In this document: in pieces, positions 1 through 64,000 of the stretch
Position numbering within the stretch: the stretch's first letter is position 1
Layout of the letters: every line of letters begins with the position of its first letter
Translations under genes and position numbers: made by a program
From: Clavibacter michiganensis subsp. tessellarius
GTDB taxonomy: Bacteria; Actinomycetota; Actinomycetes; Actinomycetales; Microbacteriaceae
Length of the DNA stretch: 64,000 nucleotides
Assembly (NCBI RefSeq): GCF_021922985.1
Contig: NZ_CP040788.1
Location: 2,790,001-2,854,000, forward strand
Direction of reading: 5' to 3'
The notes under the pieces: model-generated
The model's input: the letters and a program-made list of their open reading frames with translations, nothing else
Databases searched by the model: none
Told to the model about the DNA's origin: nothing

Positions 1-1345
1 CCGGGACCTCCTCGGGTGGCGCGTCCGCCGCGACGACGACGGCGGTCGCCGCGATCGTCCGGCTCGTGGTGACGTAGCCCGCCGCGGTCGCGGTGACCGT
101 GACGCGCAGGGCCTGGCCGACGTCGCCGGCGACCGGCGCGTAGGTCGGGCCGGTGGCGCCGGGGATCGGCGTCGTCCCCGCATCCCAGCGGTAGGCGAAG
201 GTCGCGGCGGGGGACCACGTGCCGGGCGTCGCCGTGAGCGCGCCTCCGACGACGGGTGCGCCGGCGATGGTCGGGACCGGGGCGACCGCGAAGGGCTTCG
301 CGACGGGAGCCGCGACGACGGCGGCCGTCGCGACGCTGGTCTTCGCCGCGGTCGTGTAGCCGGGGAGCGATCCGGTGACGGTGACCGTGATCCGCTTCCG
401 GAGGTCCGCGGCGCGCACGGTGTACGCGGCGGAGGTCTCGCCGGAGATCGCCACGCCGTTCGCCCACCAGCGGTAGGCGAAGGCGGCGGGCGCGGGGGCC
501 CAGGCGCCGGGGGCAGCGGTGAGCGTCGCGCCGACCTGGGCCGTGCCGGAGATCGTGGGCGCGGGGATCGACGTGAACTTGCCGGGGACGACGACCGGCG
601 CGGCGAGCACGACGGCGCTCGCCACGCTCGTCCGGGCGGTCGTGGCGTAGCCGTCGCGCGTGGCCGTGACAGTGACGGTGACGCGCTTGCGGGCGTCGAC
701 CGCGCGCGGCGCGAAGGTCGCGCCGGTCTCGCCGGCGACCGCGACCCCGTTGACGAGCCAGCGGTAGGCGAACGCCGTGGGCGCGGGGGACCAGGCGCCG
801 GGCGCGGCCGTCAGCGGCGTGCCGACCGTGGGCGTGCCGACGATCGTGGGCTTGGGCGCGACCGCGAACGCCGTGGGTGCGGGGGCGGCGAGCACGGTGG
901 CGGTGGCGGCGCTCGTCTTCGCGAGGGAGGCGTAGCCGGCCTTGACCGCGGTGGCCGTGACCGTGATCCGGCGCCCGAGGTCGGCGGCCACGAGCGTGTA
1001 CGCGGATCCGGTGGCGCCCGCGATCGCGACGCCGTTGCGCTTCCAGACGAGGGTGAGGGTGTCCGGCTGCGGCGACCAGGCGCCGGTGGCGACGGAGAGC
1101 GCCGAGCCGACCCGGGCGGTGCCGGTGATGACGGGCAGCGGCGCGGTGGTGAATGCCGCGACCTTCGCGGCGGCGCGCGCGGCGGCGGCGGGAGCGGCGG
1201 GAGCGGCGGGAGCGGCGGCGGATGCGGCTGCGGGCGCGACGCGCGCATCGGTGGCGGACGCGCCGGTCGCGAGGCCCGCCTGCGACGAGACGACGAGGGC
1301 GAGGGCGAGGAGGCCGACGAGGCCTCGTCGGCGTGCGGCGGCCAT
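1..1345 (-). CDS. Secreted Ig-like repeat protein, C-terminus outside window
   Basis: Starts at ATG 1345 with a GAGGAG ribosome site 6 nt upstream; the frame stays open to base 1, so the 3' end is missing. Residues 1-31 form a Sec-type signal peptide (three Arg, a Leu/Val-rich core, then AxA-like sites). The rest is at least four tandem units of about 90 residues, each beginning like P-x-P-T-I-x-G-T-x-x-V-G and containing a Y-R-W core, a G-V-A-I turn and R-I-T-V-T-V-T. This is the bacterial Ig-like pattern of cell-surface and secreted proteins. It is paralogous to the next gene upstream (1573-3795), whose signal peptide is nearly identical. Probably an exported adhesin or structural protein; ligand unknown. 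Confidence 0.85.
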   Translation of the reverse strand, partial: MAAARRRGLVGLLALALVVSSQAGLATGASATDARVAPAAASAAAPAAPAAPAAAARAAAKVAAFTTAPLPVITGTARVGSALSVATGAWSPQPDTLTLVWKRNGVAIAGATGSAYTLVAADLGRRITVTATAVKAGYASLAKTSAATATVLAAPAPTAFAVAPKPTIVGTPTVGTPLTAAPGAWSPAPTAFAYRWLVNGVAVAGETGATFAPRAVDARKRVTVTVTATRDGYATTARTSVASAVVLAAPVVVPGKFTSIPAPTISGTAQVGATLTAAPGAWAPAPAAFAYRWWANGVAISGETSAAYTVRAADLRKRITVTVTGSLPGYTTAAKTSVATAAVVAAPVAKPFAVAPVPTIAGAPVVGGALTATPGTWSPAATFAYRWDAGTTPIPGATGPTYAPVAGDVGQALRVTVTATAAGYVTTSRTIAATAVVVAADAPPEEVP

Positions 1346-1390
1346 GGTGCTCCTCGGCTCCGCGGCCGCTCCTGTCGCGGCCGTCGGCCA

Positions 1391-1433
1391 TGCTTACCCC
1401 GTCGCGCCCGCGCTGTCCCGTACCCCGTTCGGG
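1391..1433 (-). promoter_or_regulatory. Putative promoter and conserved upstream element, copy 1
   Basis: Read on the minus strand, a -35-like GGGACA (1414-1419) and a -10-like TAAGCA (1391-1396) are 17 nt apart. The 23 nt at 1411-1433 match 3858-3880 upstream of the paralogue at 20 positions and include the partial palindrome CCCGAACGGGG. The distance to the start codon is almost the same in both genes (66 and 63 nt). Conservation is seen directly; promoter activity is inferred. Confidence 0.45.
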
Positions 1434-1572
1434 ATCGGGGGCCTCGGGGGCGCGATCGGGGCGGATCCGGACATCCGGCGGGCGCGCGCCGGCCCGCGCC
1501 GCCCGGGGGAGCACGAGAGCCCGCGCTCACCGACGTGACGTCGACGCGCGCGGGCTCCCGGGATCGAGCTGA

Positions 1573-3795
1573 CTACCCCGCGATGCCCGTGCCCGGCGCC
1601 GCGCGCACCGCGATGCTCACGCTGCGGTCCGCGCCCACGACGAGCTGCGAGCGGTCGGCGCCCGTGCCGCCGGCCCACCAGGTCGGGACCGGCGCGAAGT
1701 CGCGGTAGTACGAGACCCGGACGCGGTAGGTGCCCGGCTCCACGTTCGCCACGAAGGCCGGGGAGGTGCGGGATGCGCCGCTGGTGCCCTTCACGACCCC
1801 GTCCTGCAGCAGCTCGACGGTCGCGTAGTCCTCGAAGCCGGGAGCCGTCACGCCGACGAGGCGCGCGGTCACGGAGGCGTCCTGGCGGAGCGTCACGTCG
1901 AGGGGCGCGAGGTCCGCGCCGCGGCGGGCGGTGAGGACGGTCGCGGTCGCGAGCGTGCCGGTGCCGCCGACCCAGCGCGGGGCGTAGGACGGTGCCTCGT
2001 ACCGGTTCGGCGCGACGTACACGTAGTAGCGGCCGGGCGTGATCTTCTGGAAGTCGAAGCGGCCGGATGCGTCCGTGCGCCCGAGGGTCCCGGTGCGCGG
2101 GTCGCTGCCGAGCAGCGCGGCGGTCTCGGGCACGAGGTAGACGTCCGCTCCCGCGTAGCCGACCGTGTTGGGCTTCCGCACGATGCCCTCGAGGCGGCTG
2201 CCGAGGATGAGCTCGGCGTCGATCCCGGTGATCGCCTCCTTGCCGACGACCGTGATCCGCGTGGCCTTGTTCCGGTCGTCGGTGTCGCCGTACCACTCGC
2301 CGATGTAGCCCTCGGGGTTCACGAAGGGGGCGCTGATGCGCACCTCGTACTGGCCGGGCGTGAGGTCGCGGGACGTGATGAGGAACGCGCCGGACTCGTC
2401 GGTGCGGATGGACGCGACCACGCCGCCTCGGGCGCGGAACACCTCGACCTCGGAGCCGAAGGCGGGCTTCCCGTCGCTCGTCGTGATCGTGCCGCTGATC
2501 GAGGCGCCGGTCTCGACGACCACGTCGAGCCGCACGGTGCGGTCGTTCGCGACGGTGAACCGGGTGGCCGTCGCGGCGTCCCCGGGTGCGCGGTAGAACT
2601 GGCTGACGTACGTCCCGTCGACGACGGACCCCACGACGAGCGTGTACTCCCCGGGCGCCAGGCCCGTCACCTCGAAGGACCCGTCCACGAGCGGAGCGGA
2701 CCAGCCGACGCCGTCGGACTCGCGGTACGCCGTCACCTCGCCGTCGCCCAGGAGGTTCGCGTCGGCGACGGATCCGAGGAAGGCGCGGCCGGCGACGACG
2801 CCGGTCGCGACGGCCGGCGGGGTGTCGGCGGCGACGACCGGCGCCGTGGGCGTGGTCGTGCGGGTCTCCGTCGCGAAGCCGGGGGCCGAGCCGGTGATCG
2901 TGGCCGTGATGCGCTTGCCGATGTCGGCGACGACGGGCTGGTAGCGCACCGTCGTGGCGCCGGGGATCGTGACGCCGTCGGCGGCCCAGGTGACCGTCTG
3001 GGTCGCCTCGTAGGAGAACGTCTCGTTCGCCACGTCGAGGTGCTCGCCCACGCGCGCGTCGCCGCGGATGACGAAGGTGCGCTCCGGGAAGGTGCCCTGC
3101 GTGACGGTCGCGCCCGCGCTCATGCGCGTGGTGGTCGCGTACCCGTCGCGGAACGCCGCGACCGAGACGGTGAGCGTCTTGCCGAGGTCCTGGGCGACGG
3201 GCGAGTAGGTGGAGGAGGTCGCGCCGGCGATGGGCGCGGATCCGGCGAACCACTGGTACGCGAGGCGCGGGGTGGGCGACCAGGTGCCGGGGACGGCCGT
3301 GACGGTGCCGCCGACGGTCACGGATCCGGACAGGGTCGGCACGGGCGCGGAGGTGAACGGCAGGGCCGCGACGGGCGCGCCGCCCTTCGGCGCGACCGGG
3401 GCGGTCGGCTCGCTCGTGCGGGTGGTCGACGGGTAGCGGGTCTTGACCGCGGTGACGGAGACGGTGATCCGCTTCCCCTGGTCGGCCGCGACGAGCGCGT
3501 ACGTCGCCCGGGTCGCGCCCTGGATGGCGACGCCGTCGCGCGACCAGCGGTACAGGAAGGTGCCGGGGGTCGGGGTCCACGTGCCGGTGACGGCCGTGAG
3601 CGTCGAGCCGACCTCGGTCGTGCCCGTGACGGTGGGCGCGGGCGCGGCGGTGAACGCGAGCGCGGCCGGGGCGGCGGCGGCCTCGGATCCGGATGCGGGG
3701 GCTGCGGATGCGCCCGTGGCGAGTCCCGCCTGCGCGGAGGCCACGAGGGCCAGGGAGAGGAGCCCGACGAGGGCTCGACGACGTGCGTGCTGCAT
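1573..3795 (-). CDS. Secreted multidomain surface protein, Ig-like plus carboxypeptidase-regulatory-like repeats
   Basis: 740 aa. The start is taken at ATG 3795, because a strong AGGAGC site lies just upstream and the signal peptide (residues 1-31) begins there; the open frame upstream looks like leader DNA. Three Ig-like units of about 85 residues follow, then four beta-sandwich units resembling carboxypeptidase-regulatory/CnaB domains, with motifs such as I-S-G-T-I, F-E-V-T-G-L-A-P-G-E-Y and R-F-D-F-Q-K-I-T-P-G-R-Y. No LPxTG or C-terminal membrane anchor is visible, so it is probably secreted or held non-covalently. Tandem paralogue of the gene at 1-1345. No catalytic residues recognised. 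Confidence 0.88.
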   Translation of the reverse strand: MQHARRRALVGLLSLALVASAQAGLATGASAAPASGSEAAAAPAALAFTAAPAPTVTGTTEVGSTLTAVTGTWTPTPGTFLYRWSRDGVAIQGATRATYALVAADQGKRITVSVTAVKTRYPSTTRTSEPTAPVAPKGGAPVAALPFTSAPVPTLSGSVTVGGTVTAVPGTWSPTPRLAYQWFAGSAPIAGATSSTYSPVAQDLGKTLTVSVAAFRDGYATTTRMSAGATVTQGTFPERTFVIRGDARVGEHLDVANETFSYEATQTVTWAADGVTIPGATTVRYQPVVADIGKRITATITGSAPGFATETRTTTPTAPVVAADTPPAVATGVVAGRAFLGSVADANLLGDGEVTAYRESDGVGWSAPLVDGSFEVTGLAPGEYTLVVGSVVDGTYVSQFYRAPGDAATATRFTVANDRTVRLDVVVETGASISGTITTSDGKPAFGSEVEVFRARGGVVASIRTDESGAFLITSRDLTPGQYEVRISAPFVNPEGYIGEWYGDTDDRNKATRITVVGKEAITGIDAELILGSRLEGIVRKPNTVGYAGADVYLVPETAALLGSDPRTGTLGRTDASGRFDFQKITPGRYYVYVAPNRYEAPSYAPRWVGGTGTLATATVLTARRGADLAPLDVTLRQDASVTARLVGVTAPGFEDYATVELLQDGVVKGTSGASRTSPAFVANVEPGTYRVRVSYYRDFAPVPTWWAGGTGADRSQLVVGADRSVSIAVRAAPGTGIAG

Positions 3796-3836
3796 GGTGC
3801 TCCTGATCTCCGGCCGCCTCGGTGCGGCCCGGGTCA

Positions 3837-3880
3837 TGCCTATCGCGCGCTCCCCGTCGCTGTCAGGTACCCAGTTCGGG
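3837..3880 (-). promoter_or_regulatory. Putative promoter and conserved upstream element, copy 2
   Basis: On the minus strand, -35-like CTGACA (3861-3866) and -10-like TAGGCA (3837-3842) are 18 nt apart. The stretch 3858-3880 is 20/23 identical to 1411-1433 and contains CCCGAACTGGG. The shared element suggests both surface-protein genes answer to one regulator, or simply that the duplication included the promoter. Confidence 0.45.
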
Positions 3881-3948
3881 CCGCGCCCCCGCCGCGCGCG
3901 TACGGTCGAGGGGAGCCGCCACCCGGGCGGCGGGAACGCGAGGCCACC

Positions 3949-4323
3949 ATGCTCGGAGAGCACCCCGTCGGCGTCGTCCTGCTCACGCGGGACATGGCCG
4001 CATCACGCCGCTTCTACGCCGAGGCCCTGGGGCTCGAGGTCGCGGAGGAGTCCGAGTCGGCGATCACCTACCGCTCCGGCGGCACCGACCTCACCGTCAC
4101 GTCGAGCACCGTGGGTTCGAAGGACGAGCAGACGAAGGCGTCGTGGAAGGTGCGCGACCTCCGCGCCGAGCTCGACCAGCTGGCGGAGCGCGGCGTGCAC
4201 CCCGAGGAGTACGACACGGACGAGCTGCGGACCGTCGACGGCATCGCGGACCACGCGGGCGTCTGGTCGGCGTGGATCACGGATCCCGACGGCAACTCGC
4301 TGGGCATCGAGCAGCCGAAGTAG
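3949..4323 (+). CDS. VOC (glyoxalase/bleomycin-resistance) family protein
   Basis: 124 aa, single VOC domain. ATG 3949 is chosen because the fold begins directly there (H-P-V-G-V-V-L-L-T-R-D-M), with the typical S-R-R-F-Y-x-E-A-L-G-L-E-V helix at residues 18-31 and a C-terminal W-I-T-D-P-D-G-N-S-L-G-I-E strand carrying the usual metal-ligand Glu. Family members bind a metal and act as dioxygenases, isomerases or drug-binding proteins, usually as dimers. Substrate cannot be told. The region between it and the divergent surface-protein gene is about 150 nt. Confidence 0.85.
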   Translation: MLGEHPVGVVLLTRDMAASRRFYAEALGLEVAEESESAITYRSGGTDLTVTSSTVGSKDEQTKASWKVRDLRAELDQLAERGVHPEEYDTDELRTVDGIADHAGVWSAWITDPDGNSLGIEQPK

Positions 4324-4490
4324 GGCGCGGGGCCGCAGCGGCGGTGCGTGCGGTCGCGGCGGTGCGTGCGGCTGATGCGGCGCGCACACCGGACGGGCGC
4401 GTCGGCGGCCTCCCGTAGCGTGGGGCGCGGCCCGCCGCCGGCGGCGGGCGCCCGCACCGATCCGCACCGACCCGCACCCGGAGGCACCGC

Positions 4491-5153
4491 ATGGCCGCAT
4501 CGACCCGCATCCTCCCGCCCCGCATCAGCGACCCGCGGCTCGAGGGCCTCGCCGACGGCGACCCGTCCGACCTCGACGCGCACGCGAGCTTCGAGCGGCT
4601 GCGCTTCGCCGACGCCGACCTCTCGGACGCCGACCTCGTCGACATCGGGTTCGAGGAGTGCGCGCTCGAGCGCATCCGCCTGCACGAGGCCGACCTCACG
4701 GCCGCGAGCCTCGTGGACGTGCTCGCCTCCCGCCTCGACGCGCCCGTGCTGAAGGCGCCGCGGATCCGGATGCGCGACGTGCGCCTCGAGGGCTCGCGCG
4801 TGGGATCCGCCGAGCTCTACGACGCGTCGCTCTCGTCGGTGCACATCGCCGACTGCCGCCTCGGCTTCGTGAACCTGCGCGGCTCGAAGATCACGGACCT
4901 GCTCATCACCGACTGCGCCATCGAGGAGCTGGACCTCCGCGGCACGTCCGGCATGCGCGTCGCGTTCGCGCGCACCACCATCGGCACGCTCGACCTCGCC
5001 GACTCGTCGCTCACCCACCTCGACCTCCGCGGGGCCGAGATCCACGATCTCGACACCCCGGACGGCCTCCGCGGCGCCGTGCTCGACTCCACCCAGCTCA
5101 TGGGGCTCGGCCCGGTCTTCGCGCGGCACTTCCGCGTGCGCGTGGAGGACTGA
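4491..5153 (+). CDS. Pentapeptide-repeat protein; 3' end is the target of the adjacent island
   Basis: 220 aa; ATG 4491, preceded by a GGAGGC ribosome site. Residues about 35-190 are built from five-residue repeats of A/x-[DN]-L-x-x type (F-A-D-A-D-L-S-D-A-D-L; A-D-S-S-L-T-H-L-D-L-R-G-A), predicting a right-handed quadrilateral beta-helix. Such proteins act by shape; some mimic DNA and bind gyrase, but most have no assigned role. The last 103 nt of the gene plus 3 nt after the stop are repeated exactly at 8665-8770, so insertion of the island left this copy intact. Confidence 0.85.
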   Translation: MAASTRILPPRISDPRLEGLADGDPSDLDAHASFERLRFADADLSDADLVDIGFEECALERIRLHEADLTAASLVDVLASRLDAPVLKAPRIRMRDVRLEGSRVGSAELYDASLSSVHIADCRLGFVNLRGSKITDLLITDCAIEELDLRGTSGMRVAFARTTIGTLDLADSSLTHLDLRGAEIHDLDTPDGLRGAVLDSTQLMGLGPVFARHFRVRVED

Positions 5154-5156
5154 GCG
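5051..5156 (+). repeat. Left 106-bp direct repeat (attL-like) of the island
   Basis: Bases 5051-5156 are identical, base for base, to 8665-8770 (offset 3614). The repeat covers the final 34 codons and stop codon of the pentapeptide-repeat gene plus three further bases. Identity is lost immediately outside on both sides. Perfect, same-orientation repeats at the edges of a compositionally foreign segment are what integration into a gene 3' end leaves behind. Confidence 0.9.
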
Positions 5157-5301
5157 GGAAAGGCGTGTACTTCTACCGGGCCTCTGCTTCGCGCTTTAAG
5201 GTATCGGTAGGCGCGGCGTTTGTCTGCGTGCGCGACTTTACTCTGCGCCGGGGTGGCTTCAGGAGGTCTCGCTGCTCGCTGCGGCGCGCGCCTACTGGCT
5301 T

Positions 5302-7524
5302 CTATGTGTGGCTCCCTCTTGAGCGCGTTAGTACGTTAGCCGCGACCGCCTGCTGCAAGACGTCTGGAACGGGGCTGTCCTCATCATTCACAAAAAGACG
5401 CACTTCTTTCTCTGCGCGACTTAAAGCGAGGTAGAGAAGTGAGAGGTAACGAGTTCGTTCGTTGACTGTCGCGGTAGATAATAAATCGGGAATTCCAGCG
5501 ACTATCACGTTTTCGAATTGAAGGCCAGCCAAGTATTCGGCAGGGCCGACGATGAGACCGCGGCGTCTATAGCCGAGTCCGTCCACGTCGGAACGCCCCG
5601 CTATCGTAGAAACGTGATACCTTCCCGACTTGCTAATATCGGCTGCGAGTCTACTGTAGCGGTTCCACTGGCGTTGATCCACGATAGCGAGCGCCGTCCG
5701 ACCTGAAGAATACAGATCCTGAACGGCAGTATTAATATCGAAGAGCTCCCCTTCGCTTGATGCGGAAAGCACTAATTGCGGTACGGGCCCAGCGTTCTGC
5801 GTTGATTCAACGGTCGAGAAGTCGATATCCCAGTCCTGGCCCAGATCGAGCGTGGGGAAGCGGTGGTGGACATGTTTGATTAGGTTCAAAATTTGCGGCG
5901 TGAACCGGTGTACGGTTGTAAGCTCGAAATTATCAACATCTCCCAATCCTTCGTCTCCGTTTAATGGGCCCGAATGGGTGTCATCTGCAGCAACACCAAT
6001 AAACGCCTCTGACGGAGATTGACGCGGGTCTACTGCCATGAAAATACTAGGATACTTTGAGACGTCGCGCGAAAGGTAGTGGAGAACGTGGCGCTCCAGC
6101 GGGCTGAATAGATGGAATTCGTCAACAAAAATGAGATCATAGCCCTCGCTCTTGCGAGCGCGGTTCCACGCATGCGTTTCAAGATGATTCAGCACGTCGG
6201 AAAGAACTTGGTCGGATGTCAGCAGCGAACGCGCTTCCAGGCTTTCCATAAAGCGCGAGTAAAGCGCAAATGTTACGCGCAAGTCTGCTCGGTTCAGTAA
6301 AGGCATCATCCAGCCAGCCCGAGACAGCTGTTCGTATCGGTTAATCGCGCCCGCTCCCGGAAAGATTGCGGCAGCTCCGATAACGGAGCCGAATTCGACT
6401 AGGAGATCCCAGGCAAGCGCGAGCTGGTCGTCTTCATCTTCGGAGTCGAAGCGTGCTGCAAGCGCGGGAGTGACCCCCGCTCGGTAAGTAACCCAGTCGC
6501 CTTGCACAAAAGCTTCAAGCACATCGGAGATTTCACGGAGCTGTTCTAATTTGCCGCTAAGGCTGTCGTTTCCAAGAAGATTAAAGTCGGTATCCTCGCG
6601 AATGAATTGCGGCGCTATCGACTGTGCGATTGTCAGTAGGGGAAACACATCTACTTCTTCAACTAGGCCCATGCCCATCGAAGCGAGAGAGTCCGCGACC
6701 TCCGATGCAAGGGACCAGCTATGCGTCACAATCAGCACGCGTATCTCAACACCCTTTTCGCGCGCCGAAAGGACTTCGCGTAAGGCCTTCAGAGTAAGGG
6801 CGAGCGTCTTCCCGGAACCGGCTGGTCCGCGCAGACGGATAGACTTTTCCGTGGGTGCTTCAACAAATGACCGCTGGTCGCGGCTAATCTCATCAAGCCA
6901 TTGGTCGTAAGTCCAGCCCTTTGTGACGCTCGACGCTAGGTGAGGGAGCGAAATTTCGACGTCGGGCGCTGAGTCGGCATCTTTGGCTACAAAGTGTAAG
7001 TTGGCCGAAACAAGACTCTCTTCCCAGATCGCGCTTACGTCTATGTTCGGCTTCGTGAGATTGCGCGCGTAATCAATTAATTCTTCTTTTTGATCAGTCG
7101 TTGTGGATGTCCAAAAAATTACATCCTGACGACGTCCAGGTACGACTTCAGCAATCCAGCGGCTCGCTTCTGAGTCCGAGCCAGGGATTGCAAAGAACGC
7201 AATTAAGCTGTCGTGCTTGTATTGATGCCATCCACGGGGAAGGGAAAGTGGGCCGGAAGCCCGAGCCCGCTCCGCGAATGACGCCATTCGCCCAAGTACC
7301 TCACGGCGTGAACTTGCAAGATGATCGGGGACAAACGCATCATTGTTATACTGATCTCGCATAATAATAATGCACTGCTGCTCGCTCGAATCTTGGCGAG
7401 TCAGTAAGATATCTACGCCATGGAGATGTTGCAGGTACAGTGCATCCGATGTCTCAATGGCTGCCGGGGATAAGTCTGTCGCAAGTTCCTTTAGGGCTCG
7501 TGCGCTTGTAAGCAGAGGTATCAC
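5302..7524 (-). CDS. UvrD-like superfamily 1 DNA helicase of the island
   Basis: 740 aa. SF1A helicase motifs are in order: Walker A GPAGSGKT (233-240), motif II FVDEFH (466-471), motif III AVDPRQS (497-503), motif IV-like TTVHRF (536-541), motif V GLQFENVIVAG (667-677) and motif VI LYLALSRAEKEV (697-708). Residues 1-225 are a separate N-terminal domain with no recognised signature; no PD-(D/E)xK nuclease motif was seen. The start ATG overlaps the stop of the upstream partner (ATGA), implying translational coupling. Low-GC codon use sets it apart from the host. UvrD-like helicases with small partners are common in anti-phage systems (GajB of Gabija, for example), but this pair is not one I recognise. 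Confidence 0.88.
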   Translation of the reverse strand: MIPLLTSARALKELATDLSPAAIETSDALYLQHLHGVDILLTRQDSSEQQCIIIMRDQYNNDAFVPDHLASSRREVLGRMASFAERARASGPLSLPRGWHQYKHDSLIAFFAIPGSDSEASRWIAEVVPGRRQDVIFWTSTTTDQKEELIDYARNLTKPNIDVSAIWEESLVSANLHFVAKDADSAPDVEISLPHLASSVTKGWTYDQWLDEISRDQRSFVEAPTEKSIRLRGPAGSGKTLALTLKALREVLSAREKGVEIRVLIVTHSWSLASEVADSLASMGMGLVEEVDVFPLLTIAQSIAPQFIREDTDFNLLGNDSLSGKLEQLREISDVLEAFVQGDWVTYRAGVTPALAARFDSEDEDDQLALAWDLLVEFGSVIGAAAIFPGAGAINRYEQLSRAGWMMPLLNRADLRVTFALYSRFMESLEARSLLTSDQVLSDVLNHLETHAWNRARKSEGYDLIFVDEFHLFSPLERHVLHYLSRDVSKYPSIFMAVDPRQSPSEAFIGVAADDTHSGPLNGDEGLGDVDNFELTTVHRFTPQILNLIKHVHHRFPTLDLGQDWDIDFSTVESTQNAGPVPQLVLSASSEGELFDINTAVQDLYSSGRTALAIVDQRQWNRYSRLAADISKSGRYHVSTIAGRSDVDGLGYRRRGLIVGPAEYLAGLQFENVIVAGIPDLLSTATVNERTRYLSLLYLALSRAEKEVRLFVNDEDSPVPDVLQQAVAANVLTRSRGSHT

Positions 7525-8366
7525 TTGTATCGCCCTTCAAGTTGTTGCGAGTGCGCTTTGCGCATCTCTTCATAGTCGCTCGGCATGCCAATTGACATGA
7601 ATACGAGCGCGAATTGCTGGGACATGGCATGGATGTATCGGTCGTGAAGTCGCGCGAGGCGTCGATACTTGGCTGTAGCGCGTCGTGGTCCCAAAATTAT
7701 GTCGGGCTCCTTAATTTGCTCCAAATGACGGAGATATACAAAATATCCGTCTTGCATATCAGGACTAACGGCTGAAAGAAAAATAGTATCCCCGGGGGGT
7801 GTTGAGTAGTGCGAAGTTAGCGAACTGACTATGTTTTTGGTAGCGGCCTTTGTTTGCTTGCCGCTTGGGATGTTTACGCTGGCGGCTATTAGCTCCTGCA
7901 CTGCCTCGTCTAGATCTTCGGGCGGGTTGGAAGCGGCCTGAATGGCATGTACGAGCCGGGTTGCGTCGTGTGCTGCAGTTCCGATAAGGCCAAGGGCCTC
8001 GATAATTTCCTTAGCTGGCTGCTCGAGCGGCCAGCTACGAAGGCGTTCTGCGGAGATAGAAGGGCCTTTGGCCGAGCGGATTATGCCACCAAGTGCATCG
8101 GTGCACTTACTAATGAGTCTTTCGCTTATTCGCGGAATCTGAAATTCGAGATTGTACTCGTCTTGAGTTAGCAGCGGCACGCAGGTAACTCTTCCCTGAT
8201 TTTTGCGGTTCGCGAAGTCGCAATCAGCCGTCAGTACTATGAGATGACGCTGCCATTTGTTTGCATGCTCGTCGGTGGCCTCGAGGATATCTCCTTGTCT
8301 AAGGGGGTCCATGACCGTGACATCCCGATACTCGACGAACGGCTGGTCTCCCGAGGCGGTCTGCAT
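7521..8366 (-). CDS. Unrecognised helicase partner protein, first gene of the island operon
   Basis: 281 aa, no family assigned. The N-terminus has R-Q-G-D-I-L (23-28), then L-I-V-L-T-A-D-C-D-F-A (42-52) and G-R-V-T-C-V-P-L-L (58-66); this looks like a small beta-barrel with a conserved Asp-Cys-Asp. The middle and C-terminus are helical and charged (residues about 90-180 and 230-281). No signal peptide or membrane segment. ATG 8366 is chosen because a promoter with its -10 box 6 nt upstream makes it a leaderless start; no ribosome site is present. It overlaps the helicase gene by 4 nt, so the two products probably work together. Confidence 0.75.
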   Translation of the reverse strand: MQTASGDQPFVEYRDVTVMDPLRQGDILEATDEHANKWQRHLIVLTADCDFANRKNQGRVTCVPLLTQDEYNLEFQIPRISERLISKCTDALGGIIRSAKGPSISAERLRSWPLEQPAKEIIEALGLIGTAAHDATRLVHAIQAASNPPEDLDEAVQELIAASVNIPSGKQTKAATKNIVSSLTSHYSTPPGDTIFLSAVSPDMQDGYFVYLRHLEQIKEPDIILGPRRATAKYRRLARLHDRYIHAMSQQFALVFMSIGMPSDYEEMRKAHSQQLEGRYK

Positions 8367-8372
8367 GGCTTC

Positions 8373-8403
8373 AGTATGTCCGACTCGGGCGTCGAAGTGT
8401 CAA
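8373..8403 (-). promoter_or_regulatory. Promoter of the island operon, leaderless start
   Basis: On the minus strand a perfect -35 TTGACA (8398-8403) and a -10-like CATACT (8373-8378) are separated by 19 nt. The -10 ends 6 nt before ATG 8366, so transcription would begin at or next to the start codon. The promoter lies inside the island, so the operon carries its own expression signal. Confidence 0.6.
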
Positions 8404-8664
8404 ATGTGTCCCAATTATGCTCGTGCTGAGGATCTGGCTCCCCGCTCAAGCGCGATTGGGTGGTGAAGTTTCGTGGCAATCGCGCTTCGCAATACGCGCG
8501 GCGGTACAAGGCCCGCGAACGGGGGGCTTGGCGCGGCGAAAGTGCTGCGGTAATGCAGCGACAGTCTTATTTTCGGTTCGTGTGTTCGCTAGTTGCGCTG
8601 CGCATAGACTCGCGCACTGCCACGGCGATCATCTTGTTTGAGGATTCGCCGGCGCCAAGATCTA
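8404..8664. other. Non-coding right end of the island
   Basis: About 260 bases with no convincing gene. At its right edge, 8650-8664 resembles the pentapeptide gene sequence just before the left repeat (12 of 15 positions, then a 6-nt gap), coding G-A-K-I-Y-D where the intact gene has G-A-E-I-H-D-L-D. The right boundary therefore derives from a diverged allele of the same gene. Confidence 0.5.
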
Positions 8665-8770
8665 CGACACCCCGGACGGCCTCCGCGGCGCCGTGCTCGA
8701 CTCCACCCAGCTCATGGGGCTCGGCCCGGTCTTCGCGCGGCACTTCCGCGTGCGCGTGGAGGACTGAGCG
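8665..8770 (+). repeat. Right 106-bp direct repeat (attR-like), orphan 3' end of a pentapeptide gene
   Basis: Exact copy of 5051-5156. Here the sequence is only a gene tail: reading upstream in the pentapeptide frame, homology fades by about 8650 and a stop lies a few codons earlier, so no protein is made from it. The host sequence resumes directly after 8770. Confidence 0.9.
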
Positions 8771-8852
8771 CGATCACTGCCGGGCTGCCTCGCGGCGGGC
8801 GGATCCGTCGCCTAGGCTCGCTCTCCGTCGGAATGGGAAGGGAGAGTTCCAC

Positions 8853-9023
8853 GTGCGGAGCTTCGTCACGACCGTCTCGCTGGCCGCGCTGCTCCTCTTC
8901 GCGATGGCTCTGCTCCCCGATGAGCCGGGGGTGAGGGTCACGGGTTTCGTCCTGGCCACCGTCGTCTTCGCGGTTGGGCTCCGTCTCCTCGGGGTGTTCG
9001 GCTCCGAGCCGTCGGAGGACTGA
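8853..9023 (+). CDS. Small two-helix membrane protein
   Basis: 56 aa from GTG 8853, with a GGGAGAG site 7 nt upstream. Two hydrophobic stretches, residues about 4-22 and 28-48, are separated by a short polar turn (P-D-E-P-G-V), giving a hairpin of two transmembrane helices and an acidic tail. Composition matches the host, not the island. It is the first gene after the right repeat and may be the original neighbour of the pentapeptide gene. Function unknown. Confidence 0.6.
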   Translation: MRSFVTTVSLAALLLFAMALLPDEPGVRVTGFVLATVVFAVGLRLLGVFGSEPSED

Positions 9024-9035
9024 GCCGCCGGCGGA

Positions 9036-10052
9036 TCACCTGCGCGCGGACGCCCGCCGCGTCGGATCCGGCGCCGCCAGCAGCCACAGCAGGTACAGCC
9101 CGCCGAGCGCCGACGTGGCGAGGCCGACGGGGATCTGGAACGGGCTGAGCAGTCTGCCCGCCACGAGGTCGGCGACGCTCAGCAGCAGCGCGCCGACCAC
9201 GAGGGCGGGGAGCATGCGGCCGGCGCTCGCGGGCATCATCCGCCGGGCGAGGTGCGGCGCCGCGAGCGCGACGAACCCCACCGGGCCCACCGCCGCGACG
9301 CCCACGGCGGCCAGCCCGACGCCCGCGGCGAGGAGCGTCGGACGCCAGCGGTCCACGGCCAGCCCGAGGGCGCGCGCGGTGTCGTCGCCCATCTCGAGCA
9401 GGCGCAGCGGGCGCTCGCCGAGGAAGGCGAGCGGCACGAGCACGGCCAGCACCGCGAGCGCGGGCCCGACCTGCGGCCAGGAGATGGCGTTCAGCGTGCC
9501 GAAGCGCCACGTCGCCGCGGCCTGCGCCAGCTCGACGTCGCTGCGGGTGATGAGGAAGTCGTTGACGGAGGCGAGCATCGCGCCCACGGCGATGCCCACC
9601 AGCACGAGCCGCTCGCCCGTGGTCGCGGTGCGGGAGCTCATCAGGTGCACGGCGAGGGCGGTCGCGAAGCCGCCCACGACGGTGCCGAGGCCGACGGAGG
9701 CCGCGGACGAGGATCCGGCCACCAGGATCGCGACGAGCCCGCCCGTGGCCGCGCCCGTGCTGAAGCCGATGACGTCCGGGCTGCCGAGCGGGTTGCGCGA
9801 GACGCTCTGGAACACGAGGCCGCTGAGGCCGAGCGCCGCGCCGACCGCGACGGCGACGACGACGCGCGGCAGGCGCTGGTCGACGACGATGAAGCGCGCC
9901 TGCGGATCCCCGCCGCCGAGGAGCGCGTCGAGCGACGCCGCCGGCGACAGCGGGTACGCGCCCGTGCTGATCCCGACCGCCGCGGCGGCGAGGATGCCGA
10001 CGACGAGCGCGGCCAGCACGATGCGGTCTCTCCGCGGGATCCGGTGCCTCAC
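9036..10052 (-). CDS. FecCD-family siderophore ABC transporter permease
   Basis: 338 aa, about ten predicted transmembrane helices. It has the family signature R-L-P-R (residues about 57-60), then Q-S-V-S-R-N-P-L-G-S-P-D-V-I-G and the later G-P-V-G-F-V-A-L-A-A-P-H-L-A-R coupling region. GTG 10052 overlaps the stop of the preceding permease gene (GTGA), so the two are co-transcribed and probably form a heterodimeric channel for Fe(III)-siderophore import. No ATPase gene follows. Confidence 0.92.
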   Translation of the reverse strand: MRHRIPRRDRIVLAALVVGILAAAAVGISTGAYPLSPAASLDALLGGGDPQARFIVVDQRLPRVVVAVAVGAALGLSGLVFQSVSRNPLGSPDVIGFSTGAATGGLVAILVAGSSSAASVGLGTVVGGFATALAVHLMSSRTATTGERLVLVGIAVGAMLASVNDFLITRSDVELAQAAATWRFGTLNAISWPQVGPALAVLAVLVPLAFLGERPLRLLEMGDDTARALGLAVDRWRPTLLAAGVGLAAVGVAAVGPVGFVALAAPHLARRMMPASAGRMLPALVVGALLLSVADLVAGRLLSPFQIPVGLATSALGGLYLLWLLAAPDPTRRASARR

Positions 10053-11071
10053 CGCGCGCCCCGCGAGCGCCGCAGCACGAGCGCCAGCAGCACGGGCGCG
10101 CCGACGAACGCCGTGACGATGCCCGCCTCGAGCTCGCCCGGCCGCGCCACGACCCGCCCCACGACGTCGGCCAGCAGCACGAGCATCGGCCCGGCGACCA
10201 CCGACCCGACCAGCACGGCGCGGTCGCGGCGGCCGACGACGAGGCGCACGGCGTGCGGCACCACGAGGCCGACGAACGAGATCGGCCCGGCCGCCGCGGT
10301 CGCCGCGCCGCACGCGACCGTCACGAGCGCGAACCCCGCGAGCCGCACGAGGCCGACGCGGCTGCCGAGCGCGGTCGCGGCGTCCTCGCCGAGCGCGAGC
10401 ACGCCGAGCGGGCGCACGAGGAGCAGCGCGGCGAGGACCACGGCGGCGGCGAGCGGGAGGATCCAGGCGAGGTCGGCCGGATCCCGCCCGGCCACCGAGC
10501 CGACCACCCACGACCGGTAGTCGCCGAAGGTGCGGGGGTCGGCGAGCGTGATCACGCCCGTGACGGAGGCGAGGCTCGCGGTGAGCGCGGTGCCGGCGAG
10601 CAGGAGGCGCGTCGGATCCGCGCGGGGGCCCGCCCGCATCCCCACGAGCACCACGACCACCGCGGCCACGGCCGACCCGGCGAACGCGGGCGCCACGTAC
10701 CCCGCGGCGGTGCCCGTCCCGAGCACCGACACGGCGAGCACGACCGCGAGCGACGCACCGGCGTTGACGCCGAGGAGGCCCGGCTCGGCGAGCGGGTTGC
10801 GGGTCATCGCCTGCATCACGACGCCGGCGACGGCGAGCAGCACGCCCACCGCGACCGCGAGGAGCGTGCGCGGCAGCCGGAGCTGCCAGACGATGATCGC
10901 GTCGCGGCTGCCGTCGGCCGGGTGCAGCACGGCGCGCCACACGCCGTCGAGCGCGATCTCGCGGGCCCCGGTCGCGAGGCTGAGCGCGACGAGCGCGACG
11001 AGCGCCACGAGCGCCGCGCCGGCGACGGCGGCCCCGGCCGCGCGGGAGGCGGACGGGGGAGTGGGGGCCAT
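10049..11071 (-). CDS. FecCD-family siderophore ABC transporter permease, first gene of operon
   Basis: 340 aa with about ten transmembrane helices. It has R-L-P-R-T-L-L-A, then Q-A-M-T-R-N-P-L-A-E-P-G-L-L-G and G-P-I-S-F-V-G-L-V-V-P-H-A-V-R, all typical of FecCD/BtuC subunits. ATG 11071 has no ribosome site; a -10-like TATCCT lies 9 nt upstream, so the mRNA is probably leaderless. It is divergent from the binding-protein gene, with only 30 bp and an iron box between them. Together the three genes supply permeases and receptor of one importer. Confidence 0.92.
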   Translation of the reverse strand: MAPTPPSASRAAGAAVAGAALVALVALVALSLATGAREIALDGVWRAVLHPADGSRDAIIVWQLRLPRTLLAVAVGVLLAVAGVVMQAMTRNPLAEPGLLGVNAGASLAVVLAVSVLGTGTAAGYVAPAFAGSAVAAVVVVLVGMRAGPRADPTRLLLAGTALTASLASVTGVITLADPRTFGDYRSWVVGSVAGRDPADLAWILPLAAAVVLAALLLVRPLGVLALGEDAATALGSRVGLVRLAGFALVTVACGAATAAAGPISFVGLVVPHAVRLVVGRRDRAVLVGSVVAGPMLVLLADVVGRVVARPGELEAGIVTAFVGAPVLLALVLRRSRGAR

Positions 11072-11078
11072 GGCGCGG

Positions 11079-11092
11079 TAAGGATACCCTAA
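11079..11092. promoter_or_regulatory. Iron box (DtxR/IdeR-type operator) in the divergent siderophore promoter
   Basis: TAAGGATACCCTAA, or TTAGGGTATCCTTA on the minus strand, fits the half-site pattern TTAGG-n-TA-n-CCTAA of DtxR/IdeR operators; the minus-strand stretch matches the IdeR consensus at about 12 of 16 positions. It overlaps -10-like hexamers on both strands (TACCCT on plus, TATCCT on minus). A regulator bound here would shut both divergent genes when iron is sufficient. The site is seen; regulation is inferred from family knowledge. Confidence 0.7.
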
Positions 11093-11101
11093 GCTGCCGC
11101 G

Positions 11102-12190
11102 GTGATCCCCTCCCCGCCCCGAGCCGCCCGACCCGCCTCCCGCCGCCGCGCCGGCCGCGCCCGCCGCCCCCTCGGCGGCCTCGCGCTGGCCGCGGCCGCG
11201 CTCGTCTCCCTCGCCGCGTGCAGCGGTGCCGGCGCCGCGAGCGGATCCGGGCCCGACGCGGCGGCGGCCCCCGCCGGCAGCCCGGACGGCGCCTACACGA
11301 CCCCGCGCACCATGCCCGCGGGCAAGGGGAGCGGCCAGCCCGACGGCGTGTTCCCGCGCACGGTCGCGCACTTCGCCGGATCCACGACCATCCCGGCCGC
11401 CCCGACGCGCGTGGTCGTCATCTCCACCGGCCAGGCGGATGCGCTGCTCACCCTCGGCGTCGTGCCGGTCGCCTCCACCGCGGCCGACGGCGCCGACCTC
11501 GTCCCCGCGTACCTGTCGAAGGCGTTCCCGGAGGACGCGGCCGCGCTCGGCGCGATGACGTCGGTCGGCAACCGCATCGCGCCCGACGTCGAGAGCGTCG
11601 CCGCCGCGAAGCCCGACCTGATCCTCATGAACACCGCCGGCAAGGACGCCGCGTCCCTCTACGCGAGCCTCTCGGCGATCGCCCCGACGGTCGCGACGCA
11701 GGGCACGGGCCTGCACTGGAAGGAGGACATGCTGCTCCTCGCCGACGCGGTCGGGCGCACCGCGCAGGCGGCCGACTGGCTCGACTCCTACCAGTCGGAC
11801 GCGGCGGCGTACGGCGCGACGGTGCCCGACGGCACGACGGTCTCGTTCGTGCGCTCCTCCGCCGACCGGCTGCGCGTCTTCGGCGTCGCGTCGTTCGCCG
11901 GGTCCGTGGCCGAGGACGCGGCCCTCGCGCGCCCGGAGTCGCAGGGCTTCACCGACGAGACCTCCCAGGACATCAGCGAGGAGCAGCTCGACCTCGCGGA
12001 CGGCGGCCACGTGTTCGCGGGCGTGCAGGGCGGCGACGACACGGCGCTCACCGGGCTCCCGCTCTGGCCGACCCTCCAGGCCGTCTCGGACGACGCGGTG
12101 ACCTTCGTCGACGACGACGTCTTCTACCTCAACACCGGCCCCACGGCGGCGCGCGCGGTGCTCGACGCGATGGAGGCGGCGCTCAGCTAG
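11102..12190 (+). CDS. Siderophore-binding lipoprotein of an iron ABC transporter
   Basis: 362 aa from GTG 11102, probably leaderless (TACCCT -10 box 11 nt upstream). An Arg-rich N-terminus leads into a hydrophobic core and the lipobox L-A-A-C, so the mature protein is anchored to the outer face of the membrane by lipid on Cys. The fold is that of class III binding proteins: A-P-T-R-V-V-V-I-S-T-G-Q-A-D-A-L-L-T-L-G-V followed by a long linker helix and K-P-D-L-I-L. It delivers ferric siderophore to the divergently encoded permeases. Confidence 0.88.
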   Translation: MIPSPPRAARPASRRRAGRARRPLGGLALAAAALVSLAACSGAGAASGSGPDAAAAPAGSPDGAYTTPRTMPAGKGSGQPDGVFPRTVAHFAGSTTIPAAPTRVVVISTGQADALLTLGVVPVASTAADGADLVPAYLSKAFPEDAAALGAMTSVGNRIAPDVESVAAAKPDLILMNTAGKDAASLYASLSAIAPTVATQGTGLHWKEDMLLLADAVGRTAQAADWLDSYQSDAAAYGATVPDGTTVSFVRSSADRLRVFGVASFAGSVAEDAALARPESQGFTDETSQDISEEQLDLADGGHVFAGVQGGDDTALTGLPLWPTLQAVSDDAVTFVDDDVFYLNTGPTAARAVLDAMEAALS

Positions 12191-12726
12191 GGCGCGGGCG
12201 TCGGCGGCGTCGCGGCGGGGATCCCGAGCTTGAAGCCCACGTGCGACCGCGCGTACCCGAGGCGCTCGTAGAAGCGGTGGGCGTCGACGCGGGCCGCGTC
12301 GGAGGTGAGCTGCACGAGCGCGGCACCGAGGGCGGGCGCGGCGGTGTCGGCGACCCACCGCATCATCGCGCCGCCGATGCCGGCTGAGCGCCGGTCGCTC
12401 CCGACGCGCACGGCCTCGACCTGGAGGCGGGCGCTGCCGCGTCGGGCCATGCCGGGGATGAGCGTGAGCTGCATCGTGCCGACGAGCGCGCCCTCCGCGT
12501 CGGTCGCGACCAGCAGGTCGTTCGCCGGGTCGAGGAGGATGCGCTCCAGTGCGTTCCGGTAGAGGACGGTGTCGGCGGGATCCGCGCGGTCGCCCCGCGA
12601 GGCGCTCACCGGGTCGTCGGCGAGCAGCTCCATGAGGGGGCCGAGGTCGGCAGCGGTCGCGCGGCGGAGGACCACGTCCTCGATGCGTGCGGCGAGCGGG
12701 ACGGGGAGGGCGAGGGGCGCGAGCAC
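12187..12726 (-). CDS. GNAT-family N-acetyltransferase
   Basis: 179 aa from GTG 12726, with AGGAAG about 11 nt upstream. A full GNAT fold is visible: V-L-R-R-A-T-A-A-D-L at the start, a V-G-T-M-Q-L-T-L-I-P strand, the acetyl-CoA loop of R-R-S-A-G-I-G-G-A-M-M type (motif A), and a terminal A-H-R-F-Y-E-R-L-G-Y-A-R-S-H-V-G-F-K-L. Transfers acetyl from acetyl-CoA to an amine; substrate unknown. Its stop overlaps the stop of the convergent siderophore-binding gene by two bases. Confidence 0.85.
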   Translation of the reverse strand: MLAPLALPVPLAARIEDVVLRRATAADLGPLMELLADDPVSASRGDRADPADTVLYRNALERILLDPANDLLVATDAEGALVGTMQLTLIPGMARRGSARLQVEAVRVGSDRRSAGIGGAMMRWVADTAAPALGAALVQLTSDAARVDAHRFYERLGYARSHVGFKLGIPAATPPTPAP

Positions 12727-12778
12727 GCCCCCATCTTCCTCGCGCGACCGCGAGCAGCGGCCCACCTACGCTGACGAC

Positions 12779-13528
12779 ATGGACAGGAGCACGATCAGCG
12801 ACCTCGCGCACGCCGAGCACCCGATCGCGGCGCCGCTCGGCGACGCCGGCGTCGACGACCTCCTCGCCCGCGCGGTCACGGGGCGGGAGGCGATCCTCGA
12901 CCTCGGCTGCGGCGACGGCAGCTGGCTGCTGCGGGCCCTGCGGCGAGCGCCGTCGCTGACCGCGGTCGGGGTGGATCACTCCGACGCCGGCTTCGGCCGG
13001 GTGCGGGAGCAGGCCGAGCGCGAGGGGCTCGCGGACCGCCTCGAGCTCGTCCACGCGGACGCCGGCTCGTGGACCTCCGCCGACCGGTTCGACGTGGTGC
13101 TCAGCGTGGGGGCGACGCACGCGTACGGCGGCCTCGCGTCGACCCTCGCGGCGATCGACGGGCATCTGCGGCCGGGTGGCGTCGCGCTCGTGGGCGAGTG
13201 CTTCTGGGAGCGGCCGCCGACGCCGCGGGTGCTGGAGGCGCTCGGCGCGGAGCCGGACGAGTACGGCGACCTCGCGGCGACCGTGGAGGTCGCGGCCGCC
13301 GGCGGGTGGGTGCCGCTGCACGGGCACGTCAGCACCCTCGAGGAGTGGGACGACTACGAGTGGTCGTGGACCGGCGCGCTCGCGCGGTGGGCGCTCGAGA
13401 ACCCCGACCACCCGGATCGGGACCAGGTCATGACCGCGTCGGTCGAGCACCGCCGCGCGTGGCTGGAGGGCTACCGCGGCACGCTCGGGTTCGTCACCGT
13501 GCTGCTGGGGCGCGCGCCGGTCGGCTGA
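12779..13528 (+). CDS. Class I SAM-dependent methyltransferase
   Basis: 249 aa, ATG 12779. Motif I I-L-D-L-G-C-G-D-G (residues about 39-47) binds S-adenosylmethionine; an acidic V-G-V-D-H strand end (motif II) and F-D-V-V-L-S-V-G-A-T-H (motif IV) follow, then L-R-P-G-G-V-A-L-V-G-E. The C-terminal half, rich in Trp and Glu, is likely the substrate lid. A perfect hairpin terminator lies 17 nt after the stop. Substrate not identifiable. Confidence 0.85.
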   Translation: MDRSTISDLAHAEHPIAAPLGDAGVDDLLARAVTGREAILDLGCGDGSWLLRALRRAPSLTAVGVDHSDAGFGRVREQAEREGLADRLELVHADAGSWTSADRFDVVLSVGATHAYGGLASTLAAIDGHLRPGGVALVGECFWERPPTPRVLEALGAEPDEYGDLAATVEVAAAGGWVPLHGHVSTLEEWDDYEWSWTGALARWALENPDHPDRDQVMTASVEHRRAWLEGYRGTLGFVTVLLGRAPVG

Positions 13529-13545
13529 GACCGGGGGCGCGAGGC

Positions 13546-13581
13546 GGGAGGGCGGGGCATGCGCGCATGCCCCGCCCTCCC
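13546..13581. terminator. Bidirectional rho-independent-like terminator
   Basis: A perfect 36-nt inverted repeat: 13546-13563 is the reverse complement of 13564-13581 (GGGAGGGCGGGGCATGCG on the left). It sits between the convergent methyltransferase and alpha/beta-hydrolase genes. There is no U-tract, which is common for terminators in high-GC actinobacteria. Confidence 0.75.
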
Positions 13582-13591
13582 GTCGCTCGGG

Positions 13592-14392
13592 TCAGGCGCC
13601 GGCGCCGCCTGAGGCCGACGCCCGCGAAACGTGCGCGAGGAGCCGCTCGACGAGCATCGCGCGCAGGTCCACCGACGACCAGCCGTGGTCCGCGCCCTCG
13701 ACCGGCGTGAACGTCGCGCCGGGCATCAGCTCGCCGTAGCGCGCGCCGTAGGCGACCGGCACGACCTCGTCGGCCGTGCCGTGCACCACGTCGACCGGGC
13801 CCGGATACCCGGACACCGGGCCGTAGACGTCGACGCCCGCGAGCACCTCGTCCGGGAAGCCCAGGCCGAGGCCCATGCCGGCGACGTCGACGACGCCGCG
13901 CTCGCGGGCCGGCGTGAGCGGCACGCTCATGACGCGCCCGCGCTCGGTGATGTCGTCCACCACCACGCCGGCCGGCGACCAGAGCGTGAGGCTCGCGACG
14001 AGCTCCGGCGCGCGGGCGGCGGCCAGCGCCGACTCCACGGCGCCCAGGCTGTGGGCGACCACGTGCACGGCTCCGCCCGCGTCCTCGGCGAGGGCGCGGA
14101 TCATCGTGGACACCTGGTCGACCTCGTCGAGCAGGCGCACGTCGGCGAAGTCGCCGTCGCTCACGCCGTGGCCGAGCCGGTCGTAGGCGCGCGCCGCCGT
14201 GCCGGACGCCGCCAGCGCCCGGGCGACCGCCACCCAGAGCCCGTGGCCGCCGGTGCCCGAGTCCCCGAACCCGTGGACGAGCAGGGCGGCGGGGGCGCCG
14301 GGGCGCACGGTGCCGTGCTCCCAGCCGCGGAGGGTCCGCCCGCCGTGCTCGAGCGCGAGCGGGGCGACCCGGGCCGCGGCGGCCCGGTCCAT
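13592..14392 (-). CDS. Alpha/beta hydrolase
   Basis: 266 aa. The oxyanion-hole motif L-L-V-H-G-F-G-D lies near residue 40. The nucleophile elbow is A-H-S-L-G-A (a variant of G-x-S-x-G), the acid is in G-T-A-D-E-V-V-P and the catalytic His in G-A-D-H-G-W-S. The ATG overlaps the stop of the phenolic acid decarboxylase gene (ATGA), so the two form one operon under the MarR-type operator at 14944-14964. An esterase releasing hydroxycinnamic acids from plant esters would fit that context, but this is inference. Confidence 0.85.
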   Translation of the reverse strand: MDRAAAARVAPLALEHGGRTLRGWEHGTVRPGAPAALLVHGFGDSGTGGHGLWVAVARALAASGTAARAYDRLGHGVSDGDFADVRLLDEVDQVSTMIRALAEDAGGAVHVVAHSLGAVESALAAARAPELVASLTLWSPAGVVVDDITERGRVMSVPLTPARERGVVDVAGMGLGLGFPDEVLAGVDVYGPVSGYPGPVDVVHGTADEVVPVAYGARYGELMPGATFTPVEGADHGWSSVDLRAMLVERLLAHVSRASASGGAGA

Positions 14393-14922
14393 CAGTTGCG
14401 CCGGTCGGCGAAGCCGGCCGGGAGGTCGCCGGGGGCGGTGTCGACGACGGTCTCGTCGTCGGCGCCCACGAACTCGTACAGGGTGATGTGCGCGAACTCC
14501 GGCACCACGTAGATCGGGTAGGTCGGGCCGGCGTCGCGGTGCGCGCGCATCTGATCGAGGTGGTCGTTCTGGAAGAGCACGGTCTTGGAGCCGTCCTCCT
14601 CCACCCAGCGCGGGAAGAAGATCGTGCCGTGCAGCACGCGGGCCGCCGGGATGATGTTGACCACGACGCTGGTGCCGGTGGGCTCGTTCCACGACACCTT
14701 GAAGACGCCGTCGGCGAGGGCGACCAGGTCGACCGTCTGGTCCTTGACCCAGCGGCCGCCGACCATCCCGGAGTGGATGCGGTAGTCGATGGTCGTGGCG
14801 TTCTTCACGTACATCTCGTACTGCCAGCCGTTGGCGTACGTGTAGATGAGGCGGTGTCCGACGAGGGGGCTGAGGTCCTGAGCGGGCACGGGGTGCTCGA
14901 CGCTCGTGGTGATGTTGTCCAT
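14392..14922 (-). CDS. padC: Phenolic acid decarboxylase
   Basis: 176 aa, the normal length for PadC. Strong family signatures are [17 protein letters not shown], then [13 protein letters not shown], and [10 protein letters not shown] with D-Q-M-R; these include the Tyr pair, Arg and Glu used in the active-site barrel. The enzyme decarboxylates p-coumaric, ferulic and caffeic acids to 4-vinylphenols in the cytoplasm and so detoxifies plant phenolics. The start at 14922 appears leaderless (CAGGAT 7 nt upstream). Co-transcribed with an alpha/beta hydrolase and divergent from a MarR regulator. Confidence 0.93.
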
Positions 14923-14929
14923 GCCGAGG

Positions 14930-14979
14930 ATCCTGACACCGGAATGCGTTTGTCACAAGCGCATCTCCCTGGGTATCCT
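14930..14979. promoter_or_regulatory. Divergent padC/marR promoters with palindromic operator
   Basis: Bases 14944-14964 form a 21-nt palindrome (ATGCGtTTGT-C-ACAAgCGCAT) with one mismatched pair, typical of a MarR-dimer site. On the plus strand the regulator promoter has -35 TTGTCA (14950-14955) and -10 TATCCT (14974-14979), 18 nt apart, ending 6 nt before its ATG. On the minus strand padC has TTGTGA (14953-14958) and CAGGAT (14930-14935). The operator covers both -35 boxes, so one bound dimer could repress both directions. Confidence 0.75.
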
Positions 14980-14985
14980 CGGTGC

Positions 14986-15501
14986 ATGCCCTCCGACGCG
15001 ACCGACCCCGAGCTCCGGGAGATCGCGCGCCGCGTCGGATCCGAGCTCGGCCCGTTCCGCCGTCGGCTGACCCACGCGTCCCGTCGCGCCGCGGACCTGC
15101 CCGACCTGCCGGACGCGCAGGTCGAGGTGCTCCGCCGCCTGGAGGCCATCGGCTGGGCGACGCCCACCGGCCTCGGCCGGGCGCTCGGGCTCGCGCGCTC
15201 GACCGTCAGCAACCTGCTCATCGCCATGGAGCGCGACGGCCTCGTCGACCGGCGGCAGGTGGCGGGCGACGGCCGGAGCACCGAGGTGGGCCTCACGGAT
15301 CGCGCGCGCGGTCTGCTGCGCACGTTCGACCGCTCGGCCGAGGGCGTGCTCGTGGGCGCGCTGCAGGGGCTCTCGGCGGCGGAGCGGCGCGACATCGCCC
15401 GCGCGCTCCCGGCGCTCGAGGCGCTGCACGCGGCGATCGGCGCGGAGCGGGTGGAGCCGTCGGCGCCCGATGCGGCGCTGGCGGGTCCGGACGCGAAGTA
15501 G
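14986..15501 (+). CDS. MarR-family regulator, likely of phenolic acid decarboxylase
   Basis: 171 aa, ATG 14986, apparently leaderless. A winged helix-turn-helix spans residues about 45-110: V-L-R-R-L-E-A-I-G, then T-P-T-G-L-G-R-A-L-G-L-A-R-S-T-V-S-N-L-L (recognition helix) and the wing R-R-Q-V-A-G-D-G-R-S-T-E-V-G-L-T. Flanking helices would form the dimer. Divergence from padC and the palindrome covering both promoters point to a phenolic-acid-responsive repressor. padC is often governed by PadR; a MarR-type regulator here is notable. Confidence 0.85.
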   Translation: MPSDATDPELREIARRVGSELGPFRRRLTHASRRAADLPDLPDAQVEVLRRLEAIGWATPTGLGRALGLARSTVSNLLIAMERDGLVDRRQVAGDGRSTEVGLTDRARGLLRTFDRSAEGVLVGALQGLSAAERRDIARALPALEALHAAIGAERVEPSAPDAALAGPDAK

Positions 15502-15670
15502 GCCCGGACGCGCGGTGGGCCCGGACGTGCCGGTCGCGCCGGTGGGCCGGACGCGCCCGTCGATCGGGCAGCGCCGTCCGCGCCGGACACGACGACGCGC
15601 CGCCGGCCGGGGAGCTGATCCCCGCCCGACGGCGCGTGGTGGTGGTGGTGGTGCGGTGAGCCCGCCGGGC

Positions 15671-16288
15671 TCAGGCCGCGTGCGCGGGTGCGCGTGCGGC
15701 CGACGTCCGGCCGGAGGCGTCGCATCCGCCGTCCGCCCCCGTGCGGTCCGCATCCGCCGCATCCGTGGCGTCCGCGGCGTCGGCCGCGGGGGCGCCGTCC
15801 CCGAGCGCGTTCAACCGCGCCAGGAACCCGGCGAACGCGTCGAGGTCGGCGCGGCTCCAGGCGCCGAGGCCGCGGATGAGGCGGCTGCCCTCCGCGTCGT
15901 CGGCGTCGATCCCGGCGCGGCCGGCGGCCGTGAGCGCGAGCACCCGCACCCGGCCGTCCTGCGCGTCGGCCCCGACCTCCACCAGCCCCAGGTCCTGGAG
16001 CTGGCGGAGCTGCCGGCTGACCACGCTGCGGTCGACGCCGAGCTGGTCGGCGACGGCGCTGGCGTGGGCGCTGCCGCAGCGGCGGATCACGCGGAGCATC
16101 TTGTAGCCGATGGGCGGCAGCTCCGGGTGGATGGCCGCGGCGGCCTCGCGGGTCGTGGCGCGGATCCGGCCGGCCAGGGCCGTCATCTGCTCCTCGACCT
16201 CGGCGATGCCCGCCGCGATCCCGTCCCCGGAGGCGTCGCTGTCCCCGTCGCGTGCCCCGTCCGCGACGGGGTGGTCGTCGTCCGTCAT
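15671..16288 (-). CDS. MarR-family regulator of the adjacent exporter
   Basis: 205 aa. The winged helix-turn-helix is at residues about 55-130, with Y-K-M-L-R-V-I-R-R-C-G, H-A-S-A-V-A-D-Q-L-G-V-D-R-S-V-V-S-R-Q-L-R-Q-L and the wing D-A-Q-D-G-R-V-R-V-L-A-L-T. The C-terminal 35 residues are a low-complexity Ala/Asp tail. Its ATG overlaps the stop of the exporter gene (ATGA), so exporter and regulator share one mRNA and the protein probably represses its own operon through the inverted repeats at 18040-18083. Confidence 0.85.
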   Translation of the reverse strand: MTDDDHPVADGARDGDSDASGDGIAAGIAEVEEQMTALAGRIRATTREAAAAIHPELPPIGYKMLRVIRRCGSAHASAVADQLGVDRSVVSRQLRQLQDLGLVEVGADAQDGRVRVLALTAAGRAGIDADDAEGSRLIRGLGAWSRADLDAFAGFLARLNALGDGAPAADAADATDAADADRTGADGGCDASGRTSAARAPAHAA

Positions 16289-18027
16289 CGGCGGGCGTCG
16301 ACCCCGGCGTCCTCGGGCTCGGGGAGCCGGATGGATCCGGTCGGGTTCGCCTCGCCGGCCGGCGTCAGCGCGACGGCCCCGGCGGAGGCGCCGATGAGCG
16401 CGTCCTCGGCGTCGACGCGGTGCACGTCCTTCGCCGCCTTCTCGTTCTTCATCTGCACGGCGTTCTTGCTGCCGAGCTGCGCGTTGGGCAGGAAGATCAC
16501 GGCGATGAGCGACACGATCGCGAGCGGCACGCTGTAGAGGAACACGTCGCCGATGCCGACGCCGTACGCGCTCTCGACCACCACGCGGACCGCGGGGCTG
16601 AGCTGCGAGACCTGCGGGATGACGCCCGAGCCGAGCGCCTGCGCGGCCGCGGCCTGGTCGGCGGGGGCGAGCTTCATGATGCCCGCCGTGATCTCCGACG
16701 CGATGATCGTGCCGAGGATGGAGCCGAGCACCGAGACGCCGACCGTGCCGCCGAGGCTGCGGAAGAACGTGACCGCGCTGGTGGCGACGCCGAGGTTCTT
16801 CACCTCGATGGCGTTCTGCACGACGAGGACGAGGTTCTGCATGAGCATGCCGAGGCCCGCGCCGAGCACGAACATGTAGATGCCCACGAGCACGAAGTCG
16901 GTGTCGTAGCGGAGCGTGGAGAGCAGGCCCGTGCCGGCGACGATGAGCACGGCGCCGGAGATCATGATCGTCTTCCACTTGCCGCGGCGGCTGATCAGAT
17001 TGCCGAACACGGTCGAGGAGATGAGCAGGCCCGCCATGAGCGGGATCGTCAGCAGGCCCGACTGGGTCGGCGTGGCGCCGCGCGACAGCTGCATGTACTG
17101 CGCGAGGAAGACCGAGGTGCCGAACAGCGAGATGCCGACCGCGAGGCTCGCGACGACCGAGAGCGTGAAGGTGCGGTTGCGGAACATGGTGAGCGGGATG
17201 ATCGGCTCGGCGACCTTGAGCTCGGTGACGACCGCGGCGATCAGCAGCACGACCGCGCCGCCCGCCATGAGGTAGGAGGTCATCGAGGCCCACTCGAACT
17301 GCTTGCCGGCCTGCGAGACCCAGATGAGCAGGAGCGAGACGCCGCTCGCGATGAAGACCGCGCCGAGGTAGTCGACGTGCACCTTGCGCTTCGGGTGCGC
17401 GGGCAGGTGGAGGGTGACCTGCAGCAGGATGATCGCGATGATGGCGATCGGCAGCGCGATGAAGAAGTTCCAGCGCCAGCCGAACGCGTCGGTCACGACG
17501 CCGCCGAGGAGCGGGCCGCCGACCGTGCCGACGGCCATGACGGCGCCGAAGAGGCCGGCGTAGCGGCCGCGGTCACGCGGGCTGATGATGTCGGCCATGA
17601 TGATCTGGCTCAGCGCGGCGAGGCCGCCGGCGCCGAGGCCCTGGAGCACGCGGAAGACGATGAGCGTCTCGGTGTCCTGCGAGAAGCCGGCGAGCGCGGA
17701 GCCCAGCACGAACGTCGCGAGCGCGAGCTGGATGAGCAGCTTGCGGTTGAAGAGGTCGGCGAACTTGCCCCAGAGCGGGGTGCTCACGGTGGTGGCGAGC
17801 AGCGTCGCGGTGACGACCCAGGTGTAGCCGGATTGGTCGCCCTTGAGGTCGCTGATGATGATCGGCAGCGAGGTGGAGACGACGGTGCCGGCGAGGATCG
17901 AGACGAACATGCCGAGCAGGAGGCCCGAGAGGGACTCGAGGACCTGGCGCTTCGACATGGATCCGTCGGCCGAGACGGTGCGACGAGGGGCCTTCGCGGG
18001 TGCCGCGTCGGTGTGGTGCTGGGACAT
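16285..18027 (-). CDS. DHA2-family (14-helix) MFS drug exporter
   Basis: 580 aa. Start ATG 18027 has CCGGAGGAAC immediately upstream; an in-frame ATG nine codons earlier lies within the operator and is unlikely. Fourteen transmembrane helices of the EmrB/QacA type. Visible motifs are motif C-like G-T-V-V-S-T-S-L-P-I-I, motif A G-K-F-A-D-L-F-N-R-K, and R-V-L-Q-G-L-G-A-G-G. A soluble tail of about 50 residues follows. It exports toxic hydrophobic compounds using the proton gradient. First gene of an operon with a MarR regulator. Confidence 0.9.
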   Translation of the reverse strand: MSQHHTDAAPAKAPRRTVSADGSMSKRQVLESLSGLLLGMFVSILAGTVVSTSLPIIISDLKGDQSGYTWVVTATLLATTVSTPLWGKFADLFNRKLLIQLALATFVLGSALAGFSQDTETLIVFRVLQGLGAGGLAALSQIIMADIISPRDRGRYAGLFGAVMAVGTVGGPLLGGVVTDAFGWRWNFFIALPIAIIAIILLQVTLHLPAHPKRKVHVDYLGAVFIASGVSLLLIWVSQAGKQFEWASMTSYLMAGGAVVLLIAAVVTELKVAEPIIPLTMFRNRTFTLSVVASLAVGISLFGTSVFLAQYMQLSRGATPTQSGLLTIPLMAGLLISSTVFGNLISRRGKWKTIMISGAVLIVAGTGLLSTLRYDTDFVLVGIYMFVLGAGLGMLMQNLVLVVQNAIEVKNLGVATSAVTFFRSLGGTVGVSVLGSILGTIIASEITAGIMKLAPADQAAAAQALGSGVIPQVSQLSPAVRVVVESAYGVGIGDVFLYSVPLAIVSLIAVIFLPNAQLGSKNAVQMKNEKAAKDVHRVDAEDALIGASAGAVALTPAGEANPTGSIRLPEPEDAGVDARR

Positions 18028-18039
18028 GTTCCTCCGGTA

Positions 18040-18083
18040 GTTGACTATAGGCAACCATATGACTGTGGTGGACAGTTGTCAAC
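18040..18083 (-). promoter_or_regulatory. Exporter promoter with two MarR-type operator repeats
   Basis: Minus-strand promoter: -35 TTGACA (18077-18082), exactly 17 nt, then -10 TATGGT (18054-18059). Two inverted repeats with GTTG/CAAC arms flank it: GTTGTCAAC (18075-18083) covers the -35 box and GTTGACTATAGGCAAC (18040-18055, one mismatch) overlaps the end of the -10 box. Their shared arms fit two sites for the co-transcribed MarR regulator. Confidence 0.75.
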
Positions 18084-18193
18084 CATCTCGGTTCCCGGGG
18101 ATCCGCCCCGGCCGGCCGACGCCTCCGCGCGCCGGGAGTAGACCGGAGGGGAGAGCCGGTCGACCGACCGGCCTCGATGCGAGGAGGAATCCC

Positions 18194-18553
18194 ATGGTCG
18201 ATTCGGTGGCGACGGTCTGGCTGCCCGTCACGGACATGACGCGCGCGGTGGCGTTCTACCGCGACACGCTCGGGCTCACGATCACGAGCGAGGACGACGA
18301 CTGGAGCGAGATCGACGCGGACGGCCTGATGATCGGGCTCAACGCGCGCGAGGAGACGAGCGGGTCGTCGAGCGGCGGCGCGGTCATCTCGTTCACGCCC
18401 GAGGGGTCCATCGAGGACGAGCTGGAGCGGATCCGCGCGCGCGGCGCCGAGATCACGGGCGAGATCAGCGACCACGAGTGGGGCCGCATCCTCCCGTTCC
18501 AGGACAGCGAGGGCAACGACCTCCAGCTCTACACGCCGCCGACCGGCGCGTAG
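18194..18553 (+). CDS. VOC (glyoxalase/bleomycin-resistance) family protein
   Basis: 119 aa. ATG 18194 is preceded by GAGGAGGAAT. Single VOC domain: V-A-T-V-W-L-P-V-T-D-M-T-R-A-V-A-F-Y-R-D-T-L-G-L at the start and L-P-F-Q-D-S-E-G-N-D-L-Q-L-Y at the end, the usual metal-ligand position. Could be a dioxygenase, lyase or antibiotic-binding protein. It is divergent from the exporter operon by about 165 nt, but no functional link is evident. Confidence 0.85.
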   Translation: MVDSVATVWLPVTDMTRAVAFYRDTLGLTITSEDDDWSEIDADGLMIGLNAREETSGSSSGGAVISFTPEGSIEDELERIRARGAEITGEISDHEWGRILPFQDSEGNDLQLYTPPTGA

Positions 18554-18566
18554 CCCGCGGGAGCGC

Positions 18567-19724
18567 TCAGCCGGCCGACCAGGCCACCGCGCCGTCGCGG
18601 ACGACGGCGTGGATCCGGGCCAGGTCGGCCGGCCGCGGCGCGGTCGTGACGTCGAGCACCGTGAGGTCGCCGCGTGCGCCCGGCTCGACCACGCCCGACC
18701 CCGCGGCCTCGGCGCCGAGGAACGCGGCGGGCTCCGTGGTGAGGGACGCGAGGATCGCGTCGGCCGACAGCCCCGCGCGCGCCAGGGCCGCGAGCTCCGG
18801 CGCCGTGTCGCGGTCGGGCATGTAGCCGACGTCGGTGCCGAAGAGCACGCGCCCGCCCGCGGCGACGAAGCCGCGCAGCGCCTCGCGGATCGGCCCGACG
18901 TACGCCTCGTCCGGGCGGACGGTGGCGGCGAACATGTGCAGGGTCGGCACGACGCGGATCCCGCGCGCGGCCGCCTCCGCGAGGAGCGCCGCGGTGCCCT
19001 CCGTCTCGTCGGGCACGTGGGCGAGGGCGTCGACGCCCGCGTCGACCGCGACCGCCGTGCCGCGCCGGTCGGACGGGTGCGCGAGCACGCGCGCTCCGAG
19101 GCGGTGCGCCTCCGCGACGGCGGCCCGCGCGACGGCGCGGCGCATCGGCTTCACGCGCTCGGGCGTCACGTAGGAGCCCGTGAAGAGCTTGACCACGCGG
19201 GCGCCTCCGGCGAGCTGCCGACGGACCGCGCGGCGCGCGCCCCGGCGGGTGGCGGGCATCGGCAGCAGGCCGCGCAGGTACCAGGGCACCATCGGGCGCA
19301 TGTAGAAGGGGAGGCCCCGCACCGGCCGGATCCCGACCCCGGCGGTGAGGATGCGCGGGCCCCGCAGGTCCCCGGCCTCGATGCGGCGGATGAGCGCGTG
19401 CGTCGTGCGCGGAAGGGAACCGAGGTCGACGACGCCCGCGAAGCCGCGGCGGAGCATCATGTCGTCGAGGGCGGCCTGCACGGCGGCGGGGTCGCGGCGG
19501 ACCCGACCCCAGACGCGCTCCGTCAGGTGCACGTGGCAGTTCCAGAAGCCGGCGGCGACGACCCGGCCGGCGAGGTCGACCTCCGGCACGTCGGCCCCGG
19601 CGTCGAGGTCGTGCCCGATCGCGACGATGCGGCCCGCGCGGATCAGCACGTCGCGCGGCTCCGAGAGCGGGGCGCCCGGCCGCGCCCAGACCCGGGCCCG
19701 GCGGAGGAGGAGGTCGCCGCTCAC
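18567..19724 (-). CDS. Amidohydrolase-family metal-dependent hydrolase
   Basis: 385 aa. Metal-site motifs are in order: H-V-H (within F-W-N-C-H-V-H-L), a Lys after a beta strand (A-R-V-V-K-L-F-T-G-S), the His of L-A-H-P-S-D, the His of D-A-L-A-H-V-P-D-E and Asp in F-G-T-D-V-G-Y. N- and C-terminal strands form the composite beta-sandwich of imidazolonepropionase-like amidohydrolases. Substrate is not predictable. GTG 19724 overlaps the stop of the upstream DUF1905 gene (GTGA), so they are co-transcribed. Confidence 0.85.
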   Translation of the reverse strand: MSGDLLLRRARVWARPGAPLSEPRDVLIRAGRIVAIGHDLDAGADVPEVDLAGRVVAAGFWNCHVHLTERVWGRVRRDPAAVQAALDDMMLRRGFAGVVDLGSLPRTTHALIRRIEAGDLRGPRILTAGVGIRPVRGLPFYMRPMVPWYLRGLLPMPATRRGARRAVRRQLAGGARVVKLFTGSYVTPERVKPMRRAVARAAVAEAHRLGARVLAHPSDRRGTAVAVDAGVDALAHVPDETEGTAALLAEAAARGIRVVPTLHMFAATVRPDEAYVGPIREALRGFVAAGGRVLFGTDVGYMPDRDTAPELAALARAGLSADAILASLTTEPAAFLGAEAAGSGVVEPGARGDLTVLDVTTAPRPADLARIHAVVRDGAVAWSAG

Positions 19725-20026
19725 GGCATCGGCTCGAGGTCGACGTGCACGTCGTCGCCGACCGCCAGCCCCTGCCGCTCGCGGACCTGGCGCTTGATCG
19801 GCAGCACCCACGTGCCGTCGCCCTGCGGGAAGACCGACGTGCGCCAGGTCGTGGTGCCGACGCGGACGCGCACGGGCACGGATCCGAACCCGCGCCGTCC
19901 GGCCTCGCCCAGCTCCCGGAGCATCTCGCCGAGCTCGACGGGCACGGTCACCATGGTCCAGAGCTCGCGTCGCGCCTCCCACGCCCAGAGCGGCGCGGTG
20001 AAGTCGAGCGGCAGGTCGTCGGTCAT
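19721..20026 (-). CDS. DUF1905 domain protein
   Basis: 101 aa. The sequence L-D-F-T-A-P-L-W-A-W near the start, then W-T-M-V-T-V-P-V-E, G-F-G-S-V-P-V-R-V-R-V-G-T-T-T-W-R-T-S-V-F-P and the closing Y/V-L-P-I-K-R-x-V-R are typical of the small all-beta DUF1905 family (double-psi-barrel-like). Biochemical role unknown. Overlaps the downstream amidohydrolase gene, so the two are expressed together. Confidence 0.75.
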   Translation of the reverse strand: MTDDLPLDFTAPLWAWEARRELWTMVTVPVELGEMLRELGEAGRRGFGSVPVRVRVGTTTWRTSVFPQGDGTWVLPIKRQVRERQGLAVGDDVHVDLEPMP

Positions 20027-20035
20027 GCCCCGACC

Positions 20036-20449
20036 CTACGGGCGGGCGTCGTCGTGCACGTCGGCGTCGACGGGCAGCGCGTCGAAGGCGGGAGCGGCCT
20101 CGCCCCGGCGCCGCCGCTCGCGGACCCCGCGCGTGGTCGTCACGGCGAGGAAAAGGAAGTACGCGCCGAAGGCGACCAGGGCGACCGTCTGGATCCACGC
20201 CGGCAGCCAGGCGAGGCGTCGCGTGCCCGTGCTCGCCATCGGGTCCTCCGCGGTCACGGAGATCGCGATGCCGACCGCGATGATGACGAGGCCGAACGCC
20301 GCCTGGGCCACGGCGCGGCCCGTCGTGGGCACCCGCGGCTCCCGCTCGGCGCGCTCGCGGGCGACGCGGCGCACGCGCATCCGGAGGAGGAACGCGCCGA
20401 CCACGACGACGACGGCGACGGGGACCAGCACGGCGAGGGGGATGTCCAT
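20036..20449 (-). CDS. Small membrane protein with three predicted helices
   Basis: 137 aa, start ATG 20449. Hydrophobic segments at residues about 4-22, 48-67 and 84-105 are separated by a basic, Arg-rich loop (residues 23-42) and a short polar loop. The C-terminal tail is charged. No family recognised. It ends 9 nt before the DUF1905 gene and may belong to the same transcription unit. Confidence 0.7.
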   Translation of the reverse strand: MDIPLAVLVPVAVVVVVGAFLLRMRVRRVARERAEREPRVPTTGRAVAQAAFGLVIIAVGIAISVTAEDPMASTGTRRLAWLPAWIQTVALVAFGAYFLFLAVTTTRGVRERRRRGEAAPAFDALPVDADVHDDARP

Positions 20450-20523
20450 CCCTCCACGCTAGGGACGCCGCACGACGACGGGACGCAGCGGCGTGCCCCC
20501 CCGATCGAGGCCGATCCGGCGGC

Positions 20524-21426
20524 TCAGCGCCCCACGGTGAGCAGCTCGCACTCCAGCGGCTCGGACGTCTCCGCGATCAGCTCGAACGCCGCGGCGCCCG
20601 CGCGGATGGTCACGGTCGACATGCCCTGCCAGCGCGGGTGCGGCTCCGAGGTCGTGGAGGTGATGGCGTGGCGGAGGAGCCGCAGCCGGTCGATCGAGAG
20701 GGTCGCCGTGCGGCGGCGCAGTACCGGGTCGCGGCGGGACACGATCAGCAGCTCGCGCGGCGTGCAGGCGGCCAGCGCGCCGGCGAGGCTCATCGGCCGG
20801 AGGCGCTGCAGCGCGCCGGCGAGGCCCGTCGCGGTCGTGCGCAGCGGCGTGCGCGGCCGCGAGGAGAGGTAGCGCAGCTGCGGATCCCGCGCCGTGAGGT
20901 CGTAGTAGGCGGACGCGACGCCCGCCTCGTCCTTGCCCATGTCGATGCGCGGGGCGACGCGCTCGGCCCGTCCGGGCGCGTGGACGGGCACGCCGCCGGC
21001 CTCGCCCGCGAGCGCGACCAGCAGCTCCGTCAGGTCGACGACGACGTCCGCCGACGCCCCGTTGAAGGGGATCTCGAGGGCCGTGCCGTCGGCCGTGTGC
21101 AGCGTGAGCAGGCCGTCGAGGAGGTCGACGCGGTCGCGCACGGCCACGATGTCGGCGTAGGGGATGCGGCGCACGATGAACCCGGATCCGCGTCGCGTCA
21201 GCACCTCCAGCTCGCGGTCACCGACGACGATGAGGCGGTCGTAGAGGTCCATGGTCGGATCGGTGTCGCGGCGCGCGATGTCGCGCGGCACCTTGAGCAC
21301 GAGGCGGGCCGCGAACGGGTCAGCGCCGTGCGGGCGGAAGAGGCGCGGGACCTCGTCGAGCGTGCGGACGGTGTCGATCCACGGGCCGAAGGCGTCGTGC
21401 TCGGCGGTTCTGGCGGGCGGGGTCAC
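20524..21426 (-). CDS. Hypothetical protein with PH-like halves
   Basis: 300 aa from a GTG at 21426. No signal peptide or membrane segment. Residues about 60-135 (Y-D-R-L-I-V-V-G-D-R-E-L-E-V-L-T, then I-P-Y-A-D-I-V-A-V-R-D-R-V-D-L-L-D-G-L-L-T-L-H-T) look like a bacterial PH-type beta-barrel. Residues about 200-300 repeat the pattern more weakly (L-L-I-V-S-R-R then T-A-T-L-S-I-D-R-L-R-L-L-R). The double-PH reading is inference; function unknown. Confidence 0.65.
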   Translation of the reverse strand: MTPPARTAEHDAFGPWIDTVRTLDEVPRLFRPHGADPFAARLVLKVPRDIARRDTDPTMDLYDRLIVVGDRELEVLTRRGSGFIVRRIPYADIVAVRDRVDLLDGLLTLHTADGTALEIPFNGASADVVVDLTELLVALAGEAGGVPVHAPGRAERVAPRIDMGKDEAGVASAYYDLTARDPQLRYLSSRPRTPLRTTATGLAGALQRLRPMSLAGALAACTPRELLIVSRRDPVLRRRTATLSIDRLRLLRHAITSTTSEPHPRWQGMSTVTIRAGAAAFELIAETSEPLECELLTVGR

Positions 21427-21549
21427 GGAGCGACGCTATACCGGCGGCCGGCCCGGATCGAGGACGGGGGCGCGCCGCGTCCGGAGGCCCGATCGTGTGC
21501 TAGTCGGGCGGCGCGAGGAGGCGGCGGGGAGGCGGCGGGGAGCCGCCGA

Positions 21550-22179
21550 TCAGTGCTCGATCAGGTCGCGCTCGGGCGGCACGGAGGTCCACAGCTGCAC
21601 GACGCGTCGGGCGAGCGCGCGCTCGAGGCCGCCCAGCGCCTTGACCACGAAGATCGTCGTGCGGGCGGGGGAGCCGGCCTTCGAGAAGCCGCGGTCGACG
21701 GCGCGCACCCACGTCTCGGCGGCGATCTTCGCGGTCGAGTAGTTCGCGCCGCCCGGGTACGGGCGCTGCACGGCGGTGGAGGAGACGATCGCGAGCCGGC
21801 CGGCGTCGGACGCCTGCAGGTCGGCGTCGAACGCGCGCGTGGTGTTGCGGAGCGTCGTGACGAGGCGCTCGTGCAGGAAGTCCCAGTCGTCGTCGGTCTG
21901 GCCCTCGAGGCCGTTGCCGCCGCGCCAGCCGCCGACCAGGTGGATCAGCCCGTCGACGCCGCCGAGGTCGGCGCGGATCCGTCCGGCCAGGTCCACGACG
22001 GCCGCGTGGTCGGCGAGGTCGCACACCTCGCGGCGGGACGCGTCGACGCCGTCGAGCCGGCCGGCGTCGGTGCCGACCGCGACGACGCGCGCCCCCGCCG
22101 CCGTCAGCTCGGCGCAGACCGCCCGGCCCGCGGCGCTCGACGCGCCGGCGACCACGACCACGCGGCCGTCGACGCTCAT
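21550..22179 (-). CDS. Short-chain dehydrogenase/reductase
   Basis: 209 aa, shorter than the usual 250. The N-terminal V-V-V-A-G-A-S-S-A-A-G-R-A-V is a variant of the TGxxxGxG nucleotide motif; L-I-H-L-V-G-G-W replaces NNAG. The catalytic Ser (V-S-S-T-A-V) and Y-S-T-A-K motif are present. Its ATG overlaps the stop of the DUF6421 gene (ATGA), indicating coupled expression and perhaps joint action on one metabolite. NAD(P)-dependent; substrate unknown. Confidence 0.85.
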   Translation of the reverse strand: MSVDGRVVVVAGASSAAGRAVCAELTAAGARVVAVGTDAGRLDGVDASRREVCDLADHAAVVDLAGRIRADLGGVDGLIHLVGGWRGGNGLEGQTDDDWDFLHERLVTTLRNTTRAFDADLQASDAGRLAIVSSTAVQRPYPGGANYSTAKIAAETWVRAVDRGFSKAGSPARTTIFVVKALGGLERALARRVVQLWTSVPPERDLIEH

Positions 22180-23597
22180 GCGGCCTGCCCCGTGATCCCG
22201 GCGGTCGACCCGATCACGTCGCGCATCTTCCTCTCCAGCGCCTCGAAGAACATGCTGAGCGGGAACTCGTCGTCGAGCACGAGGTCGGTGAGGCCCTTCG
22301 GCGGCCCGTCGAGCGGCAGCGCGTCCGGCCCCTTCGCCCAGGTGGATGCGGGGTGCGGCGTGACCGTCTCGGTGACCATCGCGTACGCGGCCAGCCAGTG
22401 CGCGGTCTTCGGCCGGTCGATGGAGCGCCAGTAGAGGTCGTTGACCCGGTCGGCGAGCGCCACGACCACGTCGGCGACCTCGTCCCAGTCGATCGTGAGG
22501 CGCGTGTCGGTCCAGTGCAGCACGTGGTGCTGGTGCAGCCAGGCGAACAGGAGCTGGCCGCCGAGGCCGTCGTAGTTGCGGACGCGGGAGCCGGTGATCG
22601 CGAACCGGAAGATGCGGTCGAAGATCACGGCGTGCTGCACCATGCCGGCGCGCTCCAGGAGGGCGTCGTCGGCGGCGGTGCGCTCGGCGGGATCCACCGC
22701 GGCGAGCCGGCGCTGGATCGCGACGGCCTCGCGGAACGCGGTGAGGTCGCAGCGCAGCTCCTCGATCGAGTAGAGGAAGAAGGGCATCCGCTGCTTGATC
22801 ATGAACGGGTCGAACGGCAGGTCGCCGCGCATGTGCGTGCGGTCGTGGATGAGGTCCCACATCACGAAGGTCTCCTCCGCGAGCCGCTGGTCCTCCAGCA
22901 GGCGCCGCGCGTCCTCCGGCAGCTCGAGCTTGGTGACCTCGGCGGCGTGGCGCACCACGCGGCGGAACCGGGCGGCCTCGCGGTCGGCGAAGATCGCGCC
23001 CCACGTGAAGGTCGGCACCTCGCGCATGGCGACGGTCTCGGGGAAGAGCACGGCCGAGTTGGTGTCGTAGCCGGGCGTGAAGTCGACGAAGCGGATGGGG
23101 ACGAAGAGCGCGTTGCCGTAGTCGCCCGCCTCCAGCTCGGCGACGAACTCGGGCCAGACGACCTCGATCAGCACGGCCTCGACGAGGCGGCTCGCGCTGC
23201 CGTTCTGCGTGGTCATGGGGAAGACGACGAGGTGCCGGATGCCGTCGACGCGGTCGCGCTGCGGCTGGAAGGCGGTGAGGGAGTCGAGGAAGTCGGGCAC
23301 GCCGAGGCCGGCGTCGACCCAGCGCGCGAAGTCGACGTCGAGGGCCGCGAGGTACGCGGCGTCGTGCGGGAAGAGCGGGGCGAGCGCGCGGACGGAGTCG
23401 CGGATCACGCCGACGAGGCGGGCGGCCTCCGCGTGCTGCGCGGCGTCGGGGATCGAGCCGTCCTTCACCTGCATCGGCTGGAGGGCGACGGCGGCGTCCT
23501 TGAGGGCGAGCCAGGCGGGGGAGGAGGCGACGGAGCGCACGTCCTCGACGACCTCGGGCTCGCCGATGACGGCTGCGGGGGCTGCGGCGCTGGACAT
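22176..23597 (-). CDS. DUF6421 family protein
   Basis: 473 aa. Start ATG 23597 with an ideal GGAGGT site 7 nt upstream; the frame is open 22 codons further but without a ribosome site. The sequence is soluble and mostly helical, with conserved stretches such as H-L-V-V-F-P-M-T-T-Q-N-G-S, F-V-M-W-D-L-I-H-D-R-T-H-M-R-G-D-L-P-F-D-P-F-M-I-K and W-L-H-Q-H-H-V-L-H-W-T-D. The His/Asp-rich clusters could bind a metal, but this family has no established activity. Operon with a short SDR. Confidence 0.75.
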   Translation of the reverse strand: MSSAAAPAAVIGEPEVVEDVRSVASSPAWLALKDAAVALQPMQVKDGSIPDAAQHAEAARLVGVIRDSVRALAPLFPHDAAYLAALDVDFARWVDAGLGVPDFLDSLTAFQPQRDRVDGIRHLVVFPMTTQNGSASRLVEAVLIEVVWPEFVAELEAGDYGNALFVPIRFVDFTPGYDTNSAVLFPETVAMREVPTFTWGAIFADREAARFRRVVRHAAEVTKLELPEDARRLLEDQRLAEETFVMWDLIHDRTHMRGDLPFDPFMIKQRMPFFLYSIEELRCDLTAFREAVAIQRRLAAVDPAERTAADDALLERAGMVQHAVIFDRIFRFAITGSRVRNYDGLGGQLLFAWLHQHHVLHWTDTRLTIDWDEVADVVVALADRVNDLYWRSIDRPKTAHWLAAYAMVTETVTPHPASTWAKGPDALPLDGPPKGLTDLVLDDEFPLSMFFEALERKMRDVIGSTAGITGQAA

Positions 23598-23733
23598 GGA
23601 TCGACCTCCGATCGTGCGGGTGCGTGCGGTGCCTCCACCGTATCCGCGGGATCGGCGCCGCATCGTGTCCGGTGAGCGGGTTCCGCGCGTGGATCCCGGT
23701 GCCCACGCAGCATCCGTGCGCGTGCGGCGGCGC

Positions 23734-24315
23734 CTACGCCTCGTCGTCCTGCGGTACGAGGGTCGTCGTGCCCGTCTCGTGGTCGCGGCGGAGGATCGCG
23801 TAGCCGACGGATGCGCGGGGCTCGCCGCCGGCGACGGGCCAGCCGTCGCGGTAGTGCGCCTCCTTCACGAAGCCCGCGCGGACGAGCACGCGGCGCATCG
23901 CCCGGTTGTCGTCGCGCGTCTGCGCCTCGAACCGGGTGACGTGCGGGTGGGCGCGGAAGACGTGGTCCGTCAGCGCGCGCACCACGGGCACGCCGAGGCC
24001 GCGGCCGCGCCAGGCCTCCGCGAGGCGCAGGTCGAACAGCACGCCCGGATCCTCGAGGTCGTCGAGCACGACGAGGCCCACGCGGCCGGATCCCTCGACC
24101 TCGACCCACAGCGCCGCGTGCTCGGGCCCCGCGAAGTCGCCGTCCGCGATGCGCGCGTCGACGTCCGCGGCGGTCGGCCGGGGCCGCACGTGGAACGGGA
24201 ACGCGTTCGACGTGAGGAACGCGCGGAGGGCGTCGGCGTCGGCGGCCGGGTCGACCGGGACGAGGCGCACCCCCGGGTCGGCGGCGGTGCGGGGAGAGGG
24301 GGTGGCCGAGTGCAT
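23734..24315 (-). CDS. GNAT-family N-acetyltransferase
   Basis: 193 aa, ATG 24315. GNAT core: V-R-L-V-P-V-D-P-A at the start, A-A-L-W-V-E-V-E-G, L-R-L-A-E-A-W-R-G-R-G-L-G-V-P-V-V-R-A-L (acetyl-CoA loop of R-G-x-G-L-G type) and F-E-A-Q-T-R-D-D-N-R-A-M-R-R-V-L-V-R-A-G-F. The arrangement, with Y-R-D-G-W near the end, is like RimJ/RimL-type acetyltransferases. Acceptor unknown. Divergent from the phosphate transporter gene. Confidence 0.85.
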   Translation of the reverse strand: MHSATPSPRTAADPGVRLVPVDPAADADALRAFLTSNAFPFHVRPRPTAADVDARIADGDFAGPEHAALWVEVEGSGRVGLVVLDDLEDPGVLFDLRLAEAWRGRGLGVPVVRALTDHVFRAHPHVTRFEAQTRDDNRAMRRVLVRAGFVKEAHYRDGWPVAGGEPRASVGYAILRRDHETGTTTLVPQDDEA

Positions 24316-24445
24316 GCGGGGTCCGATCGGGTCGGGCGGGCGGCGGCGCCCGGGCGGGTCGCCATCCACAGGCGCGGGTGAACAGCGCGTGAACCCGGCT
24401 GTCCTCCGTAGAGGGGACAGGCGGGCAGGGCGCAAGCTCGTCGCC

Positions 24446-25663
<1,218 letters not shown>

Positions 25664-25674
25664 AGGATCCCGCC

Positions 25675-25980
25675 ATGCTCCCCCTCTTCCTCTCCGCCGT
25701 CGGCCAGGTGGCCCTCGTGGCCGTCCTCCTCGGCGCGGGCCTGCCCGCCCTCTTCGCCCTCGGGGTCCGCTCCTTCGCGCTCGCCAGCCCCGACACGAGC
25801 GGCCGCGCGACCGGATCCGGTCCCGGCCTCCCCGCCCCGCTCCTGCAGCTCGTCGGCGCGGTCTGCTACGCGGTCGTGGTCCTCGCCGTGGTCGCGGGCC
25901 TCACGCTCATCATCGCGACCGGCCTCGGCCAGACCGTGAGCTTCGAGCACGTCATCCCGACCTTCACCTCGAAGGGCTGA
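25675..25980 (+). CDS. Small membrane protein downstream of Pit
   Basis: 101 aa, ATG 25675, 12 nt after the transporter gene, with AAGGA 9 nt upstream. Two long hydrophobic segments at residues about 8-32 and 56-83. The short polar loop between them is rich in Ser/Gly, and the tail has P-T-F-T-S-K-G. No family recognised. The tight spacing suggests an accessory subunit of the phosphate transporter, but that is inference. Confidence 0.75.
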   Translation: MLPLFLSAVGQVALVAVLLGAGLPALFALGVRSFALASPDTSGRATGSGPGLPAPLLQLVGAVCYAVVVLAVVAGLTLIIATGLGQTVSFEHVIPTFTSKG

Positions 25981-25982
25981 TC

Positions 25983-26672
25983 GTGACCACCAGCGCGTCG
26001 ACGGAGGGCGGGCCCGCCGAGGGCGCCGCCCCCGAGCGCGGCATCGTCCAGCGCGTGGTCGGCTGGCTGCGCGCCGGCTACCCCTCGGGCGTGCCCGACC
26101 AGGACTACGTGCCGCTGCTCGGGATCCTCCGCCGCAGCCTCACGGCCGAGGAGCTCGAGCAGGTGGTGGACCAGCTCGTCGACGACGCGGCGGCGGCGGA
26201 CGCGGCCGGCCACGAGATCGGCCGCCGTCAGCTCCGCGAGCGCGTCGAGGAGCTCCTCCTCGGGCCCGCGCTGCCGGAGGACCTGGTGCGCGTCTCGGCC
26301 CGCCTCGCCGCGGCGGGCTGGCCCCTCGGGTCGCCCGACGACCTGCACGCCCCGGATGCGCCCGGCGCGCGGGCGACCGAGCGCACGGGCCTCGTGTCCC
26401 GCGTCGTCGCGTGGCTGCGGGCCGGCTACCCGGCCGGCCTCCCCGAGCAGGACTTCGTGCCGCTGCTCGCGCTGCTGCGCCGCCGGCTCAGCGACGAGGA
26501 GGTCATGGCGGTCTCCGAGCGCCTCGAGGCCGAGGGCGGCCTGCCCGCCTCGCGCCTCGACGTGGCCGCCGCGATCGCGGGCGTCACCTCCGAGATGCCG
26601 TCCGACGAGGACGTGGAGCGCGTCCGCGCCTACCTCGCGGCCCACGGCTGGCCCGACGGCTTCCGGATCTGA
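25983..26672 (+). CDS. Tandem DUF3349 domain protein
   Basis: 229 aa from GTG 25983, 3 nt after the preceding stop. Two homologous helical domains: residues about 21-110 (I-V-Q-R-V-V-G-W-L-R-A-G-Y-P-S-G-V-P-D-Q-D-Y-V-P-L-L) and about 134-229 (L-V-S-R-V-V-A-W-L-R-A-G-Y-P-A-G-L-P-E-Q-D-F-V-P-L-L). The V-x-x-W-L-R-A-G-Y-P motif is the DUF3349 hallmark, known from small actinobacterial proteins of unknown function; two copies in one chain suggest internal duplication. Position suggests co-expression with Pit. Confidence 0.82.
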   Translation: MTTSASTEGGPAEGAAPERGIVQRVVGWLRAGYPSGVPDQDYVPLLGILRRSLTAEELEQVVDQLVDDAAAADAAGHEIGRRQLRERVEELLLGPALPEDLVRVSARLAAAGWPLGSPDDLHAPDAPGARATERTGLVSRVVAWLRAGYPAGLPEQDFVPLLALLRRRLSDEEVMAVSERLEAEGGLPASRLDVAAAIAGVTSEMPSDEDVERVRAYLAAHGWPDGFRI

Positions 26673-26699
26673 TCCCGCCCGCCCCACGGGCTTGCCCTC

Positions 26700-26742
26700 T
26701 TCGGCTAAGCGAGTTAGCGTGTAGCTAACGCACTTAGCCGAA
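26700..26742. promoter_or_regulatory. Long inverted repeat, likely TetR operator of the hydrolase operon
   Basis: Arms 26700-26718 (TTCGGCTAAGCGAGTTAGC) and 26724-26742 are reverse complements at 17 of 19 positions, with a 5-nt spacer. The centre is the perfect GTTAGC-5-GCTAAC palindrome. It lies 9 nt upstream of the alpha/beta-hydrolase ATG, with an AAAGGG ribosome site at its right edge, so a bound dimer would block transcription. The TetR encoded by the second gene of this operon is the obvious candidate. Confidence 0.7.
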
Positions 26743-26751
26743 AGGGCTGCC

Positions 26752-27594
26752 ATGACCACCTCCACCTCCACCCTCGCCGTCGCCGACGGCACGCTCGCCT
26801 ACGAGATCCACGGATCGGACGGCCCGCTCGTCGTGCTCGCCCACGGCATGGGCGACGACCGCCGCTCCTGGGATGCGGTCGTCCCCGACCTCGTCGCGGC
26901 CGGCCACCGCGTCGCCGCCGTCGACCTCCGCGGCTGCGGCGGGTCGAGCGCCGCGTGGTCGTCGTACGGGCAGGGCGACATCGCGGGCGACCTCATCGCG
27001 CTCGTCCGGCACCTGGGCGGCCCGGCCGCGCTCGTCGGCCACTCCATCGCGGGCGGCGCGGCCACCATCGCCGCGTCGCGCGAGCCGGAGCTAGTCCGCG
27101 CGCTCGTCGAGGTCGGGCCGTTCACGCGGAAGCAGTCGGTAGCGATCCGCGACCTCGGCGTCGCCGCGTACCGCCGTGGCGCGCTCCGCCTGATGGGCGC
27201 CGTGATGCTCGGCAGCCGCGGCATGTGGCGCCGCTACCTCGAGCTCGCGACGCCCGGCCGCCGCCCCGCCGACTGGGACGCGCGCCTCGCCCGCATCGAC
27301 GCGATGCTCCGCGAGCCCGGCCGCATGACCGCGCTGAAGCGCATGGGCGTCTCCGGCACGGCCGAGTCCGACCCGGCGCTCGCAGGGATCCGCGTGCCCG
27401 TCCTCGTGCTCCAGGGATCCGCCGACCCCGACTGGGTGGACCCGCGCGCCGAGGCCGACGCCATCGTCGCCGCGCTGCCCGCCGGCCTGGGCCGCGTGCA
27501 GATGGTGGAGGGCGCCGGCCACTACCCGCACGTGCAGGAGCCCGCCGCGGTCGCCGCCGGCATCGTCTCCTTCCTCGGCGCGGTCCGTGCCTAG
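26752..27594 (+). CDS. Alpha/beta hydrolase
   Basis: 280 aa, ATG 26752. Oxyanion motif V-L-A-H-G-M-G-D-D (residues about 28-36), nucleophile elbow V-G-H-S-I-A-G-G (Ser near 99), acid in L-Q-G-S-A-D-P-D-W and catalytic His in G-A-G-H-Y-P-H. It resembles soluble esterases, haloperoxidase-like or C-C bond hydrolases. Substrate unknown. The gene overlaps a TetR regulator by 8 nt and lies just behind a long palindrome, so it is probably induced by its own substrate. Confidence 0.87.
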   Translation: MTTSTSTLAVADGTLAYEIHGSDGPLVVLAHGMGDDRRSWDAVVPDLVAAGHRVAAVDLRGCGGSSAAWSSYGQGDIAGDLIALVRHLGGPAALVGHSIAGGAATIAASREPELVRALVEVGPFTRKQSVAIRDLGVAAYRRGALRLMGAVMLGSRGMWRRYLELATPGRRPADWDARLARIDAMLREPGRMTALKRMGVSGTAESDPALAGIRVPVLVLQGSADPDWVDPRAEADAIVAALPAGLGRVQMVEGAGHYPHVQEPAAVAAGIVSFLGAVRA

Positions 27595-28156
27595 GGCGGG
27601 GCTCAGCCGGGACGCCGTCGTCGCGCGCGCGTCCGAGATGCTGGACGACGCCGGATCCGGCCCGCTCCAGCTCCAGGCGCTCGCCGAGAGCCTCGGCGTG
27701 CGCGTGCCGTCGCTCTACAAGCACATCGAGGGGATGCCGGGCCTCCAGCGCGGGATCCTCCTCCGCGGCAAGGCGGAGCTCGCGGCGGAGCTCGCGCGCG
27801 CGGCCGTCGGGCGGTCGGGGGCGGATGCGGTGACGCGGATCGCGCACGCCTACCGCGCGTGGGCGCTCGCGCATCCGGGCCGGTACGCGCTGGCCATGCG
27901 CGCGCCCGCCCCGGACGACGCCGAGGACGAGGCCGCGTCGGAGGCGCTGGCGCGGGTCGTCTACGACGCGCTCGCGGGCTACGACCTGCGGGACGACGAC
28001 CTCGTCGACGCGACGCGCTTCCTCCGCTCGGCGATGCACGGCTTCGTCGCGCTCGAGACGGGCGGCGCCTTCGCCCTCGCGGCCGACCGCGAGCGCAGCT
28101 GGGACCGCCTGGTCGCGAGCGTGGTCGCGGCGCTGGAGGGCTGGCACCGGCACTGA
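27587..28156 (+). CDS. TetR-family regulator with WHG-type C-terminus
   Basis: 189 aa; GTG 27587 overlaps the end of the hydrolase gene by 8 nt. N-terminal helix-turn-helix: L-Q-A-L-A-E-S-L-G-V-R-V-P-S-L-Y-K-H-I-E-G-M (residues about 27-48), with the characteristic S-L-Y-x-H recognition helix. The ligand-binding part contains R-S-A-M-H-G-F-V-A-L-E, the WHG-domain signature seen in many actinobacterial TetR proteins. It probably represses its own operon via 26700-26742. Confidence 0.85.
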   Translation: MPRAGLSRDAVVARASEMLDDAGSGPLQLQALAESLGVRVPSLYKHIEGMPGLQRGILLRGKAELAAELARAAVGRSGADAVTRIAHAYRAWALAHPGRYALAMRAPAPDDAEDEAASEALARVVYDALAGYDLRDDDLVDATRFLRSAMHGFVALETGGAFALAADRERSWDRLVASVVAALEGWHRH

Positions 28157-30586
<2,430 letters not shown>

Positions 30587-30734
30587 TCCGCGCATCGCGA
30601 TCGCCCGTCGGCACGTCCCGCCGTCGGCACCACCCGTTGACACGGGCGCCCGCGGCTGGTCGACTCGCGGGAGGGCCGTCGTCCCCTGAGGGGCGGCGGC
30701 CTGTCCCCGTCCCGCAGAGCCGCCGGAGGTCGCC

Positions 30735-31178
30735 GTGAGCGAGCCCATCGTCATCACCCGCACGTTCGCCGCCCCGCGGGAGCGCGTCTTCGACGCGTGG
30801 ACCACGCCGGCCGACTTCGCCGCCTGGTTCGGCACGGCGGAGGTCGACGTGCCGCTCGACACGCTGCGCTTGGATGTGCGCGTGGGCGGGGCCTGGAGCG
30901 CGGTGATGCGGCTGCCCGACGGCGCATCCATCGACTGGGCGGGCGAGTACGTCGAGCTCGACCGGCCCACGCGGCTGGCGATGACGATGACCGACCGGCC
31001 GGACGCGCCCGCCGGCCCGCCGCTCACGGTCGACCTCGAGGAGGTCGCGGGCGGCGCCACGCGCATGACCATGACGCAGACCGCGGGCGACTTCACGCCC
31101 GAGCAGCGCGAGATGACGATCCAGGGCTGGACCGCCTTCCTCGACGTGATGGAGGGGCTGGTCGCGCCGGTCGCCTAG
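30735..31178 (+). CDS. SRPBCC (AHSA1-like) domain protein
   Basis: 147 aa; GTG 30735 with CCGGAGG 5 nt upstream. The START-like fold is recognisable by I-T-R-T-F-A-A-P-R-E-R-V-F-D-A-W-T-T-P at the start, W-F-G-T, then R-V-G-G-A-W-S and a C-terminal G-W-T-A-F-L-D-V-M-E. These proteins form a hydrophobic pocket for lipids, polyketides or cofactors, or act as Hsp90 co-chaperone-like domains. Role here unknown. The 148 bases before it hold no gene. Confidence 0.85.
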   Translation: MSEPIVITRTFAAPRERVFDAWTTPADFAAWFGTAEVDVPLDTLRLDVRVGGAWSAVMRLPDGASIDWAGEYVELDRPTRLAMTMTDRPDAPAGPPLTVDLEEVAGGATRMTMTQTAGDFTPEQREMTIQGWTAFLDVMEGLVAPVA

Positions 31179-31191
31179 CGCCCGCGGTCGG

Positions 31192-32877
31192 CTAGCGCTG
31201 GCGGCGCGGCCGCCGCACCATGCCGACCGCGGTGATCCCCGCGGCCCCGAGCGCGAAGGCGAGCACCGCGAGGAACGGCAGCTCGTCGGCCGTCATGCCG
31301 GTCGCGGCGAGCGTCTCGCCGTGCGCGGTGCGGGCGTCGGCGGCGGCGATCCCGGCCGCGGATCCGGGCACCGTCGAGCCGGGCTGCGCGGCGCCGGAGC
31401 CGGCGCCAGCGTTGGCGCCGGAGCCCGCGCCCGTGCCGGGGTCCGCCGCGGCGCCCGTGAGGCAGCGGCGCACCTCGGCGACGTCGTAGAAGAGGGATCC
31501 GGCGGCGACGGGCGAGCAGCCCGCGCGGAACGGGATCGCCCGCTCGTCGTAGAGCATCCGCACGACGGCGCGGCCGTCGGCGGCGCGATACACGTCCCAC
31601 TGCACGTTCGCGGCCATGGGCGTCACGGTCTCGCCGCGCCAGGCGTTGGTCGCGTAGTCGTAGGGGGCCTCGGGCGTGACCTGCTGCGTCGATCCCGGCA
31701 GGCCGAGGAGCGCGGCGAACGGGATGATCGTCTCCGCGTGCGCGAACCGGAACGTCGCGGCGGTGGGGGATCCGGCGAGCCGCGCGTCCATCGAGTCGAG
31801 GAAGTCGTCGAGGAGCGGCGTCGCCATCCGGTACGTGATGTCGCTGCCCTGGAACGCCGGGCCCTTGGAGTAGAAGTCCTCCGCGTCGAGCAGGTACGCG
31901 AACCACTCGGCGTCGGCGCTCGTGACGTACCGGTCGAAGTCGACGGAGACCTCGTCGGCCATGTCGGGCGCGATGATGTAGAGGTTGTAGAGCATCATCG
32001 CGGCATCGACCTCGTCGTCGACGGCGGTCTTCCCGTCGCCGCCGTCCACGAAGCGGTAGCTGCCCGCGGCGAGGCGGTCGACGAACGCGGGCGTGTAGAT
32101 CCGCTCGAGCGTGCGGCGCGCGACCTCGTGGCTGCGCGGCTGGTCGGTGATGGCGTCGACCGCGGCGGTCACCGTCGGGCCGTCCTCGTACGCCTGGTAG
32201 TCGGCGTTCGCGGCGGACTTGTGGAAGTACAGCGTGTCCGGGTCCTTCGCGATGTCCTTCGGCAGGTGCGAGGCGAGGAGCGGATCCGCCGACGTCAGGC
32301 CCGTCGCGAACGCCTTCCCCGAGGCGGTGGCGCGCGCCTCGCCCGAGCTCTCGAGCGCGATGGTGTCGGATCCGGCGTCGACCCCGGCGAACAGCGACGG
32401 GAGCCGCTGGACGACCCGGCTGCCGATGCCGCGGTGCTGGTCGGCGCCCTGGCCGGTGAGGTTCCCGTAGCCGAGCTTCCGGTTCGCGGCCGTGAGCTTC
32501 TGGACCTCCGGGCCGAGCGTCCGCCCGAGCGTCGTGAGGGCGCCCTCGGAGCGCGCCTGCTCCCACACCTGCGTGGTGAGCGAGTCGTACTTGAAGCTCG
32601 ACAGCGCGCGCGAGCCGTGGCGCGCGACCGACTCCGTGTACACCGGCACGAAGCCGGCGGGCGCGGGCGCGAGGTCGGCGGGCGTCCCCTGCGGCGCGTA
32701 CGGGGTCTTGCTGCTGTAGTGCGGGCGGTCGCCGGATGCGGCGGTCCCGGTCCCGGTCCCTGTCCCGGTGCCGGTGCCCGCGCCGGTGGCGGCGAGGGCC
32801 GGCAGCGCGGATCCGCCGACGGCGAGCCCCAGCGCGAGGACGAGGGAGGCGGGCAGGCGGAGGGAGCGGAGGCGCAT
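31192..32877 (-). CDS. Secreted histidine acid phosphatase with LAATG cell-wall anchor
   Basis: 561 aa. Signal peptide 1-30, then a Gly-Thr repeat linker (31-45). Catalytic R-H-G-S-R at 86-90 and the proton-donor motif H-A-E at 380-382 place it in the branch-2 histidine phosphatases, near multiple inositol polyphosphate phosphatase/phytase. The C-terminus has a sorting signal: LAATG (523-527), a hydrophobic helix (533-553) and R-R-P-R-R-Q-R. LAxTG is the preferred class E sortase site in high-GC actinobacteria, so the enzyme should be displayed on the wall, perhaps releasing phosphate from plant phytate. Confidence 0.87.
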   Translation of the reverse strand: MRLRSLRLPASLVLALGLAVGGSALPALAATGAGTGTGTGTGTGTAASGDRPHYSSKTPYAPQGTPADLAPAPAGFVPVYTESVARHGSRALSSFKYDSLTTQVWEQARSEGALTTLGRTLGPEVQKLTAANRKLGYGNLTGQGADQHRGIGSRVVQRLPSLFAGVDAGSDTIALESSGEARATASGKAFATGLTSADPLLASHLPKDIAKDPDTLYFHKSAANADYQAYEDGPTVTAAVDAITDQPRSHEVARRTLERIYTPAFVDRLAAGSYRFVDGGDGKTAVDDEVDAAMMLYNLYIIAPDMADEVSVDFDRYVTSADAEWFAYLLDAEDFYSKGPAFQGSDITYRMATPLLDDFLDSMDARLAGSPTAATFRFAHAETIIPFAALLGLPGSTQQVTPEAPYDYATNAWRGETVTPMAANVQWDVYRAADGRAVVRMLYDERAIPFRAGCSPVAAGSLFYDVAEVRRCLTGAAADPGTGAGSGANAGAGSGAAQPGSTVPGSAAGIAAADARTAHGETLAATGMTADELPFLAVLAFALGAAGITAVGMVRRPRRQR

Positions 32878-33079
32878 GGGTTCCTGGCGGAGCGGGCGCG
32901 GCGCGACGGGCGCCGGCAGGGGAGCGGTCGCGGTCGCGACGCGCCCGACGCTATGCGCCGACGGTGACGCGCCGGGGGCCCGCCGGTGTCCCGCCGCTGA
33001 ACGGCCGGGGCGCCCGCGCGCGTCGGCGGCGTCCGCGCGCGCCCGTAGGGTGGAGGGGACGCGTGGCGAGGGGAGCCGG

Positions 33080-34009
33080 ATGATCGGGGTGCTGACCGGG
33101 TTCGCCATCATCGGCTTCATCATCGCCGTGGGCTACGCCGTCGGCCGCTCGGGCCTCGCGGGGCCGGGCGCGCAGCACTCCCTCAACCGGGTCGCGTTCT
33201 TCGTCGCGACGCCCGCCCTCCTGTTCACGGTCCTCGCGAAGGCCGACCTGCACGTCGTGTTCTCGGCGTTCCTGCTCGCGTCGGCGTCCGCGGTGGCCGT
33301 CGCGGCGATCCTCTACCTCGTGGTGGCGCGGATCCTGTTCCGGCGGCCGGTCGCGGAGACGACCATCGGCGCGGCCTCGGCGAGCTACGTGAACGCGAAC
33401 AACATCGGACTGCCGGTCGCGATCTACGTGCTCGGCGACGCGCAGCTCGTCGCGCCCGTGCTGCTCCTCCAGCTGCTGGTGCTCGCGCCGACGACGCTCA
33501 CCATCCTCGACATCTCGAGCCGCGGATCCGCGTCGGTGGTCGGCATCCTCACGCAGCCGCTGCGGAACCCGATGATCATCGCGTCGCTGCTCGGCATCCT
33601 CATCGCCGTGACCGGGCTGCAGGTGCCCGACGCGGTCTACGAGCCGTTCCGGCTGATCGGCGGCGCCGCGATCCCCATCGTGCTGATGGCGTTCGGCATG
33701 TCGCTCGTCGGGCGGAAGCCGCTCGCGCCGGGGTCCGGGCGCGGCGAGATCGTGGTGGCGTCGGCGATCAAGACGGTCGTGATGCCGCTCGCCGCGTTCC
33801 TGCTGGCGCGCTTCGCGTTCCACCTGGACGCCGACCAGACCTTCGCCGCGACCGTGATCGCGGGCCTGCCGACCGCGCAGAACATCTTCAACTTCGCGTC
33901 GCGCTACGAGCGCGGCGTGGTGCTCGCGCGCGACACGGTGCTCATCACGACCGTCACGTCGATCCCGGTGCTGCTGGTGATCGCGGCGCTGCTCGCACCC
34001 GGGACCTAG
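33080..34009 (+). CDS. AEC (auxin efflux carrier) family transporter
   Basis: 309 aa, ATG 33080 with GGGAGCC 4 nt upstream. Ten predicted membrane helices. The Asn-containing helix-break motif N-A-N-N-I-G-L-P-V-A of the first repeat and the P-T-A-Q-N-I-F-N-F-A element near the C-terminus are family marks. Members include malate permeases and plant PIN-like carriers; in bacteria substrates are often organic acids. Substrate cannot be given. Confidence 0.87.
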   Translation: MIGVLTGFAIIGFIIAVGYAVGRSGLAGPGAQHSLNRVAFFVATPALLFTVLAKADLHVVFSAFLLASASAVAVAAILYLVVARILFRRPVAETTIGAASASYVNANNIGLPVAIYVLGDAQLVAPVLLLQLLVLAPTTLTILDISSRGSASVVGILTQPLRNPMIIASLLGILIAVTGLQVPDAVYEPFRLIGGAAIPIVLMAFGMSLVGRKPLAPGSGRGEIVVASAIKTVVMPLAAFLLARFAFHLDADQTFAATVIAGLPTAQNIFNFASRYERGVVLARDTVLITTVTSIPVLLVIAALLAPGT

Positions 34010-34035
34010 CCGCGTCGGTCGCGGCGGCGGCGGAC

Positions 34036-34194
34036 CTAGCGGCGGCGGGTCGCGGCGGCGCGCTGGGCAGCGCGCTTCTGCGAGCGCTTGGCCATCTGCG
34101 CCTTGCCCTTGGCGATGGCGGCCTTGCCCTGGCGGCTCCGCAGGAAGCGGCGGATGACGGGGACGGCGACGAACAGGAAGCGGATCAGCGGCAT
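34036..34194 (-). CDS. Small basic protein
   Basis: 52 aa; ATG 34194 with the strong ribosome site GAGGAGC 5 nt upstream. A hydrophobic N-terminus (P-L-I-R-F-L-F-V-A-V-P-V-I) is followed by a strongly Lys/Arg/Ala-rich helix (R-S-R-Q-G-K-A-A-I-A-K-G-K-A-Q). Amphipathic membrane or nucleic-acid binding are both possible. No family recognised. Codon use and the ribosome site support a real gene despite its size. Confidence 0.6.
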   Translation of the reverse strand: MPLIRFLFVAVPVIRRFLRSRQGKAAIAKGKAQMAKRSQKRAAQRAAATRRR

Positions 34195-34323
34195 GGTGCT
34201 CCTCGGGGGATCTGCGGGATCCGGTCGGACCCCGCCCCTCGACCCTGCCAGGGCCGGGCCCGCGCGACCGGCCCGGCGGGGGATGCGGCGGGGAACGGCC
34301 AGGTGCGCGGCGGCCCGGAGGGA

Positions 34324-35286
34324 TCAGTCGCGCCGGCGCGCCCCGTCGCGCACCCAGGCGACCTCGTCGCGCAGCAGCTCGGCGCCCGGGCCGGCGGGGA
34401 CGTAGCCGAGCGCGAGGGACGCGCGCGTGTCGAGCACGATCGGATGCGGCGCGTCCCACGGGTGCGCCCCGCCCGCGACGCCCGGCTCGAGCGGCACGAT
34501 GCGGCCACCCCAGCCGAGCTCGTCGGCGACCACCCGCACGATCTCGGCGGCCGTGAGCGGATCCGGGTCGGCGGAGTGGAGGATCCGCGCGCCCGGCACG
34601 TCGGCGACCCGGGCGATGAGCGCGGCCGTGTTCGCGGCGGCTGTGAGGTGGTCGACGGAGGCGCCGCGGTCGGCGAGCTCGACGGTCTCCGCGCCCGCCA
34701 GCATCCGCTCGACGATGCCGCGCGTGCGAGCGTTCCGCGCCCACCGGCCGTGCACCTTGGAGGGGCGGATGACCGTGACGGGCAGCCCGCTGTCGAGCGC
34801 CGCGCGCTCCACGGCGACCTTCGACGGCGCGTAGCCCTCGCGGCTGAAGGGGTCGGTGCCGGGCGCGGCGGGCGCGAGGGTCGGCGTCGACTCGGGGATG
34901 GGGACGGGGAAGCGCGGCGGCTCGTCGCCGTTCACGTGCCGGCCGGCGGCGTCGACGAGCACGGCGCGCGAGGACGCGACGACGACGGATCCGCTCGCCC
35001 GCATCGACGGCAGCAGCGCCTCGACGTCGGCGGCCGTGAACGCGACGAGGTCGACGAGCAGGTCGACCCCGTCGCCGACGAGCCGCTCGATGCCGCGGGC
35101 GTCCGCGCGGTCGATGGCGTGGAAGCGGACGCCGAGCGCGGTCAGCTCGGCGGGCATGCCCAGCGGATCCCGGCCGGTCACGTCGACCGCCCACCCGTCG
35201 CGGGCGAGCCGCTCGGCCGTGGCGCCGCCGATCGCGCCGGTGCCGCCGAGCAGGAGCGCGCGCCGCGCGGAGGGGGAGGAGGACAT
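34324..35286 (-). CDS. NAD-dependent epimerase/dehydratase (extended SDR)
   Basis: 320 aa. Rossmann motif L-L-L-G-G-T-G-A-I-G-G (residues about 10-20), D-L-V-A-F strand, and a region with Y-A-P-S-K-V-A-V-E-R, which carries the Tyr and Lys of the Y-x-x-x-K pair (Y-A-P-S-K). Other typical parts are V-I-R-P-S-K-V-H-G-R and a substrate lid near D-R-G-A-S-V-D-H-L. Probably acts on a nucleotide sugar or similar carbonyl compound. Confidence 0.85.
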   Translation of the reverse strand: MSSSPSARRALLLGGTGAIGGATAERLARDGWAVDVTGRDPLGMPAELTALGVRFHAIDRADARGIERLVGDGVDLLVDLVAFTAADVEALLPSMRASGSVVVASSRAVLVDAAGRHVNGDEPPRFPVPIPESTPTLAPAAPGTDPFSREGYAPSKVAVERAALDSGLPVTVIRPSKVHGRWARNARTRGIVERMLAGAETVELADRGASVDHLTAAANTAALIARVADVPGARILHSADPDPLTAAEIVRVVADELGWGGRIVPLEPGVAGGAHPWDAPHPIVLDTRASLALGYVPAGPGAELLRDEVAWVRDGARRRD

Positions 35287-35388
35287 GGTCGTCGAGCCTA
35301 GGGGCGGCTCGGGCGGTCGGCGCGGCTCGGGCGGCGGATATGGTGGCGCGATGACCCGCCTGCCGCCCCGCCGCGCGGAGCAGCACGG

Positions 35389-36006
35389 GTGACCGCCGCC
35401 GACCGCGCCGACCTGCCCCTCTTCCCGGCGCCGGACGGCGCCGCGTACGTCGACCGGCGCGGGCTCACGGCCGACACGCCCCGGCGCTGGCGACGTGCGC
35501 ACGATCCCGTCGTCGTCCGGCGCCGGTCCCGTGCCCGATCGGCGGCGATCGGGGGAGGCGCGGTGCTCCTGTCGCTGCTCGGCGGAGCCGCCGGCCTCGC
35601 GGTGACCTCGGCCGTCTGGGGCCCCGTGGGCGACGGCGCGAACCTGGTCGGCGGTGCCGGGCTCGGCGTCCTCGTCGTGTCCTGGATCCTCGTCGCCGCG
35701 CTCCTCCTGCACCGCCCGCGCGTCGAGCCGCCCGAGGTCGTGCGCGTCCCCGACGACGTGCTCGCCGCGGCGCCGGTCGGCGCCGACAGCGCGCGCCTGT
35801 GGTCGTGGTCGGTGGCGTCCGCCGCGGAGGCGGCCCTGCGCCCGCACCTGCGCCACCGGCTCCAGGTGGAGCGGCCGGGCGAGGAGACGGCGGCACGGGC
35901 CGCGTGGGAGGAGTACCGGCGCGCGCACCGGGATCACGCGGCCGCCTGCGAGGAGATGGGATCCACGCCGCGCGCGCCCGTCGTGCCGCTCGACACGCGG
36001 ATCTGA
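35389..36006 (+). CDS. Hypothetical membrane protein, two helices
   Basis: 205 aa from GTG 35389. A basic N-terminal region (residues 30-50) precedes two transmembrane helices at about 52-75 and 86-108. A soluble C-terminal half then carries a coiled, charged stretch ([16 protein letters not shown]). No family recognised. It overlaps the end of a 13-codon open frame (35351-35392), which may not be translated. Confidence 0.65.
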
Positions 36007-36040
36007 CCCGGCGCGTCCACCGTCCCGGCAGGATGTCCGC

Positions 36041-36460
36041 ATGGACCGCCCCGACTCCGGCCGCCCCGATTCCGGCCGCCCCGACTCCGCCCGCCTCGTC
36101 GTCCCCGCCGCCGAGGCGCTCGCGCGCACCCTCGGCGCGGACGCGCACCACACGGTCGCGGCCGCAGCGCTCGACGGCGCGGGCCGGATCCACACGGGCG
36201 CGAACGTCCTCCACTTCACCGGCGGTCCGTGCGCGGAGCTCGTCGCCCTGGGCGCGGCGGCGGCAGCCGGCGCCGGCGCCCTCGTCGCCATGGCGGCCGT
36301 GGGCGACGGCGGGCGCGGCGTGCTCGCGCCGTGCGGCCGCTGCCGGCAGGTGATGCTCGACCTGCACCCGGGGATCCTCGTGGTGATGCCCGGCACGGCC
36401 GGACCCACGCCGGTGCCGGTGGCCGAGCTGCTGCCGGGTGCGTACGTGCGACCGGCCTGA
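36041..36460 (+). CDS. Cytidine/blasticidin-S deaminase family protein
   Basis: 139 aa, ATG 36041. Zinc-site motifs of the cytidine deaminase fold: G-G-P-C-A-E-L (Cys ligand and catalytic Glu, residues about 62-68) and A-P-C-G-R-C-R-Q-V (two Cys ligands, about 97-105). The three-Cys, P-C-A-E arrangement fits tetrameric CDA and blasticidin-S deaminase. The N-terminus has a D-S-G-R-P repeat. Deaminates cytidine, deoxycytidine or a nucleoside antibiotic; the exact substrate is open. Confidence 0.88.
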
Positions 36461-36516
36461 TCCCGCCAGGGGACCGGCGCGTGGAGCGGGGGACGTGCGG
36501 CCGCGGCGGCGGCGAG

Positions 36517-36572
36517 TGGTGGAGAGCTCCGGAAATCGAACCAGACGAGGCGCCCCGATAGGCGCGCTCCCC
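36517..36572 (-). other. tRNA-like mini-structure ending in CCA
   Basis: On the minus strand, GGGGAGC (36566-36572) pairs over 7 bp with GCTCTCC (36521-36527), followed by A and CCA (36517-36520). In between are a 5-bp hairpin (36550-36554 with 36561-36565, loop of 6) and a T-arm-like 5-bp hairpin with loop TTCGATTT (36528-36545). The third acceptor pair is G-U and the discriminator is A, the alanine identity set shared by tRNA-Ala and tmRNA. At 56 nt it lacks one arm, and the T-loop has 8 bases, not 7. Relic, decoy or functional RNA cannot be decided. Confidence 0.3.
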
Positions 36573-36648
36573 GAACTGGACACAATCTAGCGCATCCGCC
36601 GCCGCGTGCATTTCCGCGGATCGGGAGCGGATGACGCCGCCGAGCCGA

Positions 36649-37332
36649 TCAGCCCCCGGCGGTCCGCACCCGGACCGTCTCGCCGTCGCCCTCCAGCTCG
36701 AAGGTCAGCGTCGTGCCGAGGGGGAAGGCGTCGCGCAGCTCCTGCGGCAGGTCGGCCGTGACGACGAGGGCCGTGCGGGCGGGGACGGCACCCGTGGCGC
36801 AGCCCGGCAGGCCGCCGACCGAGCCGTCCTGCTCGGCGGGGCCGGCGAGCAGGCAGGTCGCGTCGACGCCCGTGACCGCGTCGGGGACCGGCACGCGCGC
36901 GACCGAGATCCCGTGGAAGGCGGCGAACAGGGAGCCTGGGGCGATCGAGCCGGTGTCGACCGAGAGGTAGGTCGCGTTGTCGGGGGTGGGCGGCGGCTCG
37001 AGCGCGAGGACGGCGACCGTGCCGCGCCCGTCGCCCAGCCACCAGGCGGTGGCGCCGGCGCCCACGACCGCGGCGACGACGAGGGACGCGGCCCACGCGG
37101 CGACCCGGCCGGGGCGGATGCGGCGGCCGGGCCGGTCGCGGCGGGTGGGCGTCCGGGCGTCCTCGGCGCGGGAGTCGTCCGGAGCGTCGGCGAAGGCGTC
37201 GGCCGTCCCCGCACCCCGCCCCTCCAGCTCCCGGAGCCGGGCGAGGGCGGCGGCGTCGCCCGGATCCGCGTCCGGTCCGAAGACCCGGCGGCGCAGCTGC
37301 GCGATCTCCGCGCGCCGGTCGTCGTCGTCCAT
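36649..37332 (-). CDS. Hypothetical single-pass membrane protein
   Basis: 227 aa, ATG 37332. A charged cytoplasmic N-terminus (residues 1-73, with an SHOCT-like R-A-E-I-A-Q-L-R-R-R-V-F) is followed by one transmembrane helix (about 75-98) and an extracellular domain of 130 residues with two Cys (C-L-L and G-C-A) and the run T-L-T-F-E-L-E-G-D-G-E-T-V. No family recognised. It lies 33 nt downstream of the GH114 lipoprotein gene, perhaps in one transcript. Confidence 0.65.
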   Translation of the reverse strand: MDDDDRRAEIAQLRRRVFGPDADPGDAAALARLRELEGRGAGTADAFADAPDDSRAEDARTPTRRDRPGRRIRPGRVAAWAASLVVAAVVGAGATAWWLGDGRGTVAVLALEPPPTPDNATYLSVDTGSIAPGSLFAAFHGISVARVPVPDAVTGVDATCLLAGPAEQDGSVGGLPGCATGAVPARTALVVTADLPQELRDAFPLGTTLTFELEGDGETVRVRTAGG

Positions 37333-37365
37333 CCCCGCATCGTGTCACGGGGCGTCCGGATCCGC

Positions 37366-38241
37366 TCAGCAGGCGGCGAACGCGTATCCGTCCTCCGTCG
37401 CGGGCACCAGGTCGCGGTCGCGCACGATGGCGCGAGGCGCGGGGTCCAGCGCCAGGATCCGCGCGCACGCGCCCTCGACCGTGTCGCGGAGGTCGTCGGT
37501 GTACTCGACGTCGAGCACGTGAGGCCCGTAGACCGCGGTGTAGTCCGCGCACTCCTTCCAGCGGTCGCACTCCTCGGCGATGGCGAAGTCGAAGCCCGCC
37601 TCGTCGCGTCCGCGGGCGCCGATGTCGGTGGTGTTCTTCTGCGCGACGGCGAGGCCCCGGCCGTGCGCGTGATCCACGAGCAGGGTCGCGAGGGCCAGCG
37701 CGTCGTCCTCGTCGAGCGCGCCGGCGGAGCGGTACCACGAGTCGAGGTTGTCGAACTCGACCGCCTGGAAGCCGGCGGCGGCGCAGCGATCGACCGTCGT
37801 CGCCTGGCGTGCCGCGATGGCCGTGCGCTTCGCGGCGGTCGAGGTGTCGAGGATGAACTCGTCGTCCCAGTTCGGATCGATGAGCGGCCCGTCGTCGCCC
37901 TGCACCAGCAGGTCGTCGGGCCAGGTCTCGCCCGGCTGGGTCTGGAACCCGTTGACGTAGCAGACGCCGTACGCGCCCGCGGCCGGCTCATCCGTGCTGT
38001 CGCGCACGACGATGCCCGCCCCGGCAGGGACCGCGGAGGCGCCGCCGAGCTGGTAGTCGAAGCCCGTGCCGACGGGCGGGAGGGTGATGTCCGCGCTCCT
38101 CTCCGCCGCGAGCACGCCCGTCGTCGCGGCGGAGCCCGCGTCGCCGGCCGGCGCGGAGGCCGGACGCGGATCCGCGGCGGCGCAGCCGGAGAGCACGACG
38201 AGGGCGGCGGTCACGAGGGCGGTGGAGAGGAGGGGGCGCAT
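37366..38241 (-). CDS. GH114-type lipoprotein (endo-alpha-1,4-polygalactosaminidase-like)
   Basis: 291 aa. Signal peptide with lipobox L-S-G-C (Cys near 20), so the protein is membrane-anchored and faces outward. Core motifs F-D-Y-Q-L-G-G, V-C-Y-V-N-G, A-G-F-Q-A-V-E-F-D-N-L-D-S-W and A-V-A-Q-K-N-T are those of the TIM-barrel glycoside hydrolase family 114, with the Glu/Asp of V-E-F-D-N as likely catalytic residues. Members cleave galactosaminoglycan exopolysaccharides. It could remodel the cell's own capsule or attack competitors' matrix. Confidence 0.85.
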   Translation of the reverse strand: MRPLLSTALVTAALVVLSGCAAADPRPASAPAGDAGSAATTGVLAAERSADITLPPVGTGFDYQLGGASAVPAGAGIVVRDSTDEPAAGAYGVCYVNGFQTQPGETWPDDLLVQGDDGPLIDPNWDDEFILDTSTAAKRTAIAARQATTVDRCAAAGFQAVEFDNLDSWYRSAGALDEDDALALATLLVDHAHGRGLAVAQKNTTDIGARGRDEAGFDFAIAEECDRWKECADYTAVYGPHVLDVEYTDDLRDTVEGACARILALDPAPRAIVRDRDLVPATEDGYAFAAC

Positions 38242-38250
38242 GATCCGACC

Positions 38251-38688
38251 CTAGGCGGGTCGGTCCGCCGCGCCCACCACGCGGAAGCGCTCCATCACGA
38301 CCTCGGCGTCGTCGTCGAGGCGGAACCCGGCCGGCAGCTCGGCCAGGACCTCGGCGGACGTCCAGAACCCCTCGTGCCCGGCGCGCCACTCGGCGACCGT
38401 GGCGAAGCCCTCGCCCTCGTCCACCGCGTGCGCGAGCGGCACGTCGGCCAGCCGGCGGATCTCCACGGCCGTCGTCTCGATGACGAGCACCGGCCGCCCG
38501 GCGGAGTCGATCACGGTGCCGCGGGATCCGACGACCGGCAGCTCCTCGCCGTCGACCGCGTACTGGATCAGCAGCGAGCTCGTCGAGGTCTTCTCGCCCG
38601 TGGCGATCGCCGCCACGAGCTGGTCGCGCAGCGGCCCCGGGAACGCGAACTCGACGATCGGGAGGTCGGGCTCGGGCGTCGTCGTCAT
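38251..38688 (-). CDS. ASCH domain protein
   Basis: 145 aa, ATG 38688. The ASCH fold is indicated by F-A-F-P-G-P-L-R-D-Q-L-V-A-A-I-A-T-G-E-K-T-S-T-S-S-L, the G-x-K-x-x-T motif and a later V-E-I-R-R-L-A-D-V and W-R-x-G-H-x-x-F-W. ASCH proteins resemble PUA domains and include RNA-binding factors and an amidohydrolase acting on N4-acetylcytidine. No direct operon partner; 112 bases separate it from the divergent SDR. Confidence 0.82.
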   Translation of the reverse strand: MTTTPEPDLPIVEFAFPGPLRDQLVAAIATGEKTSTSSLLIQYAVDGEELPVVGSRGTVIDSAGRPVLVIETTAVEIRRLADVPLAHAVDEGEGFATVAEWRAGHEGFWTSAEVLAELPAGFRLDDDAEVVMERFRVVGAADRPA

Positions 38689-38799
38689 GGACCGATCGTA
38701 GGAGCGCGCGCCGTCAACCCCCTCCGCCGCCCCGGACGCCGCGCGCCCGCCGGGCCAGGCTGGAGGGGACCCCACGACCCCCGAAGGAAGGCGCATCCC

Positions 38800-39708
38800 A
38801 TGAGCGAGATCCGCAACGGCGGCAACCAGTACGAGATCCAGGACCCGATCGCGCAGTACCCGTCCCCGCCGTTCCCCCAGCAGGAGCAGACGGGCCCCGG
38901 CGACGAGCTGAAGTTCGAGCCGACGCCCGACCACGGCCAGGACAGCTACGTCGGCTTCGGCCGCCTGAAGGGCCGTAAGGTCCTCATCACGGGCGCCGAC
39001 TCCGGAATCGGCAAGGCCGTCGCCATCGCGTTCGCCCGCGAGGGCGCGGACATCGCGCTCAACTTCCTCGACGAGGAGCTCGAGGACGCGCGCGACACCG
39101 CGTCCACCATCGAGGCCGACGGGCGCACCGCCGCGCTCGTGCCCGGCGACATCTCGGACGAGACCGCGTGCCAGGACATCGTGCAGGCGTCCGTCGCGGC
39201 GCTCGGCGGCCTGGACTGCCTCGTGATGGTGGCCGGCTACCAGCGCAACGAGGACGACATCCTCGACCTCGACTCCGAGCAGCTCGACCGCACGATGAAG
39301 ACCAACGTCTACTCGCTGTTCTGGCTGAGCAAGGCCGTGATCCCGCACCTGCCCAAGGGCGGCAGCATCATCACGACGAGCTCCTCGCAGGCGTACCAGC
39401 CGAGCCCCGACAAGATCGACTACGCCGTCTCCAAGGGCGCGATCCGGAACTTCACGCAGGGGCTCGCCCAGCAGCTCGCGCCGAAGGGGATCCGCGTCAA
39501 CTCGGTCGCGCCCGGCCCGTTCTGGACCGTGCTGCAGCCCGTCGGCCAGTCGGCGTCGGACGTGGAGGAGTTCGGATCCCAGTCGGTCTACGGCCGCCCC
39601 GGCCAGCCGGCGGAGATCGCGGCGACGTACGTGTTCCTCGCCAGCCAGGAGTCGAGCTTCACGAGCGGCGAGACCATCGCGGTGACGGGCGGCACGCCCG
39701 TCCACTAG
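38800..39708 (+). CDS. SDR oxidoreductase, general-stress-protein-39 type
   Basis: 302 aa; ATG 38800, ribosome site GAAGGAAGG upstream. An N-terminal extension of about 55 residues (Q-Y-P-x-P-P-F-P-Q-Q-x-Q) is typical of the YdaD/YhdF/GSP39 group. Classical SDR motifs follow: T-G-A-D-S-G-I-G (about 65-72), a V-M-V-A-G-Y variant of NNAG, catalytic Ser (T-T-S-S-S-Q), Y-A-V-S-K, and V-A-P-G-P-F-W-T. NAD(P)-dependent; family members are often induced by stress. Substrate unknown. Confidence 0.9.
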   Translation: MSEIRNGGNQYEIQDPIAQYPSPPFPQQEQTGPGDELKFEPTPDHGQDSYVGFGRLKGRKVLITGADSGIGKAVAIAFAREGADIALNFLDEELEDARDTASTIEADGRTAALVPGDISDETACQDIVQASVAALGGLDCLVMVAGYQRNEDDILDLDSEQLDRTMKTNVYSLFWLSKAVIPHLPKGGSIITTSSSQAYQPSPDKIDYAVSKGAIRNFTQGLAQQLAPKGIRVNSVAPGPFWTVLQPVGQSASDVEEFGSQSVYGRPGQPAEIAATYVFLASQESSFTSGETIAVTGGTPVH

Positions 39709-39753
39709 GGCGGATCCGCGGGCGCGGGCGCGGGGCGCGCGCAGCGGGGCGGG

Positions 39754-40362
39754 TCAGAACAGGCGCGCCCCGTCGCGCGTCGCGTCCCCGCGCGTCGCCC
39801 CGCGCGGAGCCGGCTCGCCGGGTGCGCCCGCGAGCGGCCGCTCCGTGCGGAGGATCGCGGGTCCGACCGTGAGGATCCCGTCGCCGAGCGGCTCGCAGCG
39901 CACCCCGCCGCGGCCGCGCAGCGCCCGGAAGGCGCCCGGCGCGAGCATCACGTCCATCCACGCGCACGGGTTCGCCGGCCGGTTCCCCTGGAACTCCACG
40001 GGGCCGTCGCCCGAGTCGAGGCTGAAGCGCATCCCGCGGAGCGCGTCGACGGGCGCGCCGCGCAGCAGCACGTTGCGCCGCGTCTCGACCGGATCGAGCC
40101 CCGCGTCGACCCCGAGCTCCTCCGCCACGCGCTCCACCGCCTCCACGGACATGACCGTGACCGCGGCTGTGCGGTGCGCGCGCTGGCCGAAGTAGCGGTC
40201 GCCTACGATTCCGAGGCCGGCCCGGATCCGCACGCTGCGGCGCGACGGGGGCTCTCCCGGCTCGTCCCGCGGACCGTCCGCCGGCCGCCCCTCGAGCCGG
40301 TGCACGGGGGACGCCACGAGGTGCGCGATCTCCACGCGGTGCTCGTACGGCAGGTCGGTCAT
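39754..40362 (-). CDS. MOSC domain protein
   Basis: 202 aa, ATG 40362. MOSC hallmarks: A-G-L-G-I-V-G-D-R-Y-F-G (the G-x-x-G-D-x-H/Y loop), V-T-V-M-S-V-E-A-V, the R-R-N-V-L-L-R-G turn and N-P-C-A-W-M, in which Cys is the usual Mo-cofactor or sulfur ligand. MOSC domains bind sulfur or molybdopterin, as in Moco sulfurase C-termini and YiiM-type reductases. Stand-alone versions like this have varied roles. Confidence 0.85.
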   Translation of the reverse strand: MTDLPYEHRVEIAHLVASPVHRLEGRPADGPRDEPGEPPSRRSVRIRAGLGIVGDRYFGQRAHRTAAVTVMSVEAVERVAEELGVDAGLDPVETRRNVLLRGAPVDALRGMRFSLDSGDGPVEFQGNRPANPCAWMDVMLAPGAFRALRGRGGVRCEPLGDGILTVGPAILRTERPLAGAPGEPAPRGATRGDATRDGARLF

Positions 40363-40474
40363 CCGTCGACCCTACGGGCACCCCTTATCACGGGGTACAG
40401 GTGTCCGGGGCAGATCTTCCACCGACGGTTAGGATCGACGAGCGGCACGGGGATGACCGCAACCGGGGGGTCAC

Positions 40475-42190
40475 GTGAGCGAGCATGCCCCCTCCGCCGT
40501 ACGACGCGGGTCGACCGCACGGGGCGATCGCGCCGCCCTGGTCCCCGCCGCCCTCCGCAGCATGACGCTCTCGAAGCCGCTGCACGCGCAGCTGCCCTTC
40601 ATCCTGAGCCTCGCGGTCGTCGGGATCGTCGCGGGCGTGGGCGACCTCGCCTCGGTGTCCGACCCCGGGTTCGTGGTGGGGGCCGTGATCGCCGCGATCG
40701 TCACGATGGCCGCCGCCGTCGTGCCGTGGGACCGCATCGACAGCGACTGGATCGCGCTCCTGCCGATGCTCGACTTCGCCGCGCTCGCCCTCTGCAACGA
40801 CGCGATCCGCGCCCAGGTCCCCTCGACGTCGTTCCTCCTCGTCTTCCCCGTCGTCTGGCTCGCCTACGCCTTCGCCCTGCACGTGCTCTGGCTCGGCGCC
40901 ATCGGTACGGCCGCGGTGCTCGTGCTGCCGTTCATCCGCTCCGGGACCCCGCCGTCGGACACCACCGAGTGGTCGCACCTCGTCGTGCTGCCCGTCGTGA
41001 TGCTGCTGGTCGCGGTCGCCGTGAACCTCCTCGCGCAGCAGCTGTTCCGGCAGCACGCGCGGCTCGAGGAGATGCAGCGCGCGCTGAGCTCCACGTTCGA
41101 CGACCTGCAGGAGCGCAACACGATCATCGACGGCGTGCTCGACGCCATCGACGACACGGTCGTGGTGCTCGACCCGGCCGGGCGGATCATGCTGCGGAAC
41201 CGGGCGGCGGTGGAGCTGATGGCGCTCGCGGACCCCGTCGATCCCGACGACCCGAGCACCGGCGGCCTCGTCTACGAGGAGGACCGCACCACCGTCGTGC
41301 CGCCCGAGCGGCGGATGATCGCGCGGGCCCGCGCGGGCGAGGCGGTGGCGCGGCAGGTCTACTGGATCGGCGACGGCGCCGCGCAGAAGGCCGTGCTCGC
41401 GTCCGCGGCGCCGCTCGTCGACGCGGACGGGCGCTCCCTCGGCACGGTCCTCGTGAGCACCGACGTCACGGCGCTCGCGCTCGCCGTCACGGAGCGCGAG
41501 GAGTTCGTGGCGAGCGTCTCGCACGAGCTGAAGACGCCGCTGACCTCGATCCTCGGCTACGTCGAGCTCATCGCCGACGACCTCGTCGAGGACGACCTCG
41601 ACGACCGGATCACGGCGGCCCGCCTCGCCATCGTGGAGCGCAACGCGCAGCGCCTCCTCGGCCTCATCGGCGACCTCCTCACGGCGGCCCAGCACCGGCT
41701 CGCGGTGAACCGCAACCTCGTCGACGTCGGCGAGATCGTGGAGAACGCGCTCGACGTGATCCGGCCGCACGCGCGCTCCAGCGGCGTCGAGCTGGTGGAG
41801 CCCGAGTACGAGGAGCTCGTCGCCGAGGTGGACGCCGTGCGCATCGGCCAGGTGCTCGACAACCTCCTCAGCAACGCCGTGAAGTACACGCCGGAGGGCG
41901 GCACGGTCACGACCGAGGTCAGCGTGGAGGGCGACCAGCTGCACCTCTGCGTGCGCGACGACGGCGTCGGCATGTCGGAGGACGACACGGCGCAGCTCTT
42001 CACGCGCTTCTTCCGCACCAGCTCGGCGCGCGCCAGCACGGTCGCGGGCGTCGGGCTCGGCCTCAGCATCACGCGCTCCATCGTCGACGCGCACGACGGG
42101 CGGATCGAGGTGGAGAGCGCCGTGGGCGTCGGCACCACCATGCGCGTGCGGATCCCGCTCCGCGTCCGGCCGGCGGCCCCGCGCGCCTGA
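40475..42190 (+). CDS. Membrane sensor histidine kinase
   Basis: 571 aa from GTG 40475 (GGGGGG 5 nt upstream). About six membrane helices (residues 38-190) form an intramembrane or small-molecule sensor. A short coiled coil and a PAS domain (about 215-335) come next. HisKA has S-H-E-L-K-T-P-L-T-S with phospho-accepting His350, and HATPase has N-L-L-S-N-A-V-K-Y, D-D-G-V-G-M and G-V-G-L-G-L-S. It autophosphorylates and signals to a response regulator, most simply the one at 43481-44368. Confidence 0.9.
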   Translation: MSEHAPSAVRRGSTARGDRAALVPAALRSMTLSKPLHAQLPFILSLAVVGIVAGVGDLASVSDPGFVVGAVIAAIVTMAAAVVPWDRIDSDWIALLPMLDFAALALCNDAIRAQVPSTSFLLVFPVVWLAYAFALHVLWLGAIGTAAVLVLPFIRSGTPPSDTTEWSHLVVLPVVMLLVAVAVNLLAQQLFRQHARLEEMQRALSSTFDDLQERNTIIDGVLDAIDDTVVVLDPAGRIMLRNRAAVELMALADPVDPDDPSTGGLVYEEDRTTVVPPERRMIARARAGEAVARQVYWIGDGAAQKAVLASAAPLVDADGRSLGTVLVSTDVTALALAVTEREEFVASVSHELKTPLTSILGYVELIADDLVEDDLDDRITAARLAIVERNAQRLLGLIGDLLTAAQHRLAVNRNLVDVGEIVENALDVIRPHARSSGVELVEPEYEELVAEVDAVRIGQVLDNLLSNAVKYTPEGGTVTTEVSVEGDQLHLCVRDDGVGMSEDDTAQLFTRFFRTSSARASTVAGVGLGLSITRSIVDAHDGRIEVESAVGVGTTMRVRIPLRVRPAAPRA

Positions 42191-42544
42191 GCGGCCCGGC
42201 GGGCCGGCGTCCCGGCGTCCCTGAGCGGCCCGGCGGGCAGGCGTCCCGGTTTCCGCGCGTCCCCGCGTCCCGGCGCGGCCGGCCCCTGCCATGCGCGGGC
42301 CGACTTGAGCGGATCTTGTCCACAACTTGAGTCCAACCGGCATGCGGCGCTGTCAGGCTCCATCCACGGCGGGCCTGCGGCTCGTCCGACACGAGCGATC
42401 GAAGGACCGGATGACCTGCCACGACCACCCCGCGAGCGGCACCCGAGCCGCGCGCACCGGGTGCCGTACCGGGTCCGCGGATGCGTCGACGGTACCCGCC
42501 GTCGGCCTGGCCGGTCCCTCCGCTCCGCTCGTCGGCGGCCGGGC
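42191..42544. other. Intergenic region with a duplicated GC-rich unit
   Basis: 354 bases between kinase and Hpt-like gene. It begins with a direct repeat of about 27 nt (TGAGCGGCCCGGCGGGC followed by GGCGTCCCGG, units near 42188 and 42222). Further right are TTGAGC/TTGTCC-type -35-like boxes around 42305-42325, but no convincing -10. The Hpt-like gene therefore probably has its own promoter. The reading frame of that gene is open through part of this region, so an earlier start cannot be ruled out. Confidence 0.4.
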
Positions 42545-43222
42545 GTGAACGCCCATGCCGCTCGTGCCCCGCAGCTCCCCCCGCTCCTCGACGTCCGCGT
42601 CCTGGAGCAGCTGCTGGCCGAGCTGTCGGACGCGCCCGGCCCCGCCCGACTGTCCGTCGTCCCCGCGACGGACACCCCCGCTCCGTCTCCCGGCGTTCCC
42701 GCACCAGGAGACGTGACCCCGCAGCGCGGCCACCCCGAGCCGCGTCGCGGGACCCCGTCGTCCGGATCCCCCCATCCGGACGACCGCCTCGCGTCCCGTG
42801 GTGCCCCCGCACCGGGACGCGGGCAGGCGCCGGCCGGGACCCCCCGCCCGGTCGGCGCCCCCTCCGCTCGCGCCCTGCAGGCGGCCGAGCCGCACGTCCT
42901 CCCGGATGCGCAGCACGCCTGCATCGCCTTCCTGCGCTTCTACGTCGACCTCTGGCCGAGCCGCTGGGAGCGCCTCGCAGCGGCCGTGACGGCGGGCGAC
43001 CGCGACGCGGCCCTCGACGCGTGCCTCAGCGTCAAGTCGTCGGCCGCGATGGTCGGCGCGCTCCGCCTCAGCGCGGCGGCCGCCCAGCTCGAGTCGGCCA
43101 TCCGCGGCGGGCACGGCGAGGCGGCGCGGTTCCTCCTGGCCGGCATCGGCGAGACGGGGGAGCGGAGCATGGACGCGATGCGATCCTGGATCCGCGCCGA
43201 GGCCGGCGCCGCGCCCGACTAG
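42545..43222 (+). CDS. Hpt-like protein lacking the phospho-histidine
   Basis: 225 aa from GTG 42545 (start uncertain; the frame is open upstream). A helix (residues 13-28) is followed by a Pro/Ala-rich linker (40-115) and a C-terminal helical bundle (120-225) with the Hpt layout: A-C-I-A-F-L-R-F-Y-V-D-L-W, then L-S-V-K-S-S-A-A-M-V-G-A-L-R-L and Q-L-E-S-A-I. In active Hpt domains the third helix reads H-x-L-K; here it is L161-S-V-K, so the phosphate-accepting His is absent. Likely a docking or inhibitory partner of the adjacent kinase/regulator pair. Confidence 0.7.
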   Translation: MNAHAARAPQLPPLLDVRVLEQLLAELSDAPGPARLSVVPATDTPAPSPGVPAPGDVTPQRGHPEPRRGTPSSGSPHPDDRLASRGAPAPGRGQAPAGTPRPVGAPSARALQAAEPHVLPDAQHACIAFLRFYVDLWPSRWERLAAAVTAGDRDAALDACLSVKSSAAMVGALRLSAAAAQLESAIRGGHGEAARFLLAGIGETGERSMDAMRSWIRAEAGAAPD

Positions 43223-43351
43223 GCCGCCCCACGAGACCCGTGCGCACGGCCGACCCGACGGTCGACGCGCACGCCCGACCGGCTCCCGCGACAGGCCGGA
43301 TCGGATGACGGGACCGGGATCCCACCCGAGGGGACCCCGATCCACGGCGCA

Positions 43352-43383
43352 GCCGCCGCGGAGCCCACCGGCTCCGCGGCGGC
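43352..43383. terminator. Hairpin terminator between Hpt-like and response-regulator genes
   Basis: A perfect 14-bp stem (GCCGCCGCGGAGCC at 43352-43365 with its complement at 43370-43383) and a CACC loop, between two convergent genes. No U-tract. It can serve both strands. Confidence 0.6.
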
Positions 43384-43480
43384 CTCGCGCGCCCGCGCGC
43401 GCCTCCGGACGACGGCCCGCGTCCGCTCCCGGGATCCGGTCGCGCCCCGGGGTCCGGTCGTGCCGGTCGGTCGCGCCGGG

Positions 43481-44368
43481 TCAGTCCCGCGGCGGCGCGA
43501 GCCGGTAGCCGACGCCGCGCACCGTCTGGATCCACCGCGCCTGGCGCGGGTCGTCGTGCAGCTTCCGGCGGAGGTTGCCGAGGTGCACCTCGACGGCGCG
43601 CTCCTCCGGCTCGGTGGAGGAGGAGACGGCGTACGAGCCGCTGCGGATGTCGCGCACGAGGTCGCCCTTGGTGCGCACCCGGCCGCCGCTCGCGAGGATC
43701 GAGGCGAGGAGGTCGAACTCCGTGCGGGTGAGGTCGACGGGCTCGCCGTCGACCGTGACGTGGCGGGTGCCCTCGTCGAGCACGAGGCCGTTGTGGCGGA
43801 GGACGTCGGCGTCCGCGTCGTCGTCGGGCGCCGACTCGGTGGGGAGCGCGGGCGAGACCGTCATGGTGGTGGCGAACGCGGCGGGCTGGACGGCCTCGTC
43901 CGCGGGGTCCGCGTCGTCCGGGGAGGCGGACGGCGCGGCGGCGGACGCGTCGGGAGCGCCGGCCGCGGGCGTCGCCGGAGCCGCGGGGGAGTCGCCGCCG
44001 CGCGGGCGGCGCATCATGGCGGAGATGCGGGCGCGGAGCTCGCGCGGGCGGAAGGGCTTCACGATGTAGTCGTCGGCGCCGGCCTCGAGGCCGAGGAGGG
44101 TGTCGACCTCCTCGCCCTGCGCCGTGAGCATGACGATGTACGCGTCGCTCACGAGGCGGATCCGGCGCGCGGCCTCGAAGCCGTCGAAGTCGGGCAGGCC
44201 CACGTCGAGCGTGATGACGTCGGGCGCGACCTCCTCGGCCAGGCGGACGCCCTCGGACGCGGTCCCGGCGGAGTGCACCTCGAAGCCGCCCTGGCGCAGG
44301 ACCACCTCGAGCAGCTGGCGGATGTCGCCGTCGTCCTCGATGACCAGAGCCACTCGTCCGCTGTCCAC
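43481..44368 (-). CDS. OmpR/PhoB-type response regulator
   Basis: 295 aa from GTG 44368 (GAGGGGG upstream). Receiver domain 1-120: acidic pocket E11-D12-D13, phospho-accepting Asp55 in T-L-D-V-G-L-P, Thr near 82 and Lys104 in V-K-P-F. An unusually long Ala/Asp/Pro linker (about 121-188) precedes the winged-helix DNA-binding domain (190-295) with L-T-R-T-E-F-D-L-L, R-A-V-E-V-H-L-G-N-L-R-R-K-L and V-R-G-V-G-Y-R-L. Probable partner of the kinase at 40475-42190, although convergent with that cluster and not in one operon. Confidence 0.9.
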   Translation of the reverse strand: MDSGRVALVIEDDGDIRQLLEVVLRQGGFEVHSAGTASEGVRLAEEVAPDVITLDVGLPDFDGFEAARRIRLVSDAYIVMLTAQGEEVDTLLGLEAGADDYIVKPFRPRELRARISAMMRRPRGGDSPAAPATPAAGAPDASAAAPSASPDDADPADEAVQPAAFATTMTVSPALPTESAPDDDADADVLRHNGLVLDEGTRHVTVDGEPVDLTRTEFDLLASILASGGRVRTKGDLVRDIRSGSYAVSSSTEPEERAVEVHLGNLRRKLHDDPRQARWIQTVRGVGYRLAPPRD

Positions 44369-44511
44369 TTACGCCCCCTCGCATGCCGCGTGGTGCGGCC
44401 GACCCCCCGGATCCGCGTCACCCGCGTCCGGCCTCCCACGCTAGCGGAACGGCGGGGCCGCGCCCGCGCCGCCGGAGCGCCCGGCCGGGTGGGGTAGGGG
44501 CGGCTCCCCGG

Positions 44512-45126
44512 TCAGGTGATCGGCGAGGATCCGGGCACGGCCACGAGCACGAGCACCGCCCCGAGGACGTACGCCGCGAGCGACGCGGCCACCCCGATCA
44601 GGAGCACGAGCCAGGGCCGGGTGCGCCCGCGGATCATGCCGACGAGGGCCACGAGGAGCGCGACGCCCGTGAGGAGCAGCGGGCCGGCGACGGCGAGCGC
44701 GTAGCCGAGCGTGAAGAGGGTGTCGTCGCAGACGTAGGAGTCGACGTCGCAGGCGTCGGTGACGAAGATGAGGCCGAGGCCGAAGGCCGCGACGGCGCCG
44801 CCGACCAGGGCGGCCACGAGCATGCCGACCGCGGTGGTGACGAGGACGCGGCGGTCGACCCGGCGGATCCAGCGCGGCAGCCAGTCGGGGCCGGGCAGGT
44901 CCTCGTCGCGGCGGTCGCGGGCGGCGTCGCGCGCGACGTCCCGCTCCGACGGGCGGCGGATGACCTCGGTCGCGTCGGCGTCCGGGGACGCCCGGCGCGG
45001 GACGGCCGACAGCGTGATCCTCGGCACCTGCGGCAGGCGTCGGGTGCGGGCGGGCGGGCCGGCGGAGCGGCGTCCGCGGTCGGCGCGGCGGCCGCGCTCG
45101 GGGGTCGCGTCGTCGTCGGGGGTCAC
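44512..45126 (-). CDS. Hypothetical four-helix membrane protein
   Basis: 204 aa from GTG 45126. The first 90 residues are hydrophilic, Arg/Asp-rich and probably disordered. Two hydrophobic helices (about 95-120 and 137-160) flank a short loop with two Cys (D-A-C-D-V-D-S-Y-V-C-D-D), and a third and possibly fourth helix (165-200) end the chain. The Cys pair would face outward and could form a disulfide. Family not recognised. Confidence 0.65.
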   Translation of the reverse strand: MTPDDDATPERGRRADRGRRSAGPPARTRRLPQVPRITLSAVPRRASPDADATEVIRRPSERDVARDAARDRRDEDLPGPDWLPRWIRRVDRRVLVTTAVGMLVAALVGGAVAAFGLGLIFVTDACDVDSYVCDDTLFTLGYALAVAGPLLLTGVALLVALVGMIRGRTRPWLVLLIGVAASLAAYVLGAVLVLVAVPGSSPIT

Positions 45127-45260
45127 GCCACGAGACTACGGGGCACGTGCCGCGGGGCCGGAATCGGCGGCGGGAGCGGCCATCGGCGCGCGGGCGCGGG
45201 CGCGGGCGAGAGGCGCGGGCGGGCGGCAGCGGCCCGCGGGGCCGCGGGGCCGCGGAGCGA

Positions 45261-46097
45261 TCAGAAGATCATCGGCCGGTCGTCGTCGAGCTCGGTCTCC
45301 ACATCGAGGTCGACGGCCACCGGCACGTGGTCGCTCGGGCCGTCACCCTTGCGCTCGTCGCGGTGGATGCGCGGCGCGTCCACGAGCTCCGCGAACCGCG
45401 CGCTGCCGAGGATGAAGTCGATCCGCATGCCCTCGTTCCGCGGGAACCGCAGCTGCTGGTAGTCCCAGTACGTGTAGCCCTCGGGGATCGACGGCCGCAC
45501 GACGTCGGCGAGGCCGGCCTCGAGGAACGCGGCGAACGCGGCCCGCTCGGGCTCCGAGGTGTGGGTCTTGCCCTCGAAGAGCGCCGGATCCCACACGTCG
45601 GTGTCGAGCGGCGCCACGTTCCAGTCGCCCATGAGCGCGAGCGGCGTCTCCGGATCCGCGGCGAGCCAGGCCCGCGTGTCGGCGGCCAGCGCCTCGAGCC
45701 ACTCGAGCTTGTAGGAGTAGTGCGGGTCGTCGAGCCCGCGGCCGTTGGGCACGTAGAGGCTCCAGAGGCGGACGCCCGCGACGGTCGCGCCCATCGCGCG
45801 CGCCTCGAGCGGCGGCTGGCCGGAGGCGTCGGGCTTGCCGAAGCGCGGCATCCCCTCGAAGGTCGTCACGACGTCCTCGAGCGGCAGGCGGCTCGCGATC
45901 GCGACGCCGTTCCACTGGCTGAGCCCGTGCACGGCGACCTCGTAGCCGGCCTCCTCGAACGCCGCCATCGGGAACTGCTCGGGCCTGCACTTGATCTCCT
46001 GCATGGCCAGCACGTCGACGTCCTCGCGCACGAGCCAGTCGACGACGCGGCCCACGCGGGTGCGGATGGAGTTGACGTTCCAGGTGGCGACGCGCAT
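45261..46097 (-). CDS. xth: Exodeoxyribonuclease III
   Basis: 278 aa, ATG 46097. Endonuclease/exonuclease/phosphatase fold: A-T-W-N-V-N-S-I-R (Asn near 7), M-Q-E-I-K (catalytic Glu near 34), Y-V-P-N-G-R (Tyr), G-D-W-N-V-A (Asp/Asn) and the terminal S-D-H-V-P-V (Asp-His). L-G-S-A-R-F and R-I-D-F-I correspond to the AP-DNA recognition region. It removes nucleotides 3' to 5' and incises abasic sites in base excision repair. Confidence 0.93.
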   Translation of the reverse strand: MRVATWNVNSIRTRVGRVVDWLVREDVDVLAMQEIKCRPEQFPMAAFEEAGYEVAVHGLSQWNGVAIASRLPLEDVVTTFEGMPRFGKPDASGQPPLEARAMGATVAGVRLWSLYVPNGRGLDDPHYSYKLEWLEALAADTRAWLAADPETPLALMGDWNVAPLDTDVWDPALFEGKTHTSEPERAAFAAFLEAGLADVVRPSIPEGYTYWDYQQLRFPRNEGMRIDFILGSARFAELVDAPRIHRDERKGDGPSDHVPVAVDLDVETELDDDRPMIF

Positions 46098-46185
46098 GCG
46101 TCCACGGTACCGGGAGCGGGGGACCGGCCCGGCCGCGCGGGTGCGCGTGCCCGGTCGCGTGCGCGTGCGCGTGCCCGGTCGCCCG

Positions 46186-46235
46186 TGCCGTGCCGTGCCG
46201 TGCCGTGCCGTGCCGTGCGGTGCCGTGCGGTGCGG
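46186..46235. repeat. Pentanucleotide microsatellite (TGCCG/TGCGG)x10
   Basis: Ten consecutive 5-nt units: six TGCCG, then TGCGG, TGCCG, TGCGG, TGCGG. It is preceded by a looser array of GTGCGC and CCGGTCGC units (about 46141-46185). It lies between the exonuclease gene and the end of the Asp23-cluster genes, outside coding sequence. Copy number could vary among strains by slippage. Confidence 0.85.
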
Positions 46236-46245
46236 GAGGGGCGGA

Positions 46246-46641
46246 TCAGCCGATGCTGCCGACGCGCACCGTGACGGTCGCGAGCGCCGCGGCGTCCGGG
46301 CCGACGGCCTCGGCGAGGCGCGCGCGGATCGCGTCGACGGCGGCGCGCGCGGTGTCGCTCGCGCGGCCTGCCGCATCCACCGCGATGGACGCCTGCACGA
46401 GCACGGTGCCCTCGCCCGTCTCGACGGTGACGAGCTGCTCGGCCGCGGTCGAGGATCCGGCGACGACGCCCTCCACGACCTGCTGGGCGACGAGCAGCAC
46501 GGGCGAGCGCGGCGCGAAGACGTCGGCCACGCCCGGGACGCCGCGGAGCACGGCGGTGAGGTCGCGGGACAGGTCGGCGGGGTCGGGGAGCGGGATCGGC
46601 ACGGGGGCCCGCGCCGGCGACGCGTCGTCGTCGAGGGTCAT
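46246..46641 (-). CDS. Small Asp23-cluster protein
   Basis: 131 aa, ATG 46641 overlapping the stop of the gene before it (ATGA). No membrane segment. The C-terminal half (L-V-T-V-E-T-G-E-G-T-V-L-V-Q-A-S-I-A-V-D, then R-A-A-V-D-A-I-R-A-R-L-A) has the alternating strand-helix plan of Asp23/Gls24-like proteins, but the match is distant. Last gene of the sigma factor operon; probably part of the same envelope-stress complex. Confidence 0.65.
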   Translation of the reverse strand: MTLDDDASPARAPVPIPLPDPADLSRDLTAVLRGVPGVADVFAPRSPVLLVAQQVVEGVVAGSSTAAEQLVTVETGEGTVLVQASIAVDAAGRASDTARAAVDAIRARLAEAVGPDAAALATVTVRVGSIG

Positions 46642-47450
46642 CGTCCTGCCTCCTCCTCGGGCGCCGGTCGCGCCTGCACGTCCACCACGGTCACGTCGAT
46701 GGCCTCGACGCGCAGCTCGGTGTGCCGGAGCAGGGCCGCGTGGACCCGCTCCCGCACGCGCTGCGCCAGCTCGGGCAGCGGATCGCCCCACACGACGCTC
46801 ATGGTGAGCGCGACCCGGACCGGCTCGCCCGCCCGCGTCACGTCGCCGTCGAGGGTGCACCGGCCGATGAGCACGCCCGGCACCTCGTCGCCCGCCTGCC
46901 GCACGAGGGTGCGCACGGCGCCCTCGGTGAGCGCGAGGCGGACGCCCGGGTCCGGATGCGAGAGCGGGATGTCGCGCCCGGCCCGCGACTCGCGGCTGAT
47001 GTGCGCGAGCACGCCGCGGAAGAAGTCGTCGCCCGGGGCGTCGGCCTCCTCGGCCTCGGCCTCCACGAGCTCGCGGCCGAGGTCGCGCATGTGCTCGAGG
47101 GCGCGGAGCGCGTTGCGGGTGTCGGGGTCGTCCTCGTAGGCGGCGATGCGCGGGGTGCGCCCGCGGTCGAGGTAGTCGGCGAGGGCGACCATGTCGACGG
47201 GGTCGCCGTCGGCGTCCGGCGCGGGAGCCGGAGCGGCGTCGGCCGGAGGGACCACGGGCGCGGCGTCGGCCGGCGGGACCACGGGCGCGGCGTCGGCCGG
47301 CGGCACCACGGGCGCGGCCGGATCCGCGGGGACGCCCGGCTGCACGGGCTGCACGGCCTGCGCGGGGCCCGCGGGCACCCCCGGCTGCACGGGCTCGGCG
47401 GGCCCCACGGGCAGGCGCTCCCCGGGATCCCCCGGTCCGATGCCGCTCAT
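46638..47450 (-). CDS. Asp23-like protein with Pro-rich N-terminus, sigma factor operon
   Basis: 270 aa. Residues 1-80 are Pro/Ala-rich and contain a nine-residue unit P-P-A-D-A-A-P-V-V repeated three times (near-identical 27-nt DNA units at about 47230-47310). Residues 85-150 have helical, acidic sequence (Y-L-D-R-G-R-T-P-R, E-A-E-A-E-E-A), and 165-260 a beta/alpha part (G-V-L-I-G-R-C-T-L-D-G-D, V-A-L-T-M-S-V-V-W-G) like Asp23. The start overlaps the sigma factor stop (ATGA). It could tether or regulate that sigma factor, but no anti-sigma motif was seen. Confidence 0.65.
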   Translation of the reverse strand: MSGIGPGDPGERLPVGPAEPVQPGVPAGPAQAVQPVQPGVPADPAAPVVPPADAAPVVPPADAAPVVPPADAAPAPAPDADGDPVDMVALADYLDRGRTPRIAAYEDDPDTRNALRALEHMRDLGRELVEAEAEEADAPGDDFFRGVLAHISRESRAGRDIPLSHPDPGVRLALTEGAVRTLVRQAGDEVPGVLIGRCTLDGDVTRAGEPVRVALTMSVVWGDPLPELAQRVRERVHAALLRHTELRVEAIDVTVVDVQARPAPEEEAGR

Positions 47451-48001
47451 CGCCACGCCTCCATGCTCGTCATCACCGTGGTGCGCGCCCGGGACAGCCG
47501 GCCGCGGATGGTCGAGGGCGTCGCGCCCAGCCTCTCGGCGATCTCCTCGTAGGAGAAGCCTCCCACCTCGCGCAGCATCCACACCTCGCGCTGCTCGCGC
47601 GGCAGGGCGTCGAGGACGACCGCGAGCGCGCGCATCTGCGACGACGTCTCGGCGTCGCGCTCCGGCGAGGTGAGGCGGTCGGCTATCTCGTGGTCGTCGA
47701 TGTCGTCGACGGGGCGGCGGGCGCGGATCCGGTCGATGGACTTGCGGCTGACGATCTGCAGCAGCCAGCTCTTCACGCGGTGCGGCTTCTCGAGCGTCGG
47801 CAGCCGGTCCCACGCGGTGATGAGCGCCTCCTGCACGGCGTCGTCGGCGTCGGCGCGGGATCCCGTGAGCCGGATCGCGAAGGCCCGCATGTAGGAGGCG
47901 TGCCGGCGGACCAGCACCTCGAAGGCCCGGGCGTCGCCGTCGGCCGCGCGCTCGGCGAGGATGCCGTCGCCCGCGTCCTGCAGGGAGGAGGAGAGGGCCA
48001 T
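47447..48001 (-). CDS. ECF-type RNA polymerase sigma factor
   Basis: 184 aa, ATG 48001 (ribosome site GGAGG upstream). Region 2 spans about 25-90: F-E-V-L-V-R-R-H-A-S-Y-M-R-A-F-A, D-A-D-D-A-V-Q-E-A-L-I-T-A-W-D and W-L-L-Q-I-V-S-R-K-S-I-D-R. Region 4 spans about 125-180: L-P-R-E-Q-R-E-V-W-M-L-R-E-V-G-G-F-S-Y-E-E-I-A-E-R-L-G with recognition helix P-S-T-I-R-G-R-L-S-R-A-R. First gene of a three-gene overlapping operon, divergent from an Asp23 gene that is a likely target. Confidence 0.9.
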   Translation of the reverse strand: MALSSSLQDAGDGILAERAADGDARAFEVLVRRHASYMRAFAIRLTGSRADADDAVQEALITAWDRLPTLEKPHRVKSWLLQIVSRKSIDRIRARRPVDDIDDHEIADRLTSPERDAETSSQMRALAVVLDALPREQREVWMLREVGGFSYEEIAERLGATPSTIRGRLSRARTTVMTSMEAWR

Positions 48002-48133
48002 GCCGTACCTCCGTGTGCGCTGGGAGACGAGCGGATCCGGATCCGGTCCGTGACGAACCGGGGACGAGCCCCGTCTGCTCCATGAGTACCACAGCAGACG
48101 CCCGTCCGACGGGCCCCGACGGCGAGGAATCCC

Positions 48134-48601
48134 ATGAGCGACACGAACCCCAGCACCCCCACCCCGGCCGACGTCACGCGCGTGGCGCCCGCATCCGCCG
48201 GCGCCGTCGCGCCCGGGGCGCTCGCCGAGGGCGACACCGTCGTCACCGACGGCGTCGTCGCGAAGGTCGCGGGCCTCGCCGTCCGCGACATCCCCGGCGT
48301 CCACGCGCTCGGCGGCGGTGCGGCCCGCGTCATCGGCCAGCTCCGCGACCGCATCGGCCAGACGGACCTCACGCAGGGCATCTCGGTCGAGGCCGAGGAG
48401 GCGGGCGTCTCCTTCCAGGTGACGCTCGTCGCCGAGTACGGCGTGCCGCTCCAGGACGTGGCCGCCGACGTGCGCGCCGCCATCACGGACGCCGTCACCG
48501 AGCTCGTCGGCCGGTCGGTCACGCGGGTCGACGTGACGATCGCCGACATCGTGCTGCCGGGCGAGGGGTCCGACGACGACGCCGAGGCGCCCGCGGTCTG
48601 A
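48134..48601 (+). CDS. Asp23/Gls24 family envelope stress response protein
   Basis: 155 aa, ATG 48134 (GAGGAAT upstream). The conserved block is I-T-D-G-V-V-A-K-V-A-G-L-A-V-R-D-I-P-G-V-H-A-L (residues about 38-60), then V-S-F-Q-V-T-L-V-A-E-Y-G-V-P-L and V-T-E-L-V-G-R-S-V-T-R-V-D-V-T-I-A-D-I, as in Asp23/Gls24. These abundant cytoplasmic proteins lie along the membrane and respond to alkaline or cell-wall stress. The 132-bp region shared with the sigma factor gene probably holds promoters for both. A hairpin terminator follows. Confidence 0.88.
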   Translation: MSDTNPSTPTPADVTRVAPASAGAVAPGALAEGDTVVTDGVVAKVAGLAVRDIPGVHALGGGAARVIGQLRDRIGQTDLTQGISVEAEEAGVSFQVTLVAEYGVPLQDVAADVRAAITDAVTELVGRSVTRVDVTIADIVLPGEGSDDDAEAPAV

Positions 48602-48615
48602 TCCATCCGCACCGC

Positions 48616-48652
48616 CGACGGGCCGTCGATCCTGGCGATCGGCGGCCCGTCG
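48616..48652 (+). terminator. Terminator after the Asp23 gene
   Basis: 16-bp stem: 48616-48631 (CGACGGGCCGTCGATC) pairs with 48637-48652, with one T-G wobble and loop CTGGC. It begins 14 nt after the Asp23 stop codon. No U-tract. Confidence 0.7.
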
Positions 48653-48702
48653 TCGCGCGGGCGTCCCGATGGTCTCGGATCCGGCGGGCGTACCGTCGGG
48701 GG

Positions 48703-49638
48703 ATGACCGACGACACCGCTGCCGCGCCCGCCTCCGCCCCCGCATCCGACGGGCCGCCCCGCGTGGCGCTGCTCGGCACCGGCGTGATGGGGTCCGGCAT
48801 GAGCCGCTCGATCCTCCGCGCGGGCCTCCCGCTCACCGTCTGGAACCGCAGCGCGGAGCGCGCCGCGCCCCTCGCGGACGACGGCGCGACCGTCGCGGCG
48901 ACGGCCGCGGACGCCGTGCGCGACGCCGACGTCGTGGTCGTCATGCTGTTCGACCAGGATGCCGTGCTCGAGGTCCTCGCCGACGTCGCGCCCGCGCTCC
49001 GCCCCGACGCCGTCGTGCTCCAGTCGTCCACCGTGGGCGTCGAGGGCACCCGGCGGATCGCCGCGCTCGCCGCCGAGCACGGCATCCGGTTCGTGGACGC
49101 GCCCGTGCTCGGCACGCGCGGCCCCGCCGAGCAGGGCCTCCTCGTGCACCTCGTCTCCGGATCCGCCGACGACCTCGCCGTCGCGCGCCCCGTGCTCGAG
49201 GCGACCGGCTCGCGCACCGTCGTGGCCGGCGACGCCGCCGGTCCCGGATCCGCGCTCAAGCTCGCCTGCAACGCGTGGATCGCGTCCATCACGGCCGCGA
49301 CCGGCCAGTCGCTCGGACTCGCCCGGCTGCTCGGCGTCGAGCCGCGCCTCTTCCTCGACGCGATCGCGGGCGGCGCCGCCGACACCCCGTACGCGCACCT
49401 CAAGGGCGGGTCGATGCTCGCCGGCGAGCTCGCGCCCTCGTTCGCGCTCGACGGCCTGCTCAAGGACGTGACGCTCATGCTCGCCGCGCTCGACGGCGCC
49501 GACGCGCACGACTTCGACACCGCGATGCTCGAGGCGCTCCGCGAGACGTACGCGGAGGCGTCCGCCGCGGGTCACGGTGGCGACGACGTGGCCGCGGTGG
49601 GCACGGTGTTCGGCCTGCCGGCCGCGTCCGACGCCTGA
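48703..49638 (+). CDS. NAD(P)-dependent beta-hydroxyacid dehydrogenase
   Basis: 311 aa, ATG 48703. Rossmann motif L-L-G-T-G-V-M-G-S-G-M (residues about 23-33) is the form seen in 3-hydroxyisobutyrate dehydrogenase relatives. The substrate loop V-D-A-P-V-L-G-T-R-G-P-A-E-Q-G, the catalytic Lys in G-S-A-L-K-L-A-C-N-A-W and the later F-A-L-D-G-L-L-K-D-V are present. Oxidises or reduces a small hydroxyacid (for example tartronate semialdehyde or hydroxyisobutyrate types). No pathway neighbour to narrow the substrate. Confidence 0.88.
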   Translation: MTDDTAAAPASAPASDGPPRVALLGTGVMGSGMSRSILRAGLPLTVWNRSAERAAPLADDGATVAATAADAVRDADVVVVMLFDQDAVLEVLADVAPALRPDAVVLQSSTVGVEGTRRIAALAAEHGIRFVDAPVLGTRGPAEQGLLVHLVSGSADDLAVARPVLEATGSRTVVAGDAAGPGSALKLACNAWIASITAATGQSLGLARLLGVEPRLFLDAIAGGAADTPYAHLKGGSMLAGELAPSFALDGLLKDVTLMLAALDGADAHDFDTAMLEALRETYAEASAAGHGGDDVAAVGTVFGLPAASDA

Positions 49639-49704
49639 TCCGGTCGGCGTCGCGCCCGCCCGTCGCTCCGGGCGGCGCGGTGCCCCGCCCGTAGGATCGG
49701 CTGC

Positions 49705-50259
49705 GTGACGACCTCCGACGCGCGCCAGCAGCTCATCGACCACATCAAGCGGGACGCCGTCTTCCACGGCGACTTCACGCTGACGAGCGGCAAGAAGGCG
49801 ACCTACTACGTCGACCTCCGCCGCGTGAGCCTCGACCACCGCGTCGCGCCGCTCATCGGGCAGGTCATGCTCGACCTCATCGCGGACGTGCCCGACGTCG
49901 CCGCGGTCGGCGGGCTCACGATGGGCGCGGATCCCATCGCCGCCGCGATCCTGCACCAGGGCGCCGCGGTCGGCCGCGGCTACGACGCGTTCGTCGTCCG
50001 CAAGGAGCCCAAGGACCACGGCCGCGGCCGCCAGGTCGAGGGGCCGGACCTGCAGGGCACGCGCGTCATCGTCGTCGAGGACACCTCCACCACCGGCGGA
50101 TCCCCGCTGAAGGCCATCGAGGCGCTCGAGAAGGTGGGCGCGGAGATCGCCGCGGTCGCCGTGGTCGTCGACCGCTCGACCGACGCCCGCGCGGTGATCG
50201 AGGCCGCGGGCCACCGCTACCTGTACGCCATCGGCCTCGAGGACCTGGGGCTCGCCTAG
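49705..50259 (+). CDS. pyrE: Orotate phosphoribosyltransferase
   Basis: 184 aa from GTG 49705. N-terminal F-T-L-T-S-G-K-K-A-T-Y-Y-V-D-L-R (orotate contact) and G-G-L-T-M-G-A-D-P-I-A, loop residues V-R-K-E-P-K-D-H-G-R-G-R, and the PRPP-binding motif V-I-V-V-E-D-T-S-T-T-G-G-S (about 111-123). It makes OMP from orotate and PRPP in pyrimidine synthesis. Its stop TAG overlaps the GTG of the next gene by one base. Confidence 0.95.
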   Translation: MTTSDARQQLIDHIKRDAVFHGDFTLTSGKKATYYVDLRRVSLDHRVAPLIGQVMLDLIADVPDVAAVGGLTMGADPIAAAILHQGAAVGRGYDAFVVRKEPKDHGRGRQVEGPDLQGTRVIVVEDTSTTGGSPLKAIEALEKVGAEIAAVAVVVDRSTDARAVIEAAGHRYLYAIGLEDLGLA

Positions 50260-52886
50260 TGGACGGGCAGGCGCCTCCCGGCGGCGGATCCGGCGACGAC
50301 CGCGATCGCAGCGGCGACGACGACCCGTTCGCGGTCCGTCCCGCCACGGACGCGGACCGGGAGCGGCCCGTCCGCCCGCTCTCGCCGATCGGCTGGGGGC
50401 GCTCCGCGGACGTCGAGCCCGAGCCCGCCGACCGCGACGACGCGCGGCAGCGGCAGGCGGAGGCCGACGAGATCGCCGCCGCGCAGGAGGAGGGCATCGA
50501 CCCCGCTCCCGCCGACGCGCCGACGGCCCCCGCGGACGACATCCTCGCGGGCATCGCGCCGCTCGACCCGACGGAGGACGCCGACCGGATCGCCCCGCTC
50601 GACCAGGCCGACGCCTCCGCGGACGCCGACCCCGCCGACGAGGCCCCCGCCCCGGTGCCCGAGCCGGAGATCGCCGCGGCGTCCGGCATCGCCGACGAGC
50701 TCGAGTTCGCGGGCGAGCCGGATCCCGGGTACGTGCCGTCCCCCGTGGACCTCCCGGCCGGGACCGTGCCGGCGGATGCGGCGACGTCCGGTGCTCCGTC
50801 GGCCGACGCTCCGTCGTCCGGTGCTCCGTCGGCCGACGCCCCGTCGTCCGGTGCTCCGCTCGCCGGCGAGGTGCTGACGGGCGAGCTCGAAGCGGATCCC
50901 GAGCCCGTCGACGACGCGACCGCCGAGCTGGTGCTCGAGCCCATCGCGGACGGGGACGACGACCTGCGCCTCCCGGAGCCCGCCGCCGACGGCGCCGTGG
51001 ATTCCGCGGTGGTGGACGCCGAGCTCGTCGAGGAGCCGGCCCCCGAGGCGCCCGCCGAGACGCCGACCGACGACCTCGTGGACCTGACGCCCCGCGTCGA
51101 CACGGGACTCGACGAGGACGCGGGGGTCGTCGACGACCCCGTGGAGGCCGCGGATGCTCCCGCCCACGCCGGCCCGTCGACCCCGGCCGCGCTCGCGGCG
51201 CGCGAGGAGGTCGCGGAGGTGGTCCGGCCTGGCGCCGATGCCGATGCCGATGCCGATGCCGATGCCGATGCCGATGCCGATGCCGATGACGCAGACGCAG
51301 ACGCAGACGCAGACGCCGATGTCGCCGGCGCGCGTGCAGCCGGTGCCGGTGCGGACGCCGGCGCACACACGGACCCGCAGGATCACGCGGCGGACGCCCA
51401 CGAAGATCTCGACGCGGCCCCGGCCCCGCTCGCCCCTGCCGCCGCGGCCGCCCGTGCCGCCGCCATGGCCTGGGCTGCCGGGTCCCCGGTCGCACCCACG
51501 GCCACGGCCACGGCCACGGCCGCTGCCGCCGCGGCGTCCAGCTCCGCCGCGTCCGACGATCCCGCTTCCCACGCCCACTCCGCCGAGAGCCGCCCTGCCG
51601 ACGTCACGCCGGAGCCGACGGGCACCGTGTCCGAGCCGACTCCACCCGACGCGCACGACGCGACGGCCGCGCTCGCCGCTCCGGCCGACGAGGCCGCTCC
51701 GGGGGCGCCGTTCGCTGCCGAGGCGCCGTCCGCTCCGGAGGCGCCGTCCGCTTCCGAGCGACGGGATCCGGCCGGTCCTGGCGCGGACCGCGACGCCACC
51801 GCCCCAGACCGGGACGCGCCCCTCGCGGACGACCGGGTGGATCGGGCCGACCGCGGTCCCGTCGCGTCCGACGACGAGCCCGTCGACGCCATCGCGCTCC
51901 TCTTCGGCGACGTCGCCGAGGACGCGGATGACGACAACCGCGCCACCGAGTCCGACCGCCCCGTCCCCGACGACGGCGAGGACCGCACGCGCGTCCTCCC
52001 GGTGGTCGGGGCCGCCGCCGCCGTGGCCGGTGCCGCCGCCCCGGGCGCGCATCCGGATCGCGCCGCCCCGACGGTCGCCGTCCCCGCCGCTCCACGTGCC
52101 GACGCCGGGTCCCCGCGGGAGACCCGCTCCGACGCCGGGTCCCCGCGGGAGACGCGCTCCGACGCCGCATCCGCATCCGTCCCGCCCCCGTACGCCGCGC
52201 CGCCCGCCCCGCGCCCGCCCGCGCCCCGCGCGCCCGTCCTCGACGCCGCCCGCGTCCCCGCGCCACCCGCGTCCCCGCCCCGGCGTGCGAGCGGACCCCG
52301 CGGCCCCCGCCGCACCGCCCTCTGGGTCGGCGGCGCGATCCTCCTGGTGCTGCTCCTCGTCGGCCTGTTCTACCTGGGCCAGCGGCTCGCCTCCTCCGCC
52401 GCGCCCGACGCCGCCCCCGTGGCGACCGCGACGGCCGCCGCCGAGGAGACGCCGACCCCGTCGCCCACCCCGACGGATCCGGTGCAGGGCCCGGCCGCGG
52501 CGGGCACCCAGGCCTGGGATGCGCTGCTCGGCGGCGAGTGCCTCGAGCCGTACACGACGCCGTGGGAGGAGGAGTTCACGGTCGTCGACTGCGGATCCGA
52601 GCACCACGCCCAGATGGTCGCCCGCGTCGCGCTGCCCCAGACCGGCGACGCGTTCCCCGGCGAGGACGCCGTGCGCGACTCCGCCGACGAGCTCTGCATC
52701 GCCGACACCGTGATCGACTACGGCGCGGCGCGCGCCTACGCGGACGTGCAGTACCAGTCCGCCTACCCCATCACGCAGGACGAGTGGACGGCCGGCGACC
52801 GCGACGCCTACTGCTTCGTCTCGCGCGCCGGCGGCGGCACCTTCACGGGCAGCATCGGCAAGCCGCAGCCGCCCGTCGTCCCCTAG
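50259..52886 (+). CDS. Long acidic protein with C-terminal septum-formation-like domain
   Basis: 875 aa from GTG 50259. Residues 1-680 are low-complexity, rich in Asp, Ala, Pro and Glu, and surely disordered. They include an Asp-Ala dipeptide array (residues about 327-352) and short Ser-Gly-Ala-Pro repeats. One transmembrane helix (about 690-712) follows an Arg-rich stop. The outer domain (about 740-875) has four Cys (G-E-C-L-E-P, V-D-C-G-S-E-H-H-A-Q, L-C-I-A-D, Y-C-F-V-S) and resembles the actinobacterial septum formation domain. Role in division is inferred from the family only. Confidence 0.72.
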   Translation: MDGQAPPGGGSGDDRDRSGDDDPFAVRPATDADRERPVRPLSPIGWGRSADVEPEPADRDDARQRQAEADEIAAAQEEGIDPAPADAPTAPADDILAGIAPLDPTEDADRIAPLDQADASADADPADEAPAPVPEPEIAAASGIADELEFAGEPDPGYVPSPVDLPAGTVPADAATSGAPSADAPSSGAPSADAPSSGAPLAGEVLTGELEADPEPVDDATAELVLEPIADGDDDLRLPEPAADGAVDSAVVDAELVEEPAPEAPAETPTDDLVDLTPRVDTGLDEDAGVVDDPVEAADAPAHAGPSTPAALAAREEVAEVVRPGADADADADADADADADADDADADADADADVAGARAAGAGADAGAHTDPQDHAADAHEDLDAAPAPLAPAAAAARAAAMAWAAGSPVAPTATATATAAAAAASSSAASDDPASHAHSAESRPADVTPEPTGTVSEPTPPDAHDATAALAAPADEAAPGAPFAAEAPSAPEAPSASERRDPAGPGADRDATAPDRDAPLADDRVDRADRGPVASDDEPVDAIALLFGDVAEDADDDNRATESDRPVPDDGEDRTRVLPVVGAAAAVAGAAAPGAHPDRAAPTVAVPAAPRADAGSPRETRSDAGSPRETRSDAASASVPPPYAAPPAPRPPAPRAPVLDAARVPAPPASPPRRASGPRGPRRTALWVGGAILLVLLLVGLFYLGQRLASSAAPDAAPVATATAAAEETPTPSPTPTDPVQGPAAAGTQAWDALLGGECLEPYTTPWEEEFTVVDCGSEHHAQMVARVALPQTGDAFPGEDAVRDSADELCIADTVIDYGAARAYADVQYQSAYPITQDEWTAGDRDAYCFVSRAGGGTFTGSIGKPQPPVVP
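51237..51314 (+). repeat. In-frame hexanucleotide array coding Asp-Ala repeats
   Basis: Eight tandem GATGCC units (51237-51284), then GATGAC, then four GCAGAC units and a closing GCC. All keep the reading frame and code for alternating Asp and Ala. The switch from GAT-GCC to GCA-GAC codons inside one dipeptide array suggests two separate expansions. Unit number is likely to vary among strains without breaking the frame. Confidence 0.9.
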
Positions 52887-52907
52887 CCCCGACGACGCGG
52901 CCGCGGA

Positions 52908-53705
52908 TCAGAGCTCGGACTCGACCGGCTCCGGATCCAGCAGCTCGGTGACGCCCGAGAGCACCTCGTCGGGCCGGAACGGGTAGCGCTCGATCTCGGC
53001 GCGGTCGCTGATGCCCGTGAGCACGAGCACCGTGTGGAGGCCCGCCTCGATGCCGGCGATGATGTCCGTGTCCATCCGGTCGCCGATCATGCCGGTGCTC
53101 TCGGAGTGCGCGCCGATCTTGTTGAGCGCCGAGCGGAACATCATCGGGTTGGGCTTGCCGACGATGTACGGCTCCTTGCCCGTGGCCTTCGAGATGAGCG
53201 CGAGCACCGCGCCCGTCGCGGGCAGCACGCCCTCGGCGCTCGGCCCGGTCGCGTCGGGGTTCGTCGCGATGTAGCGCGCGCCGCCGTTGATGAGGCGGAT
53301 GGCCCGCGTGATCGCCTCGAACGAGTAGTTGCGCGTCTCGCCGATGACCACGAAGTCCGGCTTGGTGTCGGTCATGATGAAGCCCGCCTCGTGCAGCGCG
53401 GTCGTGAGGCCGGCCTCGCCGATGACGAACGCGGATCCGCCGGGCATCTGCTGCTCGAGGAACGCGGCGGTCGCGAGGGCGCTGGTCCAGATCGCCGACT
53501 CGGGCACGTGCAGGCCGGACGCGCGGAGCCGGGCGGAGAGGTCGCGCGGCGTGAAGATGCTGTTGTTCGTGAGCACGAGGAAGGGCTTGCCCTGGTCCTG
53601 CCACTGCTGGATGAGGGCCGCCGCGCCGGGCAGGGCCTGGTTCTCGTGCACGAGCACGCCGTCCATGTCGGTGAGCCAGCAGTCCATCTCGTCGCGCGTC
53701 GCCAT
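52908..53705 (-). CDS. HAD-IIA family phosphatase (NagD-like)
   Basis: 265 aa, ATG 53705. HAD motifs: W-L-T-D-M-D-G-V-L-V (nucleophile Asp13, acid Asp15), L-T-N-N-S (motif II, residues about 45-49), a Lys in V-G-K-P-N-P-M-M-F, and G-D-R-M-D-T-D-I-I-A-G (motif IV). The C2A cap between motifs II and III is of NagD/pyridoxal-phosphatase type. Probably dephosphorylates a sugar phosphate, nucleotide or pyridoxal phosphate. Convergent with the septum-formation-like gene. Confidence 0.9.
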   Translation of the reverse strand: MATRDEMDCWLTDMDGVLVHENQALPGAAALIQQWQDQGKPFLVLTNNSIFTPRDLSARLRASGLHVPESAIWTSALATAAFLEQQMPGGSAFVIGEAGLTTALHEAGFIMTDTKPDFVVIGETRNYSFEAITRAIRLINGGARYIATNPDATGPSAEGVLPATGAVLALISKATGKEPYIVGKPNPMMFRSALNKIGAHSESTGMIGDRMDTDIIAGIEAGLHTVLVLTGISDRAEIERYPFRPDEVLSGVTELLDPEPVESEL

Positions 53706-53846
53706 GGGGTTCCCTCTCGTCGTGGGACGAGGCTACCGCCGTGGGATGGCGGGCGGCCGGGCGCGGGGCGGGCGTCCGCCGCGCGCGTCACCGGATGTCC
53801 GCCCGGCGTCCGCCGCGGTGTCGGCCCGCCCTCGTAGGGTCGGGGC

Positions 53847-54752
53847 ATGCACGCACTGCCGACCGGATCCCTGCGCCTCGTCCACCTCAGCGACACCCAC
53901 CTCCTCCGCGACGGCGGCCTCCACCAGGGCGTCGTCGACACGGCCGCCGCGCTCGACCGCGTGCTCGCCGAGGCCGACCGGATCCCGGAGGTCCGGCTCC
54001 TCGTCGGCTCCGGCGACCTCTCGGAGGACGGCACCCCGGAGTCGTACGCGCTGCTGCGCGAGCGGCTGGATCCGTGGGCCGCGTCGCGCGGCGCCGCCGT
54101 CGTCCTCTCGCCCGGCAACCACGACGTCCGCTCCGCCTTCCGCCTCGTGCTCGGCGACGGACACGGCGCCCCCGGCACCGACGACGGGCGCGATCCCGCC
54201 GCCGTCCCGCCCGTCGACGGCGTGACGATCGTCGACGGCTGGCGCATCGCGACACTCGACACCTCGGTGCCCGGCAAGGGCTACGGCGCGCTCCGCGAGC
54301 AGCAGCTCGACGCGCTCGGCGAGCTGCTCGCCACGCCGTCCGAGCGCGGCACGGTCCTCGTGCTGCACCACCCGCCGGTGGCCGCGCCGACGACGCTGCA
54401 CGAGTCGCTCGCGCTGCAGGATCCGGGCCGGCTGGCGGAGATCGTGCGGGGGAGCGACGTGCGCGTGATCCTCTCGGGGCACTACCACCACCACATCGTG
54501 GGATCGCTCGCGGGCGTGCCCGTGCTCGTCGCGCCGGGCGTCGCGAACGAGACGGACGTGGCGGCCACGCCGGGCACGGAGCGCATCGTGCGCGGATCCG
54601 GGTTCCTCGTGGTCGACGTGGATCCCGCGGGCTGCGTCGTCTCGGTCGTGGTGCGCGCGCACGCGGCGGACGACGGCGAGGAGGTCGCGGTGCTCGACGC
54701 GGAGCTGGTGCGGCGGGTCATGGCGGAGGCGGGGGCGCCGGCGCGGCCCTGA
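53847..54752 (+). CDS. Calcineurin-like metallophosphoesterase (CpdA type)
   Basis: 301 aa, ATG 53847. All five metal-binding motifs are visible: L-S-D-T-H-L, G-S-G-D-L-S-E-D-G, G-N-H-D-V, L-H-H-P-P-V and S-G-H-Y-H-H-H. The order and spacing fit the class III cyclic nucleotide phosphodiesterase group (CpdA/Icc), which cleaves cAMP with Fe/Mn. Other members act on different phosphodiesters, so cAMP is a likely but unproved substrate. It is followed by GC-rich, repetitive non-coding sequence and a terminator. Confidence 0.88.
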   Translation: MHALPTGSLRLVHLSDTHLLRDGGLHQGVVDTAAALDRVLAEADRIPEVRLLVGSGDLSEDGTPESYALLRERLDPWAASRGAAVVLSPGNHDVRSAFRLVLGDGHGAPGTDDGRDPAAVPPVDGVTIVDGWRIATLDTSVPGKGYGALREQQLDALGELLATPSERGTVLVLHHPPVAAPTTLHESLALQDPGRLAEIVRGSDVRVILSGHYHHHIVGSLAGVPVLVAPGVANETDVAATPGTERIVRGSGFLVVDVDPAGCVVSVVVRAHAADDGEEVAVLDAELVRRVMAEAGAPARP

Positions 54753-54839
54753 CGGGCGTGCCCGTGCGCGGGGTGCCCCTGCGCGGCGTGCCCGTGCGCG
54801 GCGCCGGAGGGCGGCCGACGCGGTGGCCCGGACATGACG

Positions 54840-54870
54840 GAGGCGGCGATCCCGTGGGGATCGCCGCCTC
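54840..54870. terminator. Hairpin terminator between phosphoesterase and CsbD genes
   Basis: Perfect 14-bp stem (54840-54853 with 54857-54870) and a GTG loop, located between convergent genes: 88 nt after the phosphoesterase stop and 20 nt beyond the CsbD stop on the other strand. No U-tract. Confidence 0.7.
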
Positions 54871-54890
54871 GGTCCGAGACCGGTGAGGGT

Positions 54891-55061
54891 CTACTTGAAG
54901 ACGTCCTTGACGTCCTCGCCCGCCTTCTTCGCGGACGCGGCGGCCTGGTCCTTCTGGCCCTCGGCCTTGAGGTCCTGGTCGCCCTTGTGGTCGCCGAGCG
55001 CCTCCTTGGCCTTGCCGGCGATGTCCTGAGCAGCGTTCTTGATCTTGTCGTCGAGACCCAT
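54891..55061 (-). CDS. CsbD family stress protein
   Basis: 56 aa; ATG 55061 preceded by the very strong ribosome site GAGGAGGAG. Highly charged, Lys/Ala/Asp-rich and without aromatic residues apart from Phe near the end: D-K-I-K-N-A-A-Q-D-I-A-G-K-A-K-E-A, G-D-Q-D-L-K-A-E-G-Q, A-G-E-D-V-K-D-V-F. This is the CsbD pattern, a small, abundant protein induced by general or envelope stress in many bacteria. Precise function unknown. Confidence 0.9.
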   Translation of the reverse strand: MGLDDKIKNAAQDIAGKAKEALGDHKGDQDLKAEGQKDQAAASAKKAGEDVKDVFK

Positions 55062-55245
55062 GATCTCCTCCTCACTGAGGCCACCGGGTGCGGCCCTCGT
55101 CTGCAATGTAGGACCGGCGGCTCCTGGATGGCTGGCAGATGCGCGGTCCGTGTCCGCTGAGCGAATGGCGGCCGTGCCGGTGGGGTCCGCGGGATCGCGC
55201 AAGGGCCTTCCGCCCGGCGGCCGGGGCACCCTAGGCTCCCTCACC

Positions 55246-55665
55246 GTGATCCTCTTCGGGGTGCTCCCCCTCCTCGTGGCCGTGTGCGCGCTCGTCGACC
55301 TCATCACCCGTCCGGACGACCAGGTGAAGCACCTGCCGAAGCTGGTGTGGATCCTGCTGATCGTGTTCCTGCCGCTCATCGGCAGCATCGTGTGGTTCTG
55401 CGTCGGCCACGACTGGGACGCGCGGCGCGAGCCCGTCGGCCCGCCCGACCGGAGCGCCGCCTACGAGCGCGCGGCCGTCGCGGTCGACCGACGCGTGCGC
55501 AGCACCGAGCAGCAGCTCGCCGACCTCGAGGAGGAGGAGCGGCACTACGCCCGGATCGCGCGGATGCGGCAGATCCAGGCCGAGCAGGCGGTGCAGGCGG
55601 CGCGCGCCGCGGGTCCCGCCCGGCCGTCGCGCGCGATCGAGCCCGGATCCGCGCCCGAGCGGTAG
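55246..55665 (+). CDS. PLDc_N domain membrane protein
   Basis: 139 aa from GTG 55246. Two membrane helices: I-L-F-G-V-L-P-L-L-V-A-V-C-A-L-V-D-L (2-19) and L-V-W-I-L-L-I-V-F-L-P-L-I-G-S-I-V-W-F (about 32-50), with the P-K-L-V-W motif of the phospholipase-D/nuclease N-terminal domain. The C-terminal half is a soluble coiled-coil (V-R-S-T-E-Q-Q-L-A-D-L-E-E-E-E-R). It has no catalytic HKD motif, so it is not itself a phospholipase. Confidence 0.85.
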   Translation: MILFGVLPLLVAVCALVDLITRPDDQVKHLPKLVWILLIVFLPLIGSIVWFCVGHDWDARREPVGPPDRSAAYERAAVAVDRRVRSTEQQLADLEEEERHYARIARMRQIQAEQAVQAARAAGPARPSRAIEPGSAPER

Positions 55666-55753
55666 TCCCTCCCCAGGTCGCGCGCCGTCGCGCTCTCCCT
55701 CCGCGGGGTCTCCGCGCGAGGGCTCGGTCGGGGGCGGATGGGAGCATGGCCCC

Positions 55754-57928
55754 ATGCCCGACACCGCCACGCCGCCCTCCTCCGCCGCGCCCTCCGACCT
55801 CCGGTCCGCCGCCCGGGAGCACCTCTCGCGGCTCGTCGGGGTCGCGGGCGCCGACTTCCACGACGGGCAGTTCGAGGCCATCGAGGCGCTCGTGCAGGAC
55901 CGGTCCCGCGCGCTCGTCGTGCAGCGCACCGGATGGGGCAAGTCGGCGGTCTACTTCGTCGCGACCCTGCTCCTCCGCCAGCAGGGGCTCGGCCCCACGC
56001 TGCTCGTCTCGCCGCTCCTCGCGCTCATGCGCGACCAGGTCGCCGCCGCGCGGCGGGCCGGCGTCCGCGCGGTCGCCATGAACTCCAGCAACGCCCACGA
56101 GTGGGACGACCTGCTGCGCGCGCTCGACGCCGACGAGGTCGACCTCCTGCTCGTCTCGCCGGAGCGCCTCAACAACCCGCGCTTCCGCGACGAGCAGCTC
56201 CCGGCCCTCCGCGCTCGGCTCGGCCTCCTGGTGGTCGACGAGGCGCACTGCATCTCCGACTGGGGCCACGACTTCCGGCCGGACTACCGCCGCCTCCGCG
56301 ACCTCATCTCCTCGGTCGACGAGCGGGTGCCCGTGCTCGCCACCACCGCCACGGCGAACTCGCGCGTGGTGGCCGACGTGGAGGAGCAGCTGAGCGTCGG
56401 ATCCACCGGGGGCGGCGCCGTCGAGATGGAGCGCGTGCCCGTGGTCACCATCCGCGGGCCGCTCGCCCGGCGCTCGCTGCGGCTCGGCGTGCTCCGGCTC
56501 GAGAACAGCAGGGACCGGCTCGGCTGGCTCCTCAGCCACCTCGACGAGCTGCCCGGCAGCGGCATCATCTACGCGCTCACCGTCTCCGCCGCGCAGGACA
56601 CGGCACGGTTGCTGCGCGACGCCGGCCACGCGGTCAAGGCGTACACGGGGCGCGACGACCCGGCCGACCGCGAGCAGGCGGAGGGCGAGCTGCAGCGCAA
56701 CGAGGTCAAGGCGCTCGTCGCCACCAGCGCGCTCGGCATGGGGTTCGACAAGCCCGACCTCGGGTTCGTCGTGCACCTCGGGGCGCCGTCGTCGCCCGTC
56801 TCCTACTACCAGCAGGTCGGCCGTGCGGGCCGCGGGTCCGCCGACGCCGACGTGCTGCTCCTCCCCGGTGGCGAGGATCCGGACATCTGGCAGTACTTCG
56901 CCACGGCGTCCATGCCCGACGAGCAGCAGGCGGCGTCCGTCATCCAGGCGCTCGGCGAGAGCGACCGGCCGCTGTCGGTGCCGGCGCTGGAGTCGCGCGT
57001 CTCGCTGTCGCGCAGCCGGCTCGACCTCCTTCTCAAGGTGCTCGACGTCGACGGCGCCGTGCGGCGCGACACGTCCGGGTGGTCGGCCACCGGGGTCCCG
57101 TGGACCTACGACCGCGCCCGCTACGAGCAGGTCGCGGCGGCGCGCGTGCGCGAGCAGCAGGCGATGCTCGACTACGAAACCACCCTCGGCTGCCGGATGG
57201 AGTTCCTCCAGCGCCAGCTCGACGACGACACCGCGGCGCCCTGCGGCCGCTGCGACCGGTGCGCGGGCGCGTGGTATCCGTCGTCCCTCGACCAGCAGGC
57301 GTCGGCCACCGCATCGCAGGCGCTCGACAGGGTCGGGCTCCCCATCGAGCCGCGGCTGCGGTGGCCCGCGGGCGCGTCGAGCGTCGGCGTGCCGCTCAGC
57401 GGCGCCATCGCTTCCGGCGAGCAGGTCGACGAGGGGCGCGCGCTCGCGCGCCTCACCGACCTCGGCTGGGGCGGGCGCCTCCGCACGGTCTTCGCGGCCG
57501 GCGCGGAGGACGCGCCCGTCGACGACGCGCTCGTCGCCGCCTGCGTCCGCGTGCTGGCGGAGTGGGGCTGGGCCGAGCGTCCGCGCGCGGTCGTGCACGT
57601 GCCGTCGGCGAGCCGGCCGCAGCTCGTCGGGAGCCTCGCCCAGCGCATCGCCGAGGTGGGGCGGCTGCCGTTCCTCGGGTCGCTGGAGCTCGTGGACCCG
57701 GACGCTCCCGGCGCCGCCCGGGGCAACAGCGTCTACCGGCTCGGCCGCGTGCATCCCCGGTTCCAGGTCCCGGCGCACCTCGCGGACGGCCTCGCGGCGG
57801 ATCCGCGTCCCGTCCTCCTCGTCGACGACCTGGTCGACACCCGGTGGACCCTCACGGTCGCCGGGCGGCTGCTGCGCAAGGCGGGCGCCACGCGCGTGCT
57901 GCCGTTCGCGCTCGCGCAGCAGGGGTAG
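55754..57928 (+). CDS. RecQ-family DNA helicase fused to a phosphoribosyltransferase-like domain
   Basis: 724 aa, ATG 55754. RecQ core: motif 0 (F-H-D-G-Q-F-E-A-I), motif I T-G-W-G-K-S, motif II D-E-A-H-C-I-S-D-W-G-H-D-F-R-P-D-Y, T-A-T-A-N, and motif VI Q-Q-V-G-R-A-G-R. A four-Cys zinc patch (C-R-M-E-F and C-G-R-C-D-R-C) and winged-helix-like region follow. The last 110 residues hold V-L-L-V-D-D-L-V-D-T, the PRPP-binding motif of type I phosphoribosyltransferases. Unwinds DNA in recombination repair; the transferase part may sense a nucleotide or be vestigial. Confidence 0.9.
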   Translation: MPDTATPPSSAAPSDLRSAAREHLSRLVGVAGADFHDGQFEAIEALVQDRSRALVVQRTGWGKSAVYFVATLLLRQQGLGPTLLVSPLLALMRDQVAAARRAGVRAVAMNSSNAHEWDDLLRALDADEVDLLLVSPERLNNPRFRDEQLPALRARLGLLVVDEAHCISDWGHDFRPDYRRLRDLISSVDERVPVLATTATANSRVVADVEEQLSVGSTGGGAVEMERVPVVTIRGPLARRSLRLGVLRLENSRDRLGWLLSHLDELPGSGIIYALTVSAAQDTARLLRDAGHAVKAYTGRDDPADREQAEGELQRNEVKALVATSALGMGFDKPDLGFVVHLGAPSSPVSYYQQVGRAGRGSADADVLLLPGGEDPDIWQYFATASMPDEQQAASVIQALGESDRPLSVPALESRVSLSRSRLDLLLKVLDVDGAVRRDTSGWSATGVPWTYDRARYEQVAAARVREQQAMLDYETTLGCRMEFLQRQLDDDTAAPCGRCDRCAGAWYPSSLDQQASATASQALDRVGLPIEPRLRWPAGASSVGVPLSGAIASGEQVDEGRALARLTDLGWGGRLRTVFAAGAEDAPVDDALVAACVRVLAEWGWAERPRAVVHVPSASRPQLVGSLAQRIAEVGRLPFLGSLELVDPDAPGAARGNSVYRLGRVHPRFQVPAHLADGLAADPRPVLLVDDLVDTRWTLTVAGRLLRKAGATRVLPFALAQQG

Positions 57929-57943
57929 CGCGGGGCTCGCGGG

Positions 57944-59149
57944 TCAGTCGGAGAGCGGCGCGGCGGGTGGCGGAGCCGGCTTCGGCGCGGCGGGGAGCGG
58001 GGGCTTCGGCTTCGCGGGGGCCGTCGCCTTCCCCGTCACCGTCGTCTTCCCCGGCGCCTTCCCCTTCGCCGGCGCCTCCCGCTTCCGGGCGGCGGGACGC
58101 GCATCCGGCGCCACGAAGACCGTGCCGTCGCCGTCGAGCCGGGCGCGCATCACCTCGATGGCCTGCGGGTTCTCGTCCACCAGCACGAAGCGCCGGCCGA
58201 GCTCGCGGGCCGCAGCGCCCGTGGTGCCGGATCCGGCGAAGAAGTCGAGCACCCAGTCGCCCGGTCCGCTCGAGGCCTGCACGATGCGGCGCAGCACGCC
58301 GAGGGGCTTCTGCGTCGCGTAGCCGGTCTTCTCCCGGCCGGTGGGGGAGACGATCGTGTGCCACCAGACGTCCGTCGGGAGCTTGCCGCGCTCGCGCTTC
58401 TCGGGGGTCACGAGGCCGGGCGCCATGTACGGCTCGCGGTCCACGCCCTCGGAGTCGAAGCGGTAGCGGATCGGGTCCTTCACGTAGACGAGGATCGTGT
58501 CGTGCTTGGCCGGCCAGCGACGCCGCGACTTCGCGCCGTAGTCGTAGGCCCACACGATCTCGTTGAGGAACGACCGGCGGCCGAACAGCGCGTCGAGCAC
58601 GACCTTCGCGTAGTGCACCTCGCGGTAGTCGAGGTGCAGGTAGAGCGTGCCGGTGGGGTGGAGGAGGCGCCAGGCCTCGATCAGTCGCGGCTCGAGGAAG
58701 TCCCAGTAGTCGGCGAACGAGTCGTCGAAGCCGTAGAGCATGCCCTTCACGGAGTCGTAGCTGCGGCCGTGGAAGCCGAGGCGCGCGCCGGGCGGACGCA
58801 CGGGCTCGGGCGTGGCGGTGCTCGCGGGGGCGAGGGCGGGCGCGGCGTCGGGGTGTTCGGGCTGAGGATCCGGGTCGGGGTCGGGGTCGGGGTCGGGGGC
58901 TCCGGGCTGGGGGTCCGGTTCGGAGCCGAGGCCGACGCCGGCGCCGGGGTCTCCGGGCTCGGGATCCGGATCGGCGTCGGGGGTGCGCGTCACCGTGAGG
59001 TTCTGGCGCTCCTGCGTGCGTCCGGTGTTGAACGGCGGATCGAGGTAGATGAGCTGGAACGCGCCGTCGGGGAGCGCGCGGACGGCCTCGAGGTTCTCGG
59101 CGTGGATCACGAGGTCGGGGCCGTCGGGGGTCCACGCGGGCAGGGGCAC
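57944..59149 (-). CDS. Orphan beta-class DNA methyltransferase (N6-adenine or N4-cytosine)
   Basis: 401 aa, ATG 59149. Catalytic motif IV D-P-P-F-N-T-G comes first (residues about 37-43) and the SAM-binding motif I F-A-G-S-G-T-T late (about 311-317), the beta-class order. K-P-L, the conserved start of motif X, precedes it. A Pro/Asp-rich insert (about 57-122, with a Pro-Asp array) is odd within a catalytic domain, and the last 60 residues are a Lys/Pro/Ala tail. No restriction endonuclease is nearby, so it is an orphan, perhaps regulatory. Target sequence unknown. Confidence 0.88.
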   Translation of the reverse strand: MPLPAWTPDGPDLVIHAENLEAVRALPDGAFQLIYLDPPFNTGRTQERQNLTVTRTPDADPDPEPGDPGAGVGLGSEPDPQPGAPDPDPDPDPDPQPEHPDAAPALAPASTATPEPVRPPGARLGFHGRSYDSVKGMLYGFDDSFADYWDFLEPRLIEAWRLLHPTGTLYLHLDYREVHYAKVVLDALFGRRSFLNEIVWAYDYGAKSRRRWPAKHDTILVYVKDPIRYRFDSEGVDREPYMAPGLVTPEKRERGKLPTDVWWHTIVSPTGREKTGYATQKPLGVLRRIVQASSGPGDWVLDFFAGSGTTGAAARELGRRFVLVDENPQAIEVMRARLDGDGTVFVAPDARPAARKREAPAKGKAPGKTTVTGKATAPAKPKPPLPAAPKPAPPPAAPLSD

Positions 59150-59252
59150 GCCCCGAGGTTAACGGACCTCCCCCGGCCGCGGACGGCTGTCCTCGGCGGG
59201 GCGGGAGGCGGGGCCGGCCCGGACGCGGGATCCGCGCCGGGCCCCGGTCCGG

Positions 59253-59645
59253 GCCGACGACGGACCCGAGTGGCGGGTGACGATCGGCACGCCGACGTTC
59301 CACATGACCGCGGCCGTCCTTGACTCCATCGCCGTGAACCCGCCGCCGGACCCGGGCATGGACTACGCCGTCCTCCCCCTCGCGGTCACCCGCGAGGCGG
59401 CCGATCCGGGCGTGGCCGTGGACGAGATCAGCGTCGACTACGTCGCGGAGGACGGCACGTCCTGCGCGCCGGAGAGGTACGTGACCGCACCCGGCGCCGA
59501 CGCGCACGCGGGACCGCTCGCGCAGGGCGAGAGCGCGAGCGTCGTCCTCGTCATCCAGGTCCCGACGGGCGACGCGGGCGGCGGCACCTGGTCCGTGACC
59601 CCCGGCCCCACCTCCGACACGTCCTGGTTCGTCGCGGAGCGGTGA
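59253..59645 (+). pseudogene. Truncated paralogue of the adjacent membrane protein's outer domain
   Basis: The frame 59253-59645 codes D-G-P-E-W-R-V-T-I-G-T-P-T and onward, matching the outer domain of the 59740-61194 protein (D-G-P-E-W-S-V-T-L-G-P-P-T), including G-M-x-Y-A-V-x-P, and ending in W-F-V-A-E-R where the full protein ends in Y-F-R-A-G. Homology begins eight codons before the only usable start (GTG 59277), and signal, membrane helices and linker are missing. Best read as a decayed duplicate, though a 122-aa protein from GTG 59277 cannot be excluded. Confidence 0.6.
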
Positions 59646-59739
59646 CCGCCGACGGCCCTCGGCCGCCGGGACGCCCCCACTTCGGGGCGCTTCCGCCGAC
59701 GAGGTGCCGTCAGGACGCCGCCTCCGCTAGGAACGACTC

Positions 59740-61194
59740 ATGAGCGACGAGCGCGATCCGGACCGCACCGACGGCCGCCACCCCGACGAGCCGCGGGACG
59801 CCGGATCCGAGGGCGCCGCCGAGGCGCCGCGCGAGACCGAGGCGCACAGCCCGTACGGGCCCGCGGACCCGGGGGCGTCGGCCGGCGCGGGGGAGACGGC
59901 CGGCGCGGACGACGACGCTCACGCTGACGACACCGCCGCCGTCGAAGCGGACGCGGACGCGGACGCTGACGCCGCTGCCGACGGCGTGGACCACGCCGCC
60001 GATCGGCCCGCGGGCGCTCCGGCCGTGGCGTCCGACGCGGAGCCGCTCGCGGACGCCGGTCCCGACGCCGCGCCCGACGCGGCCGTCGACGCCGCCGACC
60101 CCGTCGACGCGCCGATACCGGCTCGCGCCGCCGGCGAGGTCCCGCCGCCTCCCGCGCCGCCGGCCGGCTACAGCGCTGCCGGCGGGTACGCGCCGCCCGC
60201 CGCCAATGCCGGATCCGCCGCGTACGCGCGGCCCACGGGCTACGGCGCCCCCGCCGGCCACGAAGCGCCCATGGGCGCCGACGCCCCCACGGGCTATGAC
60301 GCCCCCACGGGCTATGGCGCCCCCGCCGGCCACGCCCCGCCCGCGGCCGCCCCGCCCTACGTCGGCGGCCCGCCGCCCCGCCCGCGCGGCGGCAAGGGCC
60401 TCGCCATCGCGGCGCTCGTGGTGGGCATCGCGGCGGTCGTCACCGCCCTCATCCCGTTCCTCAACTACGTGGCGTTCGTGCCCGCCTTCGCGGCGATCAT
60501 CCTCGCGATCATCTCGCTGGCGCGGCGCATGGACGGCAAGCCGCTCGCCGTCACCGGCCTGATCCTCGGGATAGTCGGGTTCGTGCTCGGCGTGATCCTC
60601 GCGATCGTCTACACGTTCGCCTTCGTGGACGCGGTGTCGGATGCCGTGGAGTCCTCGGGCGGGCCCGGCGGCTTCGCGAGCCCCGAGCCCACCCCCGGCG
60701 ACGGCACGGATCCCGACGCGGGCGGCGACGCGGCGGGCGCGCCGGGGACGAGCCCCGAGGATCCGCTGCCGATCGGCACGACGGTCACGGGCGAGGGCGT
60801 CGACGGGCCGGAGTGGTCGGTCACGCTCGGCCCGCCGACCCTCGACGCGACGGCGGCGGTGCTCGCCGCGGATCCGGCCAACCCGGCGCCCGCGGAGGGC
60901 ATGCAGTACGCGGTCGTGCCCGTCACCGTCACGTACCTCGGCCAGGACCAGGGCGATCCGCTGTCGGAGCTCGTCCTGGGGTACCTCGCGCCCGACGGAG
61001 CCGCGTACTCGGCCGCCGACGCCTTCGCGCTCGCGCCGGCTCCGGCGTTCGCCGACGGCGCGGGGCTGCTGGAGCCGCAGGGCAACGCGAGCGGCAACGT
61101 GGTCGTCGAGATCCCGATCGACGGCGCGGGGGAGGGCCTCTGGGCGACGGTGCCGGGGCTGGCCGCGGACGCCTACTACTTCCGGGCCGGCTAG
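59740..61194 (+). CDS. DUF4190-type membrane protein with outer beta domain
   Basis: 484 aa, ATG 59740. Residues 1-210 are acidic, then Pro/Gly/Ala/Tyr-rich, with repeats such as G-Y-G-A-P-A-G-H. A DUF4190-like unit of three hydrophobic helices (about 217-300: A-I-A-A-L-V-V-G-I-A, L-A-I-I-S-L-A-R-R, G-L-I-L-G-I-V-G-F) follows. A Gly/Asp/Pro spacer leads to an extracellular DUF4352-like beta domain (about 345-484) with E-W-S-V-T-L-G-P-P-T and E-G-M-Q-Y-A-V-V-P-V-T-V. Role unknown; a truncated copy and a related gene flank it. Confidence 0.72.
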   Translation: MSDERDPDRTDGRHPDEPRDAGSEGAAEAPRETEAHSPYGPADPGASAGAGETAGADDDAHADDTAAVEADADADADAAADGVDHAADRPAGAPAVASDAEPLADAGPDAAPDAAVDAADPVDAPIPARAAGEVPPPPAPPAGYSAAGGYAPPAANAGSAAYARPTGYGAPAGHEAPMGADAPTGYDAPTGYGAPAGHAPPAAAPPYVGGPPPRPRGGKGLAIAALVVGIAAVVTALIPFLNYVAFVPAFAAIILAIISLARRMDGKPLAVTGLILGIVGFVLGVILAIVYTFAFVDAVSDAVESSGGPGGFASPEPTPGDGTDPDAGGDAAGAPGTSPEDPLPIGTTVTGEGVDGPEWSVTLGPPTLDATAAVLAADPANPAPAEGMQYAVVPVTVTYLGQDQGDPLSELVLGYLAPDGAAYSAADAFALAPAPAFADGAGLLEPQGNASGNVVVEIPIDGAGEGLWATVPGLAADAYYFRAG

Positions 61195-61221
61195 GGCCCG
61201 CGGTGGCGATGGAGGTGGTCC

Positions 61222-62007
61222 GTGCCGGTCGGTGAGGGCGAGGGCGGCGACGCCCGACCGGATCCGGACGGCCCCCTCGCGGCGACGCCGTACGGCCCCG
61301 CGCCCGGTCGCGGTCCCGATCGCCCGCTCGACCTCGCACCGGACGACCCGCGCGACCACGCCGACCCGCGCGACCACGCCGACCCGCGCGACCACGCCGA
61401 CCCGGCCGCAGCGATCGATGCCCCGACCAGCCCGACCAGCCCGCCCCGTCGACCCGCCGCCCGCCTCGGGCTCCTGCTCGCCGTCGCGGGCGGGCTCGCC
61501 GTGCTGCTCGTGGCCGGCGTCGTGGCGGTGCTGACGGGGCTCGCCGCGCTCGTGCCGGAGGATCCGCCCGTGACGACCGCGGCGGGCACGCTCGCGGATC
61601 CCGTCCCCGTCGGCGAGGCCTGGCGCACCTTCGCGGACGGCGCGCCCGAGCTGGACGTCGCCGTCACGGACGTGGACCTCGACAGCGACGCCGCGCCCGC
61701 GGGGATCGTGGCCGCATCCGACCGGGTGGTGGCGGCCACCGTCCGGATCGAGAGCCACGGCGTGCTGACCCGCACGATCGACCTCGTCGAGCTGGAGTTC
61801 CGGACGCCGTCCGGCGACCTCGTCGACACGACGACGACGGACCTGTGGGCGCCCGACACGGGCCTCGCCCGCGTGGGAACGCTCGACCCGGGCGAGGCGA
61901 CGACCGTCACGCTGATGTACGAGGTGCCGGCGGGCGAGGTCGAGGGCGGGACGCTCGTCCTCACGCGGTACTCGGCCGACGACCACGCCGTCCTCGCGAC
62001 GGGGTAG
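61222..62007 (+). CDS. Single-pass membrane protein with outer beta domain, related to its neighbour
   Basis: 261 aa from GTG 61222, 27 nt after the preceding stop. Acidic, Pro-rich N-terminus with three perfect copies of D-H-A-D-P-R (18-nt DNA units near 61344-61402). One transmembrane helix (about 80-108). The outer domain (about 120-261) has paired beta strands (V-A-V-T-D-V-D-L, V-V-A-A-T-V-R-I-E, V-T-L-M-Y-E-V-P-A-G). It shares the layout and strand pattern of the gene before it and is probably co-transcribed. Confidence 0.7.
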   Translation: MPVGEGEGGDARPDPDGPLAATPYGPAPGRGPDRPLDLAPDDPRDHADPRDHADPRDHADPAAAIDAPTSPTSPPRRPAARLGLLLAVAGGLAVLLVAGVVAVLTGLAALVPEDPPVTTAAGTLADPVPVGEAWRTFADGAPELDVAVTDVDLDSDAAPAGIVAASDRVVAATVRIESHGVLTRTIDLVELEFRTPSGDLVDTTTTDLWAPDTGLARVGTLDPGEATTVTLMYEVPAGEVEGGTLVLTRYSADDHAVLATG

Positions 62008-62152
62008 GCGCGACGGTCCGCGGTCTCGGCCCGTGCGGCCCGCGCGACGGGGTGGGCGCGGCCGTCCCCGCGGCCGCCAGCGCGCAGCCCGCGGACCTGT
62101 CGGGCACCTGCCGGATCCGCCCACCCGGCACCCCGGCTCGTAGGCTGCGGAG

Positions 62153-63385
62153 GTGACCCCCGACGCGCCCGACGCCCGCCCGATCCCGTCCGCCGCCGAG
62201 CTCGACGCGCGCGACCCGCTCGCCCGCTTCCGCGACCTGTTCGTGCGGGCCGACGACGTGGTCGCCTACCTCGACGGCAACTCGCTCGGGCGGCCGACCA
62301 TCGCGAGCGTCGACCGGGTCGCGTCCTTCGTGCGCGACCAGTGGGGCGGCCGCCTCATCCGCGGCTGGGACGAGGACTGGCTCGCCATGCCCACGCGCAT
62401 CGGCGACGACCTCGGCCGCGTCGCGTACGGGGCCGCGCCCGGCCAGACGTTCGTCGGCGACTCGACCACGGTGATCCTCTACAAGCTCGTGCGCGCCGCC
62501 GTCCGCGCGCGCCCCGGTCGCGACGAGCTCGTGATCGACACCGACAACTTCCCCACCGACCGCTTCGTGCTGGAGGGCGTCGCCGAGGAGTGCGGCATGA
62601 CGATCCGGTGGATCGAGGTGTCGCCCGATGCCGGCGTCACGCCCGAGCTCGTCGCGGACGCGGTGGGGGAGCGGACCGCGCTCGTCGTGCTGAGCCAGGT
62701 CGCGTACCGCTCCGGGTTCCTCGCGGACGTGCCGGGGATCACACGCATCGTGCACGAGGCCGGCGCGCTGGCGCTCTGGGACACCTGCCACTCGGTCGGC
62801 GTGATCCCCACCCAGCTCGACGCGTGGGGCGTCGACCTCGCGGTCGGCTGCAGCTACAAGTACCTCGACGGCGGGCCGGGCGCGCCCGCGCACGGTTACG
62901 TGCGGAGCGACCTGCAGCGGGAGCTGCGCCAGCCGATCCAGGGCTGGATGGGCGCGCAGGACGTGTTCGCGATGGGGCCCGAGTACGTGCCGGCCGACGG
63001 GATCCGCCGCTTCCTCAGTGGCACGCCGCCCATCGTCGGCATGCTCGCGATGCAGGACATGATCGCGCTCATCGAGGAGGCGGGCATGCACGCCATCCGC
63101 GCCAAGTCGCTGGCGCTCACCGGCTTCGCGCTGGATCTCGTCGACCGCGACCTCGTGCCGCTCGGCGCCCGCGTCGCGAGCCCGCGCGAGGAGGACCGCC
63201 GCGGCAGCCACGTGAGCGTCGACCACCCGCGCTTCCGCGACATCGTCGGCGCGCTGTGGGAGGAGGGCGTGATCCCCGACTTCCGCGCGCCGTCGGGCCT
63301 CCGCCTCGGCCTGAGCCCGCTGACCACGTCGTTCCACGAGGTGGAGCTCGGCGTCGAGGCGATCCGGCGGCACCTGGCGGGCTGA
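62153..63385 (+). CDS. kynU: Kynureninase
   Basis: 410 aa from GTG 62153, the normal length. PLP-enzyme signatures: Y-L-D-G-N-S-L-G-R-P (39-48), G-D-S-T-T-V-I-L-Y-K (phosphate contact), W-D-T-C-H-S-V-G (Asp210) and the Schiff-base Lys236 in C-S-Y-K-Y-L-D-G-G-P-G-A-P-A. Cleaves kynurenine to anthranilate and alanine (or the hydroxy form) in tryptophan degradation. No tryptophan dioxygenase or formamidase gene is next to it, so its pathway partners must lie elsewhere. Confidence 0.93.
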   Translation: MTPDAPDARPIPSAAELDARDPLARFRDLFVRADDVVAYLDGNSLGRPTIASVDRVASFVRDQWGGRLIRGWDEDWLAMPTRIGDDLGRVAYGAAPGQTFVGDSTTVILYKLVRAAVRARPGRDELVIDTDNFPTDRFVLEGVAEECGMTIRWIEVSPDAGVTPELVADAVGERTALVVLSQVAYRSGFLADVPGITRIVHEAGALALWDTCHSVGVIPTQLDAWGVDLAVGCSYKYLDGGPGAPAHGYVRSDLQRELRQPIQGWMGAQDVFAMGPEYVPADGIRRFLSGTPPIVGMLAMQDMIALIEEAGMHAIRAKSLALTGFALDLVDRDLVPLGARVASPREEDRRGSHVSVDHPRFRDIVGALWEEGVIPDFRAPSGLRLGLSPLTTSFHEVELGVEAIRRHLAG

Positions 63386-63456
63386 TCCGCGCGACGCAGC
63401 CCGGCCACCCGCCGCGGGACGGCTGCCGGCTGCCCGGATACGCGTCCCGGCGGCGC

Positions 63457-64000
63457 CTACGGCAGGATCGCGTCCACGTACCCCCCGTCGACCCGGAGCG
63501 CGCCGCCCGTCGTCGCCGACGCCTGCCTCGACGCGAGGTACACGCACATGTTCGCGATCTCCTCCGGCTCGATCAACCGCTGGATGAGCGACTGCGGCCG
63601 GTGCTCGCGCATGAACGCGCGCTGCGCCTCCTCCCACGGCAGCTCGTCGCCCACGAGCTCGCGCGCGAACGCCTCGACGCCGCCGGTGTGCGTGGGGCCG
63701 GCCATGACGCAGTTGACCGTCACGCCGGATCCGGCCGCGGCCTTGGCGAAGCCGCGCGACACCCCGAGGAGCGCGGTCTTCGAGACGCCGTAGTGGATCA
63801 TCTCGGCCGGGGTGACGACGGCCGAGTCGCTCGCGATGTACTGCACCCGGCCCCAGCCGCGCGCCATCATGCCCGGCAGGTACGCGCGCGTGAGGCGCAC
63901 GCCCGCGAGCACGTTGACCTCGAGGTAGCGGCGCCACTCGTCGTCGCTGATCTCGAACGGGTCGGCCGCGCCGAAGATCCCGAGGTTGTTGACGAGAACG
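63457..64000 (-). CDS. Short-chain dehydrogenase/reductase, N-terminus outside window
   Basis: The frame is open to the window end, so the N-terminal nucleotide-binding motif is missing. The visible 181 codons have N-N-L-G-I-F-G (the NNAG position), V-N-V-L-A-G, catalytic Ser in Y-I-A-S-D-S-A, Y-G-V-S-K, V-M-A-G-P-T-H-T and a C-terminal Y-L-A-S-R-Q-A-S-A-T-T-G-G-A-L-R-V-D-G-G-Y. Classical SDR; substrate unknown. Convergent with kynureninase, with 71 bases between them. Confidence 0.88.
   Translation of the reverse strand, partial: VLVNNLGIFGAADPFEISDDEWRRYLEVNVLAGVRLTRAYLPGMMARGWGRVQYIASDSAVVTPAEMIHYGVSKTALLGVSRGFAKAAAGSGVTVNCVMAGPTHTGGVEAFARELVGDELPWEEAQRAFMREHRPQSLIQRLIEPEEIANMCVYLASRQASATTGGALRVDGGYVDAILP

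Follow-up and report, generated by a model that had tools for sequence, protein, structure and literature searches.

A UvrD-like helicase and a partner of predicted MazF/CcdB toxin fold are encoded by a conserved, mobile gene pair that may act in anti-phage defence

The window analyzed here is a stretch of 64,000 nucleotides from the 3.37 Mb genome of Clavibacter michiganensis subsp. tessellarius, which shares its family with Salinibacterium amurskyense. It contains two adjacent open reading frames, both present as the first-pass annotation of this DNA had described them. The gene of the partner protein (7521..8366, minus strand; ATG start, 281 aa) comes first and that of the helicase (5302..7524, minus strand; GTG start, 740 aa) follows downstream, the two overlapping by 4 nt. 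The GC content of the pair is 53%, compared with 76% in the flanks. In the 298 bp that precede the partner gene, the only ORFs, called mechanically, are of 60–90 aa. The pair had also been credited with a promoter of its own, and this was not borne out; a consensus scan of positions 5040–8780 gave just two sites, both on the plus strand, against 2.0 expected by chance, the scan covering one consensus type, with promoters of another type outside its reach.

To the left of the pair is an intact pentapeptide-repeat gene (4491..5153, plus strand; PF13599, E = 8.2e-13), the 3′ end of which is the insertion site. This end contains the left copy of a 109 bp direct repeat (5051..5159, plus strand), and the right copy (8665..8773, plus strand) is 99% identical to it. 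By DNA search a near-full-length copy of the pentapeptide gene with 93–96% identity is found in 16 of the genus's 17 other genomes; the remaining one is an assembly in 620 contigs. At five empty sites (L051, L053, L055, L059 and L060) the gene abuts the DNA that lies to the right of the insert in the window, and in other genomes it is followed by different DNA. The empty sites also lack some 240 bp that are present in the window beyond the right repeat (8774..9014, no strand assigned). A small membrane-protein-like ORF beginning within this segment (8853–9023) is ~80% identical to part of the insert in another genome of the genus, G016. The segment is therefore likely, judged by this resemblance, to be the remnant of an earlier insertion, so that two insertions probably stand in tandem.

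A second copy of the repeat, with different cargo, occurs in two other genomes. The copies in G013 (locus L056) are 1907 bp apart and enclose a helix-turn-helix gene together with one of the HipA family (PF07804, E = 1.1e-44), and those in G016 (L050) are 1594 bp apart and enclose a response-regulator/LuxR-type gene plus two small, unmatched ORFs. In a 92 bp comparison the two copies show no difference in the genome of the window (G000) or in G016, and match at 85 of 92 positions in G013; in all three genomes each copy is closest to its partner copy in the same genome. No recombinase ORF is recognizable in the three inserts. The 3′ end of the pentapeptide gene is thus a cargo hotspot.

The larger protein is assigned from its sequence to the UvrD-like SF1A helicases, on a PF00580 match in Pfam (E = 2.1e-7; 31.4 bits against a 23-bit cut-off) together with the SF1 motifs. 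The helicase alignment places Walker A at residues 233–240 (6805..6828, minus strand) and the Asp-Glu of Walker B at residues 468–469 (6118..6123, minus strand). Q217, G236, G238, K239, T240, D468, E469, Q502 and R540 are identical in all 12 aligned helicases, four of which are proteobacterial, and thus the SF1A motifs noticed at first are both present and kept in distant homologues. The Undibacterium helicase (L070, 12831–14606) is shortened, with motifs V and VI missing. The N-terminal domain (residues 1–210; 6895..7524, minus strand) is as difficult to place as it had initially seemed. Its ~210 residues have no match in Pfam at E up to 10 and a single, sub-threshold match in NCBIfam (E = 0.15), and no nuclease motif is seen in them; R79, W99 and R122 in this domain are identical in 12/12 aligned helicases. 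HelD is the only solved structure related by sequence, and this weakly (E = 6.6e-5, over 147 profile positions).

The partner had been said to match no known family. This holds for its sequence, but not for its fold, which is predicted to be that of the MazF/CcdB toxins. The predicted structure, a check that the first-pass annotation had called for, resembles toxins across most of the toxin chain, with weak Foldseek E-values (best 0.054, none below 0.001). Strands 1 to 3 of the predicted barrel lie in residues 20–67 (8166..8309, minus strand), which include Q24-G25-D26, A47-D48-C49-D50, K55 and P64; Gly-Asp opens strand 1, as it does in MazF, Kid and PemK. Strands 3 and 4 are separated by a helical insertion, residues 68–188 (7803..8165, minus strand), which has the lowest conservation in the protein in an alignment of 137 rows. 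The remaining barrel and the next helix, with R213, R236, G260 and P262, are formed by residues 189–262 (7581..7802, minus strand). The D48-C49-D50 motif (8217..8225, minus strand, from the partner alignment), singled out from the start, is invariant in all 137 aligned homologues, one of which is proteobacterial, and in three further proteobacterial sequences. Invariance across two phyla extends to the full set D48, C49, D50, K55, R213 and R236.

How close is the partner to the toxins themselves? PF02452 (MazF/PemK) matches neither the partner of the window at E up to 10 nor 10 members of its family at E up to 5. Comparison with PemK relatives by hhalign is colinear but non-significant (probability 0.1–5.6%); with the insertion removed the probability is 3.1%, and one of 40 shuffles scored higher. 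The catalytic residues of MazF are Arg25 and Thr48, according to PMC7354611. When their equivalents are mapped by the non-significant profile alignment together with strand order, the Thr is not kept, position 66 of the partner being Leu in 135/137 rows and position 67 mixed, and the Arg corresponds to R40, present in 134/137 aligned rows but in none of four proteobacterial partners. Hence RNase activity of the partner cannot be assumed. The partner thus shares its fold with MazF/Kid/PemK and CcdB by prediction, and differs from them in its 120-residue helical insertion, its invariant A-D-C-D and the helicase as its gene neighbour.

How widespread is the pair? A scan of species genomes with the partner alignment identifies 16 loci, and tblastn finds the helicase directly downstream of the partner in every one; this is the recurrent pairing for which a gene-neighbourhood survey had been proposed. 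The most divergent of the 16 is in Caballeronia, with 22% identity in the partner and 28% in the helicase. The pair is also found on one contig of a viral collection and on three proteobacterial plasmids. In 20/20 other loci a start codon is present with an overlap of exactly 4 nt to the partner stop, and therefore the overlap seen in the window is not due to chance. The annotated overlap in Undibacterium (L070) is 7 nt. In Lentzea (L019) the partner gene (6001–6815) has an internal stop in the assembly, upstream of the overlap.

The two genes have diverged together. Pairwise distances of helicase and partner are correlated with r = 0.98 for 19 loci and r = 0.94 for the 16 that remain without proteobacteria, L019 and L070 being omitted for their broken or shortened genes, and none of 2000 permutations reaches either value. 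Protein searches at E up to 0.001 return 245 relatives of the partner and 303 of the helicase. The module is rare, found in 1 of 18 genomes of the genus and 1 of 396 of the phylum, in both cases that of the window. Within the family, 2 of 396 genomes match the helicase at E up to 1e-30, and these are the same two that carry the partner in a search of 398 genomes. Homologues standing singly in housekeeping contexts had been named as an outcome that would speak against the pair; no homologue standing alone was found in the material searched, which for partner-less helicases comprised 396 genomes of one family. The pair is thus a real, conserved and mobile two-gene module. Its spread is patchy, and in most loci its GC content is below that of the flanks.

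Recombinases, integrases or transposases lie near the pair at L007, L012, L013, L016 and L068, and at L007 a serine recombinase adjoins it (Pfam). The Amycolatopsis locus (L006) has two neighbours matching PADLOC defence models, an RT_UG22 reverse transcriptase of the DRT kind (E = 1.6e-91) and an RT-associated HEPN protein (E = 1e-38), and the Salinibacterium locus (L005) has a CHAT match barely above cut-off (E = 2.6e-5). All three pairs on proteobacterial plasmids (L067, L070 and L071) are adjoined by multiubiquitin, ThiF (E1-like) and DUF6527 genes. Two multiubiquitin clusters are 87–99% identical, whereas the partners that adjoin them share only 22–23% and the orientations differ; near-identical clusters beside such divergent pairs suggest repeated recruitment. 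Only ordinary neighbours are found at 7 of the 13 actinobacterial genome loci scanned (L008, L009, L011, L014, L015, L018 and L019, the scan covering from one to three neighbours per locus), and four neighbours of L020 have no match; the scan leaves out L010 and L017, on short contigs. Read from this neighbourhood, the pair is a likely candidate for an undescribed anti-phage unit. Near the Agrobacterium pair (L067) there is in addition a 1133-aa UvrD helicase (2953–6351) that matches the PADLOC RT-associated helicase (E = 1.5e-72) and GajB (E = 1.9e-62).

Profile searches give no strong match of the pair to a described defence system. As first proposed, the helicase module falls outside the profiled systems and, unlike the Gabija and Hachiman partners, has no OLD or DUF1837 match. 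Hachiman, comprising the HamA nuclease and the HamB helicase, has the same two-gene format of small effector and helicase; its helicase constrains the effector, senses aberrant DNA and then activates the effector, as described in PMC12278908. The pair differs from it in that the partner has no DUF1837 match in Pfam and no PADLOC match of any kind, Hachiman models are absent from the profile matches of both proteins, and the partner fold is predicted to be MazF/CcdB. GajA of Gabija is an OLD/TOPRIM-type nuclease, while our partner has no OLD or TOPRIM match (Pfam, PADLOC) and another predicted fold. Gabija (GajA and GajB) likewise joins a UvrD-like helicase to a partner (PMC10781630 and PMC10681800), but GajB matches the helicase motor here only weakly (best E = 1.9e-4) and over residues 213–284 only, not over its full length. 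The Helicase-DUF2290 system (Rousset et al. 2022) also combines a helicase with one partner, in small hotspots of turnover within mobile elements (PMC9122126), and differs in that no DUF2290 match to our partner is found in Pfam. No description of the pair was found in literature titles and the starts of abstracts, with subscription papers and most preprints outside that scope, and a term search of PMC13092281 gave no occurrences.

How might the two proteins work? We put at about even the chance that they constitute an accessory, horizontally moved defence module, with the helicase as sensor and motor and the MazF/CcdB-fold protein as effector. The SF1A helicase would bind and track on nucleic acid. 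The partner would have its active or binding site around the invariant Q-G-D, D-C-D, K55, R213 and R236, and its helical insertion could provide the helicase with a domain for docking or control. We infer that the proteins form a complex, in which the helicase, upon meeting phage DNA or replication intermediates, would free or position the toxin-fold partner. The latter would then cut or block a nucleic-acid or protein target, and phage growth would stop, probably together with the cell. By analogy, a division of labour like that of Hachiman, here with a toxin-fold effector, is most likely. A bolder form of this proposal is possible, and we offer it tentatively: that the pair represents a new immune class, where a phage-sensing SF1A helicase switches on a toxin-fold partner whose active site, made up of Q-G-D, D-C-D, K and two Arg, is new and which is controlled through a helical insertion, the pair occurring in actinobacteria and proteobacteria and, on plasmids, lying beside and perhaps acting with a ubiquitin-like conjugation cluster.

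The roles might instead be reversed. CcdB is a binder and not a nuclease, and it has the fold predicted for the partner. Given also that the partner family as a whole does not retain the catalytic residues of MazF, and that the helicase is the larger protein with its motifs kept, the partner could be a non-enzymatic adaptor with a toxin-like barrel, binding nucleic acid or protein and loading or targeting a helicase that is itself the effector, so that phage replication is disturbed. The invariance of D48, C49, D50, K55, R213 and R236 across two phyla resembles an active or tightly specified site, however, and we consider the adaptor role unlikely. It is more doubtful that the helicase holds a MazF/CcdB-like toxin inactive as one half of a toxin–antitoxin pair, serving to make the mobile insert persist, with any role in phage defence no more than secondary. 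Such a pair would fit the predicted fold, the tight 4-nt coupling and the HipA-family and helix-turn-helix genes at the same insertion site in G013, but an antitoxin in the form of a 740-aa ATPase would be expensive, and defence-type genes adjoin some of the loci. Most SF1A helicases work in repair and replication, several copies of the pair lie among ordinary genes and the weak relative HelD is an RNA-polymerase recycling motor, but a DNA-repair or replication accessory cassette with no immune role is the least probable reading, given the patchy distribution, the GC below that of the flanks in most loci, the adjacent recombinases and transposases and the predicted toxin-fold partner.

If the helicase does act as sensor and motor for a toxin-fold effector, a fold known from plasmid addiction would have been rebuilt as an effector under the control of a DNA helicase, joining toxin–antitoxin biology to immunity of the Hachiman and Gabija kind. 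It would provide an active site that can be tested, in a family of proteins unnamed in the libraries searched, and the partner would be a marker for locating such modules. The hotspot, a gene 3′ end of 92–109 bp with varied cargo and no recognized recombinase, raises the question of how small inserts move. In a further genome of the genus (G012, locus L064), the complete pentapeptide gene is preceded, at a distance of ~1.9 kb, by a partial copy comprising its first 396 bp.
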